A stretch of DNA of 44,418 nucleotides from positions 1-44,418 of IMG/VR virus record IMGVR_UViG_3300037193_002602. One strand, written 5' to 3'. The notes beneath the pieces are model-generated. The model was not told the DNA's origin. It saw only the letters and a program-made list of their open reading frames with translations, and searched no databases. Source of the DNA: a virus. Shown piece by piece: positions 1-44,418 of this stretch. Both the position numbers and the translations under genes were made by a program. Positions within the stretch are counted from its first letter, which is position 1. Each line of letters starts with the position of its first letter.

Positions 1-141
1 CCCAGCCCCTGCCAGGGATTCGCGCCGCCGAACTCTCTGCGCACCTCCCCTCGCTTGATCTTGCAAACGGTGGACAGGTGCAGTCCATAGCGCTTCGCCA
101 AAACCGGACCTGGCTCGTCGCTGGCGAAGATCGCGCGGGCG
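1..141. repeat. Terminal direct repeat, copy 1 (circle overlap)
   Basis: Bases 1-141 are identical to 44278-44418. The identity ends exactly at the end of the window, as expected when a circular molecule is assembled and written with one overlap length repeated. An overlap of 141 matches a k-mer size used by some assemblers. The repeat lies inside a coding gene that reads correctly across the join, so it is more likely an assembly overlap than a biological terminal redundancy. Confidence 0.95.
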
Positions 142-497
142 TCTTCCTGGCTGATCTTGGCTTGTTTGCCGGCGCGCTTTGCCTCGGCGATCTTGGCGCT
201 GCGCACGGGCCCGCTCATCACCCCCAAGGCACCAAGCTGCTTGGTGAGTGCCTGCATGGTCATCGCGGCCAGGTGCACGACGCACAGTGGCGTTTCGCAG
301 GTGCATCGAACGATCTTGCCCTTCGGAATGGGGCCGTGCTTGGCCTCGTACAGCGCGCGACGGATCAGCAGTTTCCTGCCGTTGATGGAGCCAGCCGGGT
401 GGCCGTTGGCCAGCGTGCCAGTCCAGCGCAGACAGTCGCCGTCTTCAACGACGCGCGCGGCGACGTAAGCATGCAAGTCGTGAGTGGTGAAGCTCAT
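1..497 (-). CDS. HNH-like zinc / HTH protein, crosses the circle junction (3' end cut at window edge)
   Basis: Read leftward from ATG at 497 with GAGG just upstream, the frame stays open to base 1. If the circle is closed it continues to a TGA at 44271-44273, giving 167 aa. The N-terminal half contains RRALYEAKHGPIPKG followed by C-T-C-E-T-P-L-C-V-V-H-L, which resembles the zinc-binding end of phage HNH endonucleases. The first HNH histidine pattern is not complete, so nuclease activity is uncertain. The C-terminal half (about residues 95-167) looks like a helix-turn-helix (ARAIFASDEPGPVLAKRYGL then STVCKIKRG). An internal ATG at 218 could give a 74-aa HTH-only product. It overlaps the excisionase-like gene downstream by ATGA. 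Best read as a DNA-binding early protein. Confidence 0.65.
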   Translation of the reverse strand, partial: MSFTTHDLHAYVAARVVEDGDCLRWTGTLANGHPAGSINGRKLLIRRALYEAKHGPIPKGKIVRCTCETPLCVVHLAAMTMQALTKQLGALGVMSGPVRSAKIAEAKRAGKQAKISQEDARAIFASDEPGPVLAKRYGLHLSTVCKIKRGEVRREFGGANPWQGL

Positions 498-571
498 CCC
501 GCCTCGTCTTGTGGTAACAGCACCACAACCAGCTTGGCCGCCAGATTGAGGACGAACTGTGGCGTCAGCAT
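494..571 (-). CDS. Possible 25-aa hydrophobic leader-like peptide
   Basis: A 25-codon frame starts at ATG 571, overlapping the stop region of the upstream gene, and ends in TGA at 494 overlapping the next ATG (497) as ATGA. The peptide has a hydrophobic centre (FVLNLAAKLVVVLLP). Its position fills an otherwise odd 70-base gap in an operon where nearly all genes are translationally coupled. No family is recognised. It could be only a coupling frame rather than a functional peptide. Confidence 0.35.
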   Translation of the reverse strand: MLTPQFVLNLAAKLVVVLLPQDEAG

Positions 572-849
572 GCTGCGTCACCTCGCAGCGCTGCGGCGTC
601 CTCAGCCTCCTGGTCGGCAGCGAATGCCGCCTCGATCGCAATCGGATCGGTGATGACCTCGGCGGGCGGCGGGCCGGCGTCGATGAAGCGGCTGGGGGCC
701 CAGTCGCACACCTCGTCTTCGGCGATGTGGCCGTAGATCTGGCTGCAGCGGCGGAAGTGCCGGCAGCGGCCGCAGGTCATGCCTTCGGGGAGAAGCATGC
801 TGGGCTCGCTGTGCGTGGCGCGCAGCATGGGTTGGCGCTGGTGGCTCAT
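565..849 (-). CDS. Small cysteine-motif phage protein (94 aa)
   Basis: ATG at 849 is preceded by GGAGG at 8-base spacing. The protein has a cysteine cluster near residues 25-49 (CGRC, RRC, then VCDW) in the pattern C-x2-C-x5-C-x12-C, which suggests one bound zinc. The rest is acidic and alanine-rich. Similar short proteins are common among accessory genes of betaproteobacterial and gammaproteobacterial phages, but their function is unknown. It lies between a small membrane protein and the HNH/HTH-like gene in the leftward operon. Confidence 0.6.
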   Translation of the reverse strand: MSHQRQPMLRATHSEPSMLLPEGMTCGRCRHFRRCSQIYGHIAEDEVCDWAPSRFIDAGPPPAEVITDPIAIEAAFAADQEAEDAAALRGDAAC

Positions 850-855
850 GGTGGG

Positions 856-1068
856 CTACCTCCACAGGGTGCTGGTGAGCACGCCGGCCCCGTACAGGAG
901 GGCGATGCCGGCGACGAGGGCGTAGGTGGCGCGCCAGGCCCAGCGGGTTTGCTGGTGCTTCATGTAGAGCGGGTCATAGGCGTTGCCGGCGCAGAGCATG
1001 CAGGCGGCCATGGTGCCGACGCCCAGCACGAACAGGAGCACGCCGATGGTGATGAGCAGCAGGTTCAT
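856..1068 (-). CDS. Small membrane protein (70 aa)
   Basis: ATG at 1068 overlaps the TGA of the upstream Gp37/Gp68-like gene as ATGA, and GAGAGG lies upstream. The protein has two hydrophobic segments, residues 3-27 (LLLITIGVLLFVLGVGTMAA) and 47-65 (ATYALVAGIALLYGAGVL), joined by a short polar loop. This suggests a two-pass inner-membrane protein. No family is recognised. Position among early genes argues against holin function. Confidence 0.6.
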   Translation of the reverse strand: MNLLLITIGVLLFVLGVGTMAACMLCAGNAYDPLYMKHQQTRWAWRATYALVAGIALLYGAGVLTSTLWR

Positions 1069-2045
1069 TCGTCGCCTCTCTGGGTGGTGGTGGTGGTGTG
1101 GGCGGCAGCCGCCGGGTAGGCGTCGTGGGTGCGGCCGTCGAGCTGGCGGCCGGCGTTGAACTTGCCGACGCGCACCATGAGGGCACGCTCTGGGTTGGGG
1201 TGGGCGAAGGCCTTGGAGCCGTAGATCACCGGCTCGTCGCCGCTGGCGTGCACGGCGGCGTAGCGCTCGCCCGGCAGGAGGGTGCTGTCGTTCACCTGCT
1301 CGGCCGGCGCCCACTCGCCCCATTGTTTGAAGAAGTAGGGCACGCCGGCGGCGCTGCATTGGTCGCGCAGGTCGCGGGCCCACTGGGGGTGGCCGGGCCT
1401 AGCGCCGGGGCCGCTTTCGAAGCCGGTGATGACCCAGTCGATGAAGCGCTGGCCGTGCTGCGACGTGCCGTCGATCATTCGAATGAGCTGCTCGTCGATG
1501 GTGATGGGCCCGAGCATCGGCTCGACGGACAGGAACCGTACCGCGGCCGGGGTGCCGACCAGCTCGGGGATGCGCTCGTCTGCACGCTGCTGGTCTTCAA
1601 CGCTGACGCCGAGCCACACATTGGGCGGCACCGACGATGGCGTGAACGAGGCCGTGAGGTACTCGCGCATGCGGGCGGCGCGCTTGGTCAGCACCTGGAA
1701 GGTGTGATGCCTGGCCATCTTCATGGTGGCAAACACCTGGTCGATGTAGCTGAACGGCACGCTCTCGTGAAAGAGGTCGCTCATGCTGTTGACGAACCAG
1801 CGGGCAGCCTTGCGGACGTGCAGCGGCTCGTCGATGGCGTGGGGCACGGTGCGCAACTGGCCGGTCCACTTCGGGCCCTGGCTCGTCATCTCCACCAACC
1901 CGTGGTAGGGCTGGCCTTCTTTCTGGCCGAAGCGCCAGGCCACGCGCTCGGCGTAGCAGTTCTTGCAGCCAGGGCTCGTGCGCGAGCAGCCGCGCACGGG
2001 GTTCCAGACCTTCTCGGCCCATTCGATGGTGGTGTCGCCGCTCAT
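1065..2045 (-). CDS. Phage Gp37/Gp68 family protein (DUF5131)
   Basis: The 326-aa protein opens with TTIEWAEKVWNPVRGC and a cysteine cluster, C-x6-C-x2-C (CSRTSPGCKNC), typical of the Gp37/Gp68 family (PF07505). The family resembles radical-SAM enzymes in its cysteine motif and barrel-like organisation, but its reaction is not established. Further family-like stretches are WFVNSMSDLFHE, VLTKRA and LSVEPMLGP. Its length fits the family. ATG at 2045 overlaps the end of the gene before it (TGA at 2042). It is a common cargo gene in the early regions of temperate phages. Confidence 0.85.
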   Translation of the reverse strand: MSGDTTIEWAEKVWNPVRGCSRTSPGCKNCYAERVAWRFGQKEGQPYHGLVEMTSQGPKWTGQLRTVPHAIDEPLHVRKAARWFVNSMSDLFHESVPFSYIDQVFATMKMARHHTFQVLTKRAARMREYLTASFTPSSVPPNVWLGVSVEDQQRADERIPELVGTPAAVRFLSVEPMLGPITIDEQLIRMIDGTSQHGQRFIDWVITGFESGPGARPGHPQWARDLRDQCSAAGVPYFFKQWGEWAPAEQVNDSTLLPGERYAAVHASGDEPVIYGSKAFAHPNPERALMVRVGKFNAGRQLDGRTHDAYPAAAAHTTTTTQRGDE

Positions 2046-2644
2046 GCCTGCACCCCGCTCGCCCGGTCCAGGCGCTCAATTTCGGCGATGAGCAGGGCGC
2101 TGGCCTTGACCAGCATGCGGCGGGGCTCGGCGGGCTTCCACCACTCGGCGTCCCATGGCCACGACAGGGGAGGTCCTGCAGTGAAGTCGCCGTCGCCCTG
2201 CGAGTGCGGGTGCAGCGCATCAGACGCGGCGATCGCGTAGGCCGATCCTGCCGCGGCCAGCTCACCGCTGTCGTGCTCATCGTCGTGCGCTGGTGTCCAA
2301 CCTTCTGCCGTCACCTGCCGGTGCCGTTCGGTCAGCACGTCGACGGCCGCCTGGGTGTGCACCGCTGCCATCGTCGGCATGTCCTGAGCTTCGATCAGCG
2401 AAAGGCCAATCTCGCCATGCGGCCACGCGTCTTGGGGCTGCAGGCCTGCGGCGCCGGCGAGACGCTGGATCGCCGCGCGCAACTGCTCCGCGTCAGCGGC
2501 GGGCAACTCCGCGCTGTAGTCGCGCTTCCTGTGCAGCTGGTCGGCTTGGTGCTCGAGCGCCAGCGCTTGGCGCTGCAGCGCGTAGACGATCTGGCGCGTG
2601 CCTTCGTCGAGCTGCGTGACGTCCACGTCAGCCTGCGTGTGCAT
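2042..2644 (-). CDS. Phage protein with ERxRQ..EGWTxxHDDxH domain (200 aa)
   Basis: The C-terminal 110 residues carry a widespread phage signature: LTERHRQVTAEGWTPAHDDE, then GELAAAGSAYA, SWPWDAEWWKP and a final LVKASALLIAEIERLDR. Proteins with this domain are found in early regions of many phages; their function is unknown, although a relation to MazG-like or nucleotide-binding helical folds has been suggested. The N-terminal 85 residues are helical and charged (EHQADQLHRKRDYSAELP). The start at 2644 lies inside the end of the upstream gene (stop at 2628), so translation is probably coupled. Confidence 0.7.
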   Translation of the reverse strand: MHTQADVDVTQLDEGTRQIVYALQRQALALEHQADQLHRKRDYSAELPAADAEQLRAAIQRLAGAAGLQPQDAWPHGEIGLSLIEAQDMPTMAAVHTQAAVDVLTERHRQVTAEGWTPAHDDEHDSGELAAAGSAYAIAASDALHPHSQGDGDFTAGPPLSWPWDAEWWKPAEPRRMLVKASALLIAEIERLDRASGVQA

Positions 2645-2963
2645 GTGAGGCCTCCTTGCATTGGTCTGCGCCGACCTCGGCGAGCGACGCGACGCAGTGG
2701 TGCTCGAGCGGCTGCGTGCAGCAGGCCTCGCACACCAGCAGTTCGACGGCCGGCCCGATGGGCTGGGTGACGTCGTCGATGCCGGTCATCACCTCGGCGA
2801 GCTTGAAGTTACCGAGCAGGTGCGTGACGCCTTGCAGCTGCCGCAGCTTCCGGGCATTGATGCCGTGCCGTTGGATCGTCAGCTGCCAAAAGAGGGGCAC
2901 GCCTGACTTGCATACCGGCTTGCCGCACAGGCCGCATGGGCGCATGAGATCGTGGTTGTTCAT
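2628..2963 (-). CDS. Cysteine-rich hypothetical protein (111 aa)
   Basis: ATG at 2963 overlaps the TGA of the ParB-like gene (2960-2962) as ATGA. Two cysteine groups, CGLCGKPVC near residues 11-19 and CEACC near residue 87, suggest a metal-binding protein. A middle helix contains NARKLRQLQGVTHLLGNFKLAEV. No family is recognised with confidence. It belongs to the block of accessory genes directly after the DGR and ParB-like gene. Confidence 0.55.
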   Translation of the reverse strand: MNNHDLMRPCGLCGKPVCKSGVPLFWQLTIQRHGINARKLRQLQGVTHLLGNFKLAEVMTGIDDVTQPIGPAVELLVCEACCTQPLEHHCVASLAEVGADQCKEASHAHAG

Positions 2964-4867
2964 GGCCGCGCTCCCTTCGTCGGAAACGGCCAGGCCACCA
3001 CCGGCTCGGGCATCTTGGCGGCCGGCGTCGCGCTGGTGACCTCGAACTCGGACAGCTTGCGGCCGTCGGCTAGGGCCACCTTGAGCCACTTGGGTTGCAG
3101 GCCGCGGCCGCTCCAGGCTTGGCCGGTCATCGGGTCGCGGTAGCGAACGGGAGCCTTCGGCTGCTCCACCGCCTTGGCCAGGGCCTGCTCGGGCGTGCGG
3201 GCTGCTTGTGCGGCCTCGTGGCGCGCGGTGTCCACGGTGCTGATGGCCTGCTTCTTGATCGGCGCCAGGTCGAGATCGAGCTCGCTGGCGATGCTTTCGA
3301 TGTAGAGCGGGTCGCCCTTGTTGGGGTGGTCGTTCTCGCGTGCGTTGAGGTCGATCAGCGCGGTGACGTAGGTGAGCAGGTTGCGCACCTGGTTGTCGGT
3401 CATGGTGACCACCACCTCGTCGGCGCGCAGCTGGTCGCGCATGACCATCGCCTCGCTGAGCTCGATCTGCCCGATGGCGCGGATGCGCTCGACGCTCACG
3501 TCGGTGTTGAGCAGCACGTCGACCAGCAGGATGCGCAGCACCGAGTCGGGCATGCCCTGGTCGGTGCCGTCGTTGAGGCGGGCCCACAACGCATCGGCCG
3601 CCCGGTTGCGCCACTCGCGCTCGATCTCGACCAGGCGCTCGGCCGCACGATCGGCCTTGCCTCGAGCTTCGCTCGCGGCAGCCGCGTCAGCGGCTGCTTC
3701 GTGGGTCTGTTCTTTCTTCTTCGGCTGCTTGGGGGGCTTGGGCTCGCGCTGCAGGAGCTTCTTGTTCTTCAGCGCGAGGGTGGCGGCGTCTTCGCGAACG
3801 ACTTCGATGAGGTCGTGCGTCTTGGGATCTTCAAGCAAGGCCACCGGCGGGCCCCCGTCCCTCAATAGGGATCGCAATGGCTGTGAGCTGGTCGCTTTGG
3901 GGTGTGGTTTATCCAGCGGGAGGTAGCCCTTGAGTTCCGAACTCTCGGCCGGCTTGACCACGCGCGCCGCGGCGCCGGTGATGACCTCGCGGCCCTCGGC
4001 CTTGGCCTTGGCCACCAGCTGCTCGAAGTGCGCGGCCTTCTTGGCGGCGAAGCAGGGCGGGTCGGTGCACACGTCCTCGCTCTTCACGTCTTCGAAGAGG
4101 CCTGGGCTCGCGCCGGTGCGCTTGGGGCAGGCGGTGCAGCTGCCGCACTGGGGCAGCAGCTCGGTGCTGGTGACCGAGAAAGGCGCATGCGCGAGCTGCA
4201 GCATGTAGGCCTTCTCGATGTGGGCCTGGGCCTCGCGGAAGCTCATGGGCGTGCCGCCGTAGCCCTGCACCACGTCTTTGGTGGCGGCGGGCTGCAGGCC
4301 GGCCGGCATGCGTGCGATGAGCTGCGCGATCGCGATGCCGATCTTGTCGGCATACACGGCCTGGCGGGCCTCGGTGCACAGGTGGCACAGGTTGAGGCGG
4401 GCGCGCACGAAGCTCACGCTCTTGCCCAGGCGCGCGGCCAGCTCTTCGAGCGTATAGCCCTGCAGCTCGTCGGGCTTGCGCAGCAGCTTCTGGTAGCCCT
4501 CGGCGGCCTCGAGCGGATGCACTTCCTCGCGCTGGTCGTTCTCGATGATTTGGATCTCGAGCACCTGGAAGTCGGTGAGCTCGCGCACAAGCACCGGCAC
4601 GAAGTCGAGGCCGGCGATCTCGGCCGCCAGCCAGCGGCGCTCGCCGGCGACGATCTCGTGCGTGGGCTGGCCGTCCTGCGGTTCGGGCACGGGCCGCACG
4701 ATGATGGGCGAGATGATCCCGTGTTCCTTGAAGCTCTCGGCCAGCTCCTCGAGCGTCTGCTTGCGCTTGGTGTGGCGCGGGTTGGTGGGGCTGGGGCGCA
4801 GCAGCGTGCGCGGCAGGTGCGTGAACTGCGGATCGGTGGTGGTGGCGGTGGCCAGCACAGCGCTCAT
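2960..4867 (-). CDS. ParB/Spo0J-like protein (635 aa)
   Basis: The N-terminus contains the ParB signature: LLRPSPTNPRHTKRKQTLEE, then the GERRWLAAEI motif (about residues 75-84) and ENDQREEVHPLEAAEGY (about 109-125), which correspond to the CTP-binding motifs of ParB-type CTPases. A helix-turn-helix follows (LEELAARLGKSVSFVRARL). A cysteine-rich segment follows (CGSCTACPKRTG, then CTDPPCF), as in ParB proteins of plasmid-type PRTRC systems. The C-terminal half is long, charged and helical. No ParA gene is visible, so partitioning is unlikely; a regulator or nuclease-like role is more plausible. Its ATG overlaps the reverse transcriptase stop as ATGA, tying it to the DGR transcript. Confidence 0.85.
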   Translation of the reverse strand: MSAVLATATTTDPQFTHLPRTLLRPSPTNPRHTKRKQTLEELAESFKEHGIISPIIVRPVPEPQDGQPTHEIVAGERRWLAAEIAGLDFVPVLVRELTDFQVLEIQIIENDQREEVHPLEAAEGYQKLLRKPDELQGYTLEELAARLGKSVSFVRARLNLCHLCTEARQAVYADKIGIAIAQLIARMPAGLQPAATKDVVQGYGGTPMSFREAQAHIEKAYMLQLAHAPFSVTSTELLPQCGSCTACPKRTGASPGLFEDVKSEDVCTDPPCFAAKKAAHFEQLVAKAKAEGREVITGAAARVVKPAESSELKGYLPLDKPHPKATSSQPLRSLLRDGGPPVALLEDPKTHDLIEVVREDAATLALKNKKLLQREPKPPKQPKKKEQTHEAAADAAAASEARGKADRAAERLVEIEREWRNRAADALWARLNDGTDQGMPDSVLRILLVDVLLNTDVSVERIRAIGQIELSEAMVMRDQLRADEVVVTMTDNQVRNLLTYVTALIDLNARENDHPNKGDPLYIESIASELDLDLAPIKKQAISTVDTARHEAAQAARTPEQALAKAVEQPKAPVRYRDPMTGQAWSGRGLQPKWLKVALADGRKLSEFEVTSATPAAKMPEPVVAWPFPTKGARP

Positions 4868-6057
4868 GCGGTGAGCTCCTTTCGGTAGGTCTTGGTGAGG
4901 TCGGACTTGACGCAGCGGCCACGGCGCCGGAGCAGGTTCGCGAAGCGAGCCAGATTGGCGTGGCTGTGGGTGGCCTGGCGCAGCAGGCCGAAGTAGCTGT
5001 TGGCGGTGTGGAACAGATCAGCCGCCGGCGCCTGGGCCGTGCGCTGCATGACGGCCTCCACGGTGCGCGCGCGCGTGGTGCGGCGCCACGGCTTGATGAC
5101 GTGCCCGACGAAGTCGATGCCCCGTGCGACCGGTTGGAGGATGGTCTTGCGCGGGTTCAGCTGCAGGTGCAGCTCAGCGAGGCGATGCGAGATCCCGGCG
5201 AGCGCCTGGCCGAGCCATTGGGCGCTGGGGTGCAGCAGCACCATGTCGTCGACGTAGCGCACGTAGTGCGGCGCGCCGATGCGGTGCTTGACGTACTGGT
5301 CGAGCCCGTCGAGCAGCACGTTCGCAAAGAACTGGCTGCTGAGGTTGCCGATGGGTAGGCCGTGGTCGGCCGGTGCGTTGAAGAGTCTCTTGTGCGGGGG
5401 CACGAGCGCCAGCTCGCGGCGGCTGCCCTGAAGCTCCACGTCGTGCCGCGGGTCGTGCATCAGGATGGTGGTGGCCAGCTGCATCCACCACGGCTCGGTC
5501 ACCCGCTGCTGCAGCTGGGCCAGCAGGATCTGCTTGTCGATGCTGACGAAGAAGTTGGCGAGATCGCACTTCAGGTAGCTCGCCGGCCGGCTCCAGTTGT
5601 GCGTGACGCTGCGCACCTGGTGCTCAAGGCGGCGGGCTGCGTAGAGCGTGCCGCGGCCCGGAATGCAGGCGCAGCTGTCGGCCACGAAGGCGGCATGGAA
5701 GCGCGGCGCGATGCGGTTGTAGAGCAGGTGGTGGACGATGCGGTCGCGGAACTGCGCCGCCCACACCTCACGCGGCCGGGGGCGCGTGACGACAAAGCAG
5801 ATCGAGGTGCCGGGCCGATAGGCGCCGCTGGCCAGCTCCTCGTGGAGCTGGAAGAGGTTGTGCTCGACGCGGGCCTCGAAGGCTTGGGCGCTGGCGCTGT
5901 TGCGCTTGTTGCGCCGGCAGTCGAGGTAGGCCTGCACGAGCAGGCAGAACAGGTCGGAATCTGCGGACGGCTCGGGCGCAGCCCTCGTAGCTCTTGTGGT
6001 TGTTGTTCTGGTTGCCGTTGTTGAAGTTGCAGTTCCAGGCGTAGGAGGCGTACCCAT
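4864..6057 (-). CDS. DGR reverse transcriptase
   Basis: Reverse transcriptase that copies TR RNA into mutated cDNA for the three variable repeats. From ATG 6057 it is 397 aa. Motif A is DLANFFVSID (D165); motif B is GLPIGNLSSQFFAN (residues 233-246), with the IGxxxSQ signature characteristic of DGR enzymes; the catalytic box is YVRYVDDMVLL (YVDD at 268-271). LNPRKT and GIDFVGH follow. The start is unclear: the first 32 residues from 6057 are simply the TR read in another frame (T/A/R-rich) and are not RT-like. Conserved sequence begins at DLFCLLVQAYLDCRRNKR, just after the TR, where no ATG is available, so a GTG or CTG start there, or a TR-encoded N-terminus, are both possible. An upstream ATG at 6261 would lie within avd. 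It is followed by the ParB-like gene with an ATGA overlap. Confidence 0.95.
   Translation of the reverse strand: MGTPPTPGTATSTTATRTTTTRATRAAPEPSADSDLFCLLVQAYLDCRRNKRNSASAQAFEARVEHNLFQLHEELASGAYRPGTSICFVVTRPRPREVWAAQFRDRIVHHLLYNRIAPRFHAAFVADSCACIPGRGTLYAARRLEHQVRSVTHNWSRPASYLKCDLANFFVSIDKQILLAQLQQRVTEPWWMQLATTILMHDPRHDVELQGSRRELALVPPHKRLFNAPADHGLPIGNLSSQFFANVLLDGLDQYVKHRIGAPHYVRYVDDMVLLHPSAQWLGQALAGISHRLAELHLQLNPRKTILQPVARGIDFVGHVIKPWRRTTRARTVEAVMQRTAQAPAADLFHTANSYFGLLRQATHSHANLARFANLLRRRGRCVKSDLTKTYRKELTA
5963..6050 (-). repeat. DGR template repeat (TR)
   Basis: This 88-bp segment is the master copy of the three variable repeats. On the minus strand, in the target frame, it encodes WNCNFNNGNQNNNHK followed by SYEGCARAVR: a run of AAC codons, the typical layout of a TR made to be diversified at adenines. 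It holds 25 adenines on that strand. Compared with VR1, VR2 and VR3 it differs at 10, 10 and 8 sites, all of them adenines, and matches at all 63 other sites. It lies between avd and the conserved RT core, inside the 5' end of the RT frame. Confidence 0.96.
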
Positions 6058-6224
6058 CGCGCTATCAACGTCACCCGGCCGAAGGCGGCTGCCGATCAGC
6101 GTGGCGACTTCACCGGACGCAGCCCGCACCGAGGCGGCGGTCTCCGTGGTGTGCCTGTCGGTGGCCTCGTGGGCCAGCGGCGCGACCAGATTCACTGTGC
6201 GCACGGGCATGTGGGCCTTGACCG

Positions 6225-6587
6225 TCATGCTGCAGGCGCCCTGTTCGCTGTCTTGAGCCATCCACCGGCCTGCTTGCCGATGCTGCCCAGCAGCTCGATC
6301 GACTCAGCCCACAGCTTGGGCGAGAGGTATCGGCTGTCGTGCCCCACGCGCAGCAGCACCGTCACGGCGCGCTGCCGGGTGAGCAGTTCCTGGATGTGCC
6401 CGGCCCGCACGTCGCGTTGCGTCGCGTTGGCCAGCGCCATCAGGTCCAGCATCTCGACGCAGTGCTGGGTGATCTTCTCGCCCAGGATGCGCTTGATGCT
6501 GCGGGGCATCTGTTCCTGCACCTTCACGGCCAGGGCGAGCAGGCGCACGCCGGTGCGATAGATGGGCAGGTCGGTGTGGATCGCCAT
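6225..6587 (-). CDS. avd: Avd-like DGR accessory protein (120 aa)
   Basis: Accessory variability determinant, a small basic four-helix-bundle protein that forms a pentameric barrel, binds RT and TR RNA and is needed for mutagenic retrohoming in the Bordetella phage DGR. The protein is almost entirely helical: YRTGVRLLALAVKVQEQMPR, then IKRILGEKITQHCVEMLDLM, a third helix ending AGHIQELLTRQRAVTVLLRV, and KLWAESIELLGSIGKQAGGWL. The helix-PRSIKRILGEKI pattern is typical of the Avd / 23S rRNA-intervening-sequence protein fold. Length and position between a VR gene and the TR match known DGR loci. Confidence 0.9.
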   Translation of the reverse strand: MAIHTDLPIYRTGVRLLALAVKVQEQMPRSIKRILGEKITQHCVEMLDLMALANATQRDVRAGHIQELLTRQRAVTVLLRVGHDSRYLSPKLWAESIELLGSIGKQAGGWLKTANRAPAA

Positions 6588-6603
6588 GTGGCGGCTCAGA
6601 TCA

Positions 6604-6629
6604 AAAGGATTGAAGGACCGAAGGACTCA
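6604..6629 (-). repeat. Post-VR motif, copy after VR1
   Basis: A related but longer element with the CCTTC box twice (TCCTTCGGTCCTTCAATCCT) right at the stop of target gene 1 and before avd. Confidence 0.5.
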
Positions 6630-7091
6630 GACCCTGCGGACGGCTCGGGCGCAGCCCTCGTAGCTCTTGCGGGTGCTGTACTGGCCGCCGTAGTCGAAGT
6701 CGCAGCTCCAGGCGTAGGAGGCGTCGCTCTCGTACATCTCGCCTGACCAGTGCCAGTCGGCCTGCATGTGCGGCTTGCAGTTCGCGAACAGAAGTGCCTG
6801 TTCTTGGCGTGTGGGGAGTTCGCCGCCCACGCTGGCAGCCCAGTCCACCGCGGCTCGCCACTCGAGCTTGGTGGTGGGCTTCTCTGCCATGAGCACCAGG
6901 TGGTGCTTCACCTCGCCGTGTTCGTCGAGCACCGCGCCGGCGTAGTGTTCGCCTTCGTGCAGCTCGATCTCGGTGTATTCCAACTGCACCAGCGTGGTTG
7001 ACGGCGCAGGCTCTTGCCTGGCCAGCTGCTCGATCATGGCGGCCAGCTCGCTTTGCTTGGCCACCACGGCTTCCAACGTGATCTCTGTCAT
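6627..7091 (-). CDS. DGR target protein 1 (C-type-lectin-like, DUF1566-type; contains VR1)
   Basis: This 154-aa protein ends in variable repeat VR1. The N-terminus (about residues 1-30) is a short helical or coiled-coil segment (AVVAKQSELAAMIEQLARQ) absent from the two paralogues. The core has the DUF1566 / C-type-lectin pattern: LEWRAAVDWAASVGGELPTR, then LLFANCKPHMQADWHWSGE. The variable segment is WSCDFDYGGQYSTRK, followed by invariant SYEGCARAVR near the C-terminus. No signal peptide is seen. ATG 7091 has AAGGAG upstream. In known DGRs this fold displays the variable residues on a ligand-binding face; the ligand here is unknown. Confidence 0.88.
   Translation of the reverse strand: MTEITLEAVVAKQSELAAMIEQLARQEPAPSTTLVQLEYTEIELHEGEHYAGAVLDEHGEVKHHLVLMAEKPTTKLEWRAAVDWAASVGGELPTRQEQALLFANCKPHMQADWHWSGEMYESDASYAWSCDFDYGGQYSTRKSYEGCARAVRRV
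6636..6723 (-). repeat. DGR variable repeat VR1
   Basis: This 88-bp repeat of the TR lies at the 3' end of target gene 1. It differs from the TR at 10 positions, all at TR-strand adenines, and changes 9 codons. Identity extends two further bases on its 3' side (6634-6635). On the 5' side it stops shortly after the ASYAW codons. Confidence 0.95.
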
Positions 7092-7105
7092 GTCGGTGTG
7101 CTCCT

Positions 7106-7126
7106 TGAAAGAATTGAAGAATCAAA
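7106..7126 (-). repeat. Post-VR motif, copy after VR2
   Basis: Same element as at 7530-7550, overlapping the stop of target gene 2 and running into the ribosome-binding region of target gene 1. Confidence 0.6.
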
Positions 7127-7514
7127 CGCCCAGGTGAATCAGGCGGACGGCTCGGGCGCAGCCCTCGTAGCTCTCGTGGTTGGTGAGCTGGTAGCCGTCG
7201 TAGAAGTAGCAGTACCAGGCGCAGGAGGCGCTGGACTCTTCGTTGGTCCAGTGCCAGTCCTCCTCGAACTGAGCCTTGGCATTGGCGTAGAGCAGCGCGG
7301 CGACGGGGCGCGAAGGCAGCTGCCCGCCCACCTTGTCGGCCCAGTTCATGGCCTGCTTCCAGGTGAGGCGTTCACCGGGCTTCTCTTCGAGCAGCACCAC
7401 GGCGTGGTGCTGGCCATCGGGCGTTGTGGTGACACCGTAGAACGTGCCAGCATCGAGCGGCTGGCCGATGGCTGGCAGGTTGGCGAAGGTGGTGTTCATG
7501 GCTTGCGCATGCAT
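7122..7514 (-). CDS. DGR target protein 2 (C-type-lectin-like; contains VR2)
   Basis: A 130-aa paralogue of the neighbouring targets. It shares FANLPAIG, GVTTTPDG, VLLEEKPGE, NWADKVGGQLPSRPVAALLY and EDWHWTNEES, then the variable stretch WYCYFYDGYQLTNHE and SYEGCARAVR. The start could be ATG 7514 (AAAGG upstream) or ATG 7499, which aligns better with paralogue 3. It lacks the N-terminal coiled segment of target 1. No signal peptide or membrane segment is visible. The gene lies 30 bases upstream of target 1 on the same transcript. Confidence 0.88.
   Translation of the reverse strand: MHAQAMNTTFANLPAIGQPLDAGTFYGVTTTPDGQHHAVVLLEEKPGERLTWKQAMNWADKVGGQLPSRPVAALLYANAKAQFEEDWHWTNEESSASCAWYCYFYDGYQLTNHESYEGCARAVRLIHLGV
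7143..7230 (-). repeat. DGR variable repeat VR2
   Basis: This 88-bp match to the TR at the 3' end of target gene 2 has 10 substitutions, all at TR adenines. It is the only VR that also changes the tyrosine codon before AWN (Tyr to Cys) and the lysine after the H codon (Lys to Glu). Confidence 0.95.
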
Positions 7515-7529
7515 GGTTGTGAGGCCTTT

Positions 7530-7550
7530 CGAAAGGACTGAAGGATCAAA
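7530..7550 (-). repeat. Post-VR motif, copy after VR3
   Basis: A stop-proximal element following VR3; it matches the element after VR2 (7106-7126) in 17 of 21 bases and shares the CCTTCA-TCCTTT core with the one after VR1. It is absent after the TR. Confidence 0.6.
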
Positions 7551-7953
7551 CGCTGAGCGGAATCAAGCGGACGGCTCGGGCGCAGCCCTCGTAGCTCTTG
7601 TGGTTGCTGAACTGGCCGCCGTCGTTGAAGTAGCAGTACCAGGCGTAGGAGGCGTCGAACTCTGTCCCGGTCCAGTGCCAACGCGTGTCGTCGATCTGCT
7701 CGCGCAAGTTGGCGTAGAGCAGCGCGCTTTCGGCGCGTGATGGCAGGCGCGCACCGGCGCCGAGACCCTCGGCCCAGGCTTTGGCGTTCGCCCAATTCAT
7801 GAGGTTGGCGGGCTTGTCGGGGAGGAGCACCAGGTGGCCGACCGGGTATCCGTCGAGACCGCTGGTGACGCCTGCATAGATGCCGCCTTCGAAGGTGGTG
7901 CCTGGCACGGCCGGCAAGTTGGCGAGGGTGATGGCAGCGACGGTTTCAGACAC
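7546..7953 (-). CDS. DGR target protein 3 (C-type-lectin-like; contains VR3)
   Basis: GTG at 7953 is chosen because AGGAG lies 8 bases upstream and the resulting 135-aa protein aligns with target 2 from its first residues (ITLANLPAVPG; IYAGVTSGLDGYPVGHLVLL). The core reads LPSRAESALLYANLREQ and RWHWTGTEFDASYAW, then the variable stretch WYCYFNDGGQFSNHK and SYEGCARAVRLIPLSV. It is the first of the three targets in transcription order and overlaps by 8 bases the end of an upstream membrane-protein gene, so its translation is probably coupled. No export signal is seen. Confidence 0.88.
   Translation of the reverse strand: MSETVAAITLANLPAVPGTTFEGGIYAGVTSGLDGYPVGHLVLLPDKPANLMNWANAKAWAEGLGAGARLPSRAESALLYANLREQIDDTRWHWTGTEFDASYAWYCYFNDGGQFSNHKSYEGCARAVRLIPLSV
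7567..7654 (-). repeat. DGR variable repeat VR3
   Basis: This 88-bp match to the TR at the 3' end of target gene 3 has 8 substitutions, all at TR adenines. It shares several changed codons with VR2 (both read WYCYF), which could reflect recent gene duplication after diversification, or parallel change. Confidence 0.95.
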
Positions 7954-8227
7954 GGCGGTCTCCTGGTTTGGCGGCGATGAGCCGCACGAGGTGGGGGTGT
8001 GCCCACATGCTGGTGACGATCCCGAAGGGGCCACCGAGCAGGTAGGCGGTGATCTCTGTCCAGCTGGTGGGGCCGGGCAGCAGCTTGAAGAGCGCCAGGT
8101 TGGCCACGCCGATGGCAATGCTGGTGATGAAGGCCAGCGCGGTGTGGCCGCCGCTCACGTTGAGCTGCTGCAGGCCCAACGTGAAAACCACGGCGAAGGT
8201 GGAGGCGAAGAGCAGCAGGGCGGCCAC
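7946..8227 (-). CDS. Small multi-pass membrane protein (93 aa)
   Basis: GTG at 8227 has AGGGG upstream. Three hydrophobic segments are visible: residues 1-20 (AALLLFASTFAVVFTLGLQQ), about 28-48 (HTALAFITSIAIGVANLALF) and about 57-78 (EITAYLLGGPFGIVTSMWAH). The protein probably sits in the inner membrane. Its last codons overlap the GTG of target gene 3, so the two may be co-translated. No family is recognised; similar small proteins occur in phage early regions. Confidence 0.6.
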   Translation of the reverse strand: MAALLLFASTFAVVFTLGLQQLNVSGGHTALAFITSIAIGVANLALFKLLPGPTSWTEITAYLLGGPFGIVTSMWAHPHLVRLIAAKPGDRRV

Positions 8228-8230
8228 CGC

Positions 8231-8497
8231 TCACCCCTCCACCTGCACCCGCCGACCGTCGCGATACACGCGCTCGTTGTCGAAGCGGCTGGGGCACAGG
8301 CGCCACTGCTCGCCGTCGGGGCGCGGCGGGGTGGGGATGTGCTCGTTGCTGTGGGCCAGGCGCACCGGGCTGCGGCACAGCAGGGGAATGAGGCTGTCAT
8401 GCGCCACCAGGCTGCCCGGGTTGTTGAGGTAGTAGCCCGGGGTGGTCTGGTCGCTGCCGATGGCGTCGGAGCGCACGTAGGGGGAGGGCTCGTTCAT
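8231..8497 (-). CDS. Hypothetical protein (88 aa)
   Basis: ATG 8497 has AAAGG about 10 bases upstream. The protein is soluble-looking and has no membrane segment. It contains TPGYYLNNPGSLVAHDSLIP and ends with a basic stretch (NERVYRDGRRVQVEG). No family is recognised. It is placed four bases before the membrane-protein gene of the leftward operon. Confidence 0.5.
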   Translation of the reverse strand: MNEPSPYVRSDAIGSDQTTPGYYLNNPGSLVAHDSLIPLLCRSPVRLAHSNEHIPTPPRPDGEQWRLCPSRFDNERVYRDGRRVQVEG

Positions 8498-8533
8498 TGG
8501 GCTGTGCCTTTCGGTCTGGTGGGTTGGGGCAGG

Positions 8534-8881
8534 TCAGTCGTCGTCGCGCTCACCGGAGGCGGCGCGCTTGCGGTCGATGCCGCCGCCGCTGGGCCGGCCC
8601 CACAGGCCCACGGGGGCAAGCGGGCCGCTGCGGTAGCGGGTGGGTGCCGGTGGCTGGAGGTCGCCGCGGGCGGCCATGGAGGCGGCCAGGCGCACCATGC
8701 GGCCCGTGATGGGGTCTTGCATGGCCACATCGAAGCTGGCCGGCCAGTGCGGATTGCGCGGGCGGTTGGCCTCGAACGCGGCGCGCAGCTGGGCCTCGGT
8801 GGGCTGCGGCAGCTTGTGCGCGCGGCCGCCGGCCACACGCATGCCGCCCGGGCGGGTGATGAAGGCGGTGCTGTTGGTCAT
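8534..8881 (-). CDS. Hypothetical protein (115 aa)
   Basis: From ATG 8881 the protein is basic and proline-rich, with LPQPTEAQLRAAFEANRP as the clearest predicted helix and a disordered C-terminus rich in Arg, Gly and Asp. Nothing in it points to a function. Codon and base composition agree with its neighbours, and the direction fits the leftward operon. Confidence 0.45.
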   Translation of the reverse strand: MTNSTAFITRPGGMRVAGGRAHKLPQPTEAQLRAAFEANRPRNPHWPASFDVAMQDPITGRMVRLAASMAARGDLQPPAPTRYRSGPLAPVGLWGRPSGGGIDRKRAASGERDDD

Positions 8882-8896
8882 CTTGCGGCCCTCAGC

Positions 8897-9254
8897 TCAG
8901 AGCCGCCACACAGCGGTGACCTCGTCGCTCAGGCGCCGGACGGCCACCTTGATGCCATGCTTCTTGGCGCATGAGACAAACGAGTACGCGTGACGCTTCG
9001 ACAGCTCCACGCTGTCGCCCGGCTGCATGCGATCGAGCGGCGCCTTGTAATTGCTCGATCGCCCGACGGAGGTATCGGGGGGGGGGCAGCGGCAAGCCCT
9101 TGCGGATCTGCACCTTGTCAAGGTCGAGCGCTGGCAGGCGGACTTTCGCTTTGCGAGCGGCATCGAACACGCTGTTGGCGGCTCCGGCTGGCTTGCCGTT
9201 GGAGGCCTCCGACGCGCTCACGGTGCGTTGCCGGATGGGAAGGGGGTCAGTCAT
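8897..9254 (-). pseudogene. Hypothetical protein with a one-base frameshift in a ten-C run
   Basis: ATG 9254 has AGGAG upstream and opens MTDPLPIRQRTVSASEAS, reading well as far as KVQIRKGLPLPPP. A run of ten C on the coding strand (9077-9086) then shifts the frame. With nine C the frame continues as DTSVGRSSNYKAPLDRMQPG, then KRHAYSFVSCAKKHGIKVAV and a stop at 8897, which looks like a genuine protein end of about 118 aa. The unshifted frame gives only an Arg/Ala-rich tail ending at 8892. Either the run is a sequencing or assembly error, or the gene switches on and off by slippage. Confidence 0.6.
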
Positions 9255-9385
9255 TGCATGCTCCTTTGTTGCTCCTGCTGGCGCAGATGGAACTCGCGGC
9301 GAATGCCGGCGGCGTGGAATGCCCATTCGTGGTTGTGCAGGGCGCACCAGAGGTGAAGCGCGATGCGGGTCAGGCGGGCGGTCAC
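9251..9385 (-). CDS. Small hypothetical protein (44 aa)
   Basis: GTG at 9385 overlaps the upstream stop as GTGA, and the stop (9251-9253) overlaps the next ATG as ATGA. This double coupling supports the short frame. The peptide is VTARLTRIALHLWCALHNHE followed by WAFHAAGIRREFHLRQQ: a helical, His-rich, basic protein. Short proteins of this type occur in early regions of Burkholderiales phages; function unknown. Confidence 0.5.
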   Translation of the reverse strand: MTARLTRIALHLWCALHNHEWAFHAAGIRREFHLRQQEQQRSMQ

Positions 9386-9564
9386 GTCGCGTGCTCCCCG
9401 CGCGCCACGCGCACGCTCAGGCTGCACGCAGCAAGCCCCAGCGTGTCGAGCGCGCGAATGACTGCGCTGCAGGCGTCGGCGGCTCGCAGCAGGAAGTGGC
9501 CGCGCGTGCCGTCTTGCAGCCGGTAGCGGGCCTCGAAGGTGGCAACAGTGGTGTGCCTGCACAT
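9382..9564 (-). CDS. Small hypothetical protein (60 aa)
   Basis: ATG 9564 is chosen because it overlaps the upstream stop as TGATG; an earlier in-frame ATG at 9591 lies within the preceding gene. It contains TVATFEARYRLQDGTRGHFL, then ADACSAVIRALDTLGLAA. A beta-strand pair followed by a helix seems likely. Not assigned to any family. Confidence 0.5.
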   Translation of the reverse strand: MCRHTTVATFEARYRLQDGTRGHFLLRAADACSAVIRALDTLGLAACSLSVRVARGEHAT

Positions 9565-10034
9565 CACGCCGCCCTCACCCAGATGACGCACACCTGCACC
9601 ATGCCCGCACGGCGCAGCTGTGCCAGCGCGCTGCGCGCGTAGTTGAGCGAGCAGTCCAGGTCGGCGGCGATACCGTCAGAGGTGAGCCACGCCTGCGGGT
9701 CAGCAGTGAACAACGTGTGCAACTGCTGCCGCTTGCCCTTGAAGGCGGCGCGCAGGCTGCCCCATGGCTTGCCGGTGCTGCGCCAGCCATGCAGCTTGGC
9801 GAGGTAGCCCTCGCGGCGCAGGGCGCACAGGTGTGTCATCACACTATGCAGCGGTGCGTTGAAGCGTCGGGCCAGCTGGTGGGACTGCATGACCAGGTGC
9901 GGGCTGCCGGCGTACAGGCGGCGGATGCTGCCGCGCACGCCACCTTGGCGCGATGTTTCGCATGCGGGGTGGCGCGGAGACATGGCCGTGCGCGGCATGC
10001 TGGCGAGCGCCTGGGCGATGTGGCTGAAGTCCAT
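9564..10034 (-). CDS. Winged-helix-like DNA-binding protein (156 aa)
   Basis: Two helix-turn-helix-like segments are visible: VMQSHQLARRFNAPLHSVMT followed by HLCALRREGYLAK, and a C-terminal one with LTSDGIAADLDCSLNYARSA followed by LAQLRRAGMVQV. Both follow the helix / recognition helix / wing pattern of small phage regulators. An effect on early transcription is an inference. Its stop overlaps the next gene's start, and it follows a small protein gene within four bases. Confidence 0.55.
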   Translation of the reverse strand: MDFSHIAQALASMPRTAMSPRHPACETSRQGGVRGSIRRLYAGSPHLVMQSHQLARRFNAPLHSVMTHLCALRREGYLAKLHGWRSTGKPWGSLRAAFKGKRQQLHTLFTADPQAWLTSDGIAADLDCSLNYARSALAQLRRAGMVQVCVIWVRAA

Positions 10035-10037
10035 GGC

Positions 10038-10268
10038 TTACAGGCCCACCGATGCGTTCAATGCGCGGTCGATCATGGTCAAGACGGCGTCGTATCGCGT
10101 CAGCGCTGCCTGACTGTCTTCGTCCACGACTTGTGCGCCATCGTCAACGGTGGACACGGAGCACTCGTGGAGTGCCGCCCGGTCTTCAATGATCTGCGCC
10201 CTGGCAGCGCTCAACGCCACGGCTTGGAGCGCGATCACGCGTACATGGATGTCTAGCGTTTGACTCAT
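10038..10268 (-). CDS. Hypothetical protein (76 aa)
   Basis: ATG 10268 is preceded by GGGAGA at 6 bases; an upstream in-frame ATG at 10295 lies within the preceding gene. The protein is mostly helical and acidic (ALSAARAQIIEDRAALHECS; DEDSQAALTRYDAVLTMIDR). No family is recognised. Confidence 0.5.
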   Translation of the reverse strand: MSQTLDIHVRVIALQAVALSAARAQIIEDRAALHECSVSTVDDGAQVVDEDSQAALTRYDAVLTMIDRALNASVGL

Positions 10269-10282
10269 GGGGCATCTCCCGC

Positions 10283-10756
10283 TCAGTAGCCCCACTCCAC
10301 CATGAGGTGGACGACGTGGGTGCCTCGCTTTTCGAGCTTGGGCAGGTAGGCGATGCGCGGGCGCACCGGGCTGCCGTAGCGGCCCAGGTCGAGCGCCAGC
10401 GATGGCACCACCAGCGGCAGCACCGCGGCGCGCTCGTAGCCGGTGATGGCGCCGAGCGTGATGTCGGCGTGCAGCGGGCCCGCCAGCTGCACGCCGGTGG
10501 TCCAGCCGGCGTAGACAGACCAGCGCCGGATGCTGTTGCGGTAGAAGCCGGCGGTGATGCCGTCGTCGGTGCGCACGTAGGCGCCGGGGTTGGCGTTGCT
10601 GTAGTCGTGCGCCGGCAGGTGGCGGCTGGCCAGGTGCAGGCCGATTGCACCGATGCGACTGTTCGGCGGCTGTGCCACGGCCGGCAGCGCGAGCAGCACG
10701 GCCGAGGCCAGGGCGACGAGCAGGGTGGCCAGTGTGCGCAAGGCGGCGGTGCTCAT
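10283..10756 (-). CDS. Exported, outer-membrane beta-barrel-like protein (157 aa)
   Basis: A clear signal peptide (LATLLVALASAVLLALPAVA, likely cleaved after AVA-Q near residue 28) precedes about 128 residues of alternating beta-strand character: IGAIGLHLASRHLP, GAYVRTDDGITAGFYRN, WSVYAGWTTGVQLAG, VVPSLALDLG and a final HLMVEWGY. The NSxxRxSxYAG pattern is shared by a family of small phage- and plasmid-borne exported proteins. The aromatic C-terminus is typical of outer-membrane barrels. It could alter the host surface after infection; that role is an inference. It overlaps the upstream gene as ATGA. Confidence 0.65.
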   Translation of the reverse strand: MSTAALRTLATLLVALASAVLLALPAVAQPPNSRIGAIGLHLASRHLPAHDYSNANPGAYVRTDDGITAGFYRNSIRRWSVYAGWTTGVQLAGPLHADITLGAITGYERAAVLPLVVPSLALDLGRYGSPVRPRIAYLPKLEKRGTHVVHLMVEWGY

Positions 10757-10959
10757 TGCAGGCCTCCGACCAGCACGAGGTCGCCGAAGTCGTCGACGAT
10801 GGCGTGGCCGCCGACGTTGCTGTCCGGCAGCAACACTTGGTCCAGAAAGAGCTTGGGCAGGTACAGCGCTACGAACACGCGCCAGGTGCAGCCCCAGCGG
10901 GCACCACCGCCATCACCACGGCCAGAGCCATACCAGCGGAAGCCTGCTGTGACGTCCAT
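10753..10959 (-). CDS. Hypothetical protein (68 aa)
   Basis: ATG 10959 starts MDVTAGFRWYGSGRGDGGG; the stop at 10753 overlaps the next ATG (ATGA). The centre is hydrophobic (WRVFVALYLPKLFLDQVLL) followed by DDFGDLVLVGGLQ. It may be a membrane-associated partner of the exported protein that follows. No recognisable family. Confidence 0.45.
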   Translation of the reverse strand: MDVTAGFRWYGSGRGDGGGARWGCTWRVFVALYLPKLFLDQVLLPDSNVGGHAIVDDFGDLVLVGGLQ

Positions 10960-10960
10960 G

Positions 10961-11191
10961 TCAGGCCTCCACCGGCGGGCAGAGCTTCGGCCGGGCGGGC
11001 AGGACGTGGATGTCCACGTGGCCCTGTTCGGCGCGCTTGATGAGCGCCTCGGCCTGCTCGACGGCCTCACGGGCGGTCTGGCGGGAGGCCGGGTCCTGCA
11101 GGACGAGGCGCGCCGAGTTCAGCAGGAAGCTGCAGCGCTTGAGGTGGGTGAGGACCTCGTTGAGGTCAGGCGCTTGGCGTTGCGTGTCCAT
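10961..11191 (-). CDS. First gene of the leftward operon, helical hypothetical protein (76 aa)
   Basis: ATG 11191 has GGAGTG 6 bases upstream and lies about 25 bases after the predicted transcription start of the leftward promoter. The protein is helical: LNEVLTHLKRCSFLLNSARL, then TAREAVEQAEALIKRAEQG. Position resembles early regulators such as N or Cox in other temperate phages, but the sequence does not show a known family. Confidence 0.5.
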   Translation of the reverse strand: MDTQRQAPDLNEVLTHLKRCSFLLNSARLVLQDPASRQTAREAVEQAEALIKRAEQGHVDIHVLPARPKLCPPVEA

Positions 11192-11219
11192 TTGCACTCC
11201 GTCGATGGGGTCGCGGAGT

Positions 11220-11273
11220 GCATTACAGCAACTGATGTAAGGTTCTGTCAACAGCATTTGATGTAACTGCTGT
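11220..11273 (-). promoter_or_regulatory. Leftward early promoter with repressor operators
   Basis: On the minus strand, TTGACA (11251-11246) and TGTAAT (11227-11222) are separated by 18 bases, a strong sigma-70 match. Two direct copies of CAGCA-N3-GATGTAA lie at 11226-11240 and 11252-11266. Inverted repeats TTACA/TGTAA (11223-11240) and ACAGCA/TGCTGT (11251-11273) overlap both promoter elements. The core CATCAGTTGCTGTAATGC reappears, with two changes, at the Cro promoter, so the same repressor probably acts at both. This promoter would drive the whole leftward unit, DGR included. Confidence 0.7.
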
Positions 11274-11372
11274 CGGCTTCGGGTCACCCGTTTGGGTGGG
11301 GGTGTGCGCGGCTTGGGGCGGCCTACGATTCGTTGCCCGCGTCGTGCGGGGGTTCAGACGGAAGGGGTTGCG

Positions 11373-11675
11373 ATGGGCAAACTGGTGGAAGGGCTGGTTC
11401 AGCTCGTGTCTTTGGTGGCCGCGGTGCTGGGGTGGTTATTCGTCAACCAAGTGACAGCCGGTGTGGCCTTGTTGATGACGGCGATATGGCTTGCGCTGCT
11501 TGTTGGCTTATCGAGTTCAGAGCGCCAGCACCGCAAGACTCTCGCCGAGCTGCAGTCCATCGCGGCGGCGTTGAGCAACGGCGGCGCGGCCGGCGATGGC
11601 GGCCAAGCAGCAGAGTTCGAGCGGCAGCGACGCGTGCTCGAGGCGATGGAGAAGCCTGATCGTCGGTATCCGTGA
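11373..11675 (+). CDS. Two-pass membrane protein, possible superinfection exclusion (100 aa)
   Basis: ATG 11373 is preceded by AAGGGG. Two membrane segments (residues about 5-25, LVQLVSLVAAVLGWLFV, and 29-50, AGVALLMTAIWLALLVGL) are followed by a cytoplasmic helix (RQHRKTLAELQSIAAALS). It is transcribed towards the repressor gene and away from the leftward operon, so it sits in the immunity region. A role in superinfection exclusion or lysogenic conversion is suggested by position only. Confidence 0.5.
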   Translation: MGKLVEGLVQLVSLVAAVLGWLFVNQVTAGVALLMTAIWLALLVGLSSSERQHRKTLAELQSIAAALSNGGAAGDGGQAAEFERQRRVLEAMEKPDRRYP

Positions 11676-11681
11676 TCCGGC

Positions 11682-11704
11682 CTGGCCCTCCTCGCTTGGG
11701 CCAG
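11682..11704. terminator. Hairpin between convergent genes
   Basis: CTGGCCC and GGGCCAG form a perfect 7-bp stem with a 9-base loop, placed exactly between the ends of two convergent genes. It lacks a T-run, so it may act as a weak bidirectional terminator. Confidence 0.5.
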
Positions 11705-11706
11705 CG

Positions 11707-12405
11707 CTACGGCTTGCGGTATCTTCGGTGTTCGAGCATGACCGCAAGGACTTCCAGCCCGTCGATGTCGGAGCGCAGCTCCGCATAGTTGGGGTTTGCT
11801 GCCTGTGCGGAAAATGCACCGCCGGCGCGCGGTAGGTATTTCCTGATGATCCGCTCGCCGCCGTGCACCGAGATCAGCACGATGTCGCCGGCACGTGGCG
11901 CCATCTCCGGGTCAAGCAACAGGTGGTCGCCTGGCTGGATCTGGTCGGTCATCGAGTCATCGCCGTCAGCAACCTGCACCATCTTCGCCTTTCTTGAGGC
12001 AACGACGTAGGTTGCGATTTGCTCGCTGGCTACGAGCGAAGGGGATTCATTGTCTTCAAGCATAGAGTCCAGCTCGCCCCACTGCACACGAGGCACCAGC
12101 TGCACCGGCTTTGTAACTTCGACAACCCCCTTTGCGGTTCCCTCGGAAGGGGGTGACCCCTCATGCCGTGGGTCAGGAGAACCCGACCCCGCCTTGTATT
12201 GGCGGTCGTCAAGGAAGAAGCGTGGAAGCTTCAGCTCGTCCTCGATGGCGCGCGCCAATTTCTCGCCGATGTGACGGCGATGGTTGAACCAGTCGCTAAC
12301 TTGGCTCTGCGACCGCCGGATATGCCGCGCTAGCTCGGCGTCATCCCAGTTCTTTGAGTCGCGATATGCCTTGAGTCGCTCTACCCGAATAAGGCTCTCT
12401 CCCAT
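11707..12405 (-). CDS. CI/LexA-type phage repressor (HTH + S24 peptidase)
   Basis: Lysogeny repressor. From ATG 12405 it is 232 aa. The N-terminal HTH spans about residues 8-66 (VERLKAYRDSKNWDDAELAR, then RSQSQVSDWFNHRRHIGEKL). The C-terminal S24 domain carries the catalytic serine in GDDSM (S151), PGDHLLLDP, and the lysine in IIRKY (K189), so RecA-stimulated self-cleavage is expected; A72-G73 in the linker is a candidate site. An alternative ATG at 12462 (MMKKNTTAAAV) gives 251 aa but lies inside the operator. Neither start has a good ribosome site. It diverges from the Cro-like gene. Confidence 0.88.
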   Translation of the reverse strand: MGESLIRVERLKAYRDSKNWDDAELARHIRRSQSQVSDWFNHRRHIGEKLARAIEDELKLPRFFLDDRQYKAGSGSPDPRHEGSPPSEGTAKGVVEVTKPVQLVPRVQWGELDSMLEDNESPSLVASEQIATYVVASRKAKMVQVADGDDSMTDQIQPGDHLLLDPEMAPRAGDIVLISVHGGERIIRKYLPRAGGAFSAQAANPNYAELRSDIDGLEVLAVMLEHRRYRKP

Positions 12406-12430
12406 GCGGGGAGATTTGAGCGGGCGATGT

Positions 12431-12474
12431 ACAGCGGCTGCTGTTGTGTTTTTCTTCATCATCTGCTGTAATGC
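12431..12474 (+). promoter_or_regulatory. Rightward (Cro) promoter and repressor operators
   Basis: TTGTGT (12444-12449) and TGTAAT (12467-12472), 17 bases apart, form a promoter whose predicted start falls at about the Cro ATG (12481), with no ribosome site in between: the mRNA may be leaderless. CATCATCTGCTGTAATGC (12457-12474) matches the leftward operator in 16 of 18 bases, and ACAGC-N4-GCTGT (12431-12444) is a second likely site. Confidence 0.6.
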
Positions 12475-12480
12475 GGCGCC

Positions 12481-12762
12481 ATGGACCTGCAAGCCTATGC
12501 CGCGCACCTCACTCCTGATCAGCGTTTGAAGTTTGCCAGCGAAATTCGCACTAGCCGAGGGCAGCTCAACAACTTGATCTGTGGGCACCGACGCGTCACG
12601 CACAAGGTGGCCGCCCGCATTGAGCGGGCCACGAACCGTGTGGTCACGCGCCCAGAGCTTTGCCCGGAAGACTGGTGGGAGGTCTGGGAAGAGATTGTTG
12701 GGCCAGATGGCAAGCCGACGGTCTTGCCGCAGCCGCTTGCGGAGGCCCGAAATGCGCCGTAG
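12481..12762 (+). CDS. Cro/YdaS-like regulator (93 aa)
   Basis: Small DNA-binding protein divergent from the repressor. The HTH region reads LKFASEIRTSRGQLNNLICG, then VAARIERATNRVVTRPELCP, which is the YdaS/Cro pattern in which a HTH is followed by AARIERATxxxVTRxEL. A WWEVWEEI segment follows. It would compete with the repressor at the shared operators and favour lytic growth. Its 3' end overlaps a second plus-strand frame starting at 12752. Confidence 0.8.
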   Translation: MDLQAYAAHLTPDQRLKFASEIRTSRGQLNNLICGHRRVTHKVAARIERATNRVVTRPELCPEDWWEVWEEIVGPDGKPTVLPQPLAEARNAP

Positions 12763-13042
12763 CCAAGGCAGATTGCGCTCGGTTGCGCTGCACGCAAGAG
12801 CGCGCATTCGCGGCCAAGCCCCGTCCATCGTGTACGGGATGGCCGTGGCGCCCGTGACGGCGGCGGAGTTCGCGCAGGCAGTCCGGCAACTCAGGGCACC
12901 GCTTTCAGCGTCGGAGGCTTCCTTATGTCCAGCATGTGGGTGGTATGGCTCAACCACAGTGAAACCCGCAGGTGACCCGGCGACACCTGTTCCCATGTGC
13001 GAAGGCGCACCGTCCACGCACTCCGAGGGCTCGGAAAAATGA
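12752..13042 (+). CDS. Possible early protein downstream of Cro (96 aa)
   Basis: ATG 12752 has GGAGG 6 bases upstream and overlaps the Cro gene end. The N-terminal half is basic (RRSQGRLRSVALHARARIRG), the middle helical (VTAAEFAQAVRQLRAPLSAS) and there is one CPACGW motif. The last 150 bases lie antisense to a better-looking minus-strand gene (12891-13160), so only one of the two may be real, or both are with antisense overlap. Confidence 0.4.
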   Translation: MRRSQGRLRSVALHARARIRGQAPSIVYGMAVAPVTAAEFAQAVRQLRAPLSASEASLCPACGWYGSTTVKPAGDPATPVPMCEGAPSTHSEGSEK

Positions 13043-13160
13043 CGTCGCCGACAGCCGGAAGCGTTGCGCTGCCGCCTTCGAGTGCGTGTGGCATCTGCGC
13101 GTCCGGCGGAAGCAGGTGCGCTTCGTCGTCGGTGACGGTGAATTGCACTTCGATGTCCAT
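12891..13160 (-). CDS. Hypothetical beta-rich protein (89 aa)
   Basis: ATG 13160 has a near-perfect AGGAGG 7 bases upstream. The protein reads MDIEVQFTVTDDEAHLLPPD, then GSATLPAVGDVIF, WTVRLRTWEQVSPGHLRVSL and ends in LKAVP; the alternation of strands and loops suggests a compact beta fold. It is transcribed against the rightward early genes, within the immunity region, so it could be expressed from the prophage. No family is recognised. Confidence 0.6.
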   Translation of the reverse strand: MDIEVQFTVTDDEAHLLPPDAQMPHALEGGSATLPAVGDVIFPSPRSAWTVRLRTWEQVSPGHLRVSLWLSHTTHMLDIRKPPTLKAVP

Positions 13161-13526
13161 GAGCGCCCTCCTGTGCGGTGCTGTGGTGGTGAGAGCCCGC
13201 AGCGTAGTCCAACGGGCAGGGCGCTCGCCATATACGGCGGGTCGTGCAAAAGCGGGCACGACCGGTCTTTGCCCACGTGGCCCCTGCGTCACAGGGGTGC
13301 CGGCGCGGAGCGTAGGGACGTGTCTCCTCCCTCCTCGTGTTCCACAGCGCTGCCGCGCCGGCGGGCATTTCTTTTTCCAAACGCTGCCGGCCTGTGGCCC
13401 CTCGGTGGGCGCCCAACACGCCTTGCGTCTTGCGTCCTCTCACCTCTTTGACCTCCGTCAAACCGTGTCCGCAGTGTGTGCGTGCGAGTTGGCGCCGGTC
13501 CATCTCAACGTGCAGCGAGGTTTGCG
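13161..13526. other. Non-coding regulatory stretch with three inverted repeats
   Basis: No convincing gene is seen in 366 bases. Three perfect inverted repeats stand out: GGTCGTGC/GCACGACC with 8-base spacer (13240-13263), CCCCTG/CAGGGG with 5-base spacer (13281-13297) and TTTGAC/GTCAAA with 4-base spacer (13447-13462). A tandem CTTGCGT repeat (13422-13435) recalls the direct repeats bound by CII proteins. The stretch separates a leftward gene from the CII-like gene and probably holds promoters and operators, or a small RNA. Confidence 0.45.
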
Positions 13527-14033
13527 ATGAACGAGCTCGATGCGGCTTACCACACCGTGCATGACTACCCGGGCGGCGCTGAGGCGCTGGGTGTTCGCCT
13601 CAACAAGCGTGGCACGACCCTCTCGAACGAGCTGCGCCCGCCGCCGGGCTCGACGGCCAAGTTCGGCCTGCTCGACGCCGTGAAGGTGATGGAGCTGACG
13701 CGCGACCTGCGCATGCTCGACGCCATCAACGCGCGCTTCGGCCGCATGTCCATTCCGCTGCCCGCGCTCGACGTGGACACCGGCGAGGCCGTGTTCACGG
13801 CCGTCACGAAGGTGACTCAGGAGTTCGGCGAGTACCTGGCCCAGGTGAGCGAGGCGCTGGCCGACGGCAAGGTGACCGAGCGAGAGGTGCGCGGCACGCA
13901 GCGCGAGCTGGGCGAGTTGATCCAGCGTGCCCAGCAGTTGCAGGCGCAGCTGCTGCGGATGCACGAGGACGGCAAGCCGCCGTTCGTGCGCCTCGAAACG
14001 AAGCAGGGGCCGAGCGATGCGGCCCGCAGGTGA
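13527..14033 (+). CDS. CII-like phage regulatory protein (CP76 family)
   Basis: ATG 13527 with GCGAGG upstream. The N-terminal half matches the phage regulatory protein CII (CP76) family: LDAAYHTVHDYPGGAEALGV, then LNKRGTTLSNELRPP and GLLDAVKVMELTRDLRML. The family binds DNA near early promoters and influences the lysis-lysogeny choice. The C-terminal half is a long helix (VTKVTQEFGEYLAQVSEALA; REVRGTQRELGELIQRAQQL), likely for oligomerisation. It is 168 aa and overlaps the next gene by 17 bases. Confidence 0.8.
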   Translation: MNELDAAYHTVHDYPGGAEALGVRLNKRGTTLSNELRPPPGSTAKFGLLDAVKVMELTRDLRMLDAINARFGRMSIPLPALDVDTGEAVFTAVTKVTQEFGEYLAQVSEALADGKVTEREVRGTQRELGELIQRAQQLQAQLLRMHEDGKPPFVRLETKQGPSDAARR

Positions 14034-14322
14034 GATCCGGCAGGCCTTGTCGCAAGCGGCCCGCGCCCTGGCTGAAGAGCGGGGCGCGGTGACGTGGAAG
14101 GACATGGCCGAGTTCGCACAAGTGGGTCGCGCGATGGCGCGCGACACGGTGCGCAACATGGAGCGCGCCGGCGAGCTGGTGCGCATGGGGACCGAGTGCA
14201 CTGGGGGGCGGCCGGCGGTGACATACCTCCCGGTGACTCTGGCCTGTGCGATCGAGCGTGAAGAGTCCCCTGTCCGGCGTGTGCGCGGGGCAGGGCCATC
14301 GGGCTGGGCGACCTTCCCCTGA
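14017..14322 (+). CDS. Small winged-helix DNA-binding protein (101 aa)
   Basis: The protein begins MRPAGEIRQALSQAARALAE and has a winged-helix pattern: TWKDMAEFAQVGRAMARDTV (HTH), then NMERAGELVRMG and a wing ending in GRPAVTYLP. The start lies inside the CII-like gene, so the two are probably co-translated. Such proteins accompany CII (CP76) genes in many betaproteobacterial prophages; target unknown. Confidence 0.65.
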   Translation: MRPAGEIRQALSQAARALAEERGAVTWKDMAEFAQVGRAMARDTVRNMERAGELVRMGTECTGGRPAVTYLPVTLACAIEREESPVRRVRGAGPSGWATFP

Positions 14323-14332
14323 ACCCTTGTGG

Positions 14333-14362
14333 AACCGGCCTGCCTCTTGGCGGCCGGTTTTT
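14333..14362 (+). terminator. Rho-independent terminator
   Basis: AACCGGCC and GGCCGGTT pair across an 11-base loop and are followed by TTTTT-like sequence. It lies 10 bases after the winged-helix gene and would limit read-through into the replication genes unless antitermination occurs. Confidence 0.8.
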
Positions 14363-14486
14363 CATTGGTGGGTGGGTGTGGTGCCTGGTGTGTGAAGGGC
14401 TTTCTGCCGCGTGGTGGCCGGTGCGTGCGTGTGCGCGTCGGTCTCCTGCGGCGGTTTTGTCGTCGCCGGCGTTGGCCGGCGACGGC

Positions 14487-15305
14487 GTGAGTACGAATGC
14501 AGTGAGCACGCTTGTGATGGCCGCCTGTTGGCGGCTGCAGATGCCACCTTCGGCGAAGGTGGTGCTCATCTCGCTGGCCGACCAGGCCAACGACCAAGGC
14601 TACTGCTGGCCGTCCATCGCGACGATCTGCCAGCGCACGTGCCTGAGTGAGCGGACGGTGCAGACCGCGGTGCGGTGGCTGGAGAAGGCTCAAGTTCTTC
14701 GGGTGGAGATCGGCGCCATGAAGGCGAACCGTTACACCCTGAGCCCGTCAGCGTTTGCCGACCCGGATGCACCTCCGCCGCCCATCGACACCCCCGCAGC
14801 AGCTGCACCCCCGCAGCAGCTGCACCCCCGCAGCAGCTGCACCCCACCCCCGCAGCAGCTGCACCCTAACCATCAAGGAACCGTCAAAGGAATACCCCCC
14901 ATACCCCCCAAGGGGGCAAGCTTGCCTCTCGAAGGCATGGGCGAAGCCCCTGCGCGTGGCCCTCTGTCGCTCAAGGCCTGGCTGGCTCAGTGCGCGGAGC
15001 GAAGAGAGAAGCCGATTCCGCCCACCGACCCGGTGTTCCGGTTCGCCGAGTGTGCTGGCATCCCGCCGGAGTTCATTGCCCTGTCGTGGTGGAAGTTCAA
15101 GCGCCGGCGGGCGACGAAGCGGCAGAGCGACTGGCGGCAGACCTTCCGCAACTGCGTTGAGGACAACTGGTACCGGCTCTGGTACATGGCCGACGGCGGC
15201 CGGTGTGCGCTGACGACGCAGGGGGTGCAGGCGATGGCCCTCATGCGCGAAGAGGCGCGTGAGCGGCAAGAGCAAGGAGCGCTGGGCGATGATGAGCAGC
15301 GATGA
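14487..15305 (+). CDS. Replication initiator-like protein (helix-turn-helix domain)
   Basis: From GTG 14487 about 272 aa; ATG 14517 is an alternative and neither has a clear ribosome site. The N-terminal domain is the HTH_36 type found in phage replication proteins: MPPSAKVVLISLADQANDQG, WPSIATICQRTCLSERTVQT and AVRWLEKAQVLR. A proline/glutamine/histidine linker (about residues 95-135), encoded by DNA iterons, separates it from a C-terminal domain with IPPEFIALSWWKFKRRR and WRQTFRNCVEDNWYRLW, as in O-like initiators that load DnaB. The helicase gene follows, overlapping its end. Confidence 0.75.
   Translation: MSTNAVSTLVMAACWRLQMPPSAKVVLISLADQANDQGYCWPSIATICQRTCLSERTVQTAVRWLEKAQVLRVEIGAMKANRYTLSPSAFADPDAPPPPIDTPAAAAPPQQLHPRSSCTPPPQQLHPNHQGTVKGIPPIPPKGASLPLEGMGEAPARGPLSLKAWLAQCAERREKPIPPTDPVFRFAECAGIPPEFIALSWWKFKRRRATKRQSDWRQTFRNCVEDNWYRLWYMADGGRCALTTQGVQAMALMREEARERQEQGALGDDEQR
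14796..14864 (+). repeat. Four iterons within the initiator gene, candidate replication origin
   Basis: GCAGCAGCTGCAC occurs at 14796, 14813, 14830 and 14852. The first three are exactly 17 bases apart, the fourth 22. Each contains the palindrome GCAGCTGC. Since 17 is not a multiple of three, the repeat is translated in changing frames (QQLHP, SSCTP), so selection on protein sequence cannot explain it. The lambda origin has the same layout: four iterons inside the O gene. Confidence 0.6.
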
Positions 15306-16662
15306 CGGCCGGCTGAGCGTGATGCCTTCGCACAGCACGGAGGCCGAGCAGAGCGTGCTGGGTGCGCTGCTGCTGGACAACTCGGCATGGGACAACGTGG
15401 CAGCCCTGGTCGATGCCACCGACTTCTATCGGCTCGACAACCGGGAGATCTTCAGCACGATCCAGACACTGGTGCTGGCGAGCAAGCTGGCCGATCCGGT
15501 GACGGTGTTCGAGCGAGGTGGGCATGAGCTGAGCTACCTGCACGAGCTGTGCAACTCGGTGCCGAGCGCGCGCCACGCGCGGTACTACGCCGAGATCGTG
15601 CGCGAGCGCAGCATCGAGCGCGAACTGCAGCGCTTGGGCATGGATGTGACGGCCGAGGCCTGCAACGCCGACAAGACGGTGCACCAGAAGATCGACGAGG
15701 CGATGGCTCGGCTCACCAAGCTCGGTGGAGCAGGGCGGGCCGAGCGCGAGTCGGTGTCGATCGACGCTGCGGTGGTGCAGTACCTGGACCAGCTGAGCGA
15801 AGAGGCCCAGGGCAACACGAAGATCATCTCCACCGGGCTGCGCGCGCTGGACCGCATGCTGTCGGGCGGGCTGCGTGCCGGCGAACTCATGCTGATTGGC
15901 GCCAGACCGAAGATGGGCAAGACCGCGCTGGTGCTTACGCTGGGACGCAACATGTCGCGTGCGCACGGTGTGCTGCTGCTCAGCCAGGAAATGCCGGTCA
16001 GCGAGCTGGTGGCGCGCAACATCGCCGCGGTGGGCACAGTCAACCTGTCGGAGCTGCGCCGCGGGCGTGAGATCCCCGAAGCCGTGTGGGGCTCGGTGAG
16101 CGACGCGGCAGAGAAGCTGCGGCATCTCAACCTCGTGCTCGACGAGCAGCGCGGCCTCACCTTGGCCGATGTGCGGCGCAAGGTGATGGCAGCGAAGCGC
16201 CGGCATGCCATCGACGTGGTCATCGTCGACTTCTTGCAGCTGATGGATGGCGCAGGCGAGGGCGACAACCGGAACCAGCAGCTCGACGTCATTGCCAACG
16301 GCCTCAAGAAGATGGCCGGTGAGTTCGGCGTGGCGGTCGTGGTGCTGTCGCAGATGAACCGCGAGGCCGATAAGCGCAAGGGGCCGCCGGTGATGACCGA
16401 TCTGCGCGACTCGGGCGCCATCGAGGCAGCGGCCGACATCATCGCGCTGCTGTACCGCGAGTTCGCCCACCCGCTGGGCAGCAAGGAAGAGCAATGGCGG
16501 CACCACGCTCAGGTAGAGATCGTGCAACGCAACGGCGCCCCTGGGCACATCTCGCTGTGGTTCAGCGGCGAGCACCAGCAGTTCGCGGATTGGGAAGGTC
16601 AGGCGCCCAGGCGCAGCGGAGGATCGAGAGGTGGTGGTGAAGTGGGTGAGGGGTTGAGCTGA
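15289..16662 (+). CDS. dnaB: DnaB-type replicative helicase
   Basis: Ring helicase that opens the origin for the host polymerase. The N-terminal domain begins near STEAEQSVLGALLLDNSAWD. The RecA-like domain contains Walker A GARPKMGKT, the LLLSQEMPVSELVAR stretch, Walker B VVIVDFLQLMDG, and the VVVLSQMNREADKR and LRDSGAIEAAADIIALLYR motifs typical of DnaB. Length from the ATGATG at 15289 is 457 aa, normal for the family. It overlaps the initiator gene and its TGA overlaps the next ATG. Confidence 0.92.
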   Translation: MMSSDDGRLSVMPSHSTEAEQSVLGALLLDNSAWDNVAALVDATDFYRLDNREIFSTIQTLVLASKLADPVTVFERGGHELSYLHELCNSVPSARHARYYAEIVRERSIERELQRLGMDVTAEACNADKTVHQKIDEAMARLTKLGGAGRAERESVSIDAAVVQYLDQLSEEAQGNTKIISTGLRALDRMLSGGLRAGELMLIGARPKMGKTALVLTLGRNMSRAHGVLLLSQEMPVSELVARNIAAVGTVNLSELRRGREIPEAVWGSVSDAAEKLRHLNLVLDEQRGLTLADVRRKVMAAKRRHAIDVVIVDFLQLMDGAGEGDNRNQQLDVIANGLKKMAGEFGVAVVVLSQMNREADKRKGPPVMTDLRDSGAIEAAADIIALLYREFAHPLGSKEEQWRHHAQVEIVQRNGAPGHISLWFSGEHQQFADWEGQAPRRSGGSRGGGEVGEGLS

Positions 16663-17015
16663 TGCCGAAGATCGACCGCATAGAGATGCGCCTCGTGCGC
16701 TGGGCTGAGTACGTGACGGTAGGTGATGGGTCAGGGTACCCGTCGAAGAGCGTGCTGCACGACAGCTGGATGCCACCGACTCCTGGCACGACCACCACGC
16801 TCAAGGTGGCTGCGCCAACCGATGCGAGGCAGACGCACCGTGCCATCGGGTTCCTCAGCCGGCGCTTGGCCAACACGGTGGTCATGCACTACGTGCTCAA
16901 GCCCGCAATCGACGAGCAGGCTGAGCGTCTGGGGTGTGCGATCCCCACCGTCTACACGCGCGTCGAACAGGCCCACAGGCAGCTGCAACAGTTCCTGAGC
17001 GCCGAGGAAGGGTAA
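16662..17015 (+). CDS. Antitermination Q-like / late regulator (117 aa)
   Basis: The protein follows the helicase with a one-base overlap (TGATG). The C-terminal half has a conserved pattern of phage late regulators: RQTHRAIGFLSRRLANTVVM and HYVLKPAIDEQAERLGCAIP, then VYTRVEQAHRQLQQFL, a HTH of the sigma-70 region-4-like kind. Its place before a strong hairpin (17091-17124) and the late genes suggests that it allows late transcription to proceed. Function is inferred from family and position. Confidence 0.65.
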   Translation: MPKIDRIEMRLVRWAEYVTVGDGSGYPSKSVLHDSWMPPTPGTTTTLKVAAPTDARQTHRAIGFLSRRLANTVVMHYVLKPAIDEQAERLGCAIPTVYTRVEQAHRQLQQFLSAEEG

Positions 17016-17090
17016 ACGAGGGGGGTTGTACCCATTAGAAGAACTCGCTACATTTCAGGCACGCTGGCGACAGCCTCCACCTCACCGCAC

Positions 17091-17124
17091 AACGCCCCGC
17101 TCAGGACACCCTGACGGGGCGTTT
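17091..17124 (+). terminator. Strong hairpin terminator before the late genes
   Basis: AACGCCCCG pairs with CGGGGCGTT and an inner TCAGG/CCTGA extends the stem to 14 bp with one bulged C and an ACAC loop; TTT follows. It could be the site where the Q-like protein acts. Confidence 0.75.
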
Positions 17125-17140
17125 GCCATTGGTCCACTCA

Positions 17141-17539
17141 ATGCCCAACGCAGCCCCCAAGCCGTGCACCACATGTGGTGTGCTGGTGCGCGATGGCACC
17201 GCTCGGTGCCCTCAGCACAAGCCGCAGGCCTGGGTCAAGCGCCCGGACAGTCCCAAGCGTGTGACCGGCCGTGCGCTGCAGCGTGAGCGTGCGAGGCTCT
17301 TCAATCGTGATCCTCTCTGTGTGATGTGCAAGGAGGCAGGTCGTGTGACGCTCGCTAGCCAACGTGACCACAAGGTGCCGCTCGCCGAGGGCGGCACCGA
17401 CACAGACGACAACGTGCAGGGCCTCTGCGATGCCTGCCACCGCGAGAAGACCCTCGCCGAGGCGCTGCGAGGCCGTGCACGCGCCACCGATGGCGCTCCT
17501 GTGACACCCCATGGGGGGGGTCAAATCTCTGGCACCTGA
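17141..17539 (+). CDS. HNH endonuclease next to terminase
   Basis: The 132-aa protein has zinc-ribbon-like cysteines (CTTCG; CPQHK) followed by the HNH core: CVMCKEAG, RDHKVPLAEGGTDTDDNVQG and LCDACHREKT. HNH proteins directly upstream of terminase genes take part in cos cleavage and DNA packaging in HK97-like phages. ATG 17141 has no good ribosome site; a TTG at 17123 is possible. The 74 bases after it are unusually AT-rich and may hold the cos site. Confidence 0.88.
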   Translation: MPNAAPKPCTTCGVLVRDGTARCPQHKPQAWVKRPDSPKRVTGRALQRERARLFNRDPLCVMCKEAGRVTLASQRDHKVPLAEGGTDTDDNVQGLCDACHREKTLAEALRGRARATDGAPVTPHGGGQISGT

Positions 17540-17613
17540 CCACCGGAAATCGACCGCGTCGTCAATTTTTCGTGCGCGCAAGTTTTGAGATTTTTTCTGC
17601 TCAGGGGTAGGTG

Positions 17614-18180
17614 ATGGGTGCCCGCGGACCTCGGCCGATGCCGGACAACGTTCGAGCTTTCACAGGCTCGTCGCGTCGACCGCTGCGTGCGGCCGACCTC
17701 TCGGAGGGTGTGCATCCCGAGGTCGGTTTGCCGCCGATGCCCAAGCACTTAACGAAGGAGGCGCGGGCCGAGTGGAACCGGGTGGCCCCGCTGCTGCTCG
17801 AGCTGAACCTTCTGACGAAGATTGACCGCAGCGCGCTCGAGCGCTACTGCCGCATCTACGGGAGGTGGCAGCAGGTCGAGCGGGCGCTGACCGCCGAGCA
17901 GTCGCGCCTGCTGCAGGACAAGCAGTGCCCATCGAAGGCGCTTGTCTACCAGACGGACACCGGCTACCAGCGCGAGACCATGCTGAGCCGCTTGGCGCGC
18001 GACCTGGCCCACCAGGTGGAGCAGGCCGAGGCGTGCTTCGGGATGAGCCCGAGCGCCCGTTCGCGGGTCGTGGCCTCGCGCAACGATGCCCAGTACCGCC
18101 TGCCTGGCATGGAAGACCCGGAAGGCGATGCCGGGCCCAACGACGACAAGCCACCAACGACCGGCTTCTCAGCCCTCTGA
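17614..18180 (+). CDS. terS: Terminase small subunit (P27 family)
   Basis: DNA-recognition subunit of the packaging motor. The 188-aa protein shows the P27-family order: GARGPRPMPDNVRAFTGSSR, LPPMPKHLTKEARAEWNRVA, LLTKIDRSALERYCRIYGRW and a late SPSARSRVVA. ATG 17614 is preceded by an AGGGG-like site. The large subunit follows with a 5-base gap. Confidence 0.9.
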   Translation: MGARGPRPMPDNVRAFTGSSRRPLRAADLSEGVHPEVGLPPMPKHLTKEARAEWNRVAPLLLELNLLTKIDRSALERYCRIYGRWQQVERALTAEQSRLLQDKQCPSKALVYQTDTGYQRETMLSRLARDLAHQVEQAEACFGMSPSARSRVVASRNDAQYRLPGMEDPEGDAGPNDDKPPTTGFSAL

Positions 18181-18185
18181 CCCCT

Positions 18186-19958
18186 GTGAAGGACTACGCC
18201 TCGATCGCGACGCAGTACGCGAGGGATGTTTGCGCCGGCAACATCCCCGCGTGCAAGTGGGTCCGTCTTGCGTGCCAGCGTCACCTGAGTGACCTGGAGC
18301 GCTCGGAATCCGAAGACGAGTCGTTCCCCTATGTGTTCAACCCGGAGCTCACTGCACCCGACAGCGGCAAGCCGTATCGGCCGGCCGATCGCGTTTGCTA
18401 CTTCGCCGAGCTGATGCCACACGTCAAAGGCGTGTGGGCCTCGCGCGGTGAGCTCATCCGGCTGGAGCCATGGCAGGTGTTCGTCCTGGCATCCATCTTC
18501 GGCTGGATCCACCGCGGCACCCTCATGCGCCGGTTCACGAAGGCCGACCTGTTCGTGCCGCGCAAGAACGCCAAGTCTGCGATCGCCGCGGTCATCGCCC
18601 TCTACCTCTTCGCGGCAGACGGTGAGTATGGCGCCGAGGTCTACAGCGGTGCCACCAGCGAGCGCCAGGCAGGGGAGGTGTTCTTGCCGGCCAAGGAGAT
18701 GGCGCGAAAGAGCCCCGAGTTCCGGGCGCGGTTCGGCGTGCTGGTCGGCGCGAAGAACATCGTCGTGCTCGACACGAACAGCAAGTTCGAGCGTCTGATC
18801 GGCAAGCCCGGCGACGGTGCATCGCCGCATGGCGCCATTCACGACGAGTATCACGAGCACCCGACGTCGGAGCAGTACGACGCCATGGCCACTGGCATGG
18901 GAGCTCGGACCCAGCCGCTGCAGCTGGTCATCACGACCGCCGGCGTGAACATCGGCGGCCCGTGCCATTACCACCAGAAGGAGCTGGAGAAGATCCTCCA
19001 AGGTACCGACGCGGAGGAAAGCAGCGACCACCGCTGGGGAATCATCTATACGATCGACGACGATGACGATTGGACCGACCCGCAGGTGCTGCGCAAGGCC
19101 AACCCGAACCTCGGCGTTTCGATCAACGCGGAGAACCTCCGGCTCGACCACGCCACCGCCGTGCGCGACCCGCGCAAGGCCACCATCTTTCGCACGAAGC
19201 ACCTGAACCAATGGGTTGGCGCAGCCAACTCGTGGCTCAACCTGCCGAATCTGTTGAAGTCCGTCGACAAGACGCTGCGCCTCGAGCAGCAGTTCGAGCG
19301 CGAAGAGAACGTCGTCGGGTTGGACCTTGCCAGCAAGACCGACGTGGCCAGCAAGGCCATGGTGTTCGAGCGGGAGATTGAAGGGGTCATGCACTACTAC
19401 GTCTTCTGGCGGCACTGGCTGCCTGCAGCGGCGATTCAAAAACCCGAGAACGACCGCTACCGCGGCTGGCTGGCGGGTGGGCACGTTGTGCAGACGCCTG
19501 GCAACATGATCGACCTCAAACGCATCGAGGCCGATGTCGTGAACGACAACGAGACATACCCGGCACGGGAGGTCGCCATGGATGCGTGGGGCAGTCGCGA
19601 GATTGCCCCCTCCCTCACTGACGAAGGCTTGACCGTCGTGGACGTGCCCATGCAGACACGGCACCTGAGCGCACCGATGAAGACCATCGCGGCCCTCATC
19701 GACGGCGGCCGGATGCACCTGGCGGACGACCCGCCGGCCATCTGGATGCTCAGCAACGTCGAGTGCTACGAAGACCGCAACGAGAACGTTTTTCCGCGCA
19801 AGCCCAAGCCCGAGTTGAAGATCGACGCTGCAGTCGCGCTCATCGTCGCAATGAGCCGCGTCATCGTCCCCGAAGAAGAGTCTGGCGGCACGGTCTACGA
19901 AGAGCTCGCCCGCTTGCGCCGGCAGCAGCAAGCCGAGCACCAAGGAGCTGCAGCATGA
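18186..19958 (+). CDS. terL: Terminase large subunit
   Basis: ATPase and nuclease of DNA packaging, 590 aa from GTG 18186. The ATPase has LEPWQVFVLASIFGW, a Walker-A-like VPRKNAKS (residues 124-131), YSGATSERQAGEVF and a Walker B ending in the acidic pair of HDEYHEH (220-221). ITTAGVN is the coupling motif. The nuclease half includes VVGLDLASKTDVAS and VAMDAWGSREIA. The protein belongs to the Terminase_1 type used by HK97-like phages. Its stop overlaps the portal ATG (ATGA). Confidence 0.95.
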   Translation: MKDYASIATQYARDVCAGNIPACKWVRLACQRHLSDLERSESEDESFPYVFNPELTAPDSGKPYRPADRVCYFAELMPHVKGVWASRGELIRLEPWQVFVLASIFGWIHRGTLMRRFTKADLFVPRKNAKSAIAAVIALYLFAADGEYGAEVYSGATSERQAGEVFLPAKEMARKSPEFRARFGVLVGAKNIVVLDTNSKFERLIGKPGDGASPHGAIHDEYHEHPTSEQYDAMATGMGARTQPLQLVITTAGVNIGGPCHYHQKELEKILQGTDAEESSDHRWGIIYTIDDDDDWTDPQVLRKANPNLGVSINAENLRLDHATAVRDPRKATIFRTKHLNQWVGAANSWLNLPNLLKSVDKTLRLEQQFEREENVVGLDLASKTDVASKAMVFEREIEGVMHYYVFWRHWLPAAAIQKPENDRYRGWLAGGHVVQTPGNMIDLKRIEADVVNDNETYPAREVAMDAWGSREIAPSLTDEGLTVVDVPMQTRHLSAPMKTIAALIDGGRMHLADDPPAIWMLSNVECYEDRNENVFPRKPKPELKIDAAVALIVAMSRVIVPEEESGGTVYEELARLRRQQQAEHQGAAA

Positions 19959-21259
19959 GCCTGCTTTCCCGCCTCTGGAACGCCATCATCCCAGGCCGCA
20001 AGGTTGACGAACCGGCGCCGACGCGCGCGCGCGTCTTCAGGTTCGGCGCCGGCGCCGCGGGCATTGCCGTCAATGCCGACACGGCGCTCAAGAACGCCAC
20101 CGTGTGGGCCTGCGTCACCTATCTGTCGCGCACCGTGGCGCAGCTGCCCTGGCGCGTCATGCGCGAGTCGGACAGCGGCGAGACCCGCGTACCTTGGCAC
20201 CCGGTCGAGCAGCTGCTCCACCGCCGCGCCAACCCAGAGATGGGCGCGTTCTCGTTCCGTGAGGTGATGGTCGGCTGGGCGGTGCGCTACGGCAACGCGG
20301 TGGCCGAAATCCAGCGCGACGCCCGAGGCGTGCCCGTCGCGCTCTGGCCGATCCACCCGGCACGTGTGCAGTTCGAGCGCGACGCCGAAACCGGCGAGCT
20401 GCTCTACCAGGTGACCGACAACGCCGGCGGTCGCTCGACGCTCCGGTCAATGGAGGTGTATCACCTGCGCGGCTACGGTGAGGGCCCTGTCGGGCTCGAC
20501 GTGGTGGCCTACGCGGCAGAGTCCATCGGGTGGGCCCAGGCCACCGAGCTTTTCGGCGCCACCTTCTTCGGCAACGGTGCCCATACCTCAGGCTTCCTCA
20601 CCTACCCGGGCAAGCTCGGGAAAGACACCAAGGATCTCATCGAGGACGAGCTCAAGGCCAAGCACGGCCAGCGCAACTCGAACGGCGTGATGATCCTCGA
20701 CGCCGCGATGAAGTTCGAGAAGTCCACCGAGGCGCCCGAGAACGCCCAGTTCATCGAGACCCGTCAGCACCAGGTTGAAGAGATCTGCCGCTGGTTCGGC
20801 GTGCCGCCGCACAAGGTGATGCATATGCTGCGGGCTACCTTCACCAACATCGAGCACCAGTCGATCGAGGTGGTGGTCGATTCCATCACCCCGTGGGCCA
20901 TTCGAAACGAGCAAGAGGCCGACTACAAGCTCTTCGGGCAAAACCGCCAGAGCTTCTACACCAAGATGGACCTGAAGGGCCTGCTGCGCGGTGACTTCAA
21001 GTCGCGGCAGGAAGGCCTGCAGATCATGCGCCGCAACGGCGTCATCAACGCAAACACGTGGCGTCGCCTCGAGGACATGGATGAGATCGGCCGCATCGGC
21101 GACAAGTACATCGTCGAGGGGAACATGACCACCCTCGAAGCCGTCGGCCAGCCGAAGCCAACCCCCGCGCCGGCGCCGCGGCCCGCCGAAGAAGAGAACG
21201 ACACCGACCCCTCCATCGTCGAGCAGGCGCGCCGCCAGGCCGCCCGCGCACTGCACTGA
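19955..21259 (+). CDS. Portal protein (HK97 family)
   Basis: Ring protein through which DNA enters the head, 434 aa. Family landmarks: ALKNATVWACVTYLSRTVAQ near residues 50-70, GNAVAEIQRDARGVP, LWPIHPARVQ, EVYHLRGYG and a clip and helix region with VEEICRWFGVPPHKVMH followed by FTNIEHQSIEVV. The C-terminus is proline-rich and charged. ATG 19955 overlaps the terminase stop. Confidence 0.93.
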   Translation: MSLLSRLWNAIIPGRKVDEPAPTRARVFRFGAGAAGIAVNADTALKNATVWACVTYLSRTVAQLPWRVMRESDSGETRVPWHPVEQLLHRRANPEMGAFSFREVMVGWAVRYGNAVAEIQRDARGVPVALWPIHPARVQFERDAETGELLYQVTDNAGGRSTLRSMEVYHLRGYGEGPVGLDVVAYAAESIGWAQATELFGATFFGNGAHTSGFLTYPGKLGKDTKDLIEDELKAKHGQRNSNGVMILDAAMKFEKSTEAPENAQFIETRQHQVEEICRWFGVPPHKVMHMLRATFTNIEHQSIEVVVDSITPWAIRNEQEADYKLFGQNRQSFYTKMDLKGLLRGDFKSRQEGLQIMRRNGVINANTWRRLEDMDEIGRIGDKYIVEGNMTTLEAVGQPKPTPAPAPRPAEEENDTDPSIVEQARRQAARALH

Positions 21260-21274
21260 AAGGACCGTTCCGCC

Positions 21275-21673
21275 ATGCATACCAACATCACCCGCGCCGA
21301 CCTCGAGGTCTTCGAGCTCACCATCGGCGGCGTTGACGTGGCCATCGTCAAGCCGCACAACCACCTGATGGGTACCACCTGGGATGCCATCGAGGCTGCC
21401 GCCCGTGCGCTGCTCGGTGACCGGCAGGTCATGCTGGTGGGCCGCGAGCAGGCTGTGGCCACACCGGCGCTGCCCGACTTCATCAGCTATGACGAAGCCG
21501 CGCGGGTACTCACGGTGTACGGCATCCGCTACTCAGTGGAAATGCTCGAGAGCCTCGGCATGGGGTTCCCGCTCAACACCCCGCTGCAGATCGTGTCGCG
21601 CGAAGACGGCCTGCTGACGCTGCAGCGCATCGAGCCGCCGCCCGCGGAGCAACAGCAGCAGGAAGGGGCCTAA
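21275..21673 (+). CDS. Hypothetical head-region protein (132 aa)
   Basis: The gene lies between portal and protease, with an AAAGGA-like site upstream of ATG 21275. The sequence begins MHTNITRADLEVFELTIGGV and contains MGTTWDAIEAAARALLGDRQ. A Gln-rich C-terminus ends in QQQQEGA. No family is recognised; a gene of similar size at this place is found in some HK97-type phages. Confidence 0.6.
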   Translation: MHTNITRADLEVFELTIGGVDVAIVKPHNHLMGTTWDAIEAAARALLGDRQVMLVGREQAVATPALPDFISYDEAARVLTVYGIRYSVEMLESLGMGFPLNTPLQIVSREDGLLTLQRIEPPPAEQQQQEGA

Positions 21674-21676
21674 GCC

Positions 21677-22396
21677 ATGGGAGCCGGCTACGTTGTCAAG
21701 GCCAAGGCCAACCAATCGGCCGAGATCCTCATCTATGAGGACGTCGGCGAGGGCTGGTTCGGCGGCGTCTCTGCCAAGCGCTTCGCAGACGACCTGCGCG
21801 CGCTGGGCGATGTGAAGACCCTGGACGTGCGCATCAACAGCTACGGCGGCGACGTGTTCGACGGCATCGCCATCTACCAGCAGCTGGTCAAGCACAAGGC
21901 CAAGGTCACCACCCACATCGACGGCGTGGCCGCCTCCATCGCCAGCGTCATCGCCATGGCCGGCACCGAGATCCACATCGCCGAGGCCGGCTGGCTGATG
22001 ATTCACGACGCGTGGGGCATGTCCGTGGGCAACGCCACCGAAATGCGTCGCCAGGCCGACCTGTTAGACAGCGTGACCGGGCAGATCGCGGGGGTGTACG
22101 AAGCCCGCACGAAACAGCCGATGCCAAAGCTGCGCAGCTGGATGAGCGAAGAGAAGTGGTTCTCGGCCAGCGAGGCACTCGAGGTCGGCTTCGCCACCAA
22201 CATGGCCGAAAACCTGCGCATGGCGGCCCACTTGGCCAACGGCCCGCAGCGCGTCAAGTTCCACCACCTACCGGCGGCCCTCGAAGCTGGCTCCGCGCCC
22301 GCAGGCAGCGATGTCCGCACGCTGGTCGCCAAGCAGGCCCAGCAGATGAAGGACCGCCAGGCACTCAAAGTTCACAGGTCTCGCGGCGCGGGCTAA
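21677..22396 (+). CDS. ClpP-like prohead protease (S14/S49)
   Basis: Head maturation protease, 239 aa. The ClpP-like fold is visible: DVRINSYGGDVFDGIAIYQQ, then IDGVAASIASVIAMAG with the likely catalytic serine S87, and MIHDAWG with H110. The C-terminal tail is short. In HK97-like phages it cuts the N-terminal scaffold domain of the capsid protein; the long N-terminal region of the following gene fits this. Confidence 0.92.
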   Translation: MGAGYVVKAKANQSAEILIYEDVGEGWFGGVSAKRFADDLRALGDVKTLDVRINSYGGDVFDGIAIYQQLVKHKAKVTTHIDGVAASIASVIAMAGTEIHIAEAGWLMIHDAWGMSVGNATEMRRQADLLDSVTGQIAGVYEARTKQPMPKLRSWMSEEKWFSASEALEVGFATNMAENLRMAAHLANGPQRVKFHHLPAALEAGSAPAGSDVRTLVAKQAQQMKDRQALKVHRSRGAG

Positions 22397-22437
22397 CACC
22401 CTGCCGCAGTCAGCGCGCCGCGAGGCGCATCAACCCA

Positions 22438-22464
22438 GCCGCCCCATCCGGGCGGCATTTTTTT
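22438..22464 (+). terminator. Rho-independent terminator before the capsid gene
   Basis: GCCGCCC and GGGCGGC form a 7-bp stem with loop CATCC, followed by A and seven T. The capsid ribosome site GGAG starts directly after the T-run. It would separate capsid expression from the upstream genes or process the message. Confidence 0.85.
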
Positions 22465-22478
22465 GGAGCGTTCACATC

Positions 22479-23981
22479 ATGCGTATCTGCGTCAAAGAGC
22501 AATGGGCTCTGCGGCATGCGGCACTCGTGGCCTTTGCCGCAGCCTTCGGCATCCGTGCCGATGGCACGCCCGACCCCGTCGTCGAGGGCTACATCTCCCG
22601 CCAGGAAGAGCTGGTGGCCGACTCACAGGCCATCATCGCCCGCGCCGACGCCGAGCGCCGCGAGCTTTCGGTGGAAGACCGGGCGGCCATCAACAACAAC
22701 ACGGCCGAGGTCGAGCGCCTGCAGGTCGAGATCGAGCAGCGCCGGCTGGTGACGAACCAGGCCAACCGGCTGCGCGAGCCGCAGCCGCGGCAGACGCCGG
22801 CCAATGCCGGCGACCCGCCGCCGGCCGACAACGCCGACCAGCCACCGCCTGCCCCGCAGCAGCAGCGACCGGCCAATCGCGGCACGGTGGTGCAGACCAC
22901 GCACCTGCCCCAGGCGCGTGGCAACTTCACCCGTGACAACCACGGCTTCCGCAACATGGGCGAGTTCGCGCACGCCGTGCGCCGCGCAGCGGCGGGGCAG
23001 GGGCTCGACCAGCGCCTGCAGAACGCTGCAGCTACCACCTACGGCAACGAGAGCACCGGCGCAGACGGTGGCTTCGCGGTCCCGCCGGAGTTTCGCCGCG
23101 AGATCGAAGCGCTGGTGATGGGTGAAGAGTCGCTGATGTCGCGCTGCGATGCCAACCCCACCGAGAGCAACAGCGTCAGTGTGCCCACCGACGAAACCAC
23201 GGCCTGGGGCACGACCGGCGTGCGCGCCTACTGGGGTGCCGAGGCGGCTGCCATGTCGCAGTCGAAACCGGCCCTCAAGGAGCACAACACCCGCTTGCAC
23301 AAGCTGCATGCGCTGGTGCCGCTGACAGAGGAGCTGATGGACGACGCGCCCATGGCTGCGGCGCTGATCACGCGCAAGGCTGGCGAGGCCATCAACTTCA
23401 AGCTCACCGATGCCATCGTGAACGGCACGGGGGTGGGGCAGCCGCTGGGCATCCTGAACGCGCCTTGCCTCGTCACGGTGTCGGCGGAAGGTTCGCAAAC
23501 CGCCGGCACCATCCACGCCAAGAACGTGGCCAAGATGTGGGCGCGCATGCCCGCCTCGGCGCGCGCCCGTTCGGTGTGGCTGGCGAACCAGGACGTCGAG
23601 TCGGCCCTGATGGAGCTCGGCTTCCAGGTCGGCAGCCCCAGCGGCACCATGACCGGCGGCATGCCGCTGTTCGTGCCGCCGGGCGGCCTGTCGGCGCAGC
23701 CGTACTCCACGCTGCTGGGCCGGCCGGTCATCACCACCGAGGCCTGTCCGACTATCGGCACCCCCGGTGACCTGGTGCTGGCCTTCCTGCCTGGCTACTT
23801 CGCACCGTTCAAGAGCGGCGGCGTGAAGAACACTGTGTCGATGCACCTGTGGTTCGACCAGGACCTCACGGCCTTCAAGTGGACCCTGCGCGTGGGCGGC
23901 CAGCCGTGGCTGCAAGCCGCCATCTCGCGCAAGAGCGGCAGCAACACCCTCAGTCACTTCGTGAACCTGGCGCAGCGCTGA
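22479..23981 (+). CDS. Major capsid protein (HK97 fold) with N-terminal scaffold
   Basis: A 500-aa precursor. Residues about 1-100 are helical and charged (VEGYISRQEELVADSQAIIA; NNNTAEVERLQVEIEQRRLV), the delta/scaffold domain, followed by a Pro/Ala/Gln-rich linker to about 135. The capsid proper starts around residue 150 with GFRNMGEFAHAVRRAAAGQG and contains GGFAVPPEFRREIEALVMGE, VPLTEELMDDAP and a P-domain and A-loop region with ITTEACPTIGTPGDLVLAFL. Cleavage by the adjacent protease is expected near the linker. Confidence 0.93.
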   Translation: MRICVKEQWALRHAALVAFAAAFGIRADGTPDPVVEGYISRQEELVADSQAIIARADAERRELSVEDRAAINNNTAEVERLQVEIEQRRLVTNQANRLREPQPRQTPANAGDPPPADNADQPPPAPQQQRPANRGTVVQTTHLPQARGNFTRDNHGFRNMGEFAHAVRRAAAGQGLDQRLQNAAATTYGNESTGADGGFAVPPEFRREIEALVMGEESLMSRCDANPTESNSVSVPTDETTAWGTTGVRAYWGAEAAAMSQSKPALKEHNTRLHKLHALVPLTEELMDDAPMAAALITRKAGEAINFKLTDAIVNGTGVGQPLGILNAPCLVTVSAEGSQTAGTIHAKNVAKMWARMPASARARSVWLANQDVESALMELGFQVGSPSGTMTGGMPLFVPPGGLSAQPYSTLLGRPVITTEACPTIGTPGDLVLAFLPGYFAPFKSGGVKNTVSMHLWFDQDLTAFKWTLRVGGQPWLQAAISRKSGSNTLSHFVNLAQR

Positions 23982-24069
23982 TCGCGCACCAGCCGACAGC
24001 CTGACGGCGGTCCAACGCCGGCCGCCGGGCTGACCGCAAACCACTCCCCATCCTGGAAAGGAACGCATC

Positions 24070-24513
24070 ATGTCCGCAACTCCCGGTTCGGCCGCCGAAC
24101 AGGTCGGCCTGCTCACCTTCAACTCCGGCACCGCCAGCAGCACCCCGCTGGCCGGCACCGCCGCACGCATGAATCGCTTTCGCAAGGCGCTGGTCATCTT
24201 CGCGCTCGGTGACATGGCGGCGGAAACCATCGACTGCGTGGTCGAAACCTGCGACAGCAACGGCTCGAACAACGTGTCGCTCAAGGCCGCGACCCAGCTG
24301 GCCGCGCACGCGACCAACAACGACAACAAACAGATCGTCGTGGCCATCAACGTCGACGAGATGATCGCCTCGGGCAAGGAATACATCCGAGGACGAATCA
24401 CCACGGGCGGTGTTACCGGTGGCACCTGTCAGATCGCCGTGCTGGGCCTGGAGCCTGCCTACGGGCCGGCTGGTGGCTTCGACAACGCGTCGGTGGTCGA
24501 GATCAAGACCTGA
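24070..24513 (+). CDS. Putative head decoration / structural protein (147 aa)
   Basis: ATG 24070 follows GAAAGGA and comes directly after the capsid gene, where decoration proteins usually lie. The sequence is rich in Thr, Ala and Asn with beta character: MNRFRKALVIFALGDMAAET, ETCDSNGSNNVSLKAATQLA and a Gly-rich GGVTGGTCQIAVLGLEP. No confident family. Confidence 0.55.
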   Translation: MSATPGSAAEQVGLLTFNSGTASSTPLAGTAARMNRFRKALVIFALGDMAAETIDCVVETCDSNGSNNVSLKAATQLAAHATNNDNKQIVVAINVDEMIASGKEYIRGRITTGGVTGGTCQIAVLGLEPAYGPAGGFDNASVVEIKT

Positions 24514-24549
24514 CCGACGACCGCAGTACCGCCACTACCGGAGCCCGCC

Positions 24550-24888
24550 ATGCCCGACCTCTTGCCCGACAGCCGCGCAAAGAACACCACCGGCCGCATC
24601 TTCCGTGGATCGCAAGCCTGGGTGCCCATCTTCTGCGCGAACTGCGGGCGTGAGGCCGGGCTGTGCCCTGAAGAGAACATGACGTTCCTGTTCTACCAGT
24701 GCGAGCCCTGCGCTCGTACCTACGGCGCCATCGCGGGGACCATGTCCATGCCGGACGAGGTCTTCTACGAGAAGCTGAAGCAGGAGCAGCTTGCCTCACA
24801 CGGGCGCTACCTCACGGAGCTCGAGCTCGCAGCCATCGTGGAAGCGGATGCCTCGCCGCTCGCCACACTCATCAAGCAGGGGCAGTAG
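24550..24888 (+). CDS. Zinc-ribbon-like hypothetical protein (112 aa)
   Basis: Four cysteines in two pairs, FCANCGREAGLC and QCEPCARTYG, suggest a zinc ribbon. The second half is helical (EVFYEKLKQEQLASHGRYLT; ELELAAIVEADASPLATLIK). It lies within the head gene cluster; no family is recognised. Confidence 0.55.
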   Translation: MPDLLPDSRAKNTTGRIFRGSQAWVPIFCANCGREAGLCPEENMTFLFYQCEPCARTYGAIAGTMSMPDEVFYEKLKQEQLASHGRYLTELELAAIVEADASPLATLIKQGQ

Positions 24889-24898
24889 GAGTCTCATC

Positions 24899-25378
24899 AT
24901 GCCTTTCGTCTACGCAGTCGAGGGGGCACCGGCCACGCCGTATGCCACCCATGCCACCCCCAACACCGAGGATCCCACGCTCGTGATCCGGCAGGCCACG
25001 CGCGGCGTCGACCTGCAGGGTATCTACGTGCAGGGCCGCGGCGCAGCGCTCACCGCCATCAGCGGCATCGGCTACCGCGTGCGCCGCTGGACGACCGCCG
25101 GGTCGGGCGGCACCGCCATCACCCCGGCGCCCCGGCGTGTCGGCACCACGGCATCCACCACGGCTGCCGACAAGCAGACCGCCATCACCCCTGGCACGGT
25201 GTCGGGCGTTTACCAGGCGGCCTTCAGCTGCGGTGCGGCCGGCCCCGGCGGCTGGGTCGCCCGTGACGCCGATTCAGCCATCCACCTCGAGGGCGGGGGC
25301 TCGGACGAGCTGAACATCAACAGCGTCTGCGGCGTGGCTTCCATGCTGCACCACGTGTCCGCCGAGATCGCCGAGTAA
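24899..25378 (+). CDS. Virion-region hypothetical protein (159 aa)
   Basis: From ATG 24899 the protein is rich in Ala, Thr and Gly: MPFVYAVEGAPATPYATHAT, then AALTAISGIGYRVRRWTTAG and GVYQAAFSCGAAGPGG. The composition resembles beta-rich virion surface proteins. It immediately precedes the glycosidase-like gene and may be a partner; unassigned. Confidence 0.5.
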   Translation: MPFVYAVEGAPATPYATHATPNTEDPTLVIRQATRGVDLQGIYVQGRGAALTAISGIGYRVRRWTTAGSGGTAITPAPRRVGTTASTTAADKQTAITPGTVSGVYQAAFSCGAAGPGGWVARDADSAIHLEGGGSDELNINSVCGVASMLHHVSAEIAE

Positions 25379-25384
25379 GGCCAC

Positions 25385-26758
25385 GTGACGGGGCTCTACT
25401 CGTGGGAGCTCGCTGCCCGTGCAACCCGGGGGCCGGCACCGGCCTCCGGGGCGCTATCGGACGCGCTGTTCCCGCTGACCGTTTCGCCGGGGGAGCGGTT
25501 CCTCCGGGCGGCCAACGGTGAGCCCTACTTCATCAACGGCGACACCATCTGGTCACTAGAAGTGCAAGCCACGCTCGCACAGGTGGACACCATCATTGCC
25601 GACCGCGCGGCGCGCAAGTGCAACGCGATGATCTACGAAGTGATGGAGCACGCCTTCAGCAGCCAGACGCCGGCGTACCGCAACGCCAACGGCGACGACC
25701 CGTTCACCGTCAATACGCCCGAAAGCGCCATCAGCTGGGTGCTGGGCACGCCCTACAAGAACCACCTCACCGCGATCTACAACAAGCTCATCGCGGCCAA
25801 GATCCTGCCGGTCATCTTCCCTGCCTATCTCGGTGCCGGCGGCGGCAGCGAGGGCTGGAACAACGCCATCTCCAACGGCGGCACCTCCACCACCGAGCTT
25901 TACAACTTCGGCGTCGAGCTGGCCATCGCCTACCCACTGGCCCTGTGGGCTGCCGGGGGCGACTACGCCGGCAACACCACCGAGCGCGACAAGCAGTGGT
26001 GGATCTTCGACGGCATCCTTTCCGTGCTGCCCAACGCCATCATCACAGGGCACACCGGCCGGTGCAGCACCGGCGTGGCCGGCGACGGCGAGGCGTGGAA
26101 CTTCTGGAACGGCAAGACCGGGTTCCGGCTCAACAACATCTACAGCGACCAGGCCGGCACCGCCGGCTCGGCCGCATACCAGCTGGCGGCCAATGCGCGG
26201 GCGAGGTCGCCTGCGATGCCGTTCTTCCTCATCGAGAGCTACTACGAGCAGCGCGGCGGCTCCAACAGTGGCCAGCGGCTCGACATCCTGCAGGCCATGT
26301 TCTCTGGCGCGTGCGGCTATTTCCACGGGCAGGACCCGCTCTGGGCGCTGGGTGCGCCTGGCTCGCTCGGTGGCGGCGCGGCCCAGTCCGTGGCCAACGA
26401 CCTCGACACCGAGGGCTCCCGCGAGATGACCTACCTGTATGACCTGCTGACGGCATACCAGTGGTGGACGCTCGAACCGAAGACCGACGCAAGCCTGGTC
26501 TCCAGCGCGCTGGGCAGTGGCGCCAGCCGCATCTGCCCGGCCCGCTCGAGCACGGGCGCCTTCGCCATGATCTACATGCGAGACGCCGGCACCATCACCG
26601 TGGTGATGTCGAGCCTCGCGCCGAGCACCGTGCGTGCGCGCTGGTGGAACGCAGCCACGGGCGTCTTTACCGCCATCGGCAACTTTGCGAACACAGGCAG
26701 CCAGGGCTTCACGTCGCCCGGCTCAGACCGCGTGCTCGTGCTGGACGCCGCGCCATGA
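25385..26758 (+). CDS. Glycoside hydrolase-like protein (DUF4038, apiosidase-like)
   Basis: From GTG 25385, 457 aa. Residues about 35-370 match the DUF4038 / GH140-like barrel: ERFLRAANGEPYFINGDTIW, IIADRAARKCNAMIYEVMEH and LTAIYNKLIAAKILPVIFPA. Later come PFFLIESYYEQRGG and MFSGACGYFHGQDPLWALG, typical of this barrel family. The last 85 residues form a beta domain like the collagen-binding-type domain that follows DUF4038 (GAFAMIYMRDAGTITVVMSS; RWWNAATGVF). Family members act on plant or bacterial polysaccharides. In a head/connector cluster it suggests a virion-borne depolymerase; the substrate is unknown. Confidence 0.75.
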   Translation: MTGLYSWELAARATRGPAPASGALSDALFPLTVSPGERFLRAANGEPYFINGDTIWSLEVQATLAQVDTIIADRAARKCNAMIYEVMEHAFSSQTPAYRNANGDDPFTVNTPESAISWVLGTPYKNHLTAIYNKLIAAKILPVIFPAYLGAGGGSEGWNNAISNGGTSTTELYNFGVELAIAYPLALWAAGGDYAGNTTERDKQWWIFDGILSVLPNAIITGHTGRCSTGVAGDGEAWNFWNGKTGFRLNNIYSDQAGTAGSAAYQLAANARARSPAMPFFLIESYYEQRGGSNSGQRLDILQAMFSGACGYFHGQDPLWALGAPGSLGGGAAQSVANDLDTEGSREMTYLYDLLTAYQWWTLEPKTDASLVSSALGSGASRICPARSSTGAFAMIYMRDAGTITVVMSSLAPSTVRARWWNAATGVFTAIGNFANTGSQGFTSPGSDRVLVLDAAP

Positions 26759-27528
26759 GCCTTGTTCGCACAGCACGCCTCAACGTCACGAGTGCCGACG
26801 CATTCGGCGCTGGGGTCTACACGCCGGCCGCCTTCACGCCGACCAACGGTGCGCTCGTCGTCGTCATCCTGCAGGCGCAGTCATCGTCCGACGGTGGGAT
26901 GGAGGGCGCCGATCTCACGCTGACAAACTCGCTGTCGCTCGAGCAAACGCTGCGCGTGACCAGTCCCAACGCACCGGCCGGGTGGTCATACGGCTCGCGC
27001 ATCTGGACCTTCGTTGGAACCGGCGCGTCGATGACGTTGAGCGCTGATGCGGGCGCGCACTCGGTCGAGAACTACCGCTTCGACGTCTACGAGTTCTCCA
27101 GCGACGCCAGCGGCACCGTCGGCGTGGGCGCCACGGCGACCGGTACCGACGCCGACGGCAACGGCGCTGCGGCCATCACGCTCAGTGCCGCACCGGCCAC
27201 ATCGAGCCACGTGCTCGCCGCGGCCAACGTCGCGCTCAGCTCGGAGCCCAGCGGCAGCATGACCGAGGGTGCCGGCTGGACGCAGCTGACAGACGTCGGC
27301 CGCGGCGATTGGTGGGTCTTCGGAGTGCAGACCCGCACCGGCTCGACCTCCACCTCGGTGGACTGGGCCGACCTCAACGCCGGCGGCGGCACCGCACTGG
27401 GCGCCGTGCTCATGGCGCTGGAGATCACCGAAACCGTTGGCGGCGGTGGCGTGGTAGACGACTCCGAGTGGCCCGCGCACCTGCGCGGCGAGGTAGACAG
27501 TCCGTTCACCGTTGGCATGTGGGGCTGA
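26755..27528 (+). CDS. Beta-rich virion protein (257 aa)
   Basis: ATG 26755 overlaps the stop of the glycosidase-like gene. The protein is rich in Ala, Ser, Thr and Gly with alternating strands: VRTARLNVTSADAFGAGVYT, FTPTNGALVVVILQAQSSS, WTFVGTGASMTLSADAG, and VLMALEITETVGGGG. A short C-terminal EWPAHLRGEVDSPFTVGMWG resembles a docking tail. The pattern fits a surface-exposed beta-sandwich, perhaps a binding partner of the glycosidase-like protein. Confidence 0.55.
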   Translation: MSLVRTARLNVTSADAFGAGVYTPAAFTPTNGALVVVILQAQSSSDGGMEGADLTLTNSLSLEQTLRVTSPNAPAGWSYGSRIWTFVGTGASMTLSADAGAHSVENYRFDVYEFSSDASGTVGVGATATGTDADGNGAAAITLSAAPATSSHVLAAANVALSSEPSGSMTEGAGWTQLTDVGRGDWWVFGVQTRTGSTSTSVDWADLNAGGGTALGAVLMALEITETVGGGGVVDDSEWPAHLRGEVDSPFTVGMWG

Positions 27529-27534
27529 CCGACC

Positions 27535-28485
27535 ATGCAAACGCGCATCATCTGTCGCTGGCCGCTGGCAGACGAACTGCCCGTCGCTGCTGTTCCCGTC
27601 GCTCTTGACGACGGTGAGGCCTGGTGGGCCGGCACGCAGCGCTGCTTTGCCGGCTTCGTCCTGGCCAGCGCGGCCGCCTCGCTGGCCCACACCGGCGCGA
27701 TCGCTCGCACGCTGGCCACGCACACCGACGAGCGGCCCACGCCGCCGGTCGCGTTCGTGCCCAGCGACGACGCGCCGCCACTGCTGCAGGCCTTCCCCGG
27801 TGCCACCACCTACGTGGTGTGGGCCACCGACGACGACTTCGCCCTGGGCCCCCGTGCGCTGGCCGAGCAGGACTGGCAGCCGCCCACGCCCGCCGCACCC
27901 GCGCCGGTGCTGCGCACCTGGGTCGATGCCGACGTAGTGCCGCAGGTCCCCACGCCGCTGGCCAGTGAGGACTACTGGCACCGCCTGCAGTGGGTGCCCG
28001 CCGAGCCACAGGCCCGCGTCTGGCAGCACCAGGACGAAGTCACCACCCAGCCCGCGGCGCTGACGGTCGACGAGGCCTATTGGCAGCAGCCCTTTGTGGT
28101 GCCGCCGCCGGCGCCCGAGGCGGCCCGGTCAGCTGACGACGAGATCGTGCCGCAGCCGTTGCTGGAAGAGGACTACTGGCAGCAGCCCTACTCGGTGACC
28201 GTGCAGCCGTTGGCCGCGCTGTGGCAGCAGCCTGACGAGCTGCCGACGCCGCCCACGCCGCTGCCGTTCGACGAGTGGGGCACCTGGCCGTTCAACCTCA
28301 ACCTGCAGCCCGCGCGTATGGCGCCGCTGTGGCACGACGACGTTGCGTTCGACGTGCCTCCGGTCGTCTACACCCGCGCGCCCAGCGGCAACGGCTACAC
28401 CCCCCGCACCGTGCGGTCGCGCGATCGCGCTCAATCAACGCCCACTACCCGCCCGACCACGGGCGGCGGCAAATCCTCTCGCTGA
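27535..28485 (+). CDS. Tryptophan-rich repeat protein (316 aa)
   Basis: The protein consists of about six degenerate repeats of 35-45 residues. Each follows the theme W-x-(D/Q)-D-E-(V/L/I)-x-x-x-P-x-x-L-x-x-(D/E)-(E/D)-x-(Y/W)-W: for example LASEDYWHRLQWVP, DEVTTQPAALTVDEAYWQQP, DEIVPQPLLEEDYWQQPYSV and DELPTPPTPLPFDEWGTWPF. It is acidic and proline-rich, so probably extended or linked by PPII segments. It ends with a basic Thr/Arg/Ser-rich tail. Function unknown; the position suggests a head-tail or virion surface role. Confidence 0.6.
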   Translation: MQTRIICRWPLADELPVAAVPVALDDGEAWWAGTQRCFAGFVLASAAASLAHTGAIARTLATHTDERPTPPVAFVPSDDAPPLLQAFPGATTYVVWATDDDFALGPRALAEQDWQPPTPAAPAPVLRTWVDADVVPQVPTPLASEDYWHRLQWVPAEPQARVWQHQDEVTTQPAALTVDEAYWQQPFVVPPPAPEAARSADDEIVPQPLLEEDYWQQPYSVTVQPLAALWQQPDELPTPPTPLPFDEWGTWPFNLNLQPARMAPLWHDDVAFDVPPVVYTRAPSGNGYTPRTVRSRDRAQSTPTTRPTTGGGKSSR

Positions 28486-28493
28486 GGCCAGCG

Positions 28494-29048
28494 ATGCCCA
28501 CCATCAAGATCACCGACGCCTCCTCGGAGCCCATCACCCTGGCGGAAGCCAAGCTGCACCTTCGGGTTGACGGCAGCGAGGAAGACGCCCTCATCACGGA
28601 CCTCATCAAGACGGTGCGTGTGGCCTGCGAGGGAGAGTGCCACCGCACGATGGTCACCACCACCTGGGAGCTGGTGCTCGACGCCTTCAGCCCGGCGCTG
28701 AAGCTCCAGCACCCGCCCATCATCGACGTCGTGTCGGTGAAGTACCTCGACCTCAACGGCGCGGAGCAGACGCTCGACCCGCAAGACTATGTGCTCGACA
28801 AGGAGCAAGACCCGGGTTGGATCGTTCCCGCAGTCGACAAGGCCTGGCCTGACACCTATGAACGTATCAACGCTGTGCGTGTGCGTTACCGCGCCGGCTA
28901 CACCACGGTGCCGGCGCCGCTCAAGCAATGGATGCTGCTGCACCTGGGCCACTACTACAAGAACCGCGAGGCCAGTGGCCCCGGCAACGTCGCGCCGCTG
29001 CCCTTCGCCGAGCGCCTGCTCGACGGGTTCTCCATCTTCTCCTTCTGA
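28494..29048 (+). CDS. Head-tail connector (gp6-like)
   Basis: The 184-aa protein has the gp6-like connector pattern: EPITLAEAKLHLRVDGSEED followed by ALITDLIKTVRVACEGECHR, then VVSVKYLDLNGAEQTLDPQD and RVRYRAGYTTVPAPLKQWML, ending with a helix (HLGHYYKNREA). It forms a ring below the portal in HK97-like phages. Confidence 0.88.
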   Translation: MPTIKITDASSEPITLAEAKLHLRVDGSEEDALITDLIKTVRVACEGECHRTMVTTTWELVLDAFSPALKLQHPPIIDVVSVKYLDLNGAEQTLDPQDYVLDKEQDPGWIVPAVDKAWPDTYERINAVRVRYRAGYTTVPAPLKQWMLLHLGHYYKNREASGPGNVAPLPFAERLLDGFSIFSF

Positions 29049-29051
29049 GCC

Positions 29052-29408
29052 ATGAGCCTCCCAGCCGGCAAGCTCGACCAGCGCATCACGCTCCAGCAGC
29101 GCGCACCCGGGCAAGACAGCCTCGGTCAGGCCAATGGCGCCTGGACGAACCTGGCCGTCAACCCCACCGTGTGGGCGCGAGCCGAGCCGCTGCGCGGCCG
29201 CGAGTTCTTCGCCGCGGGCCAGCAGCAACACGAACTCACCACGCGCTTCGTCATCCGCTACCGCGCCGACGTGGAGGCCATCACCGGCGGTCTGCGCGTG
29301 CTGTGGCGCGGCGTGCCGTATGACGTGGTGTCGCCCGCCATCAACAAAGACGGTGCCCGCGTCGAGCTCGAGCTCATGTGCGCAACGGGAGTGCGTGATG
29401 GCCGGTGA
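29052..29408 (+). CDS. Head closure / head-tail joining protein
   Basis: MSLPAGKLDQRITLQQRAPG, then WARAEPLRGREFFAAGQQQH and TTRFVIRYRADV, and a final WRGVPYDVVSPAINKDGARVE-type ending are typical of the small SPP1 gp16-like stopper family (phage head-tail joining protein). 118 aa is the usual size. It overlaps the next gene by 11 bases. Confidence 0.85.
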   Translation: MSLPAGKLDQRITLQQRAPGQDSLGQANGAWTNLAVNPTVWARAEPLRGREFFAAGQQQHELTTRFVIRYRADVEAITGGLRVLWRGVPYDVVSPAINKDGARVELELMCATGVRDGR

Positions 29409-29868
29409 CAGCTGGGTGCGCATCGAAGGCCTCGACGAAGTGCTCAAGGCCCTGCGCGAGCTGCCCGACAAGCTGCGCCGCCGCGTACTTCGCAACGCCC
29501 TGGCCGCCGGCGCCCGTGCCGTGCGCGACGAAGCACGACGCAACACCCCGGTGCTGTTGGACCAGCGCAAGGCGCCGTTTCGCACGCCCGGCCTGGTGCG
29601 CAAGAAGATCAGCGTGCGCACCAGCAAGGCGGCGCGGCGTGCCGGCGACGTGGGCGTGTTCGTCAACGTCAAGCCGGCCAAGGGAGGCGAGCGCGGCGCC
29701 CGCAGCCGCACGGACCCGTTCTACTGGCGGTGGGTCAACTTCGGCAAGAGCGGGTTCCCCGGCGCCGCCTTCCTGCAGAAGGGCGCCGCCAAGCTGGGTG
29801 AGGCCTTCGAGCGCTTCAAGCGTGCGGCCTGGCCCGCCATCGAGAAACTCAACAAGCCCAAGTCATGA
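29398..29868 (+). CDS. Tail completion protein (HK97 gp10 family)
   Basis: 156 aa. The pattern of HK97 gp10-like proteins is visible: IEGLDEVLKALRELPDKLRR, NALAAGARAVRDEARRNTPV, then VNFGKSGFPGAAFLQKGAAK and a basic C-terminus. It links the connector to the tail tube. Confidence 0.85.
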   Translation: MAGDSWVRIEGLDEVLKALRELPDKLRRRVLRNALAAGARAVRDEARRNTPVLLDQRKAPFRTPGLVRKKISVRTSKAARRAGDVGVFVNVKPAKGGERGARSRTDPFYWRWVNFGKSGFPGAAFLQKGAAKLGEAFERFKRAAWPAIEKLNKPKS

Positions 29869-30215
29869 GCGTCGAAACCGACTTCCGCACCACGCTGCTG
29901 GCCCGACCGCAGCTCACGGCCCTGGTGGCGCAGCGCGTCGCGCAAAACGCCATCGACCCCGGGCCGCTGCCCATCGTGGCCTTCACCAGCGCGCACGAAC
30001 GCGAGTTCGCGCTCGACAACAGCCTCATCGCCGACAAGGTCACCATCGACGCCCAGTGCTGGGCGGCTTCGTCCGTCGAAGCCGACGCGGTGGCCGACGA
30101 AGTGGAAGCCGCGATCGACGCGGCCGGGCACCTGGTGCTTAACCGCTCAAGCGCGCACGACCCCGAGCTCGACCTGCACGCCACGGTGATGACCATCGAG
30201 TGGTGGGACCAATAG
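29865..30215 (+). CDS. Tail terminator-like protein (DUF3168)
   Basis: 116 aa. MSVETDFRTTLLARPQLTAL and LVAQRVAQNAIDPGPLPIVA, then ADAVADEVEAAIDAAGHLVL and a final strand TVMTIEWWDQ fit the DUF3168 tail completion / terminator family. ATG overlaps the upstream stop. Confidence 0.8.
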   Translation: MSVETDFRTTLLARPQLTALVAQRVAQNAIDPGPLPIVAFTSAHEREFALDNSLIADKVTIDAQCWAASSVEADAVADEVEAAIDAAGHLVLNRSSAHDPELDLHATVMTIEWWDQ

Positions 30216-30254
30216 CCCACACGCTGCAGGCTCTACCAGTTCAACCCCCAACCA

Positions 30255-30281
30255 CCCGGCCGCCGCGCCGGGTTTCTTTTT
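30255..30281 (+). terminator. Rho-independent terminator before the tail tube gene
   Basis: CCCGGC and GCCGGG form a stem around a GC-rich loop, followed by TTTCTTTTT. It separates head-tail joining genes from the tail module. Confidence 0.75.
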
Positions 30282-30303
30282 GCTTGACTGAAAGGAAGCA
30301 ACC

Positions 30304-30948
30304 ATGACCTACGCAATCGGGCGCGGCGTCCGCGTCGAAATCGGCATGACGGAATCCGCTGCCGTCACCCTCACCGAGGTGAGCGAAGCCAAGCCGCCGG
30401 TGGCCACCACCTCCGTGGCGCACGGCCTCGCGGTCAAGAGCCTGGCCTACGTCAGCGTCGCCACCGGCATGCCGCGTCTCGAAGGCCAGGCCGTGCGATT
30501 CTCGGCGGCCGCCGGCAGCTCGCTCACGTTCGAAGACCTGGACACCACCACCTACGGCAACTTCACGGCCGGTACCCTCATCCCCATCGCCACCTGGGGC
30601 ACGCTCGGCTCCACGACCGACTACAACAAGGCTGGCGGCGAGTCCAACCCGCTCGACGTGACGGTGCTGCTCGACGAGATCCAGCAGCAAGAGAACGGGC
30701 AACTCAGCGCCGAGAGTGTTGCCTTCACTCTGCGCACGGAAACCATCTCCGGCGCGGCGATGCAGAAGATCCGCGAGACCGCCCGCGTGAACGGATACCT
30801 CGTATTCCGGCTCACCCTGAAGGACGGCAACGTTCGCTACTTCCGCGGCCAGCCCTCGCTGCCCACCGAGCAGGTGGGCCAGGGTGCGGTGGGCGTCAGC
30901 ACCTTCAGCGTCACGCTCAAGCAGCTGTTCCTGGAAGGCGCCGCCTGA
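30304..30948 (+). CDS. Major tail tube protein
   Basis: 214 aa, ATG 30304 with AAAGGAA upstream. The sequence is beta-rich with TYAIGRGVRVEIGMTESAAV, LEGQAVRFSAAAGSSLTFED and LTLKDGNVRYFRGQP, and a C-terminal GVSTFSVTLKQLFLEGAA. Size and position (directly before the G/T chaperone pair) match lambda-like tail tube proteins. Confidence 0.82.
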   Translation: MTYAIGRGVRVEIGMTESAAVTLTEVSEAKPPVATTSVAHGLAVKSLAYVSVATGMPRLEGQAVRFSAAAGSSLTFEDLDTTTYGNFTAGTLIPIATWGTLGSTTDYNKAGGESNPLDVTVLLDEIQQQENGQLSAESVAFTLRTETISGAAMQKIRETARVNGYLVFRLTLKDGNVRYFRGQPSLPTEQVGQGAVGVSTFSVTLKQLFLEGAA

Positions 30949-31343
30949 TGAGCGCGCTCATTGCCAAGATGCGAGCGGCCAGGCAGACCTGGGTGCCGCT
31001 GGGCCCCGGCGGCCGGAAGGTGCTCATCGTCCGGCCGCCGGAGACAGAGTGGAAAGACTTCGTCTCCGGCAATGCGCTGGAGGTCGAAACCAGCCACGTG
31101 TGCAAGTACGTCATTGGCTGGGAGGGGTTCACCGAAGCCACGCTGCTCGGCGAAACCGTCGGTGTGCAAGACCCGGTGGCGTTCTCGCCAGAGCTGTGGG
31201 CCGAGTACATCAGCGACAGGCTGAGCGAAAAGAAGCTCGTCGCCGAGGCGCTGCTCGAGACGATGAAGAACCACAAGCTCAGCATCGCGGCCGACGCAAA
31301 AAACTCACAGCCCTCCTCGACGCCTGCGCCGGCGTCGACGTAG
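30948..31343 (+). CDS. Tail assembly chaperone G-like
   Basis: 131 aa, ATG 30948 overlapping the tail tube stop. Early residues TWVPLGPGGRKVLIVRPPET and WAEYISDRLSEKKLVAEALL fit small phage tail chaperones. The 3' end contains the slippery site at 31298-31304, after which the normal frame ends in a low-complexity tail (SQPSSTPAPAST). Confidence 0.8.
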   Translation: MSALIAKMRAARQTWVPLGPGGRKVLIVRPPETEWKDFVSGNALEVETSHVCKYVIGWEGFTEATLLGETVGVQDPVAFSPELWAEYISDRLSEKKLVAEALLETMKNHKLSIAADAKNSQPSSTPAPAST

Positions 31344-31567
31344 AGGGCGAAGAACCGCAGTTCACCGACAGCGAAGCTGATGCTCTCGAGGCTTGGCGAT
31401 ACCTCTCCAACGGAATGGGCGGACTGGACTGGTCCGGGCTGCCCGTCGTGGTGGAGGTGCTCGGCATCAGCGATGTCGAGCGCCTGGTGCGTCAGCTGAA
31501 GGTCATCAAGAACCACCGCCCACCCAAGGAAGACGACACCCATGCCACTGGCAACACTGAGCATTGA
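30948..31567 (+). CDS. Tail assembly chaperone G-T fusion by -1 frameshift
   Basis: At 31298-31304 the normal frame reads GCA AAA AAC, containing the heptamer A-AAA-AAC. A -1 slip continues as LTALLDACAGVDVEGEEPQF, then DALEAWRYLSNGMGGLDW and VERLVRQLKVIKNHRPPKED to the stop at 31567, adding 87 residues (about 206 aa in total). This extension occurs in the same place in lambda-like phages, where G and GT in a fixed ratio guide tape measure assembly. The extension overlaps the tape measure start by 26 bases. Confidence 0.85.
31298..31304 (+). promoter_or_regulatory. -1 ribosomal frameshift slippery heptamer (A-AAA-AAC)
   Basis: Six A followed by C, in the correct register to the G reading frame for simultaneous slippage of two tRNAs. 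Both frames are consistent with known chaperone sequences. Confidence 0.85.
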
Positions 31568-33857
31568 CCTGGTCGCCAAGCTCGCCCAGTTCGAGGCGGG
31601 TATGGACAAGGCTGCCCGGGTCGCTGACAAGCGCGCGGCCGACATCGCGCGATCGCTCAACGGCGTGAAGTCCGCGGTGACATCCGTCGCGGGTGCGCTG
31701 GGCGTTGCGTTCTCGGCCGACATGCTCGTCGGCGTGGTGCGCAGCAGCCTGGTCGCCATTGACGCGCTCAACGACCTCAGCGACGCGACCGGTGTCTCGG
31801 TCGAGGGGCTGTCGTCGCTGGAGCAGACGGCAATGCTGACTGGAACCACGCTCGAGACAGTGGGCGATGTGCTGGTCAAGTTCAACAACGTGCTCAAGGA
31901 GGCTGAGCCCAACTCGCAGATGGCGAAGGCGCTCAAGGCCATTGGACTCAATGCGTCAGAGCTGAGGCAGCAGGCACCGGATGACGCTTTGCGGCAAGTG
32001 GCTGAGGCACTGGTCAAGTACGAGAACGATGGCGCCAAGGCTCGGTTGATGACCGAGCTGTTCGGCAAGAGCGCACGCGAGCTGGCGCCGTTCCTCAAAG
32101 ACCTGGCCGAGAAGGGCAAGCTCAATGCTCAGGTAACCACCGAGCAGGCCGAGAAGGCTGAGAAGTTCAACCAGCTGCTTGCCGAGCTGAAGACCAACTC
32201 GACCAACGCTGCAAGGGCTCTGACCATCGAGCTTATCCCGGCGCTGAGCACGATGTTCGGCAAGGCTGCCGACGCTGAGAAGGCCTTTGGCTCCTTGCTG
32301 GGCGCCATCACCGGCCAGCGCCTCACTGACAACTTCTTCTCCACCGCCGAGAACGTTGCACGCAACCGCGAAGAGGTAGAGAAGCTCACCCAGGCGGTTG
32401 AGCGCTTCAACAAGACGCGCGAACGCCAGAAGGGCTACCTGTCGCCGCTGGATGCGTCGTTCGAGGCGAACACGCGGGAGCAACTGGCCGCAGCCCAGAA
32501 ACGCCTGGAGTTCTTCAAGCTGCAGCAGCAGCGTGCCGCGCTGGAGCTGGGCCGCGGTGTAGGCGAGGACCCGCGGCTTCGCACCCAAAAGCTGACACTG
32601 CCGCCCGGGGTCACCGACAGTGACAAGGAGCGCGTCGCCCAGCTCGAGCGTGCGCGCAAGGCCTACGAAGACCTCATCAGCCGCGTCCGCGAACGCATCA
32701 CGCTGGCTGAGGGCGAGCTCTCCACCGGCCAGCAACTCACCGAGTCCCAGAAGTTCGCGATCGATATCACCGCGAAGCTGACGGATGGTGAACTGAAACT
32801 CAGCGACGCCCAGCGTCGTGGCGTCGCTGGCCTGCTGCAGCAGTACAAGGCCGTGTCCCAGGCCAACGAAGCGCAGCAGGCCCTGCTCAAGTCGCAGGCC
32901 GAGGCTGCTGCGCTCAGCGATCGGCAGCTCCAAGTCCTGCAGCAGGAGAACGCGGCTCGCATCGAAGGCAACGACCAGCTGCGTGACTACGTCAAGGAGA
33001 TCGGCCTCACCAGCGAGGCCATCGAGCAGCTTCGCATCGCGCGCCTGGAAGAAAAGCTCGCGCTGGAGGAGCAGGCCGAGGCCATGCTCCTCAACGCCGG
33101 CGCGGGGGCTGACGAACTGCAGGCCGTGGCTCAGCGTCTGCGTCTGCTGCGCGAAGAGATCCAGTTGCGCCGCGATGCAGCTGCCAAGACCAAGGCGCTC
33201 GGCACCGACGCAACGGCCGGCGCCATTGCCGCCATCAAACAGTACCAGGAAGAGGTGCGCCGCGCCGGCGACGCCACGCGCGACTCCGTGCGCCAGGGCA
33301 TTGGCGTACTCGAAGAAGATCTGGTGCAAGTCTTCAAGACTGGACGCCTCGACGTGAGCAACTTCATTGACTTTGTGCTGCAGGAATTCCTGCGGCTCAA
33401 GGTGGTGCGTCCGTTGCTGAACGAGATCTTCAAATCCGGCACCTCGTCATCCGAAGGCGGCGGCTGGTTCACTGCGTTGCTCAACGCCTTCAGCAGCAGC
33501 AGCGGCGGCGCCTCCGGCAGCGCCAAGGGCGACGCCTTCACCCCCGCCGGCAAGGTGCGGCACTTCAAGAACGGCGGCAAGATCGTCGACCGGCGCACGC
33601 GCTTCCTCTTCGGTGGCGGCCAGCTGGGCGAAATGGGCGAGGCCGGGCCCGAGGGCATCTTGCCGCTGCAGCGCGGGCCCGATGGGCGCCTCGGCGTGGC
33701 GGCGCACGGCGCCGGCGGGCAGACCAACAACTACTACTACCAGCCCACCATCGCGGCTGGCGTGACGCACGCCGAGCTCGAGCGCGTGCTGCATCTCGAG
33801 CGGCAGAACAACGCCGCGCAGATGCGCATCCTGTTCGAGCGCGCAGGGGGGCGCTGA
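31542..33857 (+). CDS. Tail tape measure protein
   Basis: 771 aa; largely helical and Ala/Glu/Gln-rich. The N-terminus has LATLSIDLVAKLAQFEAGMD and a Gly/Ala hydrophobic segment near residues 45-70 (AVTSVAGALGVAFSADMLVG). The middle is long coiled-coil; the C-terminus contains GEMGEAGPEGILPLQRGPDG, the usual end domain of tape measures. With about 1.5 angstrom per residue, a tail of roughly 115 nm would be expected (inference). Confidence 0.92.
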   Translation: MPLATLSIDLVAKLAQFEAGMDKAARVADKRAADIARSLNGVKSAVTSVAGALGVAFSADMLVGVVRSSLVAIDALNDLSDATGVSVEGLSSLEQTAMLTGTTLETVGDVLVKFNNVLKEAEPNSQMAKALKAIGLNASELRQQAPDDALRQVAEALVKYENDGAKARLMTELFGKSARELAPFLKDLAEKGKLNAQVTTEQAEKAEKFNQLLAELKTNSTNAARALTIELIPALSTMFGKAADAEKAFGSLLGAITGQRLTDNFFSTAENVARNREEVEKLTQAVERFNKTRERQKGYLSPLDASFEANTREQLAAAQKRLEFFKLQQQRAALELGRGVGEDPRLRTQKLTLPPGVTDSDKERVAQLERARKAYEDLISRVRERITLAEGELSTGQQLTESQKFAIDITAKLTDGELKLSDAQRRGVAGLLQQYKAVSQANEAQQALLKSQAEAAALSDRQLQVLQQENAARIEGNDQLRDYVKEIGLTSEAIEQLRIARLEEKLALEEQAEAMLLNAGAGADELQAVAQRLRLLREEIQLRRDAAAKTKALGTDATAGAIAAIKQYQEEVRRAGDATRDSVRQGIGVLEEDLVQVFKTGRLDVSNFIDFVLQEFLRLKVVRPLLNEIFKSGTSSSEGGGWFTALLNAFSSSSGGASGSAKGDAFTPAGKVRHFKNGGKIVDRRTRFLFGGGQLGEMGEAGPEGILPLQRGPDGRLGVAAHGAGGQTNNYYYQPTIAAGVTHAELERVLHLERQNNAAQMRILFERAGGR

Positions 33858-33861
33858 GGCC

Positions 33862-34989
33862 ATGGCTGACTTCGATCTGCCGCAAGCGCTCTACCCACAG
33901 GTCGCGAGCTTCGGCCTGCAGCGTGTGGGCCTGCAGCACCGCAGCCAGTTCAACGGCACGGTGCAGAGCATTGAGTTCCCGTCGGAGCACTGGATGCTCG
34001 AGCTGAGCACCGCGCCCCGCGTCAAAGGCAAGGCTGGCCAGGCCGAGGCGTTCTTCAACCGCCTCACGGGGGGTGTGAACCGACTGCGCATGCACCACCC
34101 CACGCGGCTGGCTCCGGTGGGCACCATGCGCGGCATCCCGACGCTCAAGACCACCGTCAACCGCGGAGCAAGCAGCCTGGTGCTGGAGAAAGTTCGCAAC
34201 GACAACCTGTTGGTCAGCAGCAGCTTTGAGATCGACGCGAACGCCAATGGCATCGCTGACGGGTGGACGGCTTACTCGAATGGCACGGTGGTGGGCGCGT
34301 CGTATGCCGGTGGCTCGTCGTTCCCAATCCACGGGGTTCGTGAGCAGGTCGTTGATGCTACGTCGATCGGCTCCACGTCGTCGGACCGTGTCGGCCTGTT
34401 TCAGACAGTCGATCTCGGCGTCGGAGTTTCGTACTCCGGGCCGGTCACGATGGCGCTTTCAGTGAGAGGCCTGCCAGGTGGAGCGCATGCCGTCATCTAC
34501 TACGAGGCTTGCGATTCCTCAGTCGCCATCATCACGGCTGGGGTAGTGGCCGACGACGCTTCGTGGCCTGCTTTCCCGATGAAGCGCATCTCCGGTGTAT
34601 TCACGGCGCCGGCCGGAACACGCTACCTGCGCTTCTACGGGTGGGTTTCGCAGAGTCCAGGTGGAAATATCCAGTGGCGTATCGACGGCGCTCTCATGGC
34701 CCTGGGCAACGTCTCGACGGACTACCCGGGCCCGGCCACGCTCAAGGCCGGCGACCTCATCGGCTGCGGCGGCCATCTCTTCCAGGTGGCAGAGGACTGC
34801 ACCGCCAGCGACATCGGCGAAATGACCGTGCCGTTGGTGAACCGCGTGCGTTCCACCATCACCGCCGGCGCGGCCGTCACGTGGGACAAGCCGACCACCT
34901 ACTTCGTTGCGCCGCAGATGCGGGCCGATGCGGTGCACCGCCCCGGCTACATCGAGGGCATGACCCTCTCACTCGTGGAGAAGTGGTAA
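33862..34989 (+). CDS. Distal tail-like protein with inserted carbohydrate-binding-like domain
   Basis: 375 aa. The ends match a tail-tip protein: LEMKAGQ-type FPSEHWMLELSTAPRVKGKA and FFNRLTGGVNRLRMHHPTRL in the first 90 residues, and ATLKAGDLIGCGGHLFQVAE with TLSLVEKW at the end. Between them (about residues 115-270) sits a beta-sandwich module: NLLVSSSFEIDANANGIADG, WTAYSNGTVVGASYAGGS, RYLRFYGWVSQSPGGNIQWR. It resembles CBM4/9-type carbohydrate-binding domains, often inserted in phage baseplate proteins to bind host glycans. Confidence 0.7.
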   Translation: MADFDLPQALYPQVASFGLQRVGLQHRSQFNGTVQSIEFPSEHWMLELSTAPRVKGKAGQAEAFFNRLTGGVNRLRMHHPTRLAPVGTMRGIPTLKTTVNRGASSLVLEKVRNDNLLVSSSFEIDANANGIADGWTAYSNGTVVGASYAGGSSFPIHGVREQVVDATSIGSTSSDRVGLFQTVDLGVGVSYSGPVTMALSVRGLPGGAHAVIYYEACDSSVAIITAGVVADDASWPAFPMKRISGVFTAPAGTRYLRFYGWVSQSPGGNIQWRIDGALMALGNVSTDYPGPATLKAGDLIGCGGHLFQVAEDCTASDIGEMTVPLVNRVRSTITAGAAVTWDKPTTYFVAPQMRADAVHRPGYIEGMTLSLVEKW

Positions 34990-34992
34990 GCC

Positions 34993-35559
34993 ATGCGCAC
35001 CATCGCCGCCCCCGCGCAGGCCGTGCTCAACGGCGCTGTGTGCCCGCTGGTCCTGCTCGTCGAAATGCTGCTCTCGTCGCCAGTGCGGCTGTGCAGCGCG
35101 CCTCACGCCGTGGTGCACGGCGGCAACACGTTCGACGGGCTGGGCAACTTCGGCTCGATCGAAGAGGTGGCCGACTCGCCTGGTGACAACAAAGCGCTGA
35201 GGTTCACCATCAGCGGCGTGCCATCGGAGTCGCTGGCTCTCGCAATGGCCGAGGACATCCGAAACAAGCCCATCAACGTGTGGATGGCGGTGCTGGATCC
35301 AACGACGCACGATGTGCTGGACGCACCCCTGTTGTGGGCCGGCACGCTGGATCAGATGCCCATCCGCATGGGCGATGGCGCCTCGAGCATCAGCGTCACG
35401 GCCATCCACCGCGGCGAAACATTCGCCCGGCCGAAGCCGTTGCGCTACACCGACGTCGACCAGCAGCGCCTCTACCCGGGTGACACCAGTCTGCGCTTCG
35501 TCACCAGCCAGGCCAACCAGAAGGTGGTGTGGCCCGCGGCCCGCTACTGGGCGAGGTGA
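34993..35559 (+). CDS. Tail-tip protein (DUF2163-like)
   Basis: 188 aa. Sequence such as LVLLVEMLLSSPVRLCSAPH, LRFTISGVPSESLALAMAED, VWMAVLDPTTHDVLD, and a basic end with HRGETFARPKPLRYTDVDQQ and LYPGD fits the tail-tip proteins found between the distal tail protein and the NlpC/P60-like gene in GTA-like and HK97-like tails. Confidence 0.7.
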   Translation: MRTIAAPAQAVLNGAVCPLVLLVEMLLSSPVRLCSAPHAVVHGGNTFDGLGNFGSIEEVADSPGDNKALRFTISGVPSESLALAMAEDIRNKPINVWMAVLDPTTHDVLDAPLLWAGTLDQMPIRMGDGASSISVTAIHRGETFARPKPLRYTDVDQQRLYPGDTSLRFVTSQANQKVVWPAARYWAR

Positions 35560-35616
35560 CGCACGCGCGCGCTTTCGTTCCCCTTTTTCCAACCCCACCA
35601 CCCAGCTTTCGTTTCC

Positions 35617-36069
35617 ATGACTGCTCGCCTCCGAGAGTGGCAGGCGCGGCTCGCCGCATGCCTGGCCGAGCGCGCGGCGCGCCCGTTCGCCTGGGGCGTG
35701 CACGACTGCTGCATGTTCGCTGCTGACTGTGTAGACGCCTGCACGGGGGCGGATCCCGCTGCCGATCTGCGCGGCGCCTATGCCGACGCTGCAGGCGCGC
35801 TCCAGGTCGTGCAGGGCCTGGGCGGCCTGCCGGCCATCGCTGCTGCCCGTCTGGGTGCCGAGATCGCGCCGGCCCTCGCCCAGGTGGGCGACGTGGCCGT
35901 GCTGCCTGCCATGCCGCGGCACGAGGGCGACCCCGTCGTGCAGGCATTCCCGCACATGCTGGCGGTGTGGGGCGGCGCCATGTGGCTGGCGCCGTGGGAG
36001 GTGGGCTATGTGGCGTTGCCGGCCGATCAGGCGCTGCAGGCGTGGCGCATCGTGAGCGGGGAGGGCTGA
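35617..36069 (+). CDS. NlpC/P60-related tail protein (DUF6950-like)
   Basis: 150 aa. The N-terminal region has WQARLAACLAERAARPFAWG, then HDCCMFAADCVDACTGADPA, typical of small papain-like tail proteins (Cys and His neighbouring in HDCCMFAAD). The C-terminal part contains VGDVAVLP and PHMLAVWGGAMWLAPW. The family is thought to help open the cell wall during entry or to shape the tail tip. Confidence 0.72.
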   Translation: MTARLREWQARLAACLAERAARPFAWGVHDCCMFAADCVDACTGADPAADLRGAYADAAGALQVVQGLGGLPAIAAARLGAEIAPALAQVGDVAVLPAMPRHEGDPVVQAFPHMLAVWGGAMWLAPWEVGYVALPADQALQAWRIVSGEG

Positions 36070-36073
36070 CGCC

Positions 36074-38632
36074 ATGCCGCAGGCCCTTCCATTCATCTTC
36101 GCGGCGCTGGTCAACTACGGCTACTACTACGCGGCCGCTGTGGTGTTCGTGGCCATGATGGCCAGCAACGCCTACGAGCGCCGCAAGGCCGCGCGCCAGG
36201 CGCGCGATGCATACAACGCCAGCCTGCAGGACCGGCTGGTGATGACCATGACCGTCGACGGCCCGCGCTCGCGGGTCTACGGCGAGGTGCGCACGGTGGA
36301 CGGCGTGCTGTTCCACGCCACGCACGGCAGCCTGAGCGAAAAGTACGTGCTCGTCGTGGCCTTCGCCGGGCACGAGTGCCAGGAGATCGGGCAGATCTAC
36401 TTCGACGACGTGCCCGTGGCGTTCGACGGCAGCGGCTGGATCACCCCACTGCCGCCGGCGCTCACCTCGCAGTTCATCCACTACGAGCGTGCAACCGGGC
36501 AGGCCGATATCACCTTGTCGGGTGGCAACGGCTCGGTGGTGTTGCCGCAAACCCCGCTCACGGCCACGGTTACCTTCGACCTGGGCAACGACAACGGCAC
36601 CGTCACCACCACGCCATCCATCAGCGGCAACACGGTCACCGTCACCGGCTGGGGCAGCACCACCGGAACGGCCAAGGTGGACTACGAATACACCGTCAGC
36701 ACCCCGCGCGTGCGGCTGTTGCAGAAGTACCTCGGCACCGCCGGGCAGGACATCGGCAGCGACCACCTGCAGTCGCGCTTCCCGTCGCTCATCAACACCG
36801 GGGCGAACGACGACCGCTTCGCTGGGATTTGCTGCGCGGTGTTCGAGTTCGACTACGACCAGGACATCTTCCCCACGGGCGTGCCGCAGATCACCGCGGT
36901 GATAAAGGGAGCCAAGATCCTGGACCCGCGCACCAGCACCACCGCTTGGTCGCAGAACGCAGCGCTGATCGGCTATGACTGGGCCCGCTATGCCTACGGC
37001 GGAGCCTGCGCCACCACGGAGATCATTACCGCCCAGGTCAACGCCGCGGCCAATGCCTGCGACGTGTCCACCACGTTCAACCTGGCCGGCGGCGGGAGCG
37101 AGGTGCGACCGCTCTACCAGTGCGGCATCGTCTGCAGCCTCGACGTGAACCCCGATGTGTGGATGGACGAGATCGTCGAGAGCATGGCCGGTCGCTGGGG
37201 CTGGGCCGGCGGCAAGATCGCCATGGTGGCCGGGGCCTACCGAGCGCCGGTGGAGACCATCACCGAAGACTGGATCAGCGACCAGGGCGACATCGAGATC
37301 GTGCCGCAGCCCTCGCGCAGCGAGCTGGTCAACGTGTACCGCCCCAGTTTCTTCGACGCAGCGCAGGCCTACGTGCAGGCCCCGGGTGCCGAGATCCGAT
37401 CGAGCAGCTACATCACTATCGACGGGCAGGAACTGCCACGCGAGGTGACCCTCGGCGGCGTGACGCGCGCCGTGCACGCCGGCCACGTGTGCGGCGTGCT
37501 CATGCGCGATCAGCGCGAGGGCATGGTGGCCAAGCTGCCGTGCAACATGCGCGCCTTCAAGATGGAGCTGTTCGACGTGGTGAACGTCACGCTCCCGCAC
37601 TTCGGCTGGAGCGCCAAGGTGTTCGAGATCGTCGGCTGGGCCTTCGACATGACGAAGGCCCTGGTGACGCTCACGCTGAAGGAAACCGACGCCAGCGTCT
37701 ACACCGTTGATTCCAGCTTCAGCACGCCCAACTCGAGCAACAACACGCTGCTGCCTGCGCCGTGGGTGGTGCCGACTCCGACCGGCCTATCGGTAACCAG
37801 CGGCACCACGGCGCTCAGTGATGGCAGCATCATTACGCGTACCGAGGTCACGTGGACAGCCACCACGAGCGAGGCTGTGCGGCAGAGCGGCAAGATCGAG
37901 GTGCAGTACGTCGAGGCGGCAGATACCTTGCCGTCCGCGGCGAACTGGGCAAGCTGGATCGAAGAGGGGAGCGCGACCAAAGCAGTAATACCCGGCCTGC
38001 GCGCCAAGCGGCACTACCTGTTCCGTGTGCGTGCCATCAACACGCTCGGCGTGCGCAGCGCGTGGGGCCCTCTCTATGTGCACCAGATAGGGCAGCCACC
38101 ACTCGTGCAGACGGGTGGCATTGCCGTCAACGCAGCCACCGAGTTCAACAGCGCCGCGCAACCCACGCGCACGTGCAAGCTCCGCAGCGACACGGGCGCA
38201 ACGGTCACGCCGCCATATGAGGCAAATAGCAGCGGGCTCACCGTCGATGTGCTGACCCTGAGCTACACCAACAACACCGGCGCTGCCGTGAGCGTGGAGG
38301 TGACTGGAAGTTTCGTGTGCAAGCTGTCCCACACCTCTGGCACGAACGGCAACAGCTACGGCTTCATCCGCACGCGCCTGTCCGCCACGATTTCTGCGGT
38401 GGAGTACGGCGAGTCGGCCGCCCAGCCCATGGCCAGCGATGTTGGCCTGACAGAGGGGCTGCTGTTTTCCAGGTCGCCCGTGTTGCAGCTGATCTCTGTG
38501 CCCAACGGGTCCACGCTGAGCATTGCCATCGTGGCCACGATTGAGTGGAAGTCTGGCACGCCCACCAACGTGGGCGACCTCATCGCCGAGTTCAATGACC
38601 TGACCATTCGCTACGCCGCGCTGAAGCGCTGA
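36074..38632 (+). CDS. Tail tip / host specificity protein (J-like) with fibronectin-type domain
   Basis: 852 aa. The N-terminus holds a hydrophobic helix (about residues 14-33, YYYAAAVVFVAMMASNAY) and a J-like core: VMTMTVDGPRSRVYGEVRTV, CQEIGQIYFDDVPVAFDGSG and GTAGQDIGSDHLQSRFPSLI. A fibronectin type III-like domain lies around residues 575-670 (TEVTWTATTSEAVRQSGKIE; HYLFRVRAINTLGVRSAWGP). The C-terminal 150 residues are beta-rich and probably bind the receptor. No DGR variable repeat is present here. Confidence 0.85.
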   Translation: MPQALPFIFAALVNYGYYYAAAVVFVAMMASNAYERRKAARQARDAYNASLQDRLVMTMTVDGPRSRVYGEVRTVDGVLFHATHGSLSEKYVLVVAFAGHECQEIGQIYFDDVPVAFDGSGWITPLPPALTSQFIHYERATGQADITLSGGNGSVVLPQTPLTATVTFDLGNDNGTVTTTPSISGNTVTVTGWGSTTGTAKVDYEYTVSTPRVRLLQKYLGTAGQDIGSDHLQSRFPSLINTGANDDRFAGICCAVFEFDYDQDIFPTGVPQITAVIKGAKILDPRTSTTAWSQNAALIGYDWARYAYGGACATTEIITAQVNAAANACDVSTTFNLAGGGSEVRPLYQCGIVCSLDVNPDVWMDEIVESMAGRWGWAGGKIAMVAGAYRAPVETITEDWISDQGDIEIVPQPSRSELVNVYRPSFFDAAQAYVQAPGAEIRSSSYITIDGQELPREVTLGGVTRAVHAGHVCGVLMRDQREGMVAKLPCNMRAFKMELFDVVNVTLPHFGWSAKVFEIVGWAFDMTKALVTLTLKETDASVYTVDSSFSTPNSSNNTLLPAPWVVPTPTGLSVTSGTTALSDGSIITRTEVTWTATTSEAVRQSGKIEVQYVEAADTLPSAANWASWIEEGSATKAVIPGLRAKRHYLFRVRAINTLGVRSAWGPLYVHQIGQPPLVQTGGIAVNAATEFNSAAQPTRTCKLRSDTGATVTPPYEANSSGLTVDVLTLSYTNNTGAAVSVEVTGSFVCKLSHTSGTNGNSYGFIRTRLSATISAVEYGESAAQPMASDVGLTEGLLFSRSPVLQLISVPNGSTLSIAIVATIEWKSGTPTNVGDLIAEFNDLTIRYAALKR

Positions 38633-38657
38633 ACAGGGTAGGGCGCTGCGAGCCCTG

Positions 38658-38741
38658 ATGCTGAACCCCGCCGACGCTTCGGCGCGCGCCAAGCTCGAAG
38701 AGATCGAGATGGCGATCGCCGAACTAGGCATCCGTGAGTAG
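38658..38741 (+). CDS. Possible 27-aa peptide after the tail-tip gene
   Basis: The short frame ADASARAKLEEIEMAIAELG ends at TAG 38739-38741. It forms one amphipathic helix. No ribosome site is clear. It may be a real small protein or the remnant of a fibre attachment module. Confidence 0.3.
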   Translation: MLNPADASARAKLEEIEMAIAELGIRE

Positions 38742-38762
38742 CAAAGACCAGGAGACCCCAGC

Positions 38763-39068
38763 ATGCAAACCGACAAGCTGCTGCATATCGCGGCAGGCGC
38801 CGCCGTGGCCGTGCTCACCACCGCCGTGGCCTCCATCGTGAGTCACCGCCTGCTGTTCCCCGAGTCGCCCGGTGCCGCGACGGCCCTGGCTCTGTGGCTC
38901 GGCTTCAAGGCCGCGTTGCTCGCCGGCTGGCTGAAAGAGGAATACGACCGCGGCCGCCCCGACCACCACACACGCGATGGGTGGGACGCCTACGCCACCG
39001 TGGCCGGAGCGCTGGCCGCGCCGCTGGGGCTCGGCATCGCGGCGCTGGTGTGGCCGCTGCTGTACTGA
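38763..39068 (+). CDS. Membrane protein of the lysis region (101 aa)
   Basis: Starts MQTDKLLHIAAGAAVAVLTT; further hydrophobic parts are ALALWLGFKAALLAGWL and VAGALAAPLGLGIAALVWPL. A conserved-looking AGWLKEEYDRGRPDHHTRDG follows the second helix, a pattern seen in YfiM-like phage membrane proteins. It may be a holin-associated protein; uncertain. Confidence 0.55.
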   Translation: MQTDKLLHIAAGAAVAVLTTAVASIVSHRLLFPESPGAATALALWLGFKAALLAGWLKEEYDRGRPDHHTRDGWDAYATVAGALAAPLGLGIAALVWPLLY

Positions 39069-39094
39069 TTCGCCACTTCCGAAAGGAGCCTGCC

Positions 39095-39238
39095 ATGTTG
39101 GAACTCGCCATTGCCTTTGCCGCCGGCATTGCCGGTGCCGCAGCGTTGCACCGCTGGGCAGCCAAGAGCCGCTACGGCCTCGTGCGCAAGATCGACGCGG
39201 TGGTGATGGGGGGCGGCGGCCCCGGCGAAGAGCGCTGA
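39095..39238 (+). CDS. Small single-pass membrane protein (47 aa)
   Basis: ATG 39095 with AAAGGAG upstream. LELAIAFAAGIAGAAALHRW is one membrane segment, followed by a basic and Gly-rich tail. Could be an antiholin or pinholin component; unassigned. Confidence 0.5.
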   Translation: MLELAIAFAAGIAGAAALHRWAAKSRYGLVRKIDAVVMGGGGPGEER

Positions 39239-39250
39239 GCCGCCGCCCCC

Positions 39251-39664
39251 ATGCGGCTCACCTGGCTGCTCGTGCTGCTGGTGCTCTTCACGCACTACGG
39301 CCATGACCCGCTGGCCGAAGTCTTCTACGCCGGCTCCGGCCAGGCGTCGCGAGCGCTCTTCTACGTCGGACGCGGTTGCGCTGGCGTGGTTCTGTTTGGT
39401 CTTGTGTGGGCTCTTGGCTGGGTGCTTGTTCACCCTCTGTATCGAGAGTGCTTTGCCGCTGCGTGCCTGTGGGGCGTGGTTGAAGAAGGCGAGACAGCGG
39501 TGTGTCGGCTGGCTCGCCCGATAGCCGAGCACCAGGCCGTCGAGATCTTCAGCGGGCTGTGCGGCCCGCTGTGGTACCAGCTGGGCCTTGCCGCTGCCTG
39601 CGGGTTGGCTCTGTCCATCGTCCTGAAACAACAACCCAGGGAGGTAACCCCGTGGCAGAGATGA
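39251..39664 (+). CDS. Multi-pass membrane protein (137 aa)
   Basis: Hydrophobic segments at residues 3-15 (LTWLLVLLVLFTH), about 42-60 (CAGVVLFGLVWALGWVLVHP) and 108-125 (LWYQLGLAAACGLALSIV). No known family; placed in the lysis cassette between small membrane proteins. It overlaps the next gene by 13 bases. Confidence 0.5.
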   Translation: MRLTWLLVLLVLFTHYGHDPLAEVFYAGSGQASRALFYVGRGCAGVVLFGLVWALGWVLVHPLYRECFAAACLWGVVEEGETAVCRLARPIAEHQAVEIFSGLCGPLWYQLGLAAACGLALSIVLKQQPREVTPWQR

Positions 39665-40068
39665 CAACACCCGCCGCCATGGCCTGCAGCGCCGCCAGCG
39701 GCGGGCTCACCATGGCGTGCTTGGCGCCCTTTGGCATCAACCCGCCCGACATGTTCTGCGGGCTGCTCGGCGTCATCGTTGTGCAGACGCTGTTGCGGCC
39801 CAAGGGGCACCGCACCTTCTGGAGCGTGCTCGGCGCCGCGGTCGGAGGTGTGGTGCTGGCCTCGCTGGGCGGCTCACTGGCGGCGCCCTACGTGCTGGAG
39901 GTGGGCGGCATTTGGCTGAGCAAGGTGCCGCCCGAGAACCTGCGCGCCGCGCTCGCCGCAGTGATTGGCGGGTTCGCGCAGCGCATCATCGAAACGATCC
40001 GCGACCGCATCGACGCACGCCGCGGTGGCCACCCCACGAAGCCGGAGGCGAAAGATGCGGATGCTTGA
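39652..40068 (+). CDS. Holin-like protein (138 aa)
   Basis: GTG 39652 has GGGAGG 7 bases upstream; ATG 39661 is alternative. Hydrophobic segments include ASGGLTMACLAPFGI, FCGLLGVIVVQTLL and WSVLGAAVGGVVLASLGGSL, followed by a charged C-terminus (RIIETIRDRIDARRGGHPTK). Size, topology and cytoplasmic charged tail are as expected of a holin. Confidence 0.6.
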   Translation: MAEMTTPAAMACSAASGGLTMACLAPFGINPPDMFCGLLGVIVVQTLLRPKGHRTFWSVLGAAVGGVVLASLGGSLAAPYVLEVGGIWLSKVPPENLRAALAAVIGGFAQRIIETIRDRIDARRGGHPTKPEAKDADA

Positions 40069-40387
40069 TGTCGCCACCATGGGGGCCGCCGCGTTGCTGA
40101 TGGTGTACGCCCTGTACGCCGCCAAGGAGCTGGTGCCGGCGAAGCGCCTCATCGAGGCCATTGCGCTCGACCTGCTGGCCGGCGTGGTGTGCGCGGTGGG
40201 GTGGGAGGCCTACTACGGCCGCGTGCCCTGGTCGTGCAGCGCGCTGGTCATTGCGCTGGCCGTCATGGTGACGGTGTGGCGCCACGAAGCACGCGTGTTC
40301 GTGCAGTGCAAGCTGGGCGAGGCGCGGCCGGCCAACCATCCGCGCCGGCGCGCGACCGACCTGCACGAGGCCGCCGGCCGGCGGTAG
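40055..40387 (+). CDS. Second holin-like membrane protein (110 aa)
   Basis: ATG 40055 has GGAGG 6 bases upstream and overlaps the previous gene. Three hydrophobic segments (ATMGAAALLMVYALYAAKEL; ALDLLAGVVCAVGWEAYYG; CSALVIALAVMVTVWRHEA) and a basic tail are typical of small holins or antiholins. Confidence 0.6.
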   Translation: MRMLDVATMGAAALLMVYALYAAKELVPAKRLIEAIALDLLAGVVCAVGWEAYYGRVPWSCSALVIALAVMVTVWRHEARVFVQCKLGEARPANHPRRRATDLHEAAGRR

Positions 40388-40392
40388 CTGCC

Positions 40393-40662
40393 ATGAGCTC
40401 GCGTCTCTACAGCACCGCCGTGAGCTGGGTGCTGGGCCGGCATGGCCACATCAAGCTAAACGGCAAAGACGTGCGCATCGGCGGCCGGCGGATCCACGTG
40501 CCCGGGCTGCCGCCCGACGTGACCGAAATCGAATACGTGCCCGAACTCGGCGTGCAGGAGATGCGCGTTCGCTGCGACCGGCGCGAAGAGATGTATCCCC
40601 ACCAGGTGCGCGCGCTCGACCAGTGGCTCAAGCGCGTGATCGCCTGGCTCACCAAGGAGTGA
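40393..40662 (+). CDS. Hypothetical protein (89 aa)
   Basis: Begins MSSRLYSTAVSWVLGRHGHI; later GGRRIHVPGLPPDVTEIEYV and YPHQVRALDQWLKRVIAWL. Soluble and basic, lysis-cassette position. Not assigned to a family. Confidence 0.5.
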   Translation: MSSRLYSTAVSWVLGRHGHIKLNGKDVRIGGRRIHVPGLPPDVTEIEYVPELGVQEMRVRCDRREEMYPHQVRALDQWLKRVIAWLTKE

Positions 40663-40667
40663 CCTCC

Positions 40668-41417
40668 ATGACCCTGACCACCCGACCCTGGTACGACCTC
40701 TGGGCGCTGCGCCTGCTGGCTGTGGCGCTGCTGTTGCTGCTGCCGCTGATGGCCATCTCGGCGCCGGCGTGCATCCCCGGTCTGTACGGCGACACGTTCC
40801 CGGGGACCACCGCCTACTACGGCCGGTTCGACCGCGGCTGGTATGCCTGGGGCTTCTGCAAAGGGCAGGTCACCGGTGCACCCGTGCCGGTTTACCGCCT
40901 CTGCGCGCACGGCGAGTGCGCCAACGACATGGCCGCTTCGGCCGGCCGCACCATGGCCGGGCTGGGCGCCCAGCTGGTCGGCCAGCCACCGCAGGCCGTC
41001 TACGGCACCTGGTGGGACGCCAACCCGCCGGCGTTCCATTGCGAGCCCGACGGCGGCGCCCAGGTCACCGGCCCGGGTTCACCTCGTGGGCTGGCCTGCA
41101 CCGAGCTGCTTGGCCTGATTCAGCGCACCCGGCCGACATGCTGCTGGGCGCCGCCACCCACACCCGTGCCCCCACCGCCGCCGGTGCAGTGGCGGGTGAA
41201 GCGCAACCCGCAGTCCACCAGCGTGCCCACCACGCGGCCGGTGTACCCGCTCGTCGCCGGCGTGCTGGGCACCCGGGCGCTGAGCAAGCGTGCCACCGAG
41301 GGCGACGCATGCGACACCAGCAAGCCCACGCTGGCCAGCGGCGCCGATCTGTGGGCGAGCTATGGCGCCAGCCCCGTGGCCGGCGAAGTGGCGCTGTGCA
41401 CCAAGGCGGCGCCATGA
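40668..41417 (+). CDS. Exported protein of the lysis region (249 aa)
   Basis: ATG 40668 with AAGGAG upstream. A hydrophobic N-terminus (LLAVALLLLLPLMAISAPAC) is a signal peptide or anchor. Later parts: GTTAYYGRFDRGWYAWGFCK, CANDMAASAGRTMAGLGAQL, a proline-rich segment and a Cys-containing end. It overlaps the endolysin ATG (ATGA). Perhaps a periplasmic or tail-associated protein; unassigned. Confidence 0.5.
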   Translation: MTLTTRPWYDLWALRLLAVALLLLLPLMAISAPACIPGLYGDTFPGTTAYYGRFDRGWYAWGFCKGQVTGAPVPVYRLCAHGECANDMAASAGRTMAGLGAQLVGQPPQAVYGTWWDANPPAFHCEPDGGAQVTGPGSPRGLACTELLGLIQRTRPTCCWAPPPTPVPPPPPVQWRVKRNPQSTSVPTTRPVYPLVAGVLGTRALSKRATEGDACDTSKPTLASGADLWASYGASPVAGEVALCTKAAP

Positions 41418-41908
41418 CGGCCGCAGTGCTCAAGCCGTGGATGCGCGAGGCCTTCAGGCACGAAGGCCTGCGCGAGGTGCCGGGCAAGGCGCACTCGCCC
41501 GTCATCGTGGGCTGGCTCACCAGCCTGAAGGCCTGGTGGCGCGACGACGAAACCCCGTGGTGCGGCGTGTTCGTGGCCCACTGCATGCGCGAGGCCGGCC
41601 AGTCGCTGCCCAAGCACTGGTATCGCGCCAAGGGCTGGCTCGATTGGGGCCTCGAGGTCGGCCCGCTGCATGGCGCCGTGGTGGTGTTCGAGCGGCAGGG
41701 CGGCGGCCACGTCGGCCTGCTCGTGGGCAAAGATCCGGCCGGCGGCCTGCTGGTGCTGGGCGGTAACCAAGGCAATCAGGTCAACGTGCGCACGTTCTCG
41801 CCCGACCGTGTGCTCGGCTACCGCTGGCCGGCTGCCTGGCCTCTGCCGGCCGCCAGCGAGGGGCTACCGCTGCTGGCGCTCGGAGAACGGTCGGAGGGCG
41901 AGGCATGA
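41414..41908 (+). CDS. Endolysin-like hydrolase (TIGR02594, NlpC/P60-type)
   Basis: 164 aa. The N-terminal helix (LKPWMREAFRHEGLREVPGK) precedes the catalytic core: ETPWCGVFVAHCMREAGQSL with catalytic Cys50, GGGHVGLLVGKD with His99 and GGNQGN with Asn118. This C-H-N set is typical of CHAP/NlpC-type phage endolysins. No signal peptide is seen, so release by a holin is expected. Confidence 0.85.
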   Translation: MTAAVLKPWMREAFRHEGLREVPGKAHSPVIVGWLTSLKAWWRDDETPWCGVFVAHCMREAGQSLPKHWYRAKGWLDWGLEVGPLHGAVVVFERQGGGHVGLLVGKDPAGGLLVLGGNQGNQVNVRTFSPDRVLGYRWPAAWPLPAASEGLPLLALGERSEGEA

Positions 41909-42309
41909 AGTTCAAGCGTTGGGAAGGCGGCGGCCAGGCGGGATACAGCTTCTTCTGCCCTGGATGCAAAGAGCGCCACCAGGTGCGCACGGAAGGCGGC
42001 GCGTCGCGATGGTCATTCAACGGCGATGTCGAGAAGCCGGTGCTGTCGCCGAGCGTGCTGGTAACGAGCGGGCACTATGCGGCTGGGCGCAATGCAGACG
42101 GCAGCTGCTGGTGCACTTACAACGCCGAGCAACTGGCCAAGGGCGAGCCGCCGGCGCCGCACTCGTGCCAGCGCTGCCACTCGTTCGTCGGCTGCAATGG
42201 CGCTCAGCCGGGGCAGATCATCTTCCTGGGCGACAGCACGCACGAGCTGGTCGGCCAGACGGTCGAGCTGCCGGATCTACCGGTGCACCGCGACGGGGGT
42301 GGCTCGTGA
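41905..42309 (+). CDS. DUF6527-like zinc protein (134 aa)
   Basis: Starts MKFKRWEGGGQAGYSFFCPG. Pairs of cysteines (FFCPGCKERH; CWCTYN; CQRCHSFVGC) and a conserved WSFNGDVEKPVLSPSVLVT fit the DUF6527 family common in phage lysis regions. Zinc binding is likely; function unknown. It overlaps endolysin and the Rz gene by four bases each. Confidence 0.7.
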   Translation: MKFKRWEGGGQAGYSFFCPGCKERHQVRTEGGASRWSFNGDVEKPVLSPSVLVTSGHYAAGRNADGSCWCTYNAEQLAKGEPPAPHSCQRCHSFVGCNGAQPGQIIFLGDSTHELVGQTVELPDLPVHRDGGGS

Positions 42310-42671
42310 ACCCCTGGTTCCTTCTGGCCACCGTGCTGGCCGTCGGCGCTGCCTGCGGCGGCGCCTACTGGCAGGGCCGGCAGGACGGCAAGGCCGTGTG
42401 CCAGGCCGAGCACAACCGCGACCAGGAGGTCGCCGCCATTGCGGGCGAAGCGGCGGCCAGCGCGGCCGCCCATGCCATCAGCAAGATCGAGGTGAAGCAT
42501 GTCACGCTGCGCCAGCGCCTGGAAACCGAGGTGCGCGAAATCCCTGTGTACCGCGATTGCCGCCATAGCCCTGACGGGCTGCGGCGCCTCAATGAAGCGC
42601 TCGCCACCGGCAGCCAGCCCGAGCCCCCTGGTGGTGGCCAGCTGCCCGCCGCTTCAGCCCCTCACCGATGA
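42306..42671 (+). CDS. Rz: Rz-like inner-membrane spanin
   Basis: 121 aa from GTG 42306. A single N-terminal membrane helix (WFLLATVLAVGAACGGAYWQ) is followed by a periplasmic coiled-coil region (AIAGEAAASAAAHAISKIEV; VTLRQRLETEVREIPVYRDC) and SPDGLRRLNEALATG, the usual Rz pattern. The embedded Rz1-like gene lies in another frame. Confidence 0.82.
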   Translation: MNPWFLLATVLAVGAACGGAYWQGRQDGKAVCQAEHNRDQEVAAIAGEAAASAAAHAISKIEVKHVTLRQRLETEVREIPVYRDCRHSPDGLRRLNEALATGSQPEPPGGGQLPAASAPHR

Positions 42672-42753
42672 CTCGTTCGGCGCCACCACGCTGAAGCTCG
42701 AAGAGGTGGCCAGGCAGTACCACAAGTGCCGCGCCGCGGCGCTTGGCGAGTAG
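42499..42753 (+). CDS. Rz1: Rz1-like outer-membrane lipoprotein spanin (embedded)
   Basis: Starts within Rz in another frame. The signal sequence KSLCTAIAAIALTGC carries a lipobox (LTGC, Cys28), followed by a proline-rich mature part (SPPAASPSPLVVASCPP) and a helix (TLKLEEVARQYHKCRAAALG). Embedded or overlapping Rz1 genes are typical. Confidence 0.75.
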   Translation: MSRCASAWKPRCAKSLCTAIAAIALTGCGASMKRSPPAASPSPLVVASCPPLQPLTDDSFGATTLKLEEVARQYHKCRAAALGE

Positions 42754-42850
42754 GGCGTGCTGGCAGGTGAAGCAGCTGGGCATCGCGGCATGGTACCCCG
42801 TGCCGAACCTGCGCCCAGCTGTGCCGACTTGTGCCAAACCTGTGCCGGCG

Positions 42851-44086
42851 TCAGGCCGCTTTCGGCTTGCGCCGCAACGGTAAGTGCTTGATTTTATTGG
42901 CGTCGGTAGCCTGGGAACGACTTGTGATTCTGGTCGTCGTGGGTTCGAGTCCCATCAGCCACCCCACCTCTTTCCCCTCTGACAACGGCCCTTCGGGGCC
43001 GTTTTCGTTGGTGGGCACGTGTGCCACTTGTGCCGGAGTTGTGCCACCGCCCAGGTTGCCGGCCCACTGTGCGACGTGGCTGCGGCCGAGGTGGGCGTAG
43101 CGCTGCACCATGCTGAGCGAGGCCCAGCCGCCGAGCTCCTGCAGCACCGGCAGCGGCGTGCCCGCCTGCACATGCCATGAGGCCCAGGTGTGCCGCAGGT
43201 CGTGGAACCTGAGCCACGGCACGCCGGCGCGCTCGCAGGCCTTGCGCCAGGCATGGTTGCTCACCTTGCCTGTGGGCTCCACCGTGAGCACCCAGTCGCC
43301 GCCGGCGTCGCGGCGCCAGCCCTCCACGGGAAACACCCACGTCTTGTGCTGGTCTTGCTGAGCGGCCAGCACCTGCAGAGCCTCGCGGTTCAGGGGCACG
43401 TGGTGGGTGCGGCCGGCCTTCATCTCGTCGGCCTCGAACCACGCCGCCGCCCGGGCCAGGTCGACCTGCTTCCAGGTCAGCAGCCGGACGTTGCTCTCGC
43501 GCAGTCCGGTGGCCAGGGCGAAGCTGGCCATGGCGCGCAGGTGCGCCGGCAGCTCGTTGAGCAAATCGTTCGCCTGGTCACGGGTGAGCCAGGCCACGCG
43601 CTTGGCGGGCTCGTGCATCTTGGCGATGGGCGGCACGGCGGCCAGCCAGCCGCGGCCGTGGGCGTAGTGCAGCACGGCGCTGAGCTGGGCCAGGTGGCGG
43701 TTCACCGTGGCATTGCTGGTGGGCTTGCCCTCGGTGATCTCCTGCTTCTTGCGCTCGGCGGCCAGGGCGCGAATGGCCTTGTCGGTGATGTCGGCCAGGG
43801 CCTTGCCTCTGAGCCGCTCTGACAGCCAGCGCAGCACGCGCTTGATCTCTTCGATGCTCTTGCGGTGCTGGTGGTCTGCGAGCCACGCGAGGACCGCATC
43901 GTCCCAGATCACCCGCGGGGCTTCTCCGAGGCGCCGCGTCCGCCAGAGACTGGTCGCAAGCGTGGCGGCGTACTCCTTCGCCTGCTCGTAGTCAGAGGTG
44001 CCAGTGCTGCGTCGAGCGCGCTGGCCTGCGACATCGCCGAGGTCAACCCACCACGTTCCTCGTTTGCCGCGCTGATAGAGCCGCAT
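42851..44086 (-). CDS. int: Tyrosine integrase
   Basis: 411 aa. N-terminal arm-binding part (RGTWWVDLGDVAGQRARRST), SAM-like core-binding domain (about 60-160), then the catalytic domain with R196 (ATGLRESNVRLL), K223, the HDLRHTW box (H295, R298) and the nucleophile Y330 (SLSMVQRYAHL). Residues about 375-389 (GWLMGLEPTTTRITS) are the attP tRNA sequence read backwards, so integration replaces the codons after it with host DNA. The catalytic tyrosine lies well upstream, so activity probably survives. The upstream excisionase-like gene overlaps its start by 178 bases. Confidence 0.95.
   Translation of the reverse strand: MRLYQRGKRGTWWVDLGDVAGQRARRSTGTSDYEQAKEYAATLATSLWRTRRLGEAPRVIWDDAVLAWLADHQHRKSIEEIKRVLRWLSERLRGKALADITDKAIRALAAERKKQEITEGKPTSNATVNRHLAQLSAVLHYAHGRGWLAAVPPIAKMHEPAKRVAWLTRDQANDLLNELPAHLRAMASFALATGLRESNVRLLTWKQVDLARAAAWFEADEMKAGRTHHVPLNREALQVLAAQQDQHKTWVFPVEGWRRDAGGDWVLTVEPTGKVSNHAWRKACERAGVPWLRFHDLRHTWASWHVQAGTPLPVLQELGGWASLSMVQRYAHLGRSHVAQWAGNLGGGTTPAQVAHVPTNENGPEGPLSEGKEVGWLMGLEPTTTRITSRSQATDANKIKHLPLRRKPKAA
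42922..42966 (+). other. attP core: 3' half of a tRNA-His gene
   Basis: TTGTGATTCTGG (anticodon loop GTG and 3' anticodon stem) leads to GTGGGTTCGAGTCCCA (T arm) and TCAGCCACCCCA (acceptor 3' strand). The 5' half of a tRNA is missing and the left flank cannot pair with the anticodon stem, so this is a tRNA fragment that would restore the host gene on integration. Confidence 0.9.
42984..43005. terminator. Hairpin between attP core and integrase catalytic region
   Basis: AACGGCCC and GGGCCGTT form an 8-bp stem around a TTCG tetraloop, followed by TT. It lies inside the 3' coding part of the integrase frame. It could end rightward late transcription. Confidence 0.7.
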
Positions 44087-44274
44087 GGCTCACTCCTCCA
44101 GTTGCCGTACTGCGTGCGCAGCCAGTCGATGACGTCGTCTTCGACCAGCACGAAGGCCCGGCCGATCTTGGCGGCCGGCAGGCCGCGATTGTGCACACAG
44201 TCGCTGACGGTCTCCGCGGTGGTCTTCAGCACCTCGGCGGCCTGCTCGAGCGTCAGCGTGCGGCTGGGCATCAT
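43909..44274 (-). CDS. Excisionase-like / helix-turn-helix protein (121 aa)
   Basis: From the ATGATG at 44274. SRTLTLEQAAEVLKTTAETV, then VHNRGLPAAKIGRAFVLVED and DVIDWLRTQYG is the HTH_17 / excisionase-like pattern used by phage directionality factors and MerR-like small regulators. The C-terminal 60 residues overlap the integrase gene and are low-complexity, so the active part is probably only the first 60-70 residues. Starts overlap the HNH/HTH-like gene as ATGA. Confidence 0.75.
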   Translation of the reverse strand: MMPSRTLTLEQAAEVLKTTAETVSDCVHNRGLPAAKIGRAFVLVEDDVIDWLRTQYGNWRSEPCGSISAANEERGGLTSAMSQASALDAALAPLTTSRRRSTPPRLRPVSGGRGASEKPRG

Positions 44275-44418
44275 GCGCCCAGCCCCTGCCAGGGATTCGC
44301 GCCGCCGAACTCTCTGCGCACCTCCCCTCGCTTGATCTTGCAAACGGTGGACAGGTGCAGTCCATAGCGCTTCGCCAAAACCGGACCTGGCTCGTCGCTG
44401 GCGAAGATCGCGCGGGCG
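44271..44418 (-). CDS. HNH-like / HTH protein, C-terminal part (5' end cut at window edge)
   Basis: Second appearance of the gene that crosses the junction: the coding strand reads ARAIFASDEPGPVLAKRYGL, then STVCKIKRGEVRREF and ends GLGA-stop at 44271. Its 5' part lies at 142-497. Confidence 0.75.
   Translation of the reverse strand, partial: ARAIFASDEPGPVLAKRYGLHLSTVCKIKRGEVRREFGGANPWQGLGA
44278..44418. repeat. Terminal direct repeat, copy 2
   Basis: Identical to 1-141; marks the closing of the circle. Confidence 0.95.

Follow-up and report, generated by a model that had tools for sequence, protein, structure and literature searches.

The window, by which we mean the whole stretch of DNA analysed (an IMG/VR virus record of 44,418 bases), almost certainly carries a diversity-generating retroelement (DGR) of the Avd-containing phage type, in which a single template repeat (TR) is matched by variable repeats (VRs) in three adjacent lectin genes. 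The layout is unusual, as a conserved RNA structure, the Rfam orphan family RT-15, is placed before the template and not after it. An earlier note on this DNA had proposed a complete DGR with three VR-bearing targets on a temperate phage, and the parts of that proposal are all present: the TR and VRs, the accessory variability determinant (Avd), the reverse transcriptase (RT) and the phage genes. All DGR elements are found on the minus strand within 4864-7953, in the single direction that the note had described, and are transcribed in the order holin-like gene, T1, T2, T3, avd, RT-15 RNA, TR, RT and ParB-like gene (Table 1). We propose that an RT-Avd complex would copy the TR RNA with random misincorporation opposite adenines, and that the cDNA would replace the 3'-terminal VR in any one of the three lectin genes, guided by the GC-rich 3' end common to the repeats. 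The eight AAC codons of the TR would set the main variable residues and would never yield a stop. The lectins may be exposed on the virion or the lysogen and there bind ligands that vary on the host surface.

Table 1. Features of the retroelement and of the gene preceding it in the window
Feature	Position	Strand	Evidence
Holin-like gene	8227-7946	-	profile search
T1, DGR target 1, C-type lectin (Lcl_C/DUF1566-like), 135 aa	7546..7953	-	ORF; weak Pfam Lcl_C match (4.5e-6, below cut-off); fold match
VR1 of T1	7567..7655	-	8 of 26 A positions changed from TR, none of 63 non-A
T2, DGR target 2, lectin protein, 130 aa	7122..7514	-	phrog_4245; 52% identity to T1
VR2 of T2	7143..7231	-	11 of 26 A positions changed from TR, none of 63 non-A
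T3, DGR target 3, lectin protein, 154 aa, extra N-terminal helix	6627..7091	-	44-45% identity to T1/T2
VR3 of T3	6636..6724	-	10 of 26 A positions changed from TR, none of 63 non-A
Avd, accessory variability determinant, 120 aa	6225..6587	-	PF22296 3e-12, over cut-off; phrog_3206 8e-23; NF033474 1.4e-11
RT-15 RNA (RF03018), structured 5' leader of template RNA	6050..6241	-	144.2 bits (gathering 82), E 2e-35; covariation in 15 relatives
TR, 89 bp, 26 adenines	5963..6051	-	only copy whose A positions account for every VR difference
DGR reverse transcriptase	4864..5937 (GTG at 5937 is the shortest likely start)	-	phrog_1423 2.6e-110; DGR clade

Repeats, Avd and reverse transcriptase

Both strands were searched for segments in which no more than 20 of the 63 non-A positions differ from the TR, and exactly three other copies were found in the window, each with zero non-A mismatches. 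These copies lie in the three paralogous C-type-lectin-like genes that had earlier been described as ending in a repeat (in T1, the VR spans residues about 100-129 of 135, i.e. the 3' end of the gene); the repeat itself measures 89 bp rather than the 88 bp first given. Across VR1-VR3, 29 of the 78 TR adenine positions differ, and the chance of all mismatches landing on A is 2e-5 for VR1, 2e-7 for VR2 and 1e-6 for VR3. The adenine changes are concentrated in the eight AAC codons of the TR: the translated TR reads ASYAWNCNFNNGNQNNNHKSYEGCARAVR, VR1 (T1) reads ASYAWYCYFNDGGQFSNHKSYEGCARAVR, VR2 (T2) reads ASCAWYCYFYDGYQLTNHESYEGCARAVR and VR3 (T3) reads ASYAWSCDFDYGGQYSTRKSYEGCARAVR.

The RT contains the two sequence motifs expected of it from the earlier note (as IGNLSSQ and YVDD), and its closest match in the PDB is 8ub7 (Reverse transcriptase, 328 aa, the same length as BPP-1 bRT). 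RT phylogeny had been set beforehand as a possible refutation of the DGR assignment. In a maximum likelihood tree, the window RT lies inside the DGR clade, with the RTs of BPP-1, BalMu-1, VP58.5, Lagaffe and ANMV-1, and the DGR RTs are split from group II intron and RT-Cas1 enzymes at an SH-aLRT of 100; the program flagged long branches and we make no claim on the deeper order. Avd was matched in three libraries, by Pfam bAvd (PF22296), PHROG Avd and NCBIfam DivGenRetAVD (NF033474), the last below its cut-off, and a sequence search of the PDB with Avd gave no match.

The start of RT is uncertain, as its open frame, ending at 4864, extends back across the TR as far as 6261, with alternative starts at 6057, 6129, 6210, 6228 and 5937, and the TR ends 26 nt before the shortest of these (5937). 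Among the members of the clade, most have no ATG, GTG or TTG between TR and RT, and in many the only start codon is inside or upstream of the TR. Read-through of the TR into RT is therefore possible. A translated N-terminal extension of RT, encoded by the spacer and the TR, was considered and rejected although most clade members keep the frame open: codon positions 1, 2 and 3 vary at 0.24, 0.28 and 0.28 in the spacer, stops are not rarer than column shuffling gives when loci with stops are counted, and the conserved part of the spacer is RNA (RT-15) instead of protein. As the spacer is without codon periodicity, an upstream RT start, if used, would add an unconstrained leader. At two related loci (L058 and L061), an insert separates TR from RT, and RT there has its own ATG. 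The insert at L061:6290-6805 has a frame, judged by eye to be methyltransferase-like, that is continuous with the one running through the TR, the insert at L058:6310-6600 is short, with an open frame between RT-15/TR and RT, and an insert of ~1.9 kb is found between RT-15/TR and RT at L066:2012-3949. For the RTs of L013 and L018, interruption by an intein or intron was considered and rejected, since tblastn gives one continuous RT.

These data bear on two other explanations of the repeats. The three targets are paralogues with 44-52% identity, and could have arisen by ordinary gene duplication, with recombination maintaining the likeness of the repeats and no retroelement mutagenesis involved. 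Such an origin is practically untenable, as the repeats match the TR at 63 of 63 non-A positions in all three VRs and differ at adenines, a pattern which already refutes it; moreover, RT, Avd and TR adjoin the repeats, and the same pattern is seen in relatives. More weight, albeit still little, can be given to a DGR relic, whose VRs record past mutagenesis and whose RT has ceased to be expressed or active: the window reads AGG where the upstream ATG is conserved, there is no ATG between TR and RT core, and a bacterial genome (L131) contains a decayed cassette of the same clade that lacks RT. We nevertheless regard a relic as improbable, given that all ORFs are intact, the catalytic motifs are present, no VR carries a non-A mismatch and RT has the other possible starts listed above.

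RT-15 and the template RNA

The 192-nt interval between avd and TR is a full-length match to RT-15, above the gathering score; the earlier note makes no mention of this structured RNA. RT-15 was found at the same place in 21 of the 22 relatives tested, the exception being L082, and was above cut-off in six of 301 genomes of the putative host family; five of these six matches adjoin an RT. The sixth (L131, G144:C1) belongs to the decayed cassette in a bacterial genome, in which RT-15, avd and two targets are present and RT is absent. The structure is supported by consensus folding of 15 sequences, with strong covariation: 28 of 61 predicted pairs have at least one compensatory change, nearly all inside RT-15. 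Upstream of one related DGR, two type II hammerhead ribozymes were observed (L069:2651-2731 and 3464-3529).

The DGR of BPP-1 shares with the window the order VR-avd-TR-RT, the A-specific differences between TR and VR and a C-type lectin target, although its RT is only 30% identical to the window RT. Unlike the three targets of the window, BPP-1 has one large target (Mtd) in the tail-fibre region, and instead of RT-15 it has a 144-nt spacer (RF03022, Phage_DGR) between TR and RT. According to PMC12875486, this spacer adopts a fold, brings in RT-Avd and contains the adenine used for priming, and cDNA synthesis is stopped by a motif in the adjoining end of avd. Among the sequences tested, a match to RF03022 was obtained in BPP-1 only. 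A structured spacer of the BPP-1 type was not found between TR and RT in the window, where the TR abuts the RT coding region, and across the clade 8-21 codons separate the end of the TR from the first conserved RT motif. Given this proximity, the priming RNA may be contained in the RT gene, RT-15 may take over its task from the 5' side, or RT-15 may act solely as a cDNA terminator. A 3' spacer hidden in the early RT codons was considered and set aside: fourfold-site variability in the first 45 codons is 0.36-0.42 compared with about 0.45, and the predicted pairs are few and mostly invariant, both of which are weak signals. The slight conservation at fourfold sites leans weakly against such a spacer.

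We tentatively suggest, as a possible rather than a probable arrangement, that the clade uses a rearranged template RNA, in which RT-15 at the 5' side replaces the 3' spacer of BPP-1 in RT-Avd recruitment or cDNA priming and frees the TR to abut RT, with many members starting RT upstream of or inside the TR. If this is true, the orphan RT-15 is the core RNA of a class of DGRs. The link to DGRs gives the RT-15 family a likely function, and raises the question of whether the priming RNA of a DGR must lie 3' of the template. The Rfam output for RT-15 (RF03018) carries no DGR label, whereas in the window the match falls exactly between avd and TR. In the open literature searched, the original RNA paper aside, no link between RT-15 and DGRs was found, and the role of RT-15 as leader of the template RNA of this DGR class seems not to have been stated; it may nevertheless be known.

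Related cassettes and turnover of the variable repeats

DGRs, multi-target DGRs, overlap of TR and RT and a relative of the present element have all been published previously. The relative is the DGR of Burkholderia phage Magia (NC_070954; PMC7883833), whose RT is of the same clade (64% amino acid identity) and which also has Avd, RT-15 RNA and a TR abutting RT. Its two short lectin targets are adjacent and their VRs have changed at A positions only, compared with three targets in the window; Magia is a myophage, whereas the window phage is probably siphophage-like. DiGReF (2012) lists 19 two-VR, 2 three-VR and 3 four-VR DGRs, and defines its group 3 by a TR overlapping the 5' end of the RT ORF (PMC3521204). 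The classes share with our element a TR running into the RT frame and several VRs per TR; they are annotation-based, and the description consulted does not include an RNA between avd and TR.

A scan of IMG/VR for related RTs gave 80 loci, and the cassette is kept in these, in Magia and in Pseudomonas and Shewanella phages. A-only repeats were detected in nearly all 80 loci with a purpose-written TR/VR finder. Among the 78 loci with a target, counting the window and the named phages, 67 have two adjacent targets, six have three (the window, L022, L024, L037, L040 and L084) and five have one, some of the latter being cut by contig ends or flank limits. The earlier note had taken one target to be usual, but multi-target DGRs are not rare and two targets are the norm in this clade. 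Two deposited phage records that state different hosts, OK094664.1 (Shewanella) and OP650936.1 (Tenericutes zrk29), are both 47,902 bp with equal match values, and are probably one phage.

The earlier note had also called for relatives that share a TR but not their VRs, and these were found among sister pairs, with differences at TR adenines. In L063/L064, which have an identical TR, 16 of the 28 A positions differ in each VR, against 1 and 2 of the 74 remaining positions, and the flanks are identical at 148 of 150 and 142 of 150 bases. The pairs L059/L062, L070/L073 and L075/L079 likewise combine an identical TR with differing VRs, and L025/L047 has one TR difference and a similar VR pattern; over the five sister pairs, 10-18 TR-A positions and 0-4 others differ per VR. 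The remaining pairs with the same TR are identical throughout and are probably the same phage. For the window phage, an exact pattern scan of IMG/VR revealed no instance of the same TR with a different VR, and no near-identical genome was found in IMG/VR. As no contig with its TR pattern was found, the activity of the window element itself is inferred, VR turnover being seen in relatives only. One template diversifying three lectins, together with natural sister pairs showing VR turnover and the common two-target versions, provides good material for studying why several lectins are diversified in phages.

Lectin targets and phage context

The AlphaFold models of T1 (pLDDT 90) and T3 (pLDDT 87; a helix at 6-25 followed by the lectin fold) both have the Legionella Lcl C-terminal lectin domain as best fold match (for T1, 8q4e is the top PDB match, at 4e-6), followed by many C-type lectins, and the best viral fold matches of the targets include DUF1566 proteins of phages. 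The gp4 protein of EBPR siphovirus 1 (L010:4941-5315), encoded near the record end, is homologous to T1/T2 (42-50% identity); no RT was found near it within the stretch fetched. Receptor binding by T1-T3 is suggested by analogy to Mtd. The three proteins are lone lectin domains of 130-154 aa, encoded outside the tail operon and with no evident virion-attachment domain, which counts against display of the DGR products on the virion. They could instead work on the bacterial side, as lectins on the lysogen surface or secreted, and not as phage receptor-binding proteins; the location of the cassette on the minus strand with holin-like, ParB and PagP-like genes, away from the plus-strand tail genes, and the bacterial surface lectin Lcl as closest fold match, are both in keeping with this. 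We consider a bacterial-side role somewhat unlikely, as a signal peptide or anchor is not evident in T1-T3 (judged without a dedicated predictor) and the target cassette occurs mainly in phage contigs.

The window is a complete, circularly closed map of ~44,277 bp (44.3 kb), the closure being indicated by a 141-bp direct terminal repeat at 1-141 and 44278-44418. Profile searches identified the gene set of a tailed temperate phage (integrase, repressor, terminase, portal, capsid and tail genes), including an S24-type repressor, a CII-like activator, a DnaB-like helicase, HK97-type head genes and, among the plus-strand tail genes, a tape measure, a central tail fibre and a baseplate hub. From these genes, the phage is temperate and probably siphophage-like. 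The window RT is 72% identical to RTs in Ottowia and Pseudacidovorax genomes, and the capsid protein (up to 73%) and terminase (62%) are similar to proteins in genomes of the putative host family, so that the host probably belongs to the Burkholderiales. The two genomes with the closest capsids (G101 and G080) gave no RT match at a threshold of 1e-60, which points to the cassette being an accessory module. Directly downstream of RT is encoded a ParB-like protein with a C-terminal H-NS DNA-binding domain (2960-4867, minus strand; Pfam 1.9e-13), and the phage also carries a PagP-like lipid A acylation protein (10283-10756, minus strand; phrog_3600, 4e-11).
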